45,226 nt of DNA from Catenulisporales bacterium (GTDB taxonomy: Bacteria; Actinomycetota; Actinomycetes; Streptomycetales; Catenulisporaceae). Under the pieces are notes generated by a model. That model was not told where the DNA came from and searched no databases. It worked only from the letters and a program-made list of their open reading frames with translations. This document shows positions 1-45,226 of this stretch, one piece after another. The stretch is from assembly GCA_019510485.1 (NCBI GenBank), contig JAEKKI010000133.1, forward strand, positions 1-45,226, read 5' to 3'. Each line of letters opens with the position of its first letter. Positions within the stretch are counted from its first letter, which is position 1. The position numbers and the translations under genes are program-made.

Positions 1-745
1 CGAACACCAGGTAGAGGTGGCCGGTACCGGGGTTCATCAGGAAGACCAAGAACGCGGTGAGCATCGCGGCGAACATCAGCATGCCGACGACGTCGATGCT
101 GTGGGCGTTTCCGGTCCTGACGCGCCGGGGCAGGCGGGCCGCGCCGAGGACCAGACACGCGGCGGACAGCGGAACGTTGACGGCGAAGATCAGATGCCAG
201 CCGCCGGCGGCGATCAACAGTCCGCCGAGCGTCGGCCCGATGACGGAGATCACCTGGTTGGCGATCGACAGCGCGGCCAGGATGCCGCTGGGGCTTCTCA
301 GCCCCGTGCGATCGGCCTCCGAGCGCAGCAACGACATCGAGGCCGGATACGCGGCCGACGTCCCGAAGCCGAGCAGCACGCGCGAGCCCACCAGCACCCC
401 GAGCGTCGGCGCCCACACCCCCAGCACTCCGGCCAGCCCGACCACCGCGGTCCCGGACAGGTACAGCAGCCGGGGCCCGAACGCGTCGACGAGCCGGCCG
501 ATCACCGGCTGCCCCACCGCCGTCGCGAGGTAGAGCCCCGACACCAGCCACGCGGTCTGCGACGGCGCCGCCCCGAAGGCCCGGCCGATCGGGATCAGGG
601 CGACCGCCAGCATCGAGGAGTTGACGGGGTTGAGGATCGAGCCGAGGATCATCGGCGCGATGAGGCGGCGGTCGAAGCCGGTGGCGGCATCGGGTCCGGC
701 GGCGTTCGGGGCATGGCTGAGGAGACGTTCGGCAAGGGTGGTCAC
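1..745 (-). CDS. MFS drug exporter, DHA2 type (3' end outside window)
   Basis: The minus-strand reading frame starts at GTG 743-745 (MTTLAERLLSHAP) and stays open to the left edge, so only the N-terminal 248 or so residues are visible. It encodes alternating hydrophobic helices. After helix 1 (ILGSILNPVNSSML) come the MFS loop 2-3 region (GRLVDAFGPR) and the helix 5 motif C-like stretch (NQVISVIGPTLGGLL), typical of EmrB/QacA proton-driven multidrug exporters in the cytoplasmic membrane. A GAGAGGG ribosome binding site lies about 8 nt before the GTG. The gene has its own promoter (782-810) and is divergent from nothing in the window: the next gene rightward is also on the minus strand. The substrate cannot be predicted. 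Confidence 0.85.
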   Translation of the reverse strand, partial: MTTLAERLLSHAPNAAGPDAATGFDRRLIAPMILGSILNPVNSSMLAVALIPIGRAFGAAPSQTAWLVSGLYLATAVGQPVIGRLVDAFGPRLLYLSGTAVVGLAGVLGVWAPTLGVLVGSRVLLGFGTSAAYPASMSLLRSEADRTGLRSPSGILAALSIANQVISVIGPTLGGLLIAAGGWHLIFAVNVPLSAACLVLGAARLPRRVRTGNAHSIDVVGMLMFAAMLTAFLVFLMNPGTGHLYLVF

Positions 746-781
746 AGGCAAGCCCTCTCTGCGGAGGTGGCTGATACCTCT

Positions 782-810
782 ACCCTAATTCTTCAGTCTG
801 AACTGTGCAA
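782..810 (-). promoter_or_regulatory. Promoter of the exporter at the left edge
   Basis: Reading the minus strand, TTGCAC (805-810) is followed after 17 nt by TAGGGT (782-787), a good SigA-type -35/-10 pair, 37 nt before the GTG start. The spacer and -35 lie between the partly symmetric arms AGTC (795-798) and GACT (815-818), a possible operator for a repressor encoded outside the window. The promoter is read directly from sequence; the operator is inference. Confidence 0.45.
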
Positions 811-849
811 CTTGGACTGTCTATCTCCACCTGCCAGGGAAGCCGAGAG

Positions 850-1962
850 CTACGAACCCGCGCGGAACGCCGGGAACCCCGGCACGCTCGTCACCAGCTT
901 CGGCGCCTTGGAGCCGTCGGCCGGGACGATCTCGACGCCGGAGGGGGTGGAGAACGCGACGGTCTTGCCGTCCGAGGAGATGGCGGGCTCGACACAGTCG
1001 GTCGTGGCGTTGGGCGTCAGGTCTTTCGGGGCCGGCCTGTCACCGCCGGTGCTGGTCTGCAGGGAGCTGAGAAACACGTGCCGGTGTCCGTTCACCGCGC
1101 GGACGAAGACCACCTCCGGCGTCTCCTCGCCGGTCGAGGTCTTGCCGAGAAGTACGTAGCCCGGCTGGGCGGCGTTCTTGATCGACAGGCCGCCCTGCTG
1201 GCGCAGGTAGTCGTCGCGTACGTAGACATCGGAGCCGGAGCCGTTGTCGTGCTCGTAGACCGCGGCGCCCAGCTGCCCGGCGGCCGAGGGCCATTGGTTG
1301 CCGGTCAGCGGCGGCAGGGCCGCGTTCTCGTCCGCGTAGCCGTTCAGCTCGAGTTCTTGGGGCTTGCCGTCGTGCGCGTCCACCGTGACAGTCTTCAAGG
1401 TGGTGGTGCCGTCGACGGTGGATGCGAAGAAGAAGGCGTTGAGCGCCGGCACCTGGTTCACCGGATCGGCTTTCCTGGTCTGCCACGTCGGGTGCGACCA
1501 CTTCTGCCCACCGGGGTTCTTGGCGACCTCGGTCCGGCCGGTGCCGTCGGCCTTGGCGACCACCAGGTTGCCGCCGCCGTCGATGAAGACGACCCGCTTG
1601 CCGTCCGGGGACCAGGACGGATCGTGGACGGCGGTGCCGAAGTCGACGGCCTGGCCGTTCATCAGGACCTTGCTGGAGCCGTCGGACACCGTCAGCCCGG
1701 TGCCGCCGGTCGCGTTCAGCTCCGAAGGCGCCGGCGAAGGAGTCGACGACGATGAGGACGCCGCCGTGCTCCGCCCCGAGGACGAAGTGACCGTCGCAGG
1801 ACTCGACGACGCCACCGGCGTCCCGCTCGCCCCGCTCGTCGCCCCCGAACCCGCGCCGCCCGCGTTCGTCCCGCTCTGGCAACCGCTCACCGCCAACGGC
1901 GTCATCAGCGCCGCCGCGCACACCGCGGCCCGCGCCCACTTCTTCCGCCCCTGCCCGACCAT
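850..1962 (-). CDS. Secreted lipoprotein with beta-propeller (PD40/TolB-like) repeats
   Basis: The predicted protein has 370 residues and starts at ATG 1960-1962, chosen over upstream in-frame ATGs because it has a GGGAGGG ribosome binding site and gives a proper lipoprotein signal: basic GRKKWAR, a hydrophobic stretch and the lipobox LAVSGC. The mature N-terminus is a Ser/Thr/Ala-rich linker, as in many actinobacterial surface lipoproteins. The rest carries repeats of the WSPDGKRVVF and SSDGKTVAFS type, the signature of PD40/TolB-like propeller blades. It should be anchored on the outer face of the membrane. The function is unknown; propellers of this kind usually bind proteins or ligands. 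It is not in an obvious operon. Confidence 0.8.
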   Translation of the reverse strand: MVGQGRKKWARAAVCAAALMTPLAVSGCQSGTNAGGAGSGATSGASGTPVASSSPATVTSSSGRSTAASSSSSTPSPAPSELNATGGTGLTVSDGSSKVLMNGQAVDFGTAVHDPSWSPDGKRVVFIDGGGNLVVAKADGTGRTEVAKNPGGQKWSHPTWQTRKADPVNQVPALNAFFFASTVDGTTTLKTVTVDAHDGKPQELELNGYADENAALPPLTGNQWPSAAGQLGAAVYEHDNGSGSDVYVRDDYLRQQGGLSIKNAAQPGYVLLGKTSTGEETPEVVFVRAVNGHRHVFLSSLQTSTGGDRPAPKDLTPNATTDCVEPAISSDGKTVAFSTPSGVEIVPADGSKAPKLVTSVPGFPAFRAGS

Positions 1963-2078
1963 GACCGATCCCTCCCGTTGCAGCCGTTTCGCTCTCTCCA
2001 CTTGGAACGACGTGCCGCCGTACCGAGGGTTGCACCCCGTGATCCACTCGTTACCAACGACGTGCGACGATCGAATAC

Positions 2079-2627
2079 ATGGACAACGACGAGCTTCAAA
2101 CCCTCGGGCTACCAAACCTGAACGACCCGCACCTGCGGCATCTGCGCCAACTGTTCCTGACCATCGTCACCGGCGGGTGCGCGGTGATGGTGCCGTGGAT
2201 CGTCTATCTGGCCAACGTCCTGCCAGACCACCATCCCGCCAAGCAATGGGCCGCGGCCTGGGTCGGGTTCGACTCGCTCCTGGTCTTCGGGCTGCTGCTC
2301 ACCACGTGGGCGGCGTGGCGGCGGCGGCAGATCGTGGTCATGGCGTGCATCTTCACCGGCGCGCTGCTGATCTGCGACGCGTGGTTCGACGTCGTCCTGG
2401 ACTGGGGCACCCGGGACGAGACCCCGGCGATACTCGCCGCGGTGTTCGGCGAGATCCCGCTGGCGTTCTACCTGTTCCACACGGCGCTGCGGATCCTTCG
2501 GTACACGGTGCGCTCAGCGTTTTTCCTCATCGGCCACACCGGCCCGATCCCCGCCTTCCACAAGATGTCCGTCGGCGCGCTGGCCGAAGTGCTGGAGTCC
2601 CGGCACGCCGCGCGCGAGAACGCCTGA
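2079..2627 (+). CDS. Small integral membrane protein
   Basis: The predicted 182-residue protein has about four hydrophobic segments (around residues 27-45, 62-80, 88-105 and 118-135) and short charged loops such as WRRRQ. It resembles uncharacterised actinobacterial four-helix membrane proteins, and I cannot assign a function. No Shine-Dalgarno sequence precedes ATG 2079, which could mean a leaderless transcript. It diverges from the lipoprotein gene across a 116-bp gap. Its last 114 bp overlap the 3' end of the convergent XRE regulator gene. Confidence 0.7.
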   Translation: MDNDELQTLGLPNLNDPHLRHLRQLFLTIVTGGCAVMVPWIVYLANVLPDHHPAKQWAAAWVGFDSLLVFGLLLTTWAAWRRRQIVVMACIFTGALLICDAWFDVVLDWGTRDETPAILAAVFGEIPLAFYLFHTALRILRYTVRSAFFLIGHTGPIPAFHKMSVGALAEVLESRHAARENA

Positions 2628-3467
2628 GCCGATCATGTCCAGCAGCGTCACCGCGTCATGGTCCGGGGTGCCGGGGACGGTGTAGTACACGACCAGGCGC
2701 TGGCCGCCGGAGTTCGCCAGCTCCATCGCCTCGTAGTCCAGGGTCATCGCGCCGACATCGGGGTGCTGGAAGGCCTTCGTGCCCTGAGCGTGCAGGCACA
2801 GCTCGTAACGCTCCCACAGCCGCGCGAACTCAGGGCTCTTCACCACGAGCTCGCCGACCAGGCGCACCAGGTCCGGGTCGTCGGGATCGGCGCCGGCGCG
2901 GGCACGCAGGAAGGCCACCGACTTCGGGACCAACTTGTCCCACTCCGGGTAGAGCTCCTTGGCCGCCGGGTGCAGGAAGATGTACCGGCTGACGTTGCGC
3001 AGCCTAGTCGGCCAGTCCACCAGGCCGGGGTACAGCGCCGCGCCGGAGGGGTTCGCGGCCAGGAGGTCGTTGGTGCGGGTGACGATGATCGCGGGGTTCG
3101 GGCGCAGCGATTCCAGGATGACCAGGCCGCCCTCGCGCACCGTGCGGTCGCGGGCCCGGCGGTGCTCGTCCTGGCGCGCCGGCCGGGCGGCGTGCGCCGT
3201 CAGGTCGTGCAGGTGCTGGTGCTCGTCGCGGTTCAGGCGCAGGATGCGGGCCAGGGCGTCCAGCACCGCCGGGCTCGGGTTGGTCTCCTTGCCGCGCTCC
3301 AGCCGGGTGTAGTAGTCGACGCTGACGCCGGCCAGGATCGCGACCTCTTCCCGGCGCAGGCCCGGCGTGCGGCGGACGCCGGTGCCGGTGGGCAGGCCCA
3401 CGTCCTCCGGCTTCACCTGCGCGCGCCGCGCCTTCAAGAAGATCCCCAACTCACTGCCGTTCGTCAT
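2514..3467 (-). CDS. XRE-family regulator with MmyB-like ligand-binding domain
   Basis: The predicted 317-residue protein starts at ATG 3465-3467 (MTNGSELGIFLKARR), just after GGAAG. Residues about 8-75 form an XRE helix-turn-helix (LRREEVAILAGVSVDYYTRLE). Residues about 105-280 match the MmyB-like PAS-type ligand-binding domain found in this actinobacterial regulator family (NDLLAANPSGAALYP, NVSRYIFLHP, LDYEAMELANSGGQRLVVYY). Such proteins often control the neighbouring gene, here the divergent MFS exporter at 3584, so it may be a local drug-responsive regulator (inference). The last 30 or so residues (after DMIGSG) are not family-like and are encoded antisense to the preceding membrane protein gene, so the 3' end may have been altered. 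Confidence 0.85.
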   Translation of the reverse strand: MTNGSELGIFLKARRAQVKPEDVGLPTGTGVRRTPGLRREEVAILAGVSVDYYTRLERGKETNPSPAVLDALARILRLNRDEHQHLHDLTAHAARPARQDEHRRARDRTVREGGLVILESLRPNPAIIVTRTNDLLAANPSGAALYPGLVDWPTRLRNVSRYIFLHPAAKELYPEWDKLVPKSVAFLRARAGADPDDPDLVRLVGELVVKSPEFARLWERYELCLHAQGTKAFQHPDVGAMTLDYEAMELANSGGQRLVVYYTVPGTPDHDAVTLLDMIGSGVLARGVPGLQHFGQRADGHLVEGGDRAGVADEEKR

Positions 3468-3583
3468 ACTTCCAGCGTAAACGCCCTGCGTTGGATGTGA
3501 GGGGGTGTGTCGCACCCCGGCACGGCGCTCCCCGGCTCAACGCGGTCTGTATAGCGGCGCTGAGCGGGACGAGAGTTACCAGC

Positions 3584-5050
3584 ATGACAGCTCTCACCAC
3601 GCTCCGGCTGCGGGCCACAAGCACCGCCGCTCCGGCCGTACCCGGCCTCGCGGGCGCTCCCGGCGCCACCTCCGCGACCGCCTCCTCCTCCGCCTCCGCT
3701 GCTCCCGCCAAGCGCGTCCTGGCGGCCGCCGCCTTCGGCTTCTTCCTCGTCGGGCTCGACGCCATGGTGGTCAACGTGGCGCTGCCGTCGATCAACCGCA
3801 GCCTGTCCGGCGGGCTGGCCGGCTCGCAGTGGGTGATCGACGGCTACACCCTGGCGTTCGCCGCGCTGATGCTGTCGGCCGGGGCGCTGGCCGACCGGAT
3901 CGGGGCCAAGGCCGCGTACGGGCTCGGGCTGATCGGATTCACGCTGGCCTCGGCGGCGTGCGGGCTGGCGCCGTCACTGGCGCTGCTGATCGTGGCCCGC
4001 CTGGTGCAGGGCGCGGCGGCCTCGGTGATGCTGCCGGCCTCGCTGGCGCTGGTGCGGCAGGCGTTCCCGGACCCGGTCGCGCGGAACAAGGCGATCGCGC
4101 TGTGGACGGCGGCCGGTTCGTCGGCGGCCGCCGCGGGCCCGGTGGCCGGCGGCCTGATCACCGCCGCGGTGGACTGGCGCTGGATCTTCTTCCTGAACCT
4201 GCCGGCCGGCGCGCTGGCGCTGGCGCTGCTGGCCGGGACGCCTCGCTCGCAGCGTGCTGCGAGCGCCTCGCACTTCGACGCGGCCGGGCTGGTGACCTCG
4301 GTGGTGGCGCTGGCCGGGCTGACCTACGGGTTCATCGAGGGCGGGTCGAAGGGCTTCGGCACGGCGCCGGTGCTGGCGTCATTCGCCGCGGCCGCGGTGG
4401 CGGCCGCTGGGTTCCTCGCGGCCGAGTCGCGGCAGGCCCGGCCGATGGTGCCGCTGGCGCTGTTCCGCTCCCGGGCGATGTCGCTGACGGCGGCGGCGGG
4501 GTTCGCGGTGAACGCGGCGTTCTACGGCGTGATCTTCACGCTGAGCCTGTACTTCCAGCAGGTCGGGCACAAGTCGGCGACCGTCACCGGCCTGCTGTTC
4601 GCCCCGATCACGGCGGTGGTGACGATCGTCAACCTGACCGTCGCGGCGCGCATGGTGGCCCGGATCGGCGCCCGGCTGTCGATGACGATCGGACTGTTCG
4701 GCACCGCCGGCGCGATGCTGGCGCTGCTCGCGGTGCGGCCGGATCAGCCGCTGTGGCTGCTGGTCCTGCTGCTGGTCCCGGTCGCCTTCGCCGGCTCGTT
4801 CGTGGTGCCGGCGTTGACGATCATGGTGATGGGCAGCGTCCCCGCCGACCGGGCCGGCACCGCCGCCGGGATCGTCAACACCTCGCGCCAGGTCGGCGGC
4901 GCCCTGTCGGTCGCGGTGATCGGGGCGCTGGTGGCCGGCGGCGACTTCACCGGCGGGATGCGCGTCGGACTGATCGGCCTGGCGGCCCTGATGGTTCTGA
5001 CCGCGGTGGCGGTGCAGCTCCTGGCTCCGGGGAAGAAGACGGCCGAGTAG
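3584..5050 (+). CDS. MFS multidrug exporter, DHA2 (EmrB/QacA) family
   Basis: The predicted protein has 488 residues from ATG 3584 (MTALTTLRL); the frame is open upstream, but that part lacks membrane character. A 35-residue Ala/Ser/Thr-rich N-terminus precedes about 14 hydrophobic helices. Family signatures are LDAMVVNVALPSI in helix 1, the loop GALADRIGAK, and the motif C-type SSAAAAGPVAGGLI. It should use the proton gradient to export drugs or metabolites. It is divergent from the XRE/MmyB-like regulator with 116 bp between start codons, which probably holds the shared control region. A strong hairpin at 5098-5130 ends the transcript. Confidence 0.88.
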   Translation: MTALTTLRLRATSTAAPAVPGLAGAPGATSATASSSASAAPAKRVLAAAAFGFFLVGLDAMVVNVALPSINRSLSGGLAGSQWVIDGYTLAFAALMLSAGALADRIGAKAAYGLGLIGFTLASAACGLAPSLALLIVARLVQGAAASVMLPASLALVRQAFPDPVARNKAIALWTAAGSSAAAAGPVAGGLITAAVDWRWIFFLNLPAGALALALLAGTPRSQRAASASHFDAAGLVTSVVALAGLTYGFIEGGSKGFGTAPVLASFAAAAVAAAGFLAAESRQARPMVPLALFRSRAMSLTAAAGFAVNAAFYGVIFTLSLYFQQVGHKSATVTGLLFAPITAVVTIVNLTVAARMVARIGARLSMTIGLFGTAGAMLALLAVRPDQPLWLLVLLLVPVAFAGSFVVPALTIMVMGSVPADRAGTAAGIVNTSRQVGGALSVAVIGALVAGGDFTGGMRVGLIGLAALMVLTAVAVQLLAPGKKTAE

Positions 5051-5097
5051 ACCGGTCGGCCTTGGCCACTGCGCCGGGCGTGAGGTGAGAACCGACG

Positions 5098-5130
5098 AGC
5101 GCCGCGATCCGAGATCCGGGTCGCGGCGCT
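5098..5130. terminator. Bidirectional hairpin terminator between the MFS gene and rny
   Basis: A 14-bp stem (5098-5111 with 5117-5130, one G-T wobble) closes a 5-nt loop (AGATC), followed on the plus strand by a T-rich stretch. It lies between two convergent genes (stops at 5050 and 5178) and could end both transcripts. Confidence 0.75.
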
Positions 5131-5177
5131 TCGTCGTGTTCTGGTTCTTCTGGTTCCGCCGATGGCGAGTGCCGCTT

Positions 5178-6860
5178 TCAGCGTGCGTACTCGGTCGCCC
5201 GCGACTCCCGCACCACCGTGATCCGGATCTGGCCCGGGTAGGTCAGCTCCTCCTCCACCTGCTTGGCGATGTCGCGGGCGATGACCTGGGCCTGGATGTC
5301 GTCGACCGCGTCGGGGACGACCATCACCCGGATCTCGCGGCCGGCCTGCATGGCGAAGACCTTCTCCACGCCCTCGTGGTCGGCGGCGATCTGCTCCAGC
5401 CGCTCCAGGCGCTTGACGTACGCCTCCAGCGACTCGCGGCGGGCGCCGGGACGGCCGCCGCTGATGGCGTCGGCGGCCTGCGTCAGGACCGCCTCCACGG
5501 TGCGGACCTCGACCTCGTTGTGGTGGGCCTCGATGGCGTGCACCACGTCGTCGTGCTCGCCGTACTTGCGGGCGATCTCGGCGCCGATCAGGGCGTGGCT
5601 GCCCTCGACCTCGTGGGTCAGGGCCTTGCCGATGTCGTGCAGGACCGTGCAGCGCTTGAGGAGCATGGAGTCCAGGCGCAGCTCGGAGGCCATGATCGAG
5701 GCCAGGTGCGCCGATTCCACCAGGTGCTTGAGGACGTTCTGGCCGTAGGAGGTGCGGTAGCGGAGCTTGCCGAGCAGGGCGATCAGCTCCGGATGCATGT
5801 CGGTGATGCCGAGCTCCATCAGCGCGTCCTCGCCGGCCCGCACGCACAGCTGCTCCACCTTGGCCTTGGAGCGCTCGTAGATCTCCTCGATGCGGTGCGG
5901 GTGGATGCGGCCGTCCAGGACCAGCTCCTCCAGCGTCAGCCGGCCGACCTCGCGGCGGACCGGGTCGAAGCAGGACAGCAGCACCGCCTCGGGCGAGTCG
6001 TCGATGATGAGGTTGACGCCGGTGATCGACTCGTACGCCCGGATGTTGCGGCCCTCGCGGCCGATGATCCGGCCCTTCATGTCGTCGCTGGGCAGATGCA
6101 GGACGCTGACGACCGACTCGGCGGTCTGCTCGCTGGCCACCCGCTGGATCGCCAGCGCCACGGTCTTGCGGGCCCGCTTCTCGCCCTCGTCCCTGGCCTC
6201 CTGCTCGATCTGCCGGATCAGCACCGCGGCCTCGCGCTTGGCCTGGTTCTCGATCGACTTCACCAGTTCGGTCTTGGCCTCGGCCGCCGAGAGCGCGGCG
6301 GCCCGCTCCAAGATGGCGCGCCGCTCGTCCTCCAGCGCCACCAGCTCGCTCTTCTTGCGCTCCAGCTCGGCGTCGGCGGCCGCCAGCTCGCGCTCCTTCT
6401 CGGCGGTGCGGCGCAGGTCGGCGTCCAGCCGCTCCTCGCGCTCGGCCTGCCGGGCCTCGCGGCGCTCCAGGTCCAGGCGCAGCTCGCGGATCTCGTCCTT
6501 GAGCACCCGGGTCTCGGCCTCGGCCTCGTCCCGGATCCGCCGGGCCCGGTCCATCTCCACGCCCGCGGCGGCCGCGGCCTGCTCGCGGATCTGCACGGCC
6601 TGGACGTCGGCCTGCTTGCGCGCCTCGGCCGCCTCACGGTGCACGGCGGCCAGGTCGCGCTGGGCGGCGACGACCGCGGCGGCGTGCTCGCCCTCCCGCG
6701 CCTGCGCGCGCTGCGCGAGCTCGGCGAGCTGCTTGTCGAAGTCCTCGTACGCGCTCTTCCGCAGGTTGTCGATCCGGCGGGAGGCCCCGACGTTCATCCC
6801 CACGAGCAGGCCGACGCACGCCGCGACCACCGCTGCGATCGCGATCAACAGGCCGACCAT
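5178..6860 (-). CDS. rny: Ribonuclease Y
   Basis: The 560-residue protein has the complete RNase Y layout: an N-terminal membrane anchor (residues 3-24), a long charged coiled coil (about 30-240), a KH RNA-binding domain with GRIIGREGRNI (263-273), and an HD-type metal-dependent phosphodiesterase domain with the diagnostic HDIGK at 408-412. It is an endoribonuclease that starts mRNA decay at the inner membrane. The start ATG 6858-6860 has a GGGAG ribosome binding site. The recX-rny neighbourhood is common in actinobacteria. A 175-bp gap with its own promoter region separates it from recX. Confidence 0.95.
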   Translation of the reverse strand: MVGLLIAIAAVVAACVGLLVGMNVGASRRIDNLRKSAYEDFDKQLAELAQRAQAREGEHAAAVVAAQRDLAAVHREAAEARKQADVQAVQIREQAAAAAGVEMDRARRIRDEAEAETRVLKDEIRELRLDLERREARQAEREERLDADLRRTAEKERELAAADAELERKKSELVALEDERRAILERAAALSAAEAKTELVKSIENQAKREAAVLIRQIEQEARDEGEKRARKTVALAIQRVASEQTAESVVSVLHLPSDDMKGRIIGREGRNIRAYESITGVNLIIDDSPEAVLLSCFDPVRREVGRLTLEELVLDGRIHPHRIEEIYERSKAKVEQLCVRAGEDALMELGITDMHPELIALLGKLRYRTSYGQNVLKHLVESAHLASIMASELRLDSMLLKRCTVLHDIGKALTHEVEGSHALIGAEIARKYGEHDDVVHAIEAHHNEVEVRTVEAVLTQAADAISGGRPGARRESLEAYVKRLERLEQIAADHEGVEKVFAMQAGREIRVMVVPDAVDDIQAQVIARDIAKQVEEELTYPGQIRITVVRESRATEYAR

Positions 6861-7035
6861 TTAGTTCGCTCCCAGCGCGCTTGAGTGATCCTTCGATGAT
6901 CCCTCACTGAGTGCGAGGTTAGGGCGAGGTAACAATACGGTCAAGGAGGAGTGTGCTCGACAACCGTTGGTGTCGCCGCGAAAATCCGATGAAAACGCCG
7001 GATGGAGTGGGTAAACAGCCGATTGCCGCCGGACT

Positions 7036-7878
7036 TCAGTCAAAACCCGGATCTTCGATGTCGATCTCCTGGCCCTCGGCGGCCAGAGCCTCCTTCACGG
7101 CGCGGAAGGCGATCGACGAGGAGTAGCCCTTGCGCGCCAGCATCGCGACCAAGCGCCGGGTGCGGACTTGCGGGTCCAGGCCGCGTGTGGCGCGCAGGCG
7201 CGAGTCGACGAGGCGGCGCGCGGTCTCGGCCTCCTGGTCCTCGTCGAGCGTGGACAGCGCCTCGGCGGCGGTGTCGTCGTCGATGCCGCGGCGGCGCAGC
7301 TCGTAGCTCAGGGCGCGTTTGGCCAGCCCGCGCTCCGAATGCCGGGAGCGGACGAAGGTCTCGGCGTAGCCGGCGTCGTCCAGGAGGTGCAGCTCCTCGA
7401 ACCGGTCGAGCACCGCCTCGGCGATGTCGTCCGGGATCTCCTTCTTGCGGAGCCGGTCGGCGAGCTGGGAGCGGGTCTGCATCTGCCGGCCGAGGTGGTA
7501 GAGCAGGATGTTCTTCGCGCGCTGCTCGAGCTTCTCGCGCGACGGCGGCGGCTTGGGTTTGTCGGCCTCGGCCGGGTCGCGGTCCTTGCGGCGGGAGGAC
7601 CAGCTGTTGGACTGCTTCTTGGCAGCGTTCTTCTTTGCCGTGGCGCTTTTTTTGGCGGCGGCGTTCTGTTTTGGTGCGGCCTTCGCTGTCGGCCTACGCT
7701 CCGGCTCGACCAGAGCGGCCCAGCCGCTCGGCGCCGGCGCCGGATCTGGTGTCGGCTCCGGTGCCGACTCCGGCTCCGGCTCCGCCCAGGCCGGAGCGGC
7801 GGCCGGCTCATCGGCCGCCGCGGCGAACCAGTCGGGGCCGGCTCCCTCATCCCGGGCCCGGCCCCAACCGGCACTCAC
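7036..7878 (-). CDS. recX: RecX, regulator of RecA, with a long N-terminal extension
   Basis: The 280-residue protein starts at GTG 7876-7878, four nucleotides after the recA stop, and its GGAGGAG ribosome binding site lies inside the recA 3' end, so the two are translationally linked. The C-terminal 165 residues are the RecX fold (LYHLGRQMQTRSQLADRLRKK, LDDAGYAETFVRSR, LAKRALSYELRRRGI, RRLVAMLARKGYS), which binds RecA filaments and limits their activity. The first 110 or so residues are an extension absent from short RecX proteins: an acidic Pro/Ala/Glu segment (about 17-50), then a Lys/Ala-rich stretch (about 64-88) resembling histone H1-like or HU tails, which might bind DNA (inference). 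Confidence 0.93.
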   Translation of the reverse strand: MSAGWGRARDEGAGPDWFAAAADEPAAAPAWAEPEPESAPEPTPDPAPAPSGWAALVEPERRPTAKAAPKQNAAAKKSATAKKNAAKKQSNSWSSRRKDRDPAEADKPKPPPSREKLEQRAKNILLYHLGRQMQTRSQLADRLRKKEIPDDIAEAVLDRFEELHLLDDAGYAETFVRSRHSERGLAKRALSYELRRRGIDDDTAAEALSTLDEDQEAETARRLVDSRLRATRGLDPQVRTRRLVAMLARKGYSSSIAFRAVKEALAAEGQEIDIEDPGFD

Positions 7879-7882
7879 CTGC

Positions 7883-10123
<2,241 letters not shown>

Positions 10124-10169
10124 GGGTGCCTGCCTTAGGTTCTTGCGTGCTTCACGTCTGACGGTCTCG

Positions 10170-10192
10170 AAGGTAGAGGACGCCACTGACAA
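10170..10192 (-). promoter_or_regulatory. PafBC-dependent (RecA-NDp) promoter of recA
   Basis: On the minus strand TTGTCAGTG (10184-10192) is followed by exactly 8 nt and TACCTT (10170-10175). This is a perfect match to the published RecA-NDp/PafBC consensus TTGTCRGTG-N8-TANNNT, which drives LexA-independent DNA damage induction in actinobacteria. The leader to the recA start codon is about 40 nt. I saw no palindromic LexA box in this intergenic region. Confidence 0.9.
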
Positions 10193-10232
10193 AAGCCGTC
10201 GCGGCGATTCCGCCGCCCGTTCTGACCTGTTC

Positions 10233-11546
10233 TCACGGTACCTGGGGTGCCGGGTCTTCTGACACCGATGACACAGAACGCCCGCCTTGGCGGCTGACGG
10301 TCACCACCACGAGCACTGCGACCGGCGCCAGCAGCGCCACCGCGAACCCTGCCAGCCACGAGTAGCCCAGCGTGCCGACCACCAGGCCGGCCAGCGCCGC
10401 GCCGCCGGCCGAGGAACTCTGCATCACGAAGTCGCTGGCGCCCTGCACCGACGGCCGGACCTCCACCGGCGAGGATTCGGTGAGCAGCGTCGAGCCGGCG
10501 ACCACACCGCAGGACCAGCCGATCCCCAGCAGCAGCAGCCCGACGACCATATGCGGCTTCGAACCCATCGGCGCCGTCCCGACGACCAGGCAGGAGACGG
10601 CGAGGACGGCCATCCCGGCGGACAACACCGGGATCCGGCCGATCCGGTCCACCGCGATCCCGACCAGCGGCGAGAACGCGTACATCCCCGAGATGTGCAC
10701 CGACAGCACGAGGCCGATGACCGTCACCGACATCCCGTCGGAGTTCATGTGCACCGGGGTCATGGACATCACCGAGACCATGACCGTGTGCGAGACCGCG
10801 ACGACCGCGATCGCCAGGACCGCATGCGGCGACTCGCTGATCACCGCGAAGGACTGCTTCAGCGACAGCCTCCTCGGAGCCGCGGCGTCCTCCCCGCGCA
10901 GTTCCCGCGCGATCAACAGCGGATCGGGCCGCAGCATGAGGCCCAGGATGAGCGCCGCGCCGGCCAGCGCGAACCCCGACCACAGGAAGGCCCCGGCCAG
11001 CGGCGGCAGACCCAGGACCCGGGCGGTGCCCTCGGCCGGGTGCGCGAGGTTCGGGCCGAGGATGGAGCCGATCGTCACGGCCCAGATCACCATCGACAGG
11101 GCACGTCCCCGGCGCTCGGCCGGCGCCAGGTCGGTTCCGGCGTAACGGGCTTGCAGGTTCACCGCCGAGGCCCAGCCGAACAGCGCCATGCCCAAGAGCA
11201 GGAGCCAGTAGGCGTGCAGCCGCGCGGCCGACACGATCACCAGCGTCCCGCCGATCGCGACCGAGTAGCCGAGCACGAGGCCGGGGCGGCGGCCGCGCAC
11301 GGCCATGACGCGGGACAGCGCGACGGAGGCGCCGGCCGCGCCGAGGGCGGCGAAGGTCCCGGTGAGCCCGGCGAGGGCGGCGTTCCCGGTGATCTCCTTG
11401 GCCAGCAGGGTGGACAGCGAGAACCCGGTCGAGGACCCGACCCCGCCGAGGACCTGGCTGGCGAGCAGGACCCGGACGGTGCGGCGCTGTACGGCCCGCG
11501 CGCGTGCGGGCAGGTCCACGGGTATTCGGGTGTCGGCTGCGGTCAC
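10233..11546 (-). CDS. MFS transporter, 12-helix type
   Basis: The predicted 437-residue protein has about 12 hydrophobic helices and the loop 2-3/8-9 motifs [15 protein letters not shown] and [14 protein letters not shown]. Similar transporters are found beside recA in other actinomycetes; the substrate is unknown. Start GTG 11544-11546 has no ribosome binding site, but TACCTT (11553-11558) ends 6 nt before it, so the mRNA is probably leaderless. The gene ends 41 bp upstream of the recA promoter and is on the same strand. Confidence 0.85.
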
Positions 11547-11625
11547 ATGTGGAAGGTAGCGGGGATCCTTACCGCTCCGGAAGTGGCATCCCGGTGCCGC
11601 GGGTGACGATTCCGGCCGGGCCCGG

Positions 11626-11808
11626 CTATCGGGACGACTCCCGGGCCCTGGCCACCGCGGCCCAGACGTCCTTGGTGTCGATCCCGGCGCCCAGCGCCTC
11701 CATGACGGTGCGGCCGCCGAGGTCGCTCATCACGTGGTCGCGGGCGAATGAGTCGGCCAGCGGCCCGAACTCCTCCCGCATCCGCTCCCAGAAATCCTGA
11801 AGCCGCAT
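11626..11808 (-). CDS. DUF3046 family small protein
   Basis: The predicted 60-residue protein starts at ATG 11806-11808 (MRLQDFWERM). It matches the actinobacterial DUF3046 family throughout: an FWERMREEFG start, then SFARDHVMSDLGGRTVMEAL and a C-terminal DVWAAV. This family is regularly found next to recA in actinobacteria, but its function is unknown. It has an AGGGA ribosome binding site and diverges from lhr with 55 bp between start codons. Confidence 0.9.
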   Translation of the reverse strand: MRLQDFWERMREEFGPLADSFARDHVMSDLGGRTVMEALGAGIDTKDVWAAVARARESSR

Positions 11809-11833
11809 CGTCCCTGACCGCATGGGATCAAGT

Positions 11834-11856
11834 TTGTCAGACCCCCGGGGCACTAT
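11834..11856 (+). promoter_or_regulatory. Possible PafBC-like promoter of lhr
   Basis: TTGTCAGAC (11834-11842), 8 nt, then CACTAT (11851-11856) resembles the damage promoter TTGTCRGTG-N8-TANNNT with three mismatches. The -10-like box ends 7 nt before ATG 11864, the spacing of a leaderless transcript. The correct 8-nt spacing and the DNA repair role of the gene favour the call, but the mismatches make it tentative. Confidence 0.35.
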
Positions 11857-11863
11857 GGACGGT

Positions 11864-14800
11864 ATGAGTACCTCGGCAGCTTTGGATCACTTCCACCCGG
11901 CCACCAAGGCCTGGTTCACGGCTGCCTTCGCCGACCCCACCAGCGCCCAGGCCGGCGCCTGGAGCGCGGTCGCGGCGGAGCAGAACGCGCTGGTCGTGGC
12001 CCCGACCGGCTCGGGCAAGACGCTGGCGGCGTTCCTGGCCGCCCTGGACCGCCTGGCCTTCGGGCCGCCGCCGGCCGAGCCCAAGCGGCGCTGCCGGGTC
12101 GTGTACGTCTCGCCGCTGAAGGCGCTGGCCGTGGACGTCGAGCGCAACCTGCGCGCGCCGCTGGCCGGGCTGAAGCAGGCCGCGGCGCGCCTGGGCCTGC
12201 CCGAGCCGGACGTCGAGATCGCGGTGCGCTCCGGCGACACCCCGGCCGACCAGCGCCGCAAGTTCATGACCAAGCCGGCGGACATCTTGATCACCACGCC
12301 GGAGTCGTTGTTCTTGATCCTCACCTCGGCGGCGCGCGAGTCGCTGCGCGCGGTGGAGACGGTGATCATCGACGAGGTCCACGCGGTGGCCGGGACCAAG
12401 CGGGGCTCGCACCTGGCGGTGTCGCTGGAGCGGCTGGACGCGCTGCTGGAGCGGCCGGCGCGGCGGATCGGCCTGTCGGCGACGGTGCGGCCGGCCGAGA
12501 CGGTCGCGCAGTTCCTGGGCGGGCCGCATCCCGTGAAGGTCGTGGCGCCGAAGATCGTGAAGGCCTTCGACATCAAGGTGTCGGTGCCGGTCGAGGACAT
12601 GGCCGCGCTGGACTCGGACGACGGCGAGCGGGCGGCCGCCGACCAGGCCGGGCGGCGTACGGCCTCGGTGTGGCCGCATGTCGAGGCGGCGGTGGCCGAT
12701 CTGATCGAGAAGCACCGCTCGACCATCGTGTTCACCAACTCCCGGCGGCTGGCCGAGCGGCTGACCGGCAAGCTGAACGAGGCGCACTGGGAGCGGGTCA
12801 CCGGCGAGGTCCTGCAGGAGCCGTTGAGCACGGCCGAAATCATGGCGCAGGCCGGGTCGGTGGCCGGGGCGCCGCCGGTGCTGGCCCGCGCGCACCACGG
12901 CTCGGTCTCCAAGGAGCAGCGGGCCGACATCGAGGAGGCGCTGAAGGCCGGGAACCTGCCGGCCGTGGTCGCCACGTCGAGTCTGGAGTTGGGCATCGAC
13001 ATGGGCGCCGTGGATCTGGTGGTGCAAGTCGAGTCGCCGCCGTCGGTGGCCGCCGGGCTGCAACGTGTCGGCCGGGCCGGGCACCAGGTGGGCGCCGTTT
13101 CACGCGGCGTCATCTTCCCCAAGTACCGGGGCGACCTGGTGCAGTCGGCGGTGGTGGCCGAGCGGATGGTCTCGGGCTCCATCGAGGCGCTGAAGGTGGT
13201 GCGCAACCCGCTGGACGTGCTGGCGCAGCAGATCATCGCGATGGTCGCGGTCGAGGACTGGCGGGCCGAGGACCTCATAGCCCTGATCCGCCGGGCGATG
13301 CCGTTCGCCGCGCTGCCGGACTCGGCGTACGAATCAGTGCTCGACCTGCTGTCCGGCCGCTATCCGTCGGACGAGTTCGCCGAGCTGAAGCCGCGCATCG
13401 TCTGGGACCGCGTCGAGGGCAAGCTGTCGGCGCGTCCCGGCGCGCAGCGGCTGGCGGTGACCTCCGGCGGCACCATCCCGGACCGCGGCTATTTCGGGGT
13501 CTTCCTGGCCGGGGCCGAGGCCGGTGCCAAGCGGGTCGGCGAGCTGGACGAGGAGATGGTCTACGAGTCGCGGGTCGGCGACGTGTTCACCCTGGGCTCG
13601 TCGTCCTGGCGGATCGAGGACATCACCCACGACCGCGTCCTCGTCTCCCCGGCTCCCGGCCTGCCCGGCAAGCTGCCGTTCTGGCACGGCGACGCGCTCG
13701 GCCGGCCGCTGGAGCTGGGCCGGGCGCTCGGCGGCTTCCTGCGCGAGATGGGCAAGACCGACGAGCCCACCGCCAAGGCGCGGCTTCAGGAGTCGGGGCT
13801 CGACGAGTGGGCCGCCGACAACCTGTTGTCTTATCTGCGGGAGCAGAAGCAGGCCACCGGCCGGGTGCCGGACGACCGCACCATCGTGGTCGAGCGGACC
13901 CGCGACGAGCTCGGCGACTGGAAGGTGCTGATCCACTCCCCGTTCGGGGCGCAGGTGCACGCGCCGTGGGCGCTGGCCATCGGCACCCGGCTGCGCGAGC
14001 ATTACGGCCTGGACGCGCAGGTGATGCACGCCGACGACGGCATCGTGCTGCGGCTGCCGGACACCGACGCCGCCGACCCGACCACCGAGTCGCTGGGGCT
14101 GCTGTTCGGTTCGGACGAGATCGAGGAGATCGTCACCGGGGAGATCGGCGGCTCGGCGCTGTTCGCCTCCCGGTTCCGGGAGTGCGCCGGGCGTGCGCTG
14201 CTGCTGCCGCGCACGCGCCCCGGCAAGCGCACGCCGCTGTGGCAGCAGCGGCAGCGCTCGGCGCAGCTGCTGGCGGTGGCGGCCCGGCACGCGAGCTTCC
14301 CGATCGTGCTGGAGGCCGTGCGCGAGGTGCTGCAGGACGTGTACGACGTGCCGGGGCTGATCGAGCTGTGCCGGGACATCGAGGCGCGCAAGGTGCGGAT
14401 CGTCGAGGTGGAGACCGCGCAGCCCTCGCCGTTCGCGCGCTCGCTGCTGTTCGGCTACATCGCGCAGTTCATGTACGAGGGCGACTCGCCGCTGGCCGAG
14501 CGCCGGGCCGCCGCGCTGTCGCTGGACCCGGCGCTGCTGGCCGAGCTGCTGGGGCAGACCGGGCTGCGGGATCTGCTGGATCCGGACATCCTGTTGGCGC
14601 TGGAGGAGGAGCTCCAATACCTGACGCCGACGCGGCGCGCCCGGGACGCCGAGGACGCCGCCGACCTGCTGCGTCTGCTCGGTCCGCTGTCCACCGCGGA
14701 GGCCGCGGCGCGCGGGATCGAGGCGGCGTGGCTGGTGGACCTGGAGGGCGCGCGCCGGGTCATCAGGGTGCGGATGGCCGGCGAGGAGCGCTGGGCCGCG

Positions 14801-16573
14801 ATCGAGGACGCGGGGCGGTTGCAGGACGCGTTGGGCGTGCCGCTGCCGGTGGGGATCCCGGAGGCGTTCACGGCGGTGGTGGCCGATCCGCTCGGTGATC
14901 TGGTGGCGCGCTACGCCCGCACGCACGGGCCGTTCAACGCCATCGAACCGGCGGCCCGGTTCGGGATCCCGGCTTCTTCGGTGATCGCGGCGCTGGAGCG
15001 GCTGGCGGCTGCCGGGCGGGTGCTGTCCGGCGAGTTCCGCCCGGGCGGCAGCGGCACCGAGTGGTGCGACGCCGAGGTGCTGCGCCGGGTGCGCCGCCGC
15101 ACGATGGCGGCGCTGCGCAAGGAGGCCGAGCCGGTCCCTCCGCGCTCTCTGGCCATGCTCCTCCCGGCCTGGCAGTCGGTGGGCCGGGCGGCCGCGTCGC
15201 CTTTGCGCGGCGTGGACGGCGTGCTCCGGGTGGTGGAGCAGTTGGCCGGCGCCGTGGTCCCGGCCTCTGCGCTGGAGCGGCTGATCCTGCCGGCCCGGGT
15301 CGCGGACTACTCGCCGACGATGCTGGACGAGCTGACGTCCTCCGGCGAGGTGGTGTGGGCCGGGGCGGGCTCGCTGGCCGGCGACGACGGCTGGGTGACG
15401 TTGTGTCCGGCGGAACTGGCGCCGCTGCTGCTGCCGGAGCCGTCGGAGGCACTGGATCTGGGACCGGTGCATCAGGCGATCCTTTCGTCACTCGACGAGG
15501 ACGCGGCGTTGTTCCTGCGCGGGATCGTGGCGCGGGTCGGAGACGAGCATTCGTCCGCTGATGTCCTGTCAGGGCTCTGGGATCTGCTGTGGGCCGGCTA
15601 CGTCACCAACGACACACTGGCGCCGCTGCGCGGGCTGTTGGTCTCGGGCAAGAGCGCGCACAAGACCCGACGGCCGACACCGCGCGGCCGCTACGCGCGG
15701 CTCGGCGTGTCGGGGGCGTCGGCGTCGGCGTCGGCGTCGGCGAACCAGAACGCTCAGGCCGCGATCAGCCCGTCAGCGGCCGGCCGCTGGTCCCGCCTGG
15801 CCCCCCGCCTCGCCGACCCGACCCGCCGCGCCCATGTGCTCGGCGAGGTGCTGCTGGACCGGTACGGCGTGGTGACCCGCGGATCCGTGATGAGCGAACG
15901 GATCCCGGGCGGCTACGCCGGGGTGTACTCGGTGCTGTCGGCGTACGAGGAGGCCGGCCGGGCCCGGCGCGGCTACTTCGTCGAGGGCCTGGGCGCCGCC
16001 CAGTTCGCCGCCGACGGCGCGGTGGACCGGCTGCGCTCGCTGGCGGCCGCCCTGGAGGCGTTGGAGGCGCGCGGGCAGGAGACGATCGGCGCTGGACTCG
16101 ACGAGAGCGTGCACAAGCTGCTGGGCGTCCCCCACGAGTACACGCCGCGGCGCCCGAAGAAGGACCCCGACCGCATCGGCGCCCTCGTCCTCGCCGCCAC
16201 CGACCCGGCCAACGCCTACGGCGCCGCCCTGCCCTGGCCGGCTCGCCCGGTCGGCGAGAACGGCGCCCCCGCCACCGGCCACAAGCCGGGCCGCAAGGCC
16301 GGCGCGCTGGTGGTCCTGGTCGACGGCGAGTTGGTCCTGTACGTCGAACGCGGCGGCCGGACACTGCTGTCCTGGACCGAGGACCCGGCCGTGTTGCAAC
16401 CGGCGGTGGACGCACTCGCCCTGACCGTACGCGACGGCTGGCTGGGCAAGCTGACGGTGTCGAAGACCGACGGCGAGGACGTGCTGTACGCGGGCCGCGA
16501 CTCGGCGCTGGCGCAGGCGCTGGCGGCGGCCGGGTTCCGGTCGACGCCTTCAGGACTACGGTTGCGGGGGTAG
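11864..16573 (+). CDS. lhr: Giant ATP-dependent helicase Lhr
   Basis: The predicted protein has 1569 residues from ATG 11864, the usual size of the large bacterial Lhr. Superfamily 2 helicase motifs are all present: Walker A APTGSGKT (46-53), TTPESLF, DEVH (170-173), GLSATVRP, and motif VI in QRVGRAGHQ. A winged-helix and Lhr-core region follows, then a long C-terminal part as in bacterial Lhr proteins. Lhr moves 3' to 5' on DNA and unwinds RNA-DNA hybrids, and is DNA damage inducible in mycobacteria (established knowledge). A Ser/Ala-rich linker lies around residues 1285-1300. The next gene starts 4 nt after the stop, so they are co-transcribed. Confidence 0.95.
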   Translation: MSTSAALDHFHPATKAWFTAAFADPTSAQAGAWSAVAAEQNALVVAPTGSGKTLAAFLAALDRLAFGPPPAEPKRRCRVVYVSPLKALAVDVERNLRAPLAGLKQAAARLGLPEPDVEIAVRSGDTPADQRRKFMTKPADILITTPESLFLILTSAARESLRAVETVIIDEVHAVAGTKRGSHLAVSLERLDALLERPARRIGLSATVRPAETVAQFLGGPHPVKVVAPKIVKAFDIKVSVPVEDMAALDSDDGERAAADQAGRRTASVWPHVEAAVADLIEKHRSTIVFTNSRRLAERLTGKLNEAHWERVTGEVLQEPLSTAEIMAQAGSVAGAPPVLARAHHGSVSKEQRADIEEALKAGNLPAVVATSSLELGIDMGAVDLVVQVESPPSVAAGLQRVGRAGHQVGAVSRGVIFPKYRGDLVQSAVVAERMVSGSIEALKVVRNPLDVLAQQIIAMVAVEDWRAEDLIALIRRAMPFAALPDSAYESVLDLLSGRYPSDEFAELKPRIVWDRVEGKLSARPGAQRLAVTSGGTIPDRGYFGVFLAGAEAGAKRVGELDEEMVYESRVGDVFTLGSSSWRIEDITHDRVLVSPAPGLPGKLPFWHGDALGRPLELGRALGGFLREMGKTDEPTAKARLQESGLDEWAADNLLSYLREQKQATGRVPDDRTIVVERTRDELGDWKVLIHSPFGAQVHAPWALAIGTRLREHYGLDAQVMHADDGIVLRLPDTDAADPTTESLGLLFGSDEIEEIVTGEIGGSALFASRFRECAGRALLLPRTRPGKRTPLWQQRQRSAQLLAVAARHASFPIVLEAVREVLQDVYDVPGLIELCRDIEARKVRIVEVETAQPSPFARSLLFGYIAQFMYEGDSPLAERRAAALSLDPALLAELLGQTGLRDLLDPDILLALEEELQYLTPTRRARDAEDAADLLRLLGPLSTAEAAARGIEAAWLVDLEGARRVIRVRMAGEERWAAIEDAGRLQDALGVPLPVGIPEAFTAVVADPLGDLVARYARTHGPFNAIEPAARFGIPASSVIAALERLAAAGRVLSGEFRPGGSGTEWCDAEVLRRVRRRTMAALRKEAEPVPPRSLAMLLPAWQSVGRAAASPLRGVDGVLRVVEQLAGAVVPASALERLILPARVADYSPTMLDELTSSGEVVWAGAGSLAGDDGWVTLCPAELAPLLLPEPSEALDLGPVHQAILSSLDEDAALFLRGIVARVGDEHSSADVLSGLWDLLWAGYVTNDTLAPLRGLLVSGKSAHKTRRPTPRGRYARLGVSGASASASASANQNAQAAISPSAAGRWSRLAPRLADPTRRAHVLGEVLLDRYGVVTRGSVMSERIPGGYAGVYSVLSAYEEAGRARRGYFVEGLGAAQFAADGAVDRLRSLAAALEALEARGQETIGAGLDESVHKLLGVPHEYTPRRPKKDPDRIGALVLAATDPANAYGAALPWPARPVGENGAPATGHKPGRKAGALVVLVDGELVLYVERGGRTLLSWTEDPAVLQPAVDALALTVRDGWLGKLTVSKTDGEDVLYAGRDSALAQALAAAGFRSTPSGLRLRG

Positions 16574-16576
16574 CGC

Positions 16577-16864
16577 GTGCAGGTATCCGACCGCCTGGCG
16601 GCGTATGTACGGCGCACGTTCGCCGATCAGGACGCGAACACGCTGCTCGACGCGCTAGACCAGTTCGACGCGACGATCTTCGGCCTGCAAGATCCCGAGC
16701 GATGTGCCCTCGCGATCGTGCTCCTGGTGCAGCAGGGAATCACCCCGCAAGACGCCTTCCGCCTCGCCCGAACTGACTGGCGCGACCTGCTGATGGCCGC
16801 CGAACTCGCCTACGGAAACTGGCCGACCCGCGTCGCCGACCTCCTGACCGACTCGCCGGACTAG
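16577..16864 (+). CDS. Conserved-looking hypothetical protein downstream of lhr
   Basis: The predicted 95-residue soluble protein starts at GTG 16577 with a GGGGG ribosome binding site in the lhr 3' end. It is acidic and mostly helical in appearance, with DANTLLDALDQFDATIFGL and a C-terminal DWRDLLMAAELAYGNWP. No catalytic motif is visible and I do not recognise the family. Its tight spacing after lhr suggests a linked role or at least linked expression. Confidence 0.65.
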   Translation: MQVSDRLAAYVRRTFADQDANTLLDALDQFDATIFGLQDPERCALAIVLLVQQGITPQDAFRLARTDWRDLLMAAELAYGNWPTRVADLLTDSPD

Positions 16865-16978
16865 GCCGTTCCAGTGACAGCTCGACAACCCCGGAGGCCA
16901 CTTTTCACGTCCTCCATATAAGCAGTCACCGTGGAGCGCGGCAGCGAATCGCGAAGCGAAGCAGAGTCAACGAGACGG

Positions 16979-17746
16979 CTACCCGAACTGGTCATAGCCC
17001 ATCTTCGCCACCATCGCCACCACCACGACCAGCAACACCGCGCGCACGAACCCGGCCCCCCGCTTGAGCGCCAGCCGCGAACCGAGCCGCGCGCCCACGA
17101 TGTTGCACACAGCCATACCGGCACCGAGCAGCCACATCACGTGCCCTTCGTACGCGAACACCAGCAACGCGCCGAGGTTGGTGCCGGTGTTGACCACCTT
17201 TGCCATCGCCGAGCTGGCGACGAACTCGCTGAACAGGCCGATGGTGAAGCAGATGATCAGGAACGTGCCCGTGCCCGGCCCGAAGATGCCGTCGTAGAAC
17301 CCGATGACAGCGCCGGCCAGCAGCGTGGTGGTCACGCGGCGGCGCCGTGACACGTCAGCAGCCCCGGGCTCGGCGCCGAAGGCGGGGCGGAACGCCACGA
17401 ACAACGCGACCGCCGTCAGCAGCACCATGACGACCGGCCGGAACACGCGGGTCGGCAGCACCGAAGCCGATACCGCGCCCAGCCCCGCACACACCACGGC
17501 CAGCGCGGCGGCAGGCAACACGACGCGTCGGTCGACCGGAGTGCGGCGGCTGTAGGTGACGGCCGCGGTGCTGGTACCGGATATGCCGACCAGCTTGTTG
17601 GTGCCGAGCGCAGTGGCCGCCGGCATCGCCGGGAACGCCACCAGCAACGTCGGCAGCAGGATCAGGCCGCCCCCGCCCACGATCGCGTCCACTCCCCCGG
17701 CTCCCGCCGCAGCCGCGAACAGGCTCGCCCCGTGCGTGATGTCCAT
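16979..17746 (-). CDS. TSUP family permease (TauE/SafE-like)
   Basis: The predicted 255-residue membrane protein has the two-fold TSUP pattern: GAGGVDAIVGGGG and ALGTNKL in the first half, GFYDGIFGPGTGTF and VNTGTNLGALLVF in the second, and about eight hydrophobic helices. TSUP proteins move sulfite, sulfonates, sulfur-containing organics or similar anions across the cytoplasmic membrane; the substrate here is unknown. ATG 17744-17746 is preceded by TAAGGT (17754-17759) with a 7-nt gap, so the transcript is probably leaderless. The -10 box directly abuts the 152-bp repeat array that fills the upstream region. Confidence 0.88.
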   Translation of the reverse strand: MDITHGASLFAAAAGAGGVDAIVGGGGLILLPTLLVAFPAMPAATALGTNKLVGISGTSTAAVTYSRRTPVDRRVVLPAAALAVVCAGLGAVSASVLPTRVFRPVVMVLLTAVALFVAFRPAFGAEPGAADVSRRRRVTTTLLAGAVIGFYDGIFGPGTGTFLIICFTIGLFSEFVASSAMAKVVNTGTNLGALLVFAYEGHVMWLLGAGMAVCNIVGARLGSRLALKRGAGFVRAVLLVVVVAMVAKMGYDQFG

Positions 17747-17759
17747 GCCGGGGACCTTA

Positions 17760-18290
17760 ACGATCGCGGATCACATCGCGATCACGCCCAAGGCCTGCGG
17801 CATACGCGCTGTGCGGCCCACCGAGCGCGCGACCGCCGGTCGCACCACGACCACACCCCAGGCGGCCGACTACCGAGCAGCGCACGCCTACGTCAGAGGT
17901 CATACTCGGCAACGACCGCGGGTCGCACCGCGATCACGCCCGAAGCGTGCGGCATACGGGGTGTGCGGCCCACCGAGCGCGCGATCGCCGGTCGCACCGC
18001 AACCACACCCGAGGCGGCCGACTACCGAGCAGCGCGCTCCTGCGTTCAGAGGTCGTCGGCAACGACCGCGGGTCACAGCGCCATCACGCCCGAAGCGTGC
18101 GGCATACGGGGTGTGCGGCCCACCGAGCGCACGGTCGCTGGTCACACGGCAACCACGCCCGAGGCGACCGACTACCGAGCAGCGCACGCCTACGTCAGAG
18201 GTCGTACTCGGCAACGACCGCGGGTCGCACCGCGATCCCGCCCAAAGCGTGCCGACCTACCGAGCGGCCTGCGTCCCTACTCGGAAACAC
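17760..18290. repeat. Tandem array of about 152-bp repeats, 3 full copies plus a deleted fourth
   Basis: Copies begin at 17760, 17912, 18062 and 18214 (periods 152, 150 and 152). Each starts with ACGAYCGCGG, contains GTGCGGCCCACCGAGCGC and GACTACCGAGCAGCGC, and ends CTCGGCA or similar. Copies 2 and 3 are the most alike; copy 1 differs more. Copy 4 lacks the middle and joins AAAGCGTGC to a GACCTACCGAGC-type end. Each unit is itself built of two related halves, both beginning near GGTCRCACNGC. Small hairpins recur, for example CGACC-GCG-GGTCG at copy 2 start and GCGACC-GCC-GGTCGC in copy 1. Two periods are not multiples of three and the frames shift between copies, so the array is probably non-coding. 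It fills the whole gap between the HEPN stop and the TSUP promoter. Confidence 0.9.
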
Positions 18291-18293
18291 CCC

Positions 18294-18824
18294 TCAGCTA
18301 GCCGCCTGGTCCCCCGAGCCGAGCGGCAACCCGTCCTGGAACGGCAACCCCAGCAGCTGCGCGACCACCCCGAGGTACACCTCGGCCTCGCGCGCGAGCT
18401 CCGCGGCCTCGGCGTCGGTGACCGCGTTCGGCAGTCCGGCCTGTGCCGCGGCCCGGCGGGTGGCGCCGGAGGCGAAGTACGCGGCCCAGTCGGCCAGCTC
18501 CGGGGCCTCGCGGTACAGCAGGTCCCAGACGCTGCGCGGGCGGCGCCGGGTCGGGGCGGCCGGCACGGCGCGCGCGGTGACCACGGCCGCCGAGGCGTGC
18601 AGTGCGGCCATGTGCGCGCCGCAGTAGCGGTCGTAGGGGTGCGAGGACGTGACGGCCTCTGCCAGTTCGTGCACGGCCTGGTCGAACAGGTCGCGGGCCG
18701 AGCGCGACGCCGGTCCCCGCCGGTGGCCGCCCGAGCCCAGCGGAGGCAGCGGCGGCGGGTGCGCCCGGGAACCGGCTATCGGTCCGGTGTCCGCGCTTTT
18801 GAGCATCTTCGTCGCTGCGGGCAT
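18294..18824 (-). CDS. SAV_6107-type HEPN domain protein
   Basis: The predicted 176-residue protein starts at ATG 18822-18824 (MPAATKMLK), chosen for its GGGGGAA ribosome binding site; in-frame ATG 18866 is an alternative. After a Pro/Gly-rich stretch (about 20-40) comes a helical HEPN domain with RYCGAH at 66-71, which fits the R-phi-x3-H active-site motif of HEPN ribonucleases. RPRSVWDLLYREAPELADWAAYF and the VTDAEA region recall the SAV_6107 family of Streptomyces and relatives. HEPN proteins are often RNases of toxin, antiphage or stress systems; activity here is inferred. A PafBC-like promoter precedes it and DUF6504 lies directly upstream on the same strand. Confidence 0.8.
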   Translation of the reverse strand: MPAATKMLKSADTGPIAGSRAHPPPLPPLGSGGHRRGPASRSARDLFDQAVHELAEAVTSSHPYDRYCGAHMAALHASAAVVTARAVPAAPTRRRPRSVWDLLYREAPELADWAAYFASGATRRAAAQAGLPNAVTDAEAAELAREAEVYLGVVAQLLGLPFQDGLPLGSGDQAAS

Positions 18825-18875
18825 GGTTCCCCCAATCACTGATGACATGTCGGACACTCGCAGCATGTCTCTTCC

Positions 18876-18910
18876 ACAGTGACAGGCCCCACTGACAAAA
18901 AACACGTGTT
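18876..18910 (-). promoter_or_regulatory. Probable damage-type promoter of the HEPN gene
   Basis: On the minus strand TTGTCAGTG (18890-18898), 8 nt and CACTGT (18876-18881) match the PafBC/RecA-NDp consensus except for the first base of the -10. The -35-like nonamer is identical to that of recA in this window. Immediately upstream lies the perfect 10-bp palindrome AACACGTGTT (18901-18910), which partly resembles a LexA half-site pair (AAC-ACGT-GTT). The leader to ATG 18824 is about 45 nt. Confidence 0.65.
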
Positions 18911-19009
18911 CACGCGCTGAAATCCCCATGAACCGCTCCGATGTCAGCCGGTGGCCGGGTCCTGGTCAGTTCGCGGTCGTCTCACGGTCAGCTCACCGCC
19001 GGCTCGCGA

Positions 19010-19417
19010 TTAGTTCTCCGGGAACTTCAGCACCCGGCCCACCTGTCGCGGCAGCGGGCTCAGCGACTCGGCGACCAGCAGCCAGCCGCCGCCGGTGACG
19101 TCGTGGCAGAGCTGGAACACCTCGACCTCGCCGTCCCGCCCGACACTGGCGCGCACGCTCCACAGCTCGCGCTCCACCTCCCGGTCCCGGCCGAAGACCA
19201 GCGTCTCGAAAGTGCCCAGACGGCGGTCGGTACGCAGCAGCACGGAAGGGATCTCACCGCCGTCCGCACCGACCTGGATCCAGTGCGAAAGGACCTGACG
19301 CACGCGGTACAGCTTGCCGCGCCAGATGAAATGCGCCGGCTCACCGTGCCGTCGCAACACGTCGATCTGCTCGTCGTCCTCGGTGCTCACAGCGGCACCC
19401 ATCCCATTCGCACTCAT
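19010..19417 (-). CDS. DUF6504 family protein
   Basis: The predicted 135-residue protein starts at ATG 19415-19417 with a GGAGG site 6 nt before it. The core reads HFIWRGKLYRVRQVL, then RELWSVRA, VFQLCHDVTGGGWLL and a C-terminal LPRQVGRVLKFPEN, as in DUF6504. As I recall, this domain occurs at the C-terminus of, or beside, Y-family (ImuB-like) polymerases in actinobacteria, which suggests a link to translesion synthesis; no polymerase gene is present here. A LexA-type box lies 120 bp upstream. The HEPN gene follows 185 bp downstream with its own promoter. Confidence 0.8.
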   Translation of the reverse strand: MSANGMGAAVSTEDDEQIDVLRRHGEPAHFIWRGKLYRVRQVLSHWIQVGADGGEIPSVLLRTDRRLGTFETLVFGRDREVERELWSVRASVGRDGEVEVFQLCHDVTGGGWLLVAESLSPLPRQVGRVLKFPEN

Positions 19418-19536
19418 CGCAGCCTCCATAACCGCCGCCCCTAGTGTCCGAACGCCCGGACCGACCACGGCGGACCACGGGCTTCCCCTCCCGCGAACCG
19501 CCGGCGGGGGCGGCCGATCCGGGCGTCGGACCCATC

Positions 19537-19554
19537 GTCGAATATTTGTTCGAC
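19537..19554. promoter_or_regulatory. LexA (SOS) box
   Basis: GTCGAATATTTGTTCGAC is an 18-bp near-palindrome that matches the actinobacterial SOS consensus TCGAAC-N4-GTTCGA at every position but one (T for C at the sixth). It sits 120 bp upstream of the DUF6504 start. The reductase relic on the other side begins 107 bp away. Confidence 0.8.
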
Positions 19555-19608
19555 TCGCACCAGGCTACCCCCCAGCACCCGCACGACTCAACGGAATCAG
19601 GTCAAGAC

Positions 19609-19624
19609 TCGCTCAAATGAGTGA
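19609..19624. promoter_or_regulatory. Operator-like palindrome upstream of the reductase relic
   Basis: TCGCTCAAATGAGTGA is symmetric apart from one arm position and the centre. Its place 36 bp before the start of the decayed reductase gene suggests a leftover operator of an ArsR- or TetR-like repressor. This is a weak inference. Confidence 0.3.
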
Positions 19625-19660
19625 AAGCCCGGGGTGGCCCCCTGCTCTAAAGTCCTGGTC

Positions 19661-19806
19661 ATGCGCCAGCTGATCGCGACAGTGTTCAACTACTCCTCGA
19701 CGGCCTCCTAGCCGACGAGGGCGGCGACGGCCACATCATCGCCCTGCTCTCCGCCACCGCCTCCGACAACGGAATCGTCGACTTGCGGTATCGGCGTCAC
19801 CGCTGA
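19661..19806 (+). pseudogene. Relic of a RibD C-terminal/dihydrofolate-reductase-like gene
   Basis: The frame from ATG 19661 gives MRQLIATVFNYS and then hits TAG after a frameshift. In the shifted frame the match continues with LDGLLADEGGDGHIIALL and ends SATASDNGIVDLRYRRHR at TGA 19804-19806. MRxLIxTxFNYSLDGLLADEG is a typical start and the LRY end is a typical C-terminus of the RibD C-terminal/DHFR-like family, whose members have about 180-200 residues. Here both ends are joined with about 140 residues missing. The gene is therefore broken by an internal deletion plus a frameshift. Confidence 0.7.
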
Positions 19807-19831
19807 GCCGGCGGCCCGCCGGTCCGTGCCC

Positions 19832-19899
19832 GATCCGGTCCCGTTTCACGAAGCTCCGCCGCCCCGTGTCGGCGGCGCCTCATCAAACGGGACCGGGTC
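19832..19899. repeat. Nested long inverted repeat
   Basis: The outer arms 19832-19846 (GATCCGGTCCCGTTT) and 19885-19899 pair over 15 bp with one wobble. Inside them CGCCGCC (19857-19863) pairs with GGCGGCG (19871-19877) over a 7-nt loop. The RNA of either strand would form a long two-stem hairpin. It follows the reductase relic by 25 bp and has no T-tract, so it may be a decayed terminator, a small element or a structured RNA. Confidence 0.7.
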
Positions 19900-20130
19900 C
19901 TACCCCCTGGGAGACACGCGGCCGACCTGTACCTCCCCGACACACCCCCGCCGTGGCCCGACCGCCGCGTGCCGTCAGCAAGTGTGGCGCACAGCACTGA
20001 CAGTCCTCATGCGTATTACTACTCAGATCCGCCATGAGTACCGATGGAACCGAACGGGCGTCTGGAACGTCTATATGAATGGTTACCCGGTGGGGGTGCC
20101 AAGTGGGGGTAGGGAAGGCCATGTGGCCTT

Positions 20131-20177
20131 GGCGGGACCGGTGTCTGTGGGGGCGCGGGTCCCGCCCTCCTTCTTTG
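20131..20177 (+). terminator. Terminator-like hairpin
   Basis: GGCGGGACC (20131-20139) pairs perfectly with GGTCCCGCC (20158-20166) across an 18-nt G-rich loop, followed by CTCCTTCTTT. The pyrimidine-rich tail suggests a plus-strand terminator or attenuator ahead of the glycosyltransferase-like gene. Confidence 0.4.
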
Positions 20178-20263
20178 TGCAGCCCAGCGTGACCCGGCGC
20201 GACCGATCACCCTGACGGCTCAGCGACTTCCGCGCCGCACTGCGATCAACCCGCGCACGTCCG

Positions 20264-21271
20264 ATGCTTTTTTCCGTGGGACGAAATCGACATCCGGCAG
20301 CCACACCCCTCATGCCTCCCGCCCTGCTCGCGTTGTCCGCCGATCCCCCGCCCGCCACCGAGACCGTGTCCGTCCTCGTTCCGCTGCTGAACGACGAACG
20401 CCGCGTGCTGCGCTGCGTGCGCTCGCTACTGGGCCAGATCCGCGTGCCCAAACTGGACGTGGTGTTCCTGGACGCCGGCTCCACGGACATGACCCGCCGC
20501 CTGGTACTCAAGGCGGCGATGGACGAACCACGCCTGCGCCTGCTCGTCGGCGCCCCGACCCCCCAGGGCTGGTGCCCACACGCGCACGCCTGCGAACAAC
20601 TCGCCGTGGCCGCCCGCGGCCGCACGATGGTCTTCGCCGATCCCGGCCTGGCCCTGGCCCCCGGCGCCGTCGCAGCAGCGGTGGCCGCCCTGCGCGGCCC
20701 GCACGAGCTGGACCTCGTCGTCGCCGAAGCCCACCGCCGCACCCGCCCGGCAGCGATACCGCCGGCCGGCCCCCAACGCACCACCAGCGCCCGCCTGCTG
20801 GCCGTCGACGCCGAGACCTACTGGCACGTCGGCGGCCACTGCACCGCCGCCCACGACCCGCACGGCGAGTCAGGCCTCATACGCGCCGTCCGACGCTCCG
20901 GAGGCCGCGTCGCCATCGCCGACGGCCGCCACGCCATCGAGTTCCTGGACGGCTCGCTGTGGCCGCGCGAGCGGGCCGGAACGACCGGCCCGGCGGCCGG
21001 CAGCCGGCAGGCCGTGACCGACACCGAGAACTCGATCCTGCACTCGTTCACGGACACCGCACGCCGGCTGCTGGCCGCTTTCACGACGGCACCGTCCCAG
21101 GCCCGCCGGACGCCGTCGCGAGGTGCGCTGCCCGCGGGGCCACCGGAACGATCGGCCGGACCGGTCGCCGACGCCGTGGTCAACCGTGCGGCCGGTGTTA
21201 AGGCACGCGAGTCGCTGGAGGCGCGTGAGGCGCGTGAGGACACGCGGCGGCCGCGCCCGATGGCGAGTTAG
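20264..21271 (+). CDS. Family 2 glycosyltransferase-like protein
   Basis: The predicted protein has up to 335 residues; the start is uncertain (ATG 20264, GTG 20276 or ATG 20312, none with a clear ribosome binding site). Residues about 34-75 match the GT2 nucleotide-sugar site: VSVLVPLLNDERRVLRCVRS and VVFLDAGSTDMTRRLV. The expected DxD metal motif is replaced by FADPG around residue 126, and the later acceptor-site motif appears as YWHVGGH. After about residue 240 the sequence is low-complexity Ala/Arg/Thr/Glu with no domain. The protein may transfer a sugar to a lipid or polymer at the membrane, or may have lost activity. No partner genes are nearby. Confidence 0.65.
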   Translation: MLFSVGRNRHPAATPLMPPALLALSADPPPATETVSVLVPLLNDERRVLRCVRSLLGQIRVPKLDVVFLDAGSTDMTRRLVLKAAMDEPRLRLLVGAPTPQGWCPHAHACEQLAVAARGRTMVFADPGLALAPGAVAAAVAALRGPHELDLVVAEAHRRTRPAAIPPAGPQRTTSARLLAVDAETYWHVGGHCTAAHDPHGESGLIRAVRRSGGRVAIADGRHAIEFLDGSLWPRERAGTTGPAAGSRQAVTDTENSILHSFTDTARRLLAAFTTAPSQARRTPSRGALPAGPPERSAGPVADAVVNRAAGVKARESLEAREAREDTRRPRPMAS

Positions 21272-21373
21272 GCGAAATACCGATAGTTGGGAACAAGCGA
21301 GCTGCTAGCCATGGTGCTCGGCGAAGTCCTGATGGTCCTCGCCACCGCCGTGTACCAGCTACGCGGCTGGTCT

Positions 21374-21886
21374 CTATCGAACCCCCACCAACGCCCCTGC
21401 CGCGGGCAAAAACGTCGGCCCCGAGAAATCCCAACCCCCGATGGCCTTCCGGTAGTGAATGAGCTCCCGCCCCGGCGCCAGCTCGGTCCGACCGAACTCC
21501 TCGTACCCGGCGGACGCATACATCCGCTGGTTCTCCCACATCATCGAGTGCGTCAGCAGCCGCAGCTCCGGCAGCCACAGCTGGCGTGCGTGTTGCTCGG
21601 CGAAGGCGAGGAGGCCGCGGCCGAGGCCCTGGCCCTGGCGGTCCGGGGCGACGGCGAGGTTGTCGAGGTACAGCCAGCCGTCCTCGGGCAGGAGGGTGAT
21701 GGTGGCGATCGCGGGGTTGCCGACGACGAACAGGCAGCCGCGGCGCATCAGGTGCGGGTAGTCGGCGTCCAGCGGGGCGGGGCGGGCGCCGATGCGGCCC
21801 ACGTAGTGGCGGTAGGCCGAGTGGATGACGGCGTGGACCGCCGCCAGGTCCATCGGGACCGCGTATCGGACAGCCAGCGGCTGCAT
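21374..21886 (-). CDS. GNAT family N-acetyltransferase
   Basis: The predicted 170-residue protein starts at ATG 21884-21886 (MQPLAVRYAVPMDLAAV), placed 7 nt after GGAGG; the ATG two codons upstream is too close to that site. It covers one GNAT domain, with the acetyl-CoA pyrophosphate loop DNLAVAPDRQGQGLGRGLL and a C-terminal ENQRMYASAGYEEFGRTEL. It transfers an acetyl group from acetyl-CoA to an unknown amine. It lies downstream of metF on the same strand with a 179-bp gap, so it is probably a separate unit. Confidence 0.88.
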   Translation of the reverse strand: MQPLAVRYAVPMDLAAVHAVIHSAYRHYVGRIGARPAPLDADYPHLMRRGCLFVVGNPAIATITLLPEDGWLYLDNLAVAPDRQGQGLGRGLLAFAEQHARQLWLPELRLLTHSMMWENQRMYASAGYEEFGRTELAPGRELIHYRKAIGGWDFSGPTFLPAAGALVGVR

Positions 21887-22065
21887 GGGCATGCCTCCAT
21901 CTTCCAGCCCCCGGGACAGTTCACCGCAGGCTGGCACACGGCGCCGCCCGGCGCGGGGCGGTCGGCCGCCGTTCATCAGACAAGGTGACAACGCGGATGA
22001 CTGGACCGCGAGGTTCACTCACATGACGCAGGTGAACAGGAAGGCAGGAGAGGAACAAAGATCGC

Positions 22066-23013
22066 TTAGGCAGGAACCTTCAGATACGCGGCATTCTCCT
22101 GCCGCCGGTCCAACCCGAGGTTGCGGTAGATCTCCAGCGTCGCTGTAGACATGTTCAACGTGATGAAGTGCAACCCCGGCACCCCCTCAGCCAGCAGCCG
22201 CTCGCACATCCGAGTCGTCCACTCCACACCGACCGCGCGCACCGCGGCCTTGTCACCGTCCACCGCCAGCAGCGCGTTCTCCAACTCCGCCGGGAACGCC
22301 TGCCCCGTAAGCCCGGTGATCCGCTTGATCTGCGCGACATTGGTCACCGGCATCACACCGGGCAGGATCGGCACGTCGCACCCCGCAGCCGCCACCCGAT
22401 CCCGCAACCGCAGGTAGTCGTCCGTGAGGAAGAACATCTGCGTGATCGCGAAGTCCGCACCCCGACGACACTTCTCCACAAAGCGCGCGACGTCAGAGTC
22501 CCAGTCCGGCGAACGAGGATGCATCTCGGGGAACGCCGCCACACCGACACAGAAATCCCCGGAATCCCGCACCAGCTGCACCAGATCGCTCGCATACGAC
22601 AGGCCATCCGGATGCGGCGTCCACTCCCCCAGCGGATCGCCCGGCGGGTCGCCGCGCAGCGCAAGGATGTTGCGCACTCCGGCGTCCGCATACTGCCCGA
22701 CGACATGCCGCAGTTCCGCCACGGAGTGGTTCACCGCAGTGAGATGCCCCACAGGCGTCAGCGTGGTGTCCGCCGCAATGCGCTCCGTGGTCTCCACGGT
22801 CTTCATCCGCGTCGTCCCACCGGCTCCATACGTCACCGACACGAACGTCGGCGAGTATCCCTCCAACCTCCGCAGCGCACGCCACAGCTGTTCTTCCTGC
22901 GCGTCGCTACGCGGCGGGAAGAACTCGAACGAATACGACCGCTCGCCACGGGCCAGCAGTTCGCGAACGGTGGCGGCACGGTCCGGCCGCACGGAAGGAA
23001 GTCCCAGTGCCAT
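22066..23013 (-). CDS. metF: Methylenetetrahydrofolate reductase
   Basis: The predicted 315-residue protein starts at ATG 23011-23013. It is a complete FAD-linked MTHFR barrel: [19 protein letters not shown] near the N-terminus, [36 protein letters not shown], and [19 protein letters not shown], ending with [13 protein letters not shown]. It reduces 5,10-methylene-THF to 5-methyl-THF for methionine synthesis. Divergence from a polyprenyl diphosphate synthase gene is a common actinobacterial arrangement (as for Rv2172c/idsA2). The transcript appears leaderless. Confidence 0.96.
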
Positions 23014-23019
23014 ATCCCC

Positions 23020-23047
23020 ACCGTACTGACCACTGTGCGTGTTGTAA
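23020..23047 (-). promoter_or_regulatory. metF promoter, leaderless type
   Basis: On the minus strand TTACAA (23042-23047) and TACGGT (23020-23025) are separated by 16 nt. The -10 ends 6 nt before the metF ATG, placing transcription start at or next to the start codon. No SAM or B12 riboswitch fits in the 88-bp gap. Confidence 0.55.
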
Positions 23048-23088
23048 GGACTGCACGCCCATCGTCCCGAGCCGCGAGACGCGGCCCG

Positions 23089-23094
23089 TATCGT
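23089..23094 (+). promoter_or_regulatory. -10 box of the polyprenyl synthase gene
   Basis: TATCGT ends 7 nt before GTG 23102, with no ribosome binding site, so the transcript is probably leaderless. No good -35 is seen. This spacing also selects GTG 23102 over the in-frame GTG 23093 that overlaps the box. Confidence 0.45.
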
Positions 23095-23101
23095 GGTCCC
23101 C

Positions 23102-24193
23102 GTGAATCCCCTGGACCGCCACGACCTGCGTACCCGAGTCGACGCCGCCTTAGCGGCGTTCCTGGACCGCCAGGGGGCCGCCCTGATCGCGATGTCCCCG
23201 GAGCTGACTCCGCTGCCGACCGCGCTGCGCGACTTCCTGGAGGGCGGCAAGCTGATGCGCCCGGGATTCTGTTACTGGGGCTGGCGCGGGGTGACCGGCG
23301 GCAGCGCGGACCCCGCGGCCGAGGACGGCGCCGTGCGCGCCGCGGCGTCGCTGGAACTGCTGCAAGCCTCGGCGCTGATCCACGACGACTACATGGACGA
23401 CTCCGACACCCGCCGCGGCATGCCGGCCATCCACCGCCGCTTCGCCGCCGCGCACCGCGAGGCGGCATGGGAGGGCTCGGCCGCCCGGTTCGGCGCCGCC
23501 GCCGCGATCCTGCTCGGCGACGTCTGCCTGACTTGGTGCGACGAGATGTTCGCCGGCAGCGGCCTGCCCGCCGCGCGCATCGCCGCCGCGCGGCCGTACT
23601 ACGACGTGATGCGCACCGAGGTGATGGCCGGCCAGTACCTGGACGTGCTGGCCCAGGCGCACGGCCTGGACGAGCCCGAACGCGCCGCCCAGCGCGCGCA
23701 GACGGTGATCCGCTACAAGTCCGCGAAGTACACGATCGAGCGGCCGCTGCACGTCGGCGCGATGCTGGCCGGCGGCAGCCCGGAGGTGATAGCCGCCTAC
23801 TCCGCGTACGGCCTGCCGCTGGGCGAGGCGTTCCAGCTGCGCGACGACGTCCTCGGGGTGTTCGGCGACCCGGCCGCCACCGGCAAGCCCGCCGGCGACG
23901 ATCTGCGCGAGGGCAAGCAGACGCTGCTGGTGGCGCTGGCGGCGGCGCGCGCCGCGAGCCCGGCGGAGATCAAGACCCTGCGTTCCCAGCTCGGCAACCC
24001 GCATCTGGACGCGGACGGCGTCGCCGAGTTGCAGGACATCATCCGCGCCACCGGGGCCCTGGACGACGTCGAGACCCGCATCACGGCACTGACACACGAG
24101 GCCATCGCCGCCGTGGCGGCCGCACCGATCGTCGACGAGGCCAAGGACGTGCTGCGGGAGCTCGCGGTGATGGCGACGGCGCGCAAGAAGTAG
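23102..24193 (+). CDS. idsA: Polyprenyl diphosphate synthase (geranylgeranyl type)
   Basis: The predicted protein has 363 residues. It has both aspartate-rich prenyltransferase motifs: DDYMDDSD (first, about residues 98-105) and [10 protein letters not shown] with [13 protein letters not shown] (second, about 246-270). It also has the substrate motif [10 protein letters not shown] near residue 50. It condenses isopentenyl diphosphate with allylic diphosphates; the actinobacterial IdsA/GGPP synthase signature suggests a C20 product, though chain length is not certain from sequence. Small residues just before the first motif agree with C20. It is divergent from metF and convergent with the histidine phosphatase, with a 14-bp gap. 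Confidence 0.93.
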
Positions 24194-24207
24194 GCGGAAT
24201 CGCTCTT

Positions 24208-24807
24208 CTAACCCCGCAGGTTGAGCCCGTCCACCACCGGCCGCGCATGTTCGAAGCCGAGCCGCGAAACGGTGGCCGTGTCCAGCCGGAAGTACCGCCC
24301 GCCGGCCGGCGGCAGCCCGAGCCAGCGCGCACAGACGATCCGCAGGACGTGCCCGTGCGCGACCAGGCACACGTCTTCCTCGCCCTCACCGTCGGCCAGC
24401 ATCGGCCGCACCCGCGCCAGCACCCGGTCCACCCGCGCGCCGACCTGCTCCAGGCTCTCCCCGGGGTGCTCGGCGTCACCGGGTACGACGCCGTCGTTCC
24501 AGAGGTACCAGCCGGGGCGGGTGTGGTGGATCTCGTCGGTCGTGACGCCCTCGTAGCCGCCGTAGTCCCACTCCAGCAGATCCGGCTCCGGTACCGCGCC
24601 GGTGAGCCCGGCGAGCTCGGCGGTCCGCATCGCACGACTCAGGGGGCTGGTATACACGGCCGCCAAGGAGCGCTCGGCCAACAGTTTGGCGGCGGCCCGC
24701 GCCTGGTCCTCGCCGCGAGCGGTCAGCGGCAGGTCGGTCAGGCCGGTATGGCGGCCGGCACGGCTCCACTCGGTCTCGCCGTGACGGAGCAAGATCAGCT
24801 CGGACAT
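24208..24807 (-). CDS. Histidine phosphatase (phosphoglycerate mutase-like)
   Basis: The predicted 199-residue protein starts at ATG 24805-24807. It has the catalytic LLRHGETEWS near the N-terminus, the acid residue region LEWDYGGYEG, and the second catalytic histidine in VAHGHVLR. It is a branch 1 histidine phosphatase that goes through a phosphohistidine; such actinobacterial proteins act on phosphosugars or other small phosphates, and the substrate is unknown here. TAGGCT (24815-24820) ends 7 nt before the ATG, so a leaderless transcript is likely. The upstream in-frame extension lacks any family match. Confidence 0.92.
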   Translation of the reverse strand: MSELILLRHGETEWSRAGRHTGLTDLPLTARGEDQARAAAKLLAERSLAAVYTSPLSRAMRTAELAGLTGAVPEPDLLEWDYGGYEGVTTDEIHHTRPGWYLWNDGVVPGDAEHPGESLEQVGARVDRVLARVRPMLADGEGEEDVCLVAHGHVLRIVCARWLGLPPAGGRYFRLDTATVSRLGFEHARPVVDGLNLRG

Positions 24808-24919
24808 GGTCCCGAGCCTAGCCCGGCGCCCTGCTCCGCGCCCGCACACCCCCGTGACGTGGGTGGCGCGGGTGGCGTGTACGGGCAGAGCATTGACCCG
24901 GCCGAGATCTCCCTTTTGA

Positions 24920-26470
<1,551 letters not shown>

Positions 26471-26501
26471 CTGTCGCGTGGCTCGGCGCTCGCGACGTGA
26501 A

Positions 26502-27296
26502 TCAGTGCCCGTAGCCGCAGGGGAACGGCCGGACGTAACTCCGCGCGTACGCCGGCGCCTCGATCCCCGCCAACAGGTCCGGAGCCGACTTCGCCTCGCC
26601 GGCGGTCAGCCTCAACGGGATCGCGCCGGCCCAGTACGGCGAAGCCAGGTCCGCCTCGTCGTCGGCGACGCCGTCGCCGCGCGCCTTCAGCGACACCTCG
26701 TTCAGGTCCACCGCCAGGATCGTGGTGGCCGCGAGTTCCTTGCGGGTGGGCTCGCGCGAGTCGGCGGTTCGGCCGGGGGCGACGTGCTCTATCAGGGCTC
26801 GCATGGCCGCCAGGCGCTCCTCGTGGTCGGCGACGACGCGCGCCGTGCCGTGCACCACGACGCTGCGGAAGGCCACCGAGTGGTGCATCCAGCTGCGGGC
26901 GAGGACCACGGCGTCCGTCAGCGTGACGGTGACGCCGACGCGCTGTCCGTCCAGGCTCGCGAAGCGGCCGCCGGAGGAGCCGTGGAAGTACAGGCGGTCG
27001 CCGCGGCGCGCGTGCACGGTCGGCAGTACCACCGGGGCGCCGTCGAAGATGAACGCGACGTGGCAGACCAGGGCCTCGTCCAGGACCGCGTGCACGGCGG
27101 CCCGGTCGTAGCGCATCCGGCTCTGGTAGCGGGTGGCGGTGGTGCGCGGGGTCTGCTCGTAGGCGCCCTCGGCGCGGTGGCCGAGCGGGCAGGCCTCGGT
27201 CTCGGCGTCGGCGACCGGCGGCCCGGTCGTCGGATCTTGTTCTGGAGTCTGGGTCTGCATCTGGTCCTCGGTCAGGGACCCGGCCACTTGCGTCAT
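26502..27296 (-). CDS. PPOX (pyridoxamine 5'-phosphate oxidase)-family flavoprotein
   Basis: The predicted 264-residue protein starts at ATG 27294-27296. A 60-residue Pro/Glu/Thr-rich N-terminus precedes a split-barrel domain with YDRAAVHAVLDEALVCHVAF, RLYFHGSSGGRF, VTVTLTDAVVLARS and PTRKELAATTILAVDL. Proteins of this type bind FMN, F420 or other cofactors; true PdxH activity is not shown. It is divergent from a MocR-type PLP-binding regulator, which probably controls it. A paralogue lies at 41801-42481. Confidence 0.88.
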   Translation of the reverse strand: MTQVAGSLTEDQMQTQTPEQDPTTGPPVADAETEACPLGHRAEGAYEQTPRTTATRYQSRMRYDRAAVHAVLDEALVCHVAFIFDGAPVVLPTVHARRGDRLYFHGSSGGRFASLDGQRVGVTVTLTDAVVLARSWMHHSVAFRSVVVHGTARVVADHEERLAAMRALIEHVAPGRTADSREPTRKELAATTILAVDLNEVSLKARGDGVADDEADLASPYWAGAIPLRLTAGEAKSAPDLLAGIEAPAYARSYVRPFPCGYGH

Positions 27297-27305
27297 TTTT
27301 CGTCC

Positions 27306-27337
27306 TAGTGCAAACTAGATACTGTGGTAGTTCAAAC
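27306..27337. promoter_or_regulatory. MocR operator candidate: paired direct repeats
   Basis: TAGTGCAAAC (27306-27315) and TAGTTCAAAC (27328-27337) are 22 bp apart, about two helical turns, in the 27-bp gap and start region between the divergent PPOX and MocR genes. MocR regulators usually bind spaced direct repeats. The left copy also lies in the palindrome CTAGT-GCAA-ACTAG. The right copy covers the first codons of the regulator, suggesting autoregulation. Confidence 0.55.
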
Positions 27338-28658
27338 CTCTCCGCGAGCAGCGTACAAAATCTCCGGGCGCGGCGCCAGCCAGATCGCGGCCTCGATCGA
27401 GACCGGCATCGCCGACGGCCATCTGGCCCCGGGCCAGGCGCTGCCGCCGATCCGGGACCTCGCGGCCGAGCTCGCGGTCAACCCCAACACCGTCTCGGCC
27501 GCCTACCGGCTGCTGCGCGACCGCGGCGCGGTGGAGACCGCCGGCCGGCGCGGTACCCGGGTGCGGCAGCAGCCCGCCACCGCCCCGCGCAACGTGGCCT
27601 GGCGGATCCCGGCCGGGGCGACCGACCTGGCCAACGGCAACCCGGACCCCCGGCTGCTGCCGGAGCTGGTCTTCCCGCGCGAGGCGTCGCAGCGTCTTTA
27701 CAATCGCGACGCGATCCTGCCCGAGCTTTTGGACGCCGCCCGCGCCCGCTTCGCCGCCGGCTCGGTGCCGGCCGAGCACGTCGTGCTGTCCTTCGGCGCC
27801 GGCGACGCCATCGACCGGGTGCTGAGCGCCCACCTGCGCGCCGGGGACTCGGTCGCGGTGGAGGACCCGGGCTGGGGCGCGGTGTACCACCTGCTGCCGG
27901 CCATGAGCCTGATCGCCGTGCCGGTGCCGGTCGACGCCGACGGCATGACGCCGCACGGTCTGGCCTCGGCGCTGAAGCGCGGGGTGCGTGCGGTGATCAT
28001 CACCAGCCGCGCCCAGAATCCGACCGGCGCCGCGGTGTCCGCCGAACGCGCCGAGGCGCTCCGCGCCCTGCTCGGCGAGTACCCGGACGTGCTGCTGATC
28101 GAGGACGACCACGGCGCCGACATCACCCCGCAGCGCCCGCTGCATACGGTGGTCGGCGTGACCAGCCATTGGGCCCACATCAGATCCCTGTCCAAGGCTT
28201 ACGGCCCCGACCTGCGCTGCGCGGTCACGGCCGCCGACGGCACCACCGGCGCGCGCGTCGCCGGCCGGCTGCGGCTCGGCGCCGGGTGGATCAGCCAGCT
28301 GATTCAGGAGCAGGTGCACCGGCTGTGGACCGATGAGCGGGTCGAGGCGCAGATCGCCGCGGCCGCGCGTTCTTACACCGAGCGGCGTGACGCGCTGATC
28401 GCGGCTCTGGCGGCGCGCGGGATCGCGGCGTACGGCGCCACCGGTATCAACGTCTGGGTACCGGTGCCCGAGGAGGCGGTGGTGGTCAGCGGGCTGCTGG
28501 CGGCCGGATGGGCGGTGGCTCCGGGGGCGTGGTTCCGCGTCGACACGCCACCGGGAGTGCGGATGACGATCTCGAATCTGGAGCTGCCGGACGTCGAGCC
28601 GCTGGCCGACGCGCTCGCCGGGGTGCTGAGCGCTTCCGGCTCCGGCGGAGCGGTTTGA
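27324..28658 (+). CDS. MocR-family regulator (GntR helix-turn-helix fused to aminotransferase fold)
   Basis: The predicted 444-residue protein starts at GTG 27324. Residues about 9-80 form a GntR winged helix (LPPIRDLAAELAVNPNTVSAAYRLL). The rest is a class I aminotransferase-like domain with QNPTG (231-235), the PLP-contacting EDDHGAD region (260-266) and the Schiff-base lysine in RSLSKAYG (Lys291). Such regulators sense PLP or PLP adducts, as PdxR and GabR do. Divergence from a PPOX-family gene suggests control of vitamin B6-related metabolism, though the target could be another amine pathway. Confidence 0.93.
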   Translation: MVVQTSPRAAYKISGRGASQIAASIETGIADGHLAPGQALPPIRDLAAELAVNPNTVSAAYRLLRDRGAVETAGRRGTRVRQQPATAPRNVAWRIPAGATDLANGNPDPRLLPELVFPREASQRLYNRDAILPELLDAARARFAAGSVPAEHVVLSFGAGDAIDRVLSAHLRAGDSVAVEDPGWGAVYHLLPAMSLIAVPVPVDADGMTPHGLASALKRGVRAVIITSRAQNPTGAAVSAERAEALRALLGEYPDVLLIEDDHGADITPQRPLHTVVGVTSHWAHIRSLSKAYGPDLRCAVTAADGTTGARVAGRLRLGAGWISQLIQEQVHRLWTDERVEAQIAAAARSYTERRDALIAALAARGIAAYGATGINVWVPVPEEAVVVSGLLAAGWAVAPGAWFRVDTPPGVRMTISNLELPDVEPLADALAGVLSASGSGGAV

Positions 28659-28669
28659 CAGAACCCTGT

Positions 28670-28686
28670 GTTCGCCGTCGGCGAAC
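28670..28686. terminator. Hairpin after the MocR gene
   Basis: GTTCGCC (28670-28676) and GGCGAAC (28680-28686) form a perfect 7-bp stem with a GTC loop, 12 bp past the stop codon. No T-tract follows, so this is a weak terminator candidate. Confidence 0.4.
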
Positions 28687-28705
28687 GGTGCTTACCGGCA
28701 AGCCC

Positions 28706-28734
28706 TTCTCATCGCTTCAACCGCGGCTTACCGT
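28706..28734 (+). promoter_or_regulatory. Leaderless-type promoter of the 149-residue gene
   Basis: TTCTCA (28706-28711) and TACCGT (28729-28734) are 17 nt apart, and the -10 ends 6 nt before ATG 28741. There is no ribosome binding site. Confidence 0.5.
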
Positions 28735-28740
28735 GGCTGA

Positions 28741-29190
28741 ATGGGTGAATGGTGGTCGATCGAGATCGCGGACGGCGAGTTCTCCGCAGCCTCGTGGAAA
28801 GACACGCATGGCAGGGATCTGATTCGCACCGCGCTGGAGTACGGCGCGGAGGACTGGGCTTGGGTGGAACGCCCCTGGGGCGTGGTGCTCGAGCTGTGCT
28901 TCCCCGAATACCAGGCGGTCGGGGGGTGGGAGGCGTTCCGGGACGCGCCGCTGGTGAAGGCCGCGCTGGACGCCGTACCGGATCCGGTCAACGGGCTGCT
29001 GATGTATCCGGGGCGCGGCGGATCCTCCGGCGCGCGCAAGCCGCGCAAACCGAAGCCGGCCCCGGCCGCCGCGGCTGCCGCCTTGCCGGAGCCGGAGGTG
29101 CGAGAGGAAGTCATCGATCTGGCGGCGACAGCCTTGCTGCCGACGGCGCCGGCGGCGGAGAGCGTCGTCTATCCGGCCCGCGTCGCCTGA
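28741..29190 (+). CDS. Conserved actinobacterial hypothetical protein
   Basis: The predicted 149-residue protein begins MGEWWSIEIADGEFSAASW and continues with ALEYGAEDWAWVERPWGVVLE and DAVPDPVNGLLMYPGRGGSSGARKPR. This pattern recurs in uncharacterised Streptomyces-type proteins. The aromatic-rich N-terminal 95 residues look like one small globular domain. The tail is Pro/Ala/Glu-rich and probably disordered. It is soluble with no catalytic motif, and I cannot assign a role. It ends 10 bp from the convergent membrane protein gene. Confidence 0.78.
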   Translation: MGEWWSIEIADGEFSAASWKDTHGRDLIRTALEYGAEDWAWVERPWGVVLELCFPEYQAVGGWEAFRDAPLVKAALDAVPDPVNGLLMYPGRGGSSGARKPRKPKPAPAAAAAALPEPEVREEVIDLAATALLPTAPAAESVVYPARVA

Positions 29191-29200
29191 ATCGCCTGCT

Positions 29201-29683
29201 TCACCGGGCCATGCGGCGCCGGATCAGCGCCGCCGCGGTGAGCGCGAAGCCCGCGGCGGCGACCACCTCGTGCGAGAAGAAGCGGTGCGGCGCTTCGTCC
29301 TGGATGGCGCGGTGGAAGCGATTCACCGCGTCCGGCCACAGCTGGTGCCCCAGGAGCATGTCAGAAGGCTTGTCCAGGTCCGGCAGCGCGGCCCCGGCCA
29401 TACCGGCCAGCACTGACGCGGCCAACCGCCCCCGGCCGCTCCCGCTTCCGCCCGCCTGGCCACCCTTCAACACCCCCCGCGTCACCAGGCTCATCGCCGC
29501 CAGACCGGTGAGCCCGTCAGCCACGGCCACACGGAAGAAGCGTTCGTCGTCGTCCCACTGTCCCCAGTGCGGCATCGCGTCCAGCACGAAGTGCGACGCG
29601 ACGCCGATCAGAAACGCGGGCAGCGGCCGTCGCGCGGCGGCGCCGATGACCGCCCCCGAGAGCACATGGTTGGTCACCAGCAT
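29201..29683 (-). CDS. Membrane protein resembling YdjM/DUF457 metal-dependent hydrolases
   Basis: The predicted 160-residue protein starts at ATG 29681-29683. The N-terminus NHVLSGAVIGAAARRPLPAF is followed by the conserved SHFVLDAMPHW with histidines and an aspartate, and later by PDLDKPSDMLLGH and FSHEV. This His/Asp pattern occurs in the YdjM/DUF457 membrane family, named as metal-dependent hydrolases though activity is poorly shown. Several hydrophobic helices are present. TACGGT (29690-29695) ends 6 nt before the ATG, so the transcript is probably leaderless. Confidence 0.78.
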   Translation of the reverse strand: MLVTNHVLSGAVIGAAARRPLPAFLIGVASHFVLDAMPHWGQWDDDERFFRVAVADGLTGLAAMSLVTRGVLKGGQAGGSGSGRGRLAASVLAGMAGAALPDLDKPSDMLLGHQLWPDAVNRFHRAIQDEAPHRFFSHEVVAAAGFALTAAALIRRRMAR

Positions 29684-29879
29684 GCGTCAACCGTAGCGGA
29701 GCGCTGAGTGCTGGGACGGCAGGCCCGGACGGCGTGAGTCTTCCCGGGTGTCTTTCCACGCGCTGCCGAAAAGGCTCCGCCGCGTCTCGACCTTCGCCCT
29801 CGCCGAAGGCCCTACCCAATGTGCGCCGCCGGGCGTCGGCGGCGTGCCGGCCACGAGGGGCAGAGCGGGGTGCCGCCGA

Positions 29880-30164
29880 ATGGCGCTCGCCGACCATGAG
29901 GAGCAGCGGTTCTGGCAGTTCGTGGCAGCCCGGCGGGGCAGCCTGGTCCGCACCGCACACACGTCACCTGGCAACCGCCGGACCGCGCGGACGAGCGCGA
30001 CGCCCACGCGGCGGTGGAGCGGGAGGACGAGTTGTGGCGGGCCTTGGCGCGGCTGCCGACCGGGATGCGGACGGTGACGTGTTGCGCTACTACGAGGACC
30101 TGACGGAAACGCCACCGCCCCCGCTCCCGGCGCGGAGAACGTCTACTGGACCGAACCGAGCTGA
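29880..30164 (+). pseudogene. Scrambled relic of an ECF sigma factor (SigE-like family) gene
   Basis: Three fragments in three frames retain the order of a short actinobacterial ECF sigma factor. From ATG 29880 the first fragment reads FWQFVAARRGSLVRTAH (start of sigma region 2). From about 29993 the second reads ERDAHAAVEREDELWRALARLP (start of region 4). From about 30079 the third reads VLRYYEDLTE. About 80 residues between the first two are missing, as is the helix-turn-helix after YYEDLTE. There the frame that ends at TGA 30162-30164 gives GNATAPAPGAENVYWTEPS, which may be the C-terminus of a former downstream gene fused by deletion. The locus cannot make a sigma factor. Confidence 0.7.
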
Positions 30165-30180
30165 CGGCTCGCAGCAAGAA

Positions 30181-30215
30181 GCCCGACCGCCGGACTCCAT
30201 TTCCGGCGGTCGGGC
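30181..30215. terminator. Strong hairpin after the sigma factor relic
   Basis: A perfect 14-bp stem (30181-30194 with 30202-30215) closes a 7-nt loop, 16 bp after the relic's last stop codon. It is GC-rich without a T-tract, typical of actinobacterial intrinsic terminators. It probably ended the former operon. The rest of 30216-30314 shows nothing clear. Confidence 0.7.
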
Positions 30216-30314
30216 CGGGTCCGTTGTGGCGTGGGGCGGGTGTCGGTGGCAGCCGCTTCGGGCCGCTGCCGGCGGGCGGTGGTAGTGATCCGCTGGTTCG
30301 CTACCGACCTGTGG

Positions 30315-30578
30315 TTACTCAACGTCGTTTGTCGCGGTTGTGTCGACGGCTGGTATCGACTCGGCCAACTTCGGCGAGAACGGCCAAACCTCTGTATAGG
30401 CGTCACGTGGATGACCTAGCGGAAGGGCGTTAGAGATCGAGACGTACACCTCGCCCCACGGCAGCGTAAGCCGCCAGTCATCGAACTGGTCCAGATCATG
30501 CTGGCAGTACCGCACCAGCAGCCTGATCAACTGGCGCAGCTCATCATCGCTGAGCCTTTCCGCGATCTCGTCCGTCAT
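30315..30578 (-). CDS. Small hypothetical acidic protein
   Basis: The predicted 87-residue protein starts at ATG 30576-30578. It contains ERLSDDELRQLIRLLVRYCQHDLDQFDDWRL, then PWGEVYVSISN and a polar tail. It is soluble and acidic with one Cys, with no known domain I can name. No clear ribosome binding site is visible. Codon use looks coding, and the reverse frame gives no better gene. It sits next to tRNA-Val, a common place for orphan genes. Confidence 0.55.
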   Translation of the reverse strand: MTDEIAERLSDDELRQLIRLLVRYCQHDLDQFDDWRLTLPWGEVYVSISNALPLGHPRDAYTEVWPFSPKLAESIPAVDTTATNDVE

Positions 30579-30627
30579 GAGGACACAATCTCATGGCCCC
30601 GACCTCGCCCCTGCTGGTCATTGTGGG

Positions 30628-30699
30628 TGGGCGCAGACAGGTTCGAACTGCCGACCGCTCGGGTGTAAACCGAGTGCTCTTCCACTGAGCTATGCGCCC
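30628..30699 (-). tRNA. tRNA-Val (anticodon TAC)
   Basis: The 72-nt minus-strand sequence folds into a full cloverleaf: acceptor GGGCGCA/TGCGCCC, D-arm GCTC/GAGC, anticodon stem CTCGG/CCGAG with loop TTTACAC, and T-arm GGCAG/CTGTC with TTCGAAC. The discriminator base is A. CCA is not encoded, so it must be added after transcription. Confidence 0.95.
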
Positions 30700-30826
30700 T
30701 CAAAGGACGACTACCCGCCCTTCAAGACGGCAAGAGTACCCGACCCGAAAGCAACTCGCGGACACCGTTCTCAGTGCAGGTCCGGGCAGGATCCGAGCCG
30801 GGGCTCAGACCGACCGCCCCCAACCC

Positions 30827-31528
30827 CTACCCCAAGCTCTTCGGCTGCCCATCCTGCCACCGCATCCCCCACCCATACATCCGATCCAGCTCCGACTGAA
30901 ACCCCGTCGTGTACTGCACCTCCCGCTGAAGCACCAGGTCCGGCCCGTGCCGCAGCAGCATCGCCACCGCGCAAGCCTTCGCCTGCGGGATCGGGTTCTC
31001 CAGCTTCACCTCCAGCGGGTTGCCGACCGCCGGGTGGAAAGTCACCTTCGCGTTGGCTCCGTCGAAAGCTCCCTGGTACGCGAAGACGAAGACCAGTACG
31101 CGGCTGAGCTCGTCGGCGTGGTCCAGGTTGATGAACAGGTTCTCGCCGATAGCGCTGCCGCTGCGGTCGTCCTGGTCCAGGCGGATGTAGGGCGGGCGTT
31201 CGAAGTCGCCTCGGCGGTGGCCGAGGGCCTGGACGACGCCGCGTTGGCCTGCGGCGAACTCGTACAGGCAGCCCAGGTCCAGGTCGACGAGGCGGCCGTG
31301 GCTGATGGGCGGGGGTTCCAGGCGGCGGGAGGACAGGCGCAGGCCGCCGGTGGGGCGGGGGGTGGGGATCATCGGGAGCTGGTCCCAGATGAGGTTGACG
31401 CGCAGGGTACCGTTGGCGGCGCCTCTGCTGGTCAGGGACTGGACCGGGCGGGTGGCGGTCATCTTCTCGACGCGGTTGCCACTCTCGCCCTCGTCGGACG
31501 CCCTGATGATCATGCGGTTCAGGCGCAT
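30827..31528 (-). CDS. TerD/TerA-type tellurium resistance family protein
   Basis: The predicted 233-residue protein starts at ATG 31526-31528 with a GGGGG site. It has the TerD fold signatures: GTLRVNLIWDQ, DLDLGCLYEFAAGQRGVVQALG, RPPYIRLDQDDRSG, GENLFINLDHADELSRVLVFVF, and the end YTTGFQSELDRMYGWGMRW. TerA/TerD proteins bind calcium through acidic sites and belong to stress systems linked to tellurite, phage and membrane damage. Here it stands alone, without the other ter genes. A CxxC zinc-ribbon gene lies directly upstream on the same strand. Confidence 0.88.
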   Translation of the reverse strand: MRLNRMIIRASDEGESGNRVEKMTATRPVQSLTSRGAANGTLRVNLIWDQLPMIPTPRPTGGLRLSSRRLEPPPISHGRLVDLDLGCLYEFAAGQRGVVQALGHRRGDFERPPYIRLDQDDRSGSAIGENLFINLDHADELSRVLVFVFAYQGAFDGANAKVTFHPAVGNPLEVKLENPIPQAKACAVAMLLRHGPDLVLQREVQYTTGFQSELDRMYGWGMRWQDGQPKSLG

Positions 31529-31618
31529 CGCGGAACCCCCTGGCTAGCTTGATGCAGTTGTCTGACTTCCCTCAGTGTCGACTCCAGTGTGCTACCCAGT
31601 GCGGGCGCAAGGGAAAGC

Positions 31619-31987
31619 TCAGTCGTTCCTGTGACGAAAATGACGCTCAAGGGCCGCGTCCACGTCCCTGGCGAGGGCCGCGGCCGGCGTCAGACTGTCG
31701 GCGGGAGGGGGAGCCGCCTCGATCAGCGCCTGCTGCGTAACCGTAACGGAGTCGGAGTCCGCCACACAGTCCTCCGCCCCGCAGTCCTTGCACTGCGTAC
31801 TGCCCAGCACCCGCACAAGCCGCGCCGAACCGCACCGCGAGCAGTGCGCGAGATCCGCCGTCCAATCCTGCCCGCGCTGGCACTCAGGGCAGATCAACAC
31901 CTGCTCCTCCGCACGCACACCCCGCCGCCACGGCGACGCACCCTTGACCGGATCGGTCTGGCGGGCGCCGCAGCGGTGACAGGGCAT
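31619..31987 (-). CDS. Zinc-ribbon protein
   Basis: The predicted 122-residue protein starts at ATG 31985-31987 (MPCHRCGARQ). Four CxxC pairs at the N-terminal half (CHRC, CPEC, CSRC, CKDC) would bind two zinc ions as a double ribbon. An extra Cys follows in EDCVAD. The C-terminal 45 residues are Ala-rich and probably helical. Such ribbons bind nucleic acids or proteins; no function is assigned. It has no clear ribosome binding site. It is codirectional with the TerD-type gene, with a 90-bp gap. Confidence 0.75.
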   Translation of the reverse strand: MPCHRCGARQTDPVKGASPWRRGVRAEEQVLICPECQRGQDWTADLAHCSRCGSARLVRVLGSTQCKDCGAEDCVADSDSVTVTQQALIEAAPPPADSLTPAAALARDVDAALERHFRHRND

Positions 31988-32036
31988 GGCGTGGGTCCTA
32001 TACCGAAGTCTTGGGAAGTGATGGGAGGTCTTGCGT

Positions 32037-32618
32037 CTACACCCCGGCCGCGGCGAGCGCGGCGCGGTAGTCGTCCAGCGAGCGCGCGTCCGCCAGACCG
32101 TTCACGACGGTCCAGCGCACGACACCCGCACGGTCGATGAGGAACGTCCCTCGAACAGCGCAGCCGCGCTGCTCGTCGAACACCCCGTAGGCCCGCGCGG
32201 CGGCGCCGTGCGGCCAGTGGTCGGCGAGCAGCGGGAAGCCGAAGCCGGCCTCGTCGGCGTACGCGCGCAGCGAGTACAGCGCGTCGCACGACGCGGCCAG
32301 CACCTGCACGCGCTCGTTCTGGAAGTCCTCGACACTGTCGTGGATGGCCTGCAGCTCCGAGCCGCACACCCGGGAGAAGGCGTAGGGGTAGAAGACCAGC
32401 AGCACGGCGCGCTCCCCGCGGAAGCCCGCGAGGGCCACGGTCTGCCCGTGCTGGTCGGTCAGGGTGAAGTCCGGCGCCGGCTCGCCGACGGCGGCGGGCG
32501 CCGAGGGCACGGGCGACCGCGCGCTGGGCACCAGGGCCGCGGTGGCGGCCCCGGCGTCAGAGCCGGACGGGGGATTCGGGGAAGGGCCGCCGGCCGGCGG
32601 CCCGGGATCGGGGGGCAT
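32037..32618 (-). CDS. AhpE-like peroxiredoxin
   Basis: The predicted 193-residue protein starts at ATG 32616-32618, 6 nt after the stop of the DUF3052 gene. A Pro/Ser/Ala-rich extension of about 44 residues precedes the thioredoxin fold (PAPDFTLTDQHGQTVAL, VFYPYAFSRVC). The peroxidatic Cys85 sits in PxxxSxxC, with Ser for the usual Thr. SCDALYSLRAYADEAG and GVFDEQRGCAVRGTFLID match mycobacterial AhpE. It reduces hydroperoxides, with electrons from mycothiol or mycoredoxin in relatives. The order AhpE, DUF3052, aceE is as in M. tuberculosis (Rv2238c, Rv2239c, Rv2241). Confidence 0.9.
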   Translation of the reverse strand: MPPDPGPPAGGPSPNPPSGSDAGAATAALVPSARSPVPSAPAAVGEPAPDFTLTDQHGQTVALAGFRGERAVLLVFYPYAFSRVCGSELQAIHDSVEDFQNERVQVLAASCDALYSLRAYADEAGFGFPLLADHWPHGAAARAYGVFDEQRGCAVRGTFLIDRAGVVRWTVVNGLADARSLDDYRAALAAAGV

Positions 32619-32624
32619 GGTCCG

Positions 32625-33137
32625 CTAGTGCCGCGTCGCGCCGTCGGCCTTGACCCGGCCGGCGGACTTCGCCGCCTTGGCTCCGGCCTTCGGGCTGAGC
32701 AGCCGGGTGCCCGACCAGTCGGCGCCGGCGCTGATGCTGGAGGTCGCCGACAGGCCCGCGGTCACGGCCGCCTCGCCGATCTCGCTGGGCTCGACGTGGC
32801 CGGGCCGCCCGGCCTTGGGCGTCAGCAGCCAGATCCGGCCGCCGTCGGCCAGCGCCGTCAGGGCGTCCACCAGGTCGTCGACCAGGTCGCCGTCGTCCTC
32901 CCGGTGCCACAGCACGACGGCGTCCACCACGTCGTCGAAGTCCTCGTCGACCAGGTCCGCGCCGATCGCGTCCATGATCGTCTGGCGCAGCTCCTCGTCG
33001 CAGTCCTCGTCCCAGCCGAGCTCCTGCACCACCTCGCCCGCCTGGAAGCCCAGACGCGCCGCCGGCGGGTTGGCGACGGTCGGAACCGGGTCCGCGACCG
33101 CGCCCACGGAACTGTCCTCCTTCATGTCGTTCTGCAT
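32625..33137 (-). CDS. DUF3052 family protein
   Basis: The predicted 170-residue acidic protein has ARLGFQAGEVVQELGWDEDCDEELRQTI, LVDEDFDDVVDAVVLWHR, GDLVDDLVDALTAL and GGRIWLLTPKAGRPGHVEPSEIGEAA. This fits DUF3052, an actinobacterial family conserved beside aceE and ahpE with unknown role. The C-terminal 20 residues are Lys/Ala-rich. ATG 33135-33137 is used, with a second ATG four codons later. It precedes the peroxiredoxin gene in a likely operon. Confidence 0.9.
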   Translation of the reverse strand: MQNDMKEDSSVGAVADPVPTVANPPAARLGFQAGEVVQELGWDEDCDEELRQTIMDAIGADLVDEDFDDVVDAVVLWHREDDGDLVDDLVDALTALADGGRIWLLTPKAGRPGHVEPSEIGEAAVTAGLSATSSISAGADWSGTRLLSPKAGAKAAKSAGRVKADGATRH

Positions 33138-33172
33138 TCCCCTAGTCCATACGCCGGAAGCCCAAGACGCAA

Positions 33173-33412
33173 CTACCCGTTGCGCGGCGAGTCCGGCGCG
33201 GCGCCGAAATCGAGCCCGGCGGGCCCGTCCGGGGCCGCCTCGATGACGGCGTCCGGTCCGGGGAACACCAGTCCCTCATGTCCGTCCTCGAAGCGGACCA
33301 CATAGGGCGGGGCGCCACCGGCTCCCCTGACCTCGACGATCCGTCCGACCCGGTCGGCCTGTCCCACGATGGCTCCGTGAACATGGAGCCGGTCTCCCAC
33401 AGATGCTCGCAT
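33173..33412 (-). CDS. DUF1918 family protein
   Basis: The predicted 79-residue protein starts at ATG 33410-33412 (MRASVGDRLHVHG); the 14 in-frame residues upstream are not family-like. It covers a whole DUF1918 domain: VGDRLHVHGAIVGQADRVGRIVEVRG, then PPYVVRFEDGHEGLVFPGPDAV. This SH3-like small barrel is common in actinobacteria and of unknown function. It is divergent from aceE. Confidence 0.88.
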   Translation of the reverse strand: MRASVGDRLHVHGAIVGQADRVGRIVEVRGAGGAPPYVVRFEDGHEGLVFPGPDAVIEAAPDGPAGLDFGAAPDSPRNG

Positions 33413-33507
33413 GTACCAAGTCCACACCTTGGGCGGCTTTATCGCCACCTTCATGCACGCATTTATCCTGGTTACCGCCCGGTAGATGTGACGGCCAGGG
33501 CATGCAC

Positions 33508-33565
33508 GGTGGACGATGGTGGACGATGTAACCGAGAAGATCTACAAGATCGAGATGTCTAGGCT
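33508..33565 (+). promoter_or_regulatory. aceE upstream region with a tandem 10-bp repeat
   Basis: GGTGGACGAT occurs twice back to back (33508-33517 and 33518-33527), 51 bp upstream of aceE. TAGGCT (33560-33565) is a plausible -10 ending 13 nt before the GTG. The repeat could be a regulator site. No strong -35 is seen. Confidence 0.4.
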
Positions 33566-33578
33566 GTGAAGGACGACA

Positions 33579-36353
33579 GTGGCACCCGGACAAGAGCGTT
33601 TCCCGATCATCAGTGACGGCCTGCCCACTCAGCTCCCGGACGTGGACCCGAACGAGACTGCCGAGTGGATCGAGTCCCTGGACTCGGTCGTCAACGAGCA
33701 GGGCCGCCAGCGCGCGCGGTACCTGATGCTGCGCCTGCTCCAGGAAGCCCGCGCGAAACAGGTCGGGGTCCCGGGCCTGCGCTCCACGGACTACATCAAC
33801 ACGATCCCGCCGGAGGCCGAACCCTGGTTCCCCGGAGACGAGGACATCGAACGGCGCATCCGAGCCTTCATCCGCTGGAACGCGGCCATCATGGTCTCCC
33901 GCGCCAACCGGCCGGGTCTGGGCGTCGGCGGCCACATCGCCACCTACGCCTCGGCGGCGTCGCTGTACGAGGTGGGCTTCAACCACTTCTTCCGCGGCAA
34001 GGACCACGGCGAGTCCGGCGACCAGGTCTACATCCAGGGCCACGCCTCCCCCGGCGTCTACGCCCGGGCGTTCCTGGAGGGCCGGCTCACCGAGCAGCAC
34101 CTGGACGGCTTCCGCCAGGAGGTCTCGCAGGCGCCGTTCGGCCTGCCGTCCTATCCGCACCCGCGGCTGATGCCGGACTTCTGGGAGTTCCCGACCGTGT
34201 CGATGGGCCTGGGCCCGATCGGCGCGATCTACCAGGCCCGGTTCAACAACTACCTGTACTCCCGCGGCATCGCCGACACCTCCCGCAGCCATGTGTGGGC
34301 CTTCCTCGGCGACGGCGAGACCGACGAGCCGGAGTCGCTCGGCGCGATCGGCCTGGCCGCCCGCGAGGAGCTGGACAACCTCACCTTCGTGATCAACTGC
34401 AACCTGCAGCGCCTGGACGGCCCGGTGCGCGGCAACGGCAAGATCATCCAGGAGCTGGAGTCCACCTTCCGCGGCGCCGGCTGGAACGTCATCAAGGTGA
34501 TCTGGGGCCGGGACTGGGACCCGCTGCTGGCCAAGGACACCGACGGCGCGCTGGTGAACAAGATGAACACCACGCCGGACGGGCAGTTCCAGACCTACTC
34601 GGTGGAGTCCGGGGCCTACATCCGCGAGCACTTCTTCGGCGACGACGCCCGGCTGCGCAAGATGGTCGCCGACATGTCCGACGACGACCTGCGCCTGCTC
34701 TCCCGCGGCGGCCACGACTACCGCAAGGTGTACGCGGCGTTCAAGGCCGCCCGGGAGCACACCGGCCAGCCGACGGTGATCCTGGCCCACACCATCAAGG
34801 GCTGGACCCTCGGCGAGCACTTCGAGGCGCGCAACGCCACGCACCAGATGAAGAAGCTCACCAAGGCCGAGCTGAAGGCCTTCCGCGACCGGCTGCACCT
34901 GCCGATCACGGACGCCCAGCTGGAGGCGGACCTGCCGCCGTACTTCCACCCGGGCCAGGACTCCCCGGAGATCCAGTACATGCAGGAGCGCCGCGCCGCG
35001 CTCGGCGGCTACCTGCCGCGCCGGCAGATCCGCTCCAAGCCGCTGATCCTGCCCGGCGACGACGTCTACGCCCAGCTGAAGAAGGGCTCCGGCAAGCAGG
35101 AGCTGGCCACCACGATGGCCTTCGTGCGCCTGCTGAAGGACCTCATGCGGGACAAGAACATCGGCGCGCGCTTCGTGCCGATCATCCCGGACGAGGCCCG
35201 CACCTTCGGCATGGACTCGCTGTTCCCGACCGCGAAGATCTACTCCCCGCACGGGCAGACCTACGAGGCCGTGGACCGCGATCTGCTGCTGTCGTACAAG
35301 GAGTCGACGCAGGGCCAGATCCTGCACGAGGGCATCAGCGAGGCCGGCTCCACCGCCTCCCTGGTGGCCGCCGGCAGCTCCTACGCCACCCACGGCGAGG
35401 CCACGATCCCGGTCTACATCTTCTACTCGATGTTCGGGTTCCAGCGCACCGGCGACCAGTTCTGGCAGATGTCCGACCAGCTCGGGCGCGGCTTCGTGCT
35501 GGGCGCCACCGCCGGGCGCACCACGCTCACCGGCGAGGGCCTGCAGCACGCCGACGGCCACTCGCACCTGATCGCCTCGACGAACCCGGCCGTGGTGGCC
35601 TACGACCCGGCGTTCGCCTTCGAGATCAGCCACATCGTGCAGGACGGCCTGCGCCGCATGTACGGGTCCTCCGAGGAGCACCCGCACGGCGAGGACGTGT
35701 TCTACTACATGACCGTCTACAACGAGCCGTACCAGCACCCCGCTGAGCCGGCCGGCGTGGACACCGAGGGCATCCTCAAGGGCCTGTACCGCTACCAGGC
35801 CGCTCCGGAGGGCTCGGCGGACCGGCCGAAGGCGCACATCCTGGCCTCCGGCGTCGGCGTCACCTGGGCGCTGAAGGCGCAGCGGCTGCTGGCCGAGGAG
35901 TGGGGCGTGGCGGCGGACGTGTGGTCGGCCACCTCGTGGACCGAGCTGCGCCGCGACGCCCTGGCCGCCGACGAGCGCGCGCTGCTGTACCCCGAGGAGG
36001 AGGCCCGGGTCCCGTACGTCACCAAGACGCTGGGTGCCACCGAGGGCCCGATCGTCGCGGTGTCGGACTGGATGCGCGCGGTGCCGGACCAGATCGCGCA
36101 GTGGGTACCGGGCGACTCGGTATCGCCGCAGCGCTACTCCTCGCTGGGGGCGGACGGCTTCGGCTTCGCCGACACGCGGGGCGCGGCGCGGCGGTACTTC
36201 CACATCGACGCCGAGTCGGTGGTGGCCGCGGTGCTGGCGCAGCTGGCCAAGCGCGGTGAGGTGAAGCGCGAGGCTCCGGCTGAGGCTGTTCGGAAGTATC
36301 AGCTGCACGATGTGCGCGCCGCGGGCGCCGGTCCCACCGGTGGCGAGGCGTGA
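33579..36353 (+). CDS. aceE: Pyruvate dehydrogenase E1 component, homodimeric type
   Basis: The predicted 924-residue protein starts at GTG 33579 after AAGGAC. It spans the full single-chain E1 length. The thiamine diphosphate motif [10 protein letters not shown] (about 244-253) extends to [10 protein letters not shown], and the early [13 protein letters not shown] and later [13 protein letters not shown] regions are typical. It decarboxylates pyruvate and passes acetyl groups to the E2 lipoyl domain. As in most actinobacteria, aceE stands apart from E2 and E3 genes. A perfect terminator follows. Confidence 0.97.
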
Positions 36354-36371
36354 CACGCTAGCTGGTGAACT

Positions 36372-36415
36372 GCCCCCTGGCCGTCGTACCGACGACGGCC
36401 AGGGGGCACTCTTTT
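36372..36415 (+). terminator. Intrinsic terminator of aceE
   Basis: A perfect 15-bp stem (36372-36386 with 36393-36407) closes the loop TACCGA and is followed by ACTCTTTT. It starts 18 bp after the aceE stop. Confidence 0.92.
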
Positions 36416-36457
36416 GCCCGCGATACAGGGGAAAGAGGACCAAGCCGAGAAGCGGAC

Positions 36458-37981
36458 TCAGACCGCTGAGCGGGCCTCGCGCTCTCGGCCCGGTTCCAAG
36501 GCCGGGCTACCGATCGGCAGGCTCCTCGTGCACTGTGGCTCCTCCGCCGGATGATCCTGGCTGGACCGCACGGCCGCGTCGCGGATGCCGAACCACGCGA
36601 TCACACCGGACACCGCGAGCAGCGCCGCCGTGAGCACCATGGCGCGGGTGAACGCCGGCTCCAGCTTCGCCGGGTCGGCGTAGCCTTCGCCCTTGAGCCC
36701 GACCAGCAGCGGGAACGCCGCCACCGCCAGCGCCCCGGCGGCGCGCGCCACGGCGTTGTTCACGCCGCTGGCGATGCCGGCGCGGTGGGTGGTGGTGGAG
36801 TTCAGGACCGTGACGGTCACCGGGACCGCGATCATCACCAGGCCGAAGGAGAACACCAGCAGCCCCGGCAAGATCCGGAACCAGTAGTCGGGGTGGTGCC
36901 CCGAGGTGGCGAGGATCAGCGTCCCGATCGCGGTGAGCGCGCCGCCGGCGGTCATCAGGCGGCGGGGGCCGATCTTGCTGGTGAGGCCGCCGACGCGGGA
37001 GGACAGCAGCATCATCACGACCGTGACCGGCAGCGACGCCAGACCCGCGGCCAGCGGCTTGTAGCCGCCGACGACCTGCAGGTAGGTGGCGAAGAAGAAG
37101 AACAACGCCCCGAGGGCACCGTAGGCGGTCAGCGTCAGCAGGTTGGCCGCGCTGAACTCCCGGGAGCTGAACAGCGACAGCGGCATCATCGGCGCCGGAG
37201 AGCGGCGCTCCACGACGACGAAAGCCACGAGGGCCGCGATCCCGGCCAGTCCCGTCGCGATCACACTGGCCGATCCGAGCCCCTTGGCCCCGGCCTCGAC
37301 CAGCGCGTAGGTGAGCCCTGCCAGGCCCAGGGCGCCGAGCACCGCGCCGGGCATGTCGAAGTGCCCGCTGGTGGTCTCCTTCGACTCCGGGACGTACCGC
37401 AGCGCGATGGCCACGACCGCGGCGGCCAGGGGCAGGTTGATGAGGAAGATCCAGCGCCAGGAGGCGTACTCGATCAGCCAGCCGCCGACCAGCGGTCCGG
37501 CCGCGCCGGCGATGCTGGCCAGGCCCGACCAGGCGCCGACGGCCTTGGCGCGGTCGTCGGGGTGGAACACGGACTGGATCAGGGCCAGGGCGCCGGGGGT
37601 CAGCAGGGCGCTGCCGACGCCCTGGATCGCCCGGAACGCCACCAGGAAGCCGATGTCCGGCGCCAGGCCGCAGGCCAGCGAGGCCAGGGCGAACCAGACC
37701 ACGCCGATGACGAAGATCCGGCGCCGGCCGAAGCGGTCGCCCAGGGAGCCGCCGACGAGGACGAACGCGGCCAGGGTCAGGGTGTAGCCGGTGACGGTCC
37801 ACTGCAGGCCGTCGAGCGAGGCTTTGAAGTCGCGGCCGATGACCGGCAGGGCGATGTTCACCACCGTGCCGTCGAGGAAGGACATCGCCGAGCCGAGGAT
37901 GGTGGTGGCCAGCACTCCGCGGCCGACCGGGGTGCCCAGGCGGACCTTGCCCGCCTCGGCGGAAACTGTAGTGATCCTCAC
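36458..37981 (-). CDS. MFS multidrug exporter, DHA2 family
   Basis: The predicted 507-residue protein starts at GTG 37979-37981. It has about 14 helices, the helix 1 motif FLDGTVVNIALPVIG, loop GGSLGDRFGRRR and the motif C-like GAAGPLVGGWLIE. It probably exports drugs via the proton gradient. The C-terminal 40 residues are hydrophilic (SSQDHPAEEPQ). GCGTGTAA is repeated in tandem just upstream of the start. It converges on aceE. Confidence 0.9.
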   Translation of the reverse strand: MRITTVSAEAGKVRLGTPVGRGVLATTILGSAMSFLDGTVVNIALPVIGRDFKASLDGLQWTVTGYTLTLAAFVLVGGSLGDRFGRRRIFVIGVVWFALASLACGLAPDIGFLVAFRAIQGVGSALLTPGALALIQSVFHPDDRAKAVGAWSGLASIAGAAGPLVGGWLIEYASWRWIFLINLPLAAAVVAIALRYVPESKETTSGHFDMPGAVLGALGLAGLTYALVEAGAKGLGSASVIATGLAGIAALVAFVVVERRSPAPMMPLSLFSSREFSAANLLTLTAYGALGALFFFFATYLQVVGGYKPLAAGLASLPVTVVMMLLSSRVGGLTSKIGPRRLMTAGGALTAIGTLILATSGHHPDYWFRILPGLLVFSFGLVMIAVPVTVTVLNSTTTHRAGIASGVNNAVARAAGALAVAAFPLLVGLKGEGYADPAKLEPAFTRAMVLTAALLAVSGVIAWFGIRDAAVRSSQDHPAEEPQCTRSLPIGSPALEPGREREARSAV

Positions 37982-38143
37982 GCTTTACACGCCTTACACG
38001 CCATGGCCCCCATCCTGACACGCGGCGCCGCGGCTCGCACGCCATACGGCGGCGGGCATGGCAGGGCGATGACATGCCCGTGCCCGGCCCGGAGGGACTC
38101 CCCGGACCGGGCGCGGGCAAGGCCGGAAGCCGGTGCGGGCGGA

Positions 38144-39577
38144 TCAGCCCTCGATGTTGCTCATCACGTGCTTGATCCGGGTGTAGTCCTCGAACCCGTA
38201 CGTCGACAAGTCCTTGCCGTAACCGGAGTGTTTGAAGCCGCCGTGCGGCATCTCGGCGACCAGCGGGATGTGGGTGTTGATCCACACGCAGCCGAAGTCC
38301 AGCGCCTTGGCCGCGCGCATCGCCTTGCCGTGGTCCTTGGTCCACACCGAGGACGCCAGGGCGTACTGGACGTCGTTGGCCCAGCCCAGGGCCTGTTCCT
38401 CGCCGGAGAACCGCTGCACGGTGATCACCGGGCCGAAGACCTCGTTCTGGATGATCTCGTCGTCCTGCCGCAGTCCGGAGACCACGGTCGGGGCGAAGAA
38501 GAACCCGGTGTCGCCGACCCGGGCACCGCCGGCCTCGACCGTGGCGTGCGCCGGGAGCCGCTCGATGAAGCCCGTGACGTGGCGCAGCTGGTTGGCGTTG
38601 TTCAGCGGGCCGTAGAGGACGTCCTCGTCGTCCGGGCGGCCGGTCTTGGTGGCACGGGCGGCCTCGGCGAGCTTGGCGACGAAGGCGTCGTGCACCGAGT
38701 CCTCGACCAGCACGCGGGTGGCGGCCGTGCAGTCCTGGCCGGCGTTGAAGAAACCGGCGATCGAGATGCCCTCGACGGCGGCGTCGAGGTCGGCGTCCGC
38801 GTAGACGATGACCGGGGCCTTGCCGCCGAGTTCCAGGTGCACCCGCTTGACGTCGGTGGCGGCGCTCCTGGCGACCTCCATGCCGGCCCGCACCGAGCCG
38901 GTGATCGAGGCCATCGCCGGCGTCCTGTGCTCGACCATGGCCCGGCCGGTGTCGCGGTCGCCGCAGATCACGTTGAGCACGCCGGCCGGGAGGATCTCAC
39001 CGATGATCTCGGCCAGCAGCAGCGTCGACATCGGGGTGGTGTCCGAGGGCTTGAGGACCACGGTGTTGCCGGCGGCGATGGCCGGGGCGAACTTCCACAC
39101 CGCCATCATCGCCGGGTAGTTCCACGGCGCGACCTGCGCGCACACGCCGACCGGCTCGCGGCGGACCCAGGAGGAGTGCCCGGCCAGGTACTCGCCGGAG
39201 GCGGTGCCGTCCAGCATCCGGGCGGCGCCGGCGAAGAACCGGATCTGGTCGATCATCGGCGGCAGTTCCTCGGAGGCGGTCAGCCCCAGCGGCTTGCCGG
39301 TGTTCCGCGACTCGACCGCGACGATCTCCGGGGCGCGGGCCTCCACGGCGTCGGCGACCTTCAGCAGCAGCCGCTGCCGCTCCGAGGGGGTGGTGTCGCG
39401 CCAGGCCGGGAACGCCTCGGCGGCCGCGCGCATGGCGGCGTCGACGTCTGCGCCTTCGGAGACGGGGGCGTAGGCGATCACCTGCTCGGTGACCGGATCG
39501 ATGATCGGGCTGGTACGGCCGGAGACGGTGTCGACCGGCTTGCCGCCCACGTAGTTGCGCAGCTGACGGGGTTCCAC
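38144..39577 (-). CDS. Aldehyde dehydrogenase, probably gamma-aminobutyraldehyde dehydrogenase
   Basis: The predicted 477-residue protein starts at GTG 39575-39577 with AAAGGAG 7 nt upstream; the longer frame has no family match there. It has NAD-binding APWNYP, catalytic Glu in HLELGGKAP and catalytic Cys in AGQDCTAATR. VKRVHLELGGKAPVIVYADADLD and the C-terminal GFKHSGYGKDLSTYG agree with the 4-aminobutyraldehyde dehydrogenase group (PatD/Prr). It is divergent from an Lrp regulator and next to an aminotransferase, as in putrescine breakdown, so it likely makes GABA from the putrescine-derived aldehyde. Confidence 0.9.
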   Translation of the reverse strand: MEPRQLRNYVGGKPVDTVSGRTSPIIDPVTEQVIAYAPVSEGADVDAAMRAAAEAFPAWRDTTPSERQRLLLKVADAVEARAPEIVAVESRNTGKPLGLTASEELPPMIDQIRFFAGAARMLDGTASGEYLAGHSSWVRREPVGVCAQVAPWNYPAMMAVWKFAPAIAAGNTVVLKPSDTTPMSTLLLAEIIGEILPAGVLNVICGDRDTGRAMVEHRTPAMASITGSVRAGMEVARSAATDVKRVHLELGGKAPVIVYADADLDAAVEGISIAGFFNAGQDCTAATRVLVEDSVHDAFVAKLAEAARATKTGRPDDEDVLYGPLNNANQLRHVTGFIERLPAHATVEAGGARVGDTGFFFAPTVVSGLRQDDEIIQNEVFGPVITVQRFSGEEQALGWANDVQYALASSVWTKDHGKAMRAAKALDFGCVWINTHIPLVAEMPHGGFKHSGYGKDLSTYGFEDYTRIKHVMSNIEG

Positions 39578-39720
39578 GGTGATGCTCCTTTGTGCCGCCG
39601 CGACCTCCTCGTCGCAGCTTGGTGACAGTGTTTCAATGCAGGTAGGCGCCGGGTCGAGAGGAATCGCGGGCCGGTGGCCCGCCGTCGTTGACGACGATAC
39701 ACGCCACCCACCCACAAGAC

Positions 39721-39764
39721 GATGGATTCAGTTTCGAAATCAGCCTTCGTGTGCGGATTCCATC
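39721..39764. promoter_or_regulatory. Inverted repeat between aldehyde dehydrogenase and Lrp genes
   Basis: GATGGATTC (39721-39729) and GATTCCATC (39756-39764) are inverted copies with one mismatch, 26 bp apart, in the 233-bp divergent region and just upstream of the Lrp promoter. TTTCGAAA lies between them. This could be a binding site for the adjacent Lrp-type regulator. Confidence 0.4.
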
Positions 39765-39773
39765 GCCAAAGCC

Positions 39774-39803
39774 TTGCCAAGATACCGTTCCAGTTGCCAC
39801 AAT
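39774..39803 (+). promoter_or_regulatory. Promoter of the Lrp gene
   Basis: TTGCCA (39774-39779) and CACAAT (39798-39803) are 18 nt apart. The -10 ends 7 nt before GTG 39811 and there is no ribosome binding site, so the transcript is probably leaderless. Confidence 0.55.
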
Positions 39804-39810
39804 CCCCTCT

Positions 39811-40323
39811 GTGAGTGACAGGACTGACCGCGTCGAGCGAGCCGAGCGCGCCGACCGGAACCCCGCCGGAACCGCCTTCCACCTGGACCCGCTGTCGAAG
39901 GCGATCATCGAGCAGCTCCAGCAGGACGGCCGGCGCGCGTACGCCACCATCGGCCGGGCCGTGGGCCTGAGCGAGGCCGCGGTGCGCCAGCGGGTGCAGA
40001 AGCTGATCGACGCCGGCGTCATGCAGATCGTGGCCGTCACCGATCCGCTGACCGTCGGCTTCCACCGGCAGGCCATGATCGGCATCCGCGCCGAGGGCGA
40101 TCTGGAGCCGGTCGCCGACGCGCTGGCCGACATGCCCGAGGTGGACTACGTGGTGATGACCGCCGGATCCTTCGATCTGCTGGTCGAGGTGGTCTGCGCG
40201 GACGACGACCACCTCCTGGAGATCATCAACAAGCGGATCCGGAGCCTGCCGCAGGTGCGCTCGACCGAATCTTTCGTCTACTTGAAGCTCCGCAAGCAAA
40301 CTTACACCTGGGGCGCTCTCTAG
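39811..40323 (+). CDS. Lrp/AsnC family regulator
   Basis: The predicted 170-residue protein starts at GTG 39811. After 20 or so polar residues comes the AsnC helix-turn-helix (LSKAIIEQLQQDGRRAYATIGRAVGLSEAAVRQRVQKLID), then the RAM effector domain (GFHRQAMIGIRAEGDLEPVADAL, YVVMTAGSFDLLVEVVCAD). It is divergent from the aldehyde dehydrogenase gene and directly upstream of the aminotransferase gene, so it probably controls both, perhaps in response to an amino acid or amine. Confidence 0.93.
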   Translation: MSDRTDRVERAERADRNPAGTAFHLDPLSKAIIEQLQQDGRRAYATIGRAVGLSEAAVRQRVQKLIDAGVMQIVAVTDPLTVGFHRQAMIGIRAEGDLEPVADALADMPEVDYVVMTAGSFDLLVEVVCADDDHLLEIINKRIRSLPQVRSTESFVYLKLRKQTYTWGAL

Positions 40324-40403
40324 CGGTAAGAACGGCGCTCGGTCCGAGTGTTCGGCGAACGCTCCCCTCTTTGAACCACCCCTTCTCGAACCAGGAAGCA
40401 GCA

Positions 40404-41786
40404 ATGAGCACAGACCGCCTCGACCAGGCCGCCTACGACCATCTCTGGATGCACTTCACCCGCATGTCGGGATACCGGGACAATCCGGTGCCGACGATCG
40501 TCCGGGGCGAGGGCGCGCGCATCTACGACCGGAACGGCAAGAGCTACCTGGACGGCCTGGCCGGACTGTTCGTGGTGCAGGCCGGGCACGGCCGGGTGGA
40601 ATTGGCCGAGGCCGCCTACAAGCAGGCGCAGGAGCTGGCCTTCTTCCCGCTGTGGAGCTACGCCCACCCGCAGGCCATCGAGCTGGCCGACCGGCTGGCC
40701 GACTACGCCCCGGGCGATCTGAACAAGGTCTTCTTCACCACCGGCGGCGGCGAGGCCGTGGAGACCGCGTGGAAGCTGGCCAAGCAGTACTTCAAGCTGG
40801 TCGGCAAGCCGATGAAGCACAAGGTGATCTCCCGGGCCGTCGCCTACCACGGCACCCCGCACGGCGCGCTGTCCATCACCGGCATCCCGGACGCCAAGAA
40901 GTACTTCGAGCCGCTGGTGCCCGGCGCGTTCAAGGCGCCGAACACCAACTTCTACCGGGCCGCGGAGATCTCCGGCGTCCCGGCACTCGGCGAAGACCTG
41001 GAGGCGTTCGGCCGCTGGTGCGCCGACCAGATAGAGGCGACGATCCTGGCCGAGGGCGCGGACACGGTGGCCGCGGTGTTCGTCGAGCCGGTGCAGAACT
41101 CCGGCGGCTGCTTCCCGCCGCCGCCCGGGTACTTCCGGCGGCTGCGCGAGATCTGCGACAGGCACGACGTGCTGCTGGTCTCCGACGAGGTGATCTGCGC
41201 CTTCGGACGGCTGGGCACGATGTTCGCCTGCGACAAGTTCGGCTACGTGCCGGACATCATCACCTGCGCCAAGGGCATGACCTCCGGCTACTCCCCGATC
41301 GGCGCGGCCATCGTGTCCGACCGGATCGCGGCGCCGTTCTACGAGGGCACCAACTACTTCCCGCACGGCTACACCTTCGGCGGACACCCGGTGTCGGCGG
41401 CGGTGGCGATGGCGAACCTCGACCTGTTCGAGCGCGAGGGCCTGAACAAGCACGTGCTGGACCACGAGGGCGCGTTCCGGGCGACCCTGGAGCAGCTGAA
41501 CGACCTGCCGATCGTCGGCGACGTGCGCGGCGACGGCTTCTTCTACGGCATCGAGCTGGTCAAGGACAAGGCCACCAAGGAGACGTTCGACGACGACGAG
41601 TCCGAGCGGCTGCTGCGCGGCTTCCTGTCCAAGGCGCTGTACGACGCCGGGCTGTACTGCCGCGCCGACGACCGCGGGGACCCGGTGGTGCAGCTGGCGC
41701 CGCCGCTGATCGTCGGGCAGGCCGAGTTCGACGAGATCGAGCAGACGCTGCGCTCGGTGCTCACCGAGGCCTGGTCGCGGCTGTAG
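40404..41786 (+). CDS. Class III aminotransferase (putrescine/GABA-type)
   Basis: The predicted 460-residue protein starts at ATG 40404 (MSTDRLDQ) after AGGA. It is a fold type I PLP enzyme with TTGGGEAVETAWKLAKQY, AVFVEPVQNSGGCFPPP, SDEVICAFGRLG and the Schiff-base lysine in CAKGMTSGYSP. The actinobacterial relatives next to an Lrp regulator and a 4-aminobutyraldehyde dehydrogenase act on putrescine or related omega-amines with pyruvate as acceptor; the precise substrate is inferred from context. A PPOX gene follows after 14 nt. Confidence 0.93.
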   Translation: MSTDRLDQAAYDHLWMHFTRMSGYRDNPVPTIVRGEGARIYDRNGKSYLDGLAGLFVVQAGHGRVELAEAAYKQAQELAFFPLWSYAHPQAIELADRLADYAPGDLNKVFFTTGGGEAVETAWKLAKQYFKLVGKPMKHKVISRAVAYHGTPHGALSITGIPDAKKYFEPLVPGAFKAPNTNFYRAAEISGVPALGEDLEAFGRWCADQIEATILAEGADTVAAVFVEPVQNSGGCFPPPPGYFRRLREICDRHDVLLVSDEVICAFGRLGTMFACDKFGYVPDIITCAKGMTSGYSPIGAAIVSDRIAAPFYEGTNYFPHGYTFGGHPVSAAVAMANLDLFEREGLNKHVLDHEGAFRATLEQLNDLPIVGDVRGDGFFYGIELVKDKATKETFDDDESERLLRGFLSKALYDAGLYCRADDRGDPVVQLAPPLIVGQAEFDEIEQTLRSVLTEAWSRL

Positions 41787-41800
41787 GGCCCGGATAGACG

Positions 41801-42481
41801 ATGAATCAGCCCACCGACGAGCCGCTGGGCTCCACCGCCCGAACGCGGGTGCGCAGGCTGCCGGAGAAGGCCGCCACCGACCGCGCGGCCCTGCACGCGG
41901 TGCTGGACGCCGGATTGGTCGCGCACATCGCGGTCACCGACAGCTCCGGGCCGAACGGCTCGGCGCAGCCGTACATCCTGCCCGTGGCCTATGCCCGTGA
42001 CGGTGAGCGCGTGCTGTTCCACGGCTCGACCGGCTCGCGGCTGTTCCGCGGGCTGGCCGAGGGCGCGCCGACCTGTCTGACGGTGACGCTGCTGGACGGG
42101 CTCGTGGTGGCCCGCTCGGCGTTCGAGTCCTCGATGAACTATCGCGGCGCGATGGTGCTGGGGACGTGCCGAATGGTGCCGGAGGGCGAGAAGGAGGCGG
42201 CGCTGGAGCGGGTCACCGAGCATCTGATGCCGGGCCGGTGGAAGGAGCTGCGCGCGCCCACGCGCAAGGAGCTGGCCGCGACGGTGGTGTTGGCGCTGCC
42301 GCTGAACGAGGCGTCGGTGAAGATCTCCACCGGTGGCCCCGATGACGACCCAGACGATCTGGACGCGCCGGTGTGGGCCGGTGTGGTGCCGCTGCACGAG
42401 GCGTACTGCGATCCGATGCCGGCGGCCGACCTCGCGCCGGGGATCGATGTGCCGGAGTACATCCGGCAGTGGCGGCGGTGA
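41801..42481 (+). CDS. PPOX-family flavoprotein, second copy
   Basis: The predicted 226-residue protein starts at ATG 41801, 14 nt after the aminotransferase stop, so it is probably in that operon. The split barrel is clear: TDRAALHAVLDAGLVAHIAV, VLFHGSTGSRLFRGL, LTVTLLDGLVVARSAF, and PTRKELAATVVLALPLNEASVK. It is clearly a paralogue of the protein at 26502-27296 and shares the PTRKELAAT block. Its role in the pathway is unknown; cofactor binding of FMN or F420 is possible. Confidence 0.88.
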   Translation: MNQPTDEPLGSTARTRVRRLPEKAATDRAALHAVLDAGLVAHIAVTDSSGPNGSAQPYILPVAYARDGERVLFHGSTGSRLFRGLAEGAPTCLTVTLLDGLVVARSAFESSMNYRGAMVLGTCRMVPEGEKEAALERVTEHLMPGRWKELRAPTRKELAATVVLALPLNEASVKISTGGPDDDPDDLDAPVWAGVVPLHEAYCDPMPAADLAPGIDVPEYIRQWRR

Positions 42482-42574
42482 GGGTCGTGGCGGCCGAGGG
42501 TATCGACTGGACGACCGGGCGCAGCGGCTGGCGTGGGCCACAACGATCGCGGCCGATCGCCCGGGGCCCACACG

Positions 42575-43285
42575 CTATTTGGTGCAGGTGATGGTCGACG
42601 GGGAGTCGCCTATGGCCACCAGCGTCACGGTGAGCTTGTGGGCCGAGACGGTGCCCTTGATGTGCGTCACGTCATTCGTGTCCTTGGCTCCGGCCACTGT
42701 TATGTCGTAAGGGCCGGCACCGGAAGGCATGCCGGTCGCGATGATGTCGTCGCCGGGATGGGCGCTGTTCGACACGGTCGCCTTGCCACCGCTCTGCTTC
42801 CACGTCCCCTTCTCGCCGCCGATGCTCCAGGTGCCGTCGCCGATGGTGACGGAGCCGCTGCCCTCGCCTCCGCACGTCCAGGTGCCCTTCAGCATGCCGG
42901 CCAGGCCGCTGCTGCTGTCCCCGGACAGTCCGACGCCCAGCCCGATGCCGCCGCCGACCACCACCACGGCTGCCGCGACCAGTACCAGCAGGCCGTTGGT
43001 GGTCTTGAAGAACGACGGTTCGGCAGGGGCGGCGGCGCCTGTGCTCTGCGCGCTCGCGGCGGCCTGGCGCACCCGCTGCTCGAAGGTGGGATCCGCCGCC
43101 ATCGCCTGCGTGATCGCCTGGACCAGCTGCTCGCGGGCGGCCTGGTCGCCGCTGTTCATGTAGGTGTCGAGCACCGCGTGGCCGCCGAGTCCGGCCGAAA
43201 CCGCTTGATACAGCGCGTCGCCGCCGGGCAACTGCCCGAGCCGATACTGATCGAGCCCTGATACGACCCATTCCGCGAATTCCAT
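42575..43285 (-). CDS. Single-pass membrane protein with a Gly/Thr-rich extracellular domain
   Basis: The predicted 236-residue protein starts at ATG 43283-43285 with a GGGG site. Residues 1-90 form an acidic helical cytoplasmic part (EFAEWVVSGLDQYRLGQLPGG). Around 95-120 a hydrophobic helix follows (GLLVLVAAAVVVVGGGIGLGV). The remaining part is Gly/Ser/Thr-rich with WTCGGEGSG and a terminal TITCTK, giving two cysteines that could form a disulfide. No known domain is recognised; a small beta-barrel sensor or adhesin-like domain is possible. Confidence 0.75.
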   Translation of the reverse strand: MEFAEWVVSGLDQYRLGQLPGGDALYQAVSAGLGGHAVLDTYMNSGDQAAREQLVQAITQAMAADPTFEQRVRQAAASAQSTGAAAPAEPSFFKTTNGLLVLVAAAVVVVGGGIGLGVGLSGDSSSGLAGMLKGTWTCGGEGSGSVTIGDGTWSIGGEKGTWKQSGGKATVSNSAHPGDDIIATGMPSGAGPYDITVAGAKDTNDVTHIKGTVSAHKLTVTLVAIGDSPSTITCTK

Positions 43286-43368
43286 GTGCCCGCCCCTCGT
43301 GGCTCCGTATCGGTTGACCCCGGGAATCTATATCAAATCAATGTGACACCGCGACGCGAAGCGTCTCT

Positions 43369-44007
43369 TTAATGGGCCGTGGTGGTGGTGGGAGACGGGT
43401 GGGAGAATGCTTGGCCGGCTTCGGCGAAGACTGCGTCGAGAACTTCCGCCGGATGCTCACGGCCGTCGCCGGCCGCCCACCGCGCGAGCGCGGCCCCGAA
43501 CGCGAGCAGGCCGAGCCCGGCGGCGAACTGCAAGCGGGGTGTGGGCTCGGACAGCCCCGCGCGGTGTGCCAGGGCCTCGGCGATCTCGTCGCGCAACAGG
43601 TCCTGCCGCTCGGCGAAGCGGGCCCGCAGCGCCGGGATCCGTTGCGTGTGGCGGATCAGCGCCACGGCCTTCTCCCGGTTCTCCAGGAAGTCCTCGACCG
43701 TCGCGGCCTTGATCGCCTCGCGGATCGCCACGGCCGGCGGCTCGCCGGCCGGGCGGGCCTGGACCTCGGCCATGATCTGCTCCCCGACCAGGGCCAGGAA
43801 GGAGATGATCACGTCCTCCTTGGAGGCGAAGTAGCGGAAGAACGTGCGGCGGCTGACGCCGGCGGCGGCCGCGAGCTGGTCGACTGTGGTCTCCTCGAAG
43901 CCCTGTTTGGCCAGCAGCCGCAGCGCGGCGTCGCCGAGTTCGTCGCGGACCAGCTGGCGCTTGCGCTCGGCCAGGGTCAGCCCCGGCGGTTCCGTTCTTC
44001 GCCACAC
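43369..44007 (-). CDS. TetR/AcrR family regulator
   Basis: The predicted 212-residue protein starts at GTG 44005-44007; TACTGT (44014-44019) ends 6 nt upstream, so the mRNA is probably leaderless. An in-frame GTG 44046 is an alternative. Residues about 10-60 are a TetR helix-turn-helix (GDAALRLLAKQGFEETTVDQLAAAAGVSRRTFFRYFASKEDVI). The rest is a helical ligand domain. It is divergent from an SDR gene with a palindromic operator between them, so it should repress the SDR and itself. Confidence 0.92.
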   Translation of the reverse strand: MWRRTEPPGLTLAERKRQLVRDELGDAALRLLAKQGFEETTVDQLAAAAGVSRRTFFRYFASKEDVIISFLALVGEQIMAEVQARPAGEPPAVAIREAIKAATVEDFLENREKAVALIRHTQRIPALRARFAERQDLLRDEIAEALAHRAGLSEPTPRLQFAAGLGLLAFGAALARWAAGDGREHPAEVLDAVFAEAGQAFSHPSPTTTTAH

Positions 44008-44039
44008 GCTGCCACAGTAGCAGCGCCTGAGAGCCGTTG

Positions 44040-44078
44040 TTGACACTCAGTGCCACGTACGGCATCGTGTGCTGAGTG
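44040..44078. promoter_or_regulatory. SDR promoter and nested palindromic TetR operator
   Basis: On the plus strand TTGACA (44040-44045) is a perfect -35, and CATCGT (44063-44068) lies 17 nt after it. CACTCAG (44044-44050) and CTGAGTG (44072-44078) are perfect inverted repeats flanking this region, and TGCC/GGCA (44051-44054, 44061-44064) are nested inside. A bound dimer would cover both -35 and -10. Confidence 0.6.
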
Positions 44079-44104
44079 AGCGTGTACCGATCAAGGAGGA
44101 TGGC

Positions 44105-45022
44105 ATGAGCACGAAGTGGACCGCCGACGCGATCCCGGACCTGGCCGGGCGCACGTACGTCGTCACCGGCGCGAACAGCGGCCTGGGGCTGGAGACCACG
44201 CGGATGCTGGCCGCGCACGGCGCGCACGTGGTGATGACCGCGCGCGACCGGCTCAAGGGCGAGGCGGCGCTGGCCCGGATCGCGCAGGACGTGCCGGGCG
44301 GGTCACTGGAGCTGCGGACGCTGGACCTGGCCGATCTGGAGTCGGTGCGGACGTTCGCCGAAGGGCTGCACAAGGATTCGGTGCCGGTCGACGTGCTCAT
44401 CAACAACGCCGGCGTGATGATGACGCCGCAGCGGACCACGAAGCAGGGCTTCGAGCTGCAATTCGGCACCAACCACCTGGGGCACTTCGCGCTCACCGGG
44501 CTGCTGCTGGACCTGATCGCGGCGGGGAACGATCCGCGCGTGGTGACCGTCTCCTCGACGCTGCACAAGCAAGGGAAGATCGACTTCGACGATCTGATGC
44601 GGACGAAGAGCTACTCCCCCGGCGCCGCCTATTCGCAGTCGAAGCTCGCGAACCTTCTGTTCGGGCTCGAACTCCACCGGCGGCTGAGCGCGGCCGGGTC
44701 GCCGATCCGCTCGCTGATGGCGCATCCCGGCTACTCGAACACGAACTTGCAGATCGCCGGCCCGACCGGCTTGACGAAGGCCGTGATGCGGGTCGCCAAC
44801 GCCGTGTTCGCGCAGAAGGCCGCGATGGGTGCGCTGCCGCAGGTGCGGGCGGCCGTCGCGCCGGACGCGCAGAGCGGTCAGTACTACGGCGCGCCGTCGA
44901 TGTTCGAGACCCGCGGCTATCCGGAACTGGCGTCGATGACCGCGCTGGCGCAGGATCCGGAGGTCGCGGCGCGGTTGTGGGAGGAGTCGGAGAAGCTGAC
45001 CGGAGTGGTGTTCCCGGTATAG
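44105..45022 (+). CDS. Short-chain dehydrogenase/reductase
   Basis: The predicted 305-residue protein starts at ATG 44105 with AGGAGG 6 nt upstream. It has the Rossmann TGANSGLGLET, NNAGVMM, the active-site Ser in VTVSST and YSQSK (Tyr and Lys), so all catalytic residues are present. FGTNHLGHFALTGLLLDLI resembles the retinol dehydrogenase/protochlorophyllide reductase-like SDR group. It probably reduces a carbonyl with NADPH; the substrate is unknown. It is likely repressed by the divergent TetR protein. Confidence 0.93.
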   Translation: MSTKWTADAIPDLAGRTYVVTGANSGLGLETTRMLAAHGAHVVMTARDRLKGEAALARIAQDVPGGSLELRTLDLADLESVRTFAEGLHKDSVPVDVLINNAGVMMTPQRTTKQGFELQFGTNHLGHFALTGLLLDLIAAGNDPRVVTVSSTLHKQGKIDFDDLMRTKSYSPGAAYSQSKLANLLFGLELHRRLSAAGSPIRSLMAHPGYSNTNLQIAGPTGLTKAVMRVANAVFAQKAAMGALPQVRAAVAPDAQSGQYYGAPSMFETRGYPELASMTALAQDPEVAARLWEESEKLTGVVFPV

Positions 45023-45110
45023 GGACCGAGCCGGAATCGCGAGCGTGACGTTCGCACGTCCGGCGCAACGTTGGTTAGGCCGCTGGACCCTTCAGGGCAC
45101 ACGGGTGCTC

Positions 45111-45226
45111 GTGAGCATCCCGTCCGACAACCCGATCCTGCTGGCCCGAGACTTCGGGCCCGACGAGGTCTGCCTCGCTGTCGGCGAAGGCGAGATCGTG
45201 GCCCTGAGCGGCGCCTGCGACGAAGT
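45111..45226 (+). CDS. Start of a further gene (3' end outside window)
   Basis: From GTG 45111 the frame reads MSIPSDNPILLARDFGPDEV and stays open to the right edge. The in-frame GTG 45105 is an alternative start. AGGG lies about 12 nt before 45111, an imperfect site. About 39 residues are too few to name a family. Confidence 0.4.
   Translation, partial: MSIPSDNPILLARDFGPDEVCLAVGEGEIVALSGACDE

Follow-up and report, generated by a model that had tools for sequence, protein, structure and literature searches.

What is the role of a DUF6504 gene (PF20114) that stands immediately upstream of a HEPN_SAV_6107 gene (PF18726), with a putative DNA-damage element ahead of each and no polymerase gene alongside? 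Profile searches reveal this pair on the minus strand of a 45,226-base contig, which in its entirety is the window analysed here. The contig belongs to an incomplete MAG of the genus Catenulispora (5.53 Mb, 77% complete). The sequence-only reading of the locus proposed a new type of damage response, in which an RNase-like HEPN protein is controlled together with a domain linked to translesion polymerases.

Both family assignments exceed the curated cut-offs: the HEPN protein scores 96.5 bits against PF18726 (cut-off 27.2) and the DUF6504 protein 43 bits against PF20114 (cut-off 24.2). NCBIfam has a match for neither. Judged by eye, the most likely HEPN start is the ATG at 18824, in the ribosome-binding-site-like context GGGGGAacc-ATG, and not 18929. 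The most likely DUF6504 start is 19417, in the context GGAGGctgcg-ATG, where GGAGG resembles a ribosome-binding site.

Among nine Catenulispora genomes, profile searches detected HEPN in all nine and DUF6504 in eight; in the remaining genome the contig starts inside the HEPN gene. The two genes are adjacent in 8 of the 8 genomes having both, with a GT2 gene before the pair and an Lhr helicase gene after it wherever the contig extends that far. The order of MTHFR, GNAT and TauE genes is shared by most of these loci, and TauE was not found at two of them (L036 and L042). HEPN was not found in four Catenulisporaceae genomes of two other genera, in which DUF6504 gave one match, below the cut-off.

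Table 1. Positions of the gene pair, its putative control elements and neighbouring features in the window
Feature	Position	Strand	Remark
recX	7036..7878		after recA
recA	7886..10120	-	split by intein
PafBC motif	10170..10192	-	perfect; directly before recA
Lhr-type helicase	11822..16573	+	large; between recA and HEPN gene
Imperfect GC-rich repeats	17760..18240		intergenic, downstream of HEPN; by eye
HEPN_SAV_6107 CDS, 176 aa	18294..18824	-	PF18726, E 1.4e-27
R124 codon	18453..18455	-	aligns with Arg of canonical Rx4-6H site; His missing
RYCGAH codons (R66-H71, numbered from 18824)	18612..18629	-	in helix 2, away from the canonical HEPN active site
PafBC/RecA-independent-type promoter of HEPN, TTGTCAGTG-N8-CACTGT	18876..18898	-	11/12; ends ~50 nt before likely start
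DUF6504 CDS, standalone ImuB-C-like beta domain	19010..19417	-	PF20114, E 5.8e-11
LexA box TCGAACAAATATTCGA, read on minus strand	19538..19553	-	11/12 bases; ~120 nt before DUF6504 start

Conservation of the putative control elements

The LexA box differs at one position from TCGAACnnnnGTTCGA and is the sole one-mismatch site in the window. At up to two mismatches the window contains three matches, with 1.84 expected, and from the window alone the box is no more than suggestive; conservation decides. We tested conservation because, within the window, the statistical case is weak for the LexA box, if stronger for the PafBC element. A box matching 11 of 12 positions is present in the window and at the 8 other Catenulispora loci checked. 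At 62 representative loci, hand-picked at roughly one or a few for each genus rather than comprising all carriers, we then took the best match in the 350 nt preceding the lead domain, with 1401 other windows from the same loci as background. Matches of at least 11/12 precede the lead gene at 56 of these 62 chosen loci, compared with 1 of the 1401 background windows, and chance occurrence of the boxes is rejected on this ratio. The boxes are found at 31 of 32 loci with DUF6504 and HEPN, 18 of 22 with HEPN only, and 7 of 8 with DUF6504 only. The near-perfect LexA box proposed from the window is thus borne out, and its conservation is what would be expected of putative SOS regulon members.

The PafBC-type element that was proposed as the HEPN gene's own promoter also withstands comparison. 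It has one mismatch to the consensus tTGTCRgtg-N8-TAnnnT, which was taken from PMC5656591. Five matches with up to two mismatches occur in the window (0.98 expected), and none of 100 shuffles reaches as many. An 11/12 element is likewise present at the 8 Catenulispora loci that share the LexA box. Among the representative loci, matches of at least 11/12 occur at 14 of 62, against 3 of 1401 in the background. In a redundant set of 235 HEPN loci that is rich in Streptomyces, such elements are found at 94 of 137 loci without an adjacent DUF6504 gene and at 15 of 98 with one.

The perfect PafBC motif before recA in the same window has a counterpart before recA in another Catenulispora genome (G004); the 320 nt examined before recA contain no LexA-like site that matches 9 or more of the 12 positions. 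A slightly relaxed pattern gives 17 matches in genome G000, compared with 0 in the reversed control, and 14 compared with 3 in G004, with many of these matches not clearly promoters. The PafBC motif is credible in the genus because of the perfect copy at recA and the excess over reversed controls, and its position upstream of HEPN makes that gene a candidate member of a PafBC regulon.

Streptomyces HEPN genes with 11/12 PafBC-type promoters (for example, at L045, L046, L047 and L052) hint at a PafBC regulon in that genus as well. An initial motif search in a study of S. venezuelae suggested that this species does not conserve the mycobacterial (smegmatis) PafBC motif (PMC9380542). Contrary to that initial search, the conserved PafBC-type promoters suggest that the second damage response reaches both Streptomyces and Catenulispora.

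Gene order and polymerases at related loci

In Methylovirgula, PF20114 covers residues 431 to 504 of the 507-residue ImuB protein (29.9 bits, over the cut-off). This ImuB is annotated as a "DUF6504 family protein" and is encoded between ImuA and an error-prone polymerase. Agrobacterium ImuB scores 17.7 bits, below the cut-off, and PF20114 has no match in the ImuB proteins of Paraburkholderia and Kitasatospora or in the actinobacterial ImuBs of L257, L134 and L135. With hhalign, DUF6504 reaches 72% against proteobacterial ImuB C-termini (0.1% for the N-terminal control) and an insignificant 0.3% against actinobacterial ImuB C-termini. The AF2 model of the DUF6504 protein has eight strands (mean pLDDT 66) and no significant PDB match; neither Foldseek with this model nor the DUF6504 profile run against PDB sequences returned anything credible. 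On the profile evidence, DUF6504 is the ImuB-C family, occurring as a standalone domain. Surveys of polymerases from 2019 and 2026 report standalone ImuB-C domains with DnaE2 or PolY, name DnaE2-[ImuB-C] systems as restricted to Actinobacteria, and present models in which ImuB-C forms a beta-barrel that sits on the DnaE2 PHP domain (PMC6511836, PMC12926913). An adjacent imuB annotation was absent at three of the plasmid dnaE2 regions that we fetched (L264, L265 and L267).

HEPN_SAV_6107 is present in 210 of 345 sampled Actinomycetes genomes, representing 84 of 115 genera, and in 34 of 296 genomes of a phylum-wide sample, 26 of them over the cut-off. DUF6504 is found in 144 of the 345 Actinomycetes genomes (143 over the cut-off). 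About 60 loci were fetched from hand-picked genomes of many families, and locus counts rest on HMM searches, as ORF clustering missed some HEPN and DUF6504 genes. At all 30 fetched loci from other genera that carry both genes, the gene immediately before HEPN, in the same orientation, is DUF6504; the two domain matches are separated by -2 to 409 nt, and at 28 of the 30 a DnaE gene occurs within ~5 kb. The expectation that the two genes co-occur across Actinomycetes with conserved boxes is therefore supported, as is the proposed tie between DUF6504 and translesion polymerases, to which the Methylovirgula ImuB C-terminus also points.

The recurring order in the HMM annotation is YbaK< DUF6504> HEPN> DnaE> MTase> DinB> DUF3040>, together with partial versions of it. 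The fullest locus encodes DUF6504, HEPN, DnaE2, a methyltransferase, DinB and DUF3040. Most Streptomyces loci read HEPN>MTase>DUF3040>, Streptomyces having HEPN but no PF20114 match, and Catenulispora loci read DUF6504>HEPN>. HEPN is kept without MTase, DUF3040 or a locus polymerase at loci that we take to be from Streptosporangiaceae. In family f84, whose genomes are 1.2 to 2.2 Mb, three loci have DUF6504>DnaE>DinB without HEPN. HEPN-DnaE loci in MAGs labelled Spirochaetaceae (L224) and Bifidobacterium breve (L234), seen among the best 80 of 565 confirmed loci, are probably mis-binned actinobacterial contigs.

The DnaE genes of HEPN loci belong to a distinct group. In a tree of 35 DnaE proteins they fall with the iPolY-linked DnaE2 of Streptomyces, classed as DnaE2B in PMC12926913, and separately from both DnaE1 and ImuA/ImuB-linked DnaE2; the splits have support of 100/100, and the long branches to DnaE1 call for caution. 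A DnaE2B gene is absent from the locus in the window and from those of Catenulispora relatives that reach far enough. Because DnaE2B is missing here and present at the loci of other families, the pair appears to be a remnant and not a member of a full DnaE2B-[ImuB-C] system. The earlier observation that no polymerase is left is accurate for the locus but not for the genus, since a second DnaE gene, next to an ImuB-like gene at a different place in the genome, occurs in each of three Catenulispora genomes tested. In G004 this is an imuA'-imuB-dnaE2 operon with an 11/12 LexA box before ImuA'. The MAG that contains the window, 77% complete, yielded a single DnaE gene and a single Y-family gene.

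Among 32 HEPN genomes selected for a genome-wide check, a second DnaE was missing from G015, G377 and G000, the last of which is incomplete. G015 (98% complete) carries DUF6504-HEPN with an 11/12 box, one DnaE and no Y-family gene. We rejected an obligate DnaE2 subunit as the role of HEPN because the gene persists without a locus polymerase (in Catenulispora, Streptomyces and Streptosporangiaceae) and in the single-DnaE genomes G015 and G377.

Possible roles of the HEPN protein

We favour, at a probability of roughly 0.6, the reading that the pair is a DNA-damage-inducible leftover of an ancestral actinobacterial translesion operon and that the HEPN protein is a non-enzymatic accessory. Besides the boxes, the gene order and the polymerases at related loci, this reading draws on the ciprofloxacin response of cg2381, probably the HEPN orthologue of C. 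glutamicum (below). We infer the following mechanism. The ancestral operon would have encoded DUF6504, HEPN, DnaE2B, a methyltransferase, DinB and DUF3040, in that order. After damage, LexA would be cleaved and PafBC would presumably activate transcription. The DUF6504 beta domain would dock on a DnaE-type polymerase at its PHP domain, in the manner modelled for ImuB-C and DnaE2. With its four-helix fold and no catalytic His, the HEPN protein might act as a non-enzymatic adaptor or regulator of the translesion machinery. In Catenulispora, the likely client would be either DinB or the DnaE2 that the separate imuA'-imuB-dnaE2 operon encodes.

A broader proposal, which we hold tentatively and at somewhat under even odds, is that HEPN_SAV_6107 is a widespread SOS component of translesion synthesis in Actinobacteria that has so far gone unrecognised. 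It would be a catalytically dead mutasome adaptor or regulator that serves both DnaE2B with standalone ImuB-C and ImuA'-ImuB-DnaE2, and that survives loss of the locus polymerase. HEPN heads ImuA'>ImuB>DnaE2 at L114, L134, L135 and L136, with DUF6504 beside HEPN at none of these; the HEPN matches at L136 and at L256 (below) come from separate searches and not from the locus annotation. Among Actinobacteria are antibiotic producers and major pathogens whose induced mutagenesis depends on DnaE2 mutasomes. The HEPN gene is conserved, carries SOS boxes, often lies inside mutasome operons and has no function assigned in the papers found; it could be a missing part that lends itself to direct testing. 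One reason for its being overlooked may be that genus g7, which is Mycobacterium-like by inferred name, has no significant HEPN match.

HEPN could instead be an SOS-induced brake on replication or division that targets the replisome, RecA or the division machinery and is merely encoded beside mutasome genes. This is the strongest alternative, and we consider it unlikely at around one chance in a few. It would explain why HEPN is kept under LexA-type and PafBC-type elements where locus polymerases are gone, and why it is kept in G015. It also fits the position of HEPN before DUF3040-mraZ at four loci of family f5 (L144, L149, L150 and L164). A similar arrangement occurs at the Corynebacterium-like locus L256, where HEPN is two genes before mraZ with DUF3040 between them, and two 10/12 LexA boxes are situated at or just before the HEPN start. 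The C. glutamicum genome has a PF18726 match, and its mraZ is cg2378 (PMC5055667). By gene order, the C. glutamicum HEPN orthologue is probably cg2381, a LexA-regulon gene (citing Jochmann 2009) with an M value of 3.86 after ciprofloxacin, which is listed second after the division suppressor divS among genes of unknown function (PMC5055667). Against a brake stands the association with polymerases: DnaE and/or DinB are within ~5 kb of HEPN at 37 of 51 loci among L108 to L167 (L136 included), four of them as imuA'-imuB-dnaE2, and two or more DnaE genes are present in 29 of the 32 chosen genomes, with one or more Y-family genes in 31.

A damage-induced RNase that uses R66 and H71 of the RYCGAH sequence and is partnered with DUF6504, as the sequence-only reading proposed, is considerably more doubtful than a brake. 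The AF2 model of the HEPN protein (mean pLDDT 83) has four helices, at residues 41-59, 63-85, 99-128 (in three pieces) and 137-158. Its nearest solved fold is indeed a HEPN protein, since the best Foldseek match in the PDB is the archaeal HEPN 2HSB (E 0.09, probability 1.00, TM 0.45 by query length), which is also the top profile match by sequence (E 0.015). In this weak alignment, read by eye, R66 and H71 are on helix 2 opposite an Arg and a Tyr, and R124 falls on the Arg taken as that of the canonical site of 2HSB; no His follows R124 and none matches the His of the 2HSB loop. By the same weak alignment, the canonical Rx4-6H, expected at the end of helix 3 or the start of the loop to helix 4, is reduced to Arg124.

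Conservation gives a mixed picture. Among 86 sequences under 80% identity, drawn from 234, R66 is kept in 80 and H71 in 69 (Tyr in 14, Gln in 3), so that each residue on its own is well conserved; both together are retained in 65. By comparison, the position of R124 is Arg in 84 of 86. A Corynebacterium-like member lacks equivalents of both Arg66 and His71 by eye, and no antitoxin family was identified among recurrent neighbours. The HEPN survey answers "No" to Rx4-6H for the SAV_6107 family (PMC3710099). R66/H71 was therefore rejected as a canonical HEPN active site, and catalysis by HEPN_SAV_6107 appears unlikely because these residues are predicted to lie in helix 2, Tyr substitutions occur, the canonical His is missing and the survey lists no Rx4-6H. 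No relative of the HEPN protein turned up among the viral contigs scanned.

That the two are unrelated small genes with fortuitous boxes is highly improbable, since the LexA-like site is weakly significant within the window alone but adjacency and boxes are conserved across families.

Relation to known systems

The closest described counterpart of the leftover operon that we favour is DnaE2B-[ImuB-C](-PolY-RecA) of Actinobacteria, published in 2026 (PMC12926913), in which a standalone ImuB-C is linked to DnaE2B, in some cases together with a Y-family polymerase, and with whose DnaE2B the HEPN-locus DnaE groups. Unlike that system, the Catenulispora locus has neither DnaE2 nor DinB, with imuA'-imuB-dnaE2 elsewhere as in G004. 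The word "HEPN" has no occurrence in the main text of PMC12926913. The ImuA'-ImuB-DnaE2 mutasome is likewise LexA-controlled, its ImuB carries ImuB-C, and HEPN heads some of its operons; in the window, however, ImuB-C is a separate gene, HEPN is an additional one, and no ImuA/ImuB core lies alongside. The lexA-imuB-C-polY operon of Geobacter also has a standalone ImuB-C under damage control, but HEPN and DnaE2 do not figure in its description (PMC6511836). The HEPN-M (SAV_6107) family of PMC3710099 corresponds in family match, actinobacterial distribution and the lack of a conserved Rx4-6H, and its table row there gives no operon context; the present analysis adds SOS control and the link to translesion synthesis. 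In the literature searched, which is thin on subscription papers, we found no description of a link between HEPN and mutasomes. The suggestion of a new damage response consequently holds in part: the DnaE2B-ImuB-C portion is known, and the HEPN component and its regulation appear to be new.

The contig is rich in DNA-repair genes. An intein that carries a LAGLIDADG endonuclease domain splits the recA gene (Pfam RecA and LAGLIDADG_2, with Intein_splicing below the cut-off), and recX comes after recA. The Lhr-type helicase gene and the GC-rich repeats lie between recA and the HEPN gene.
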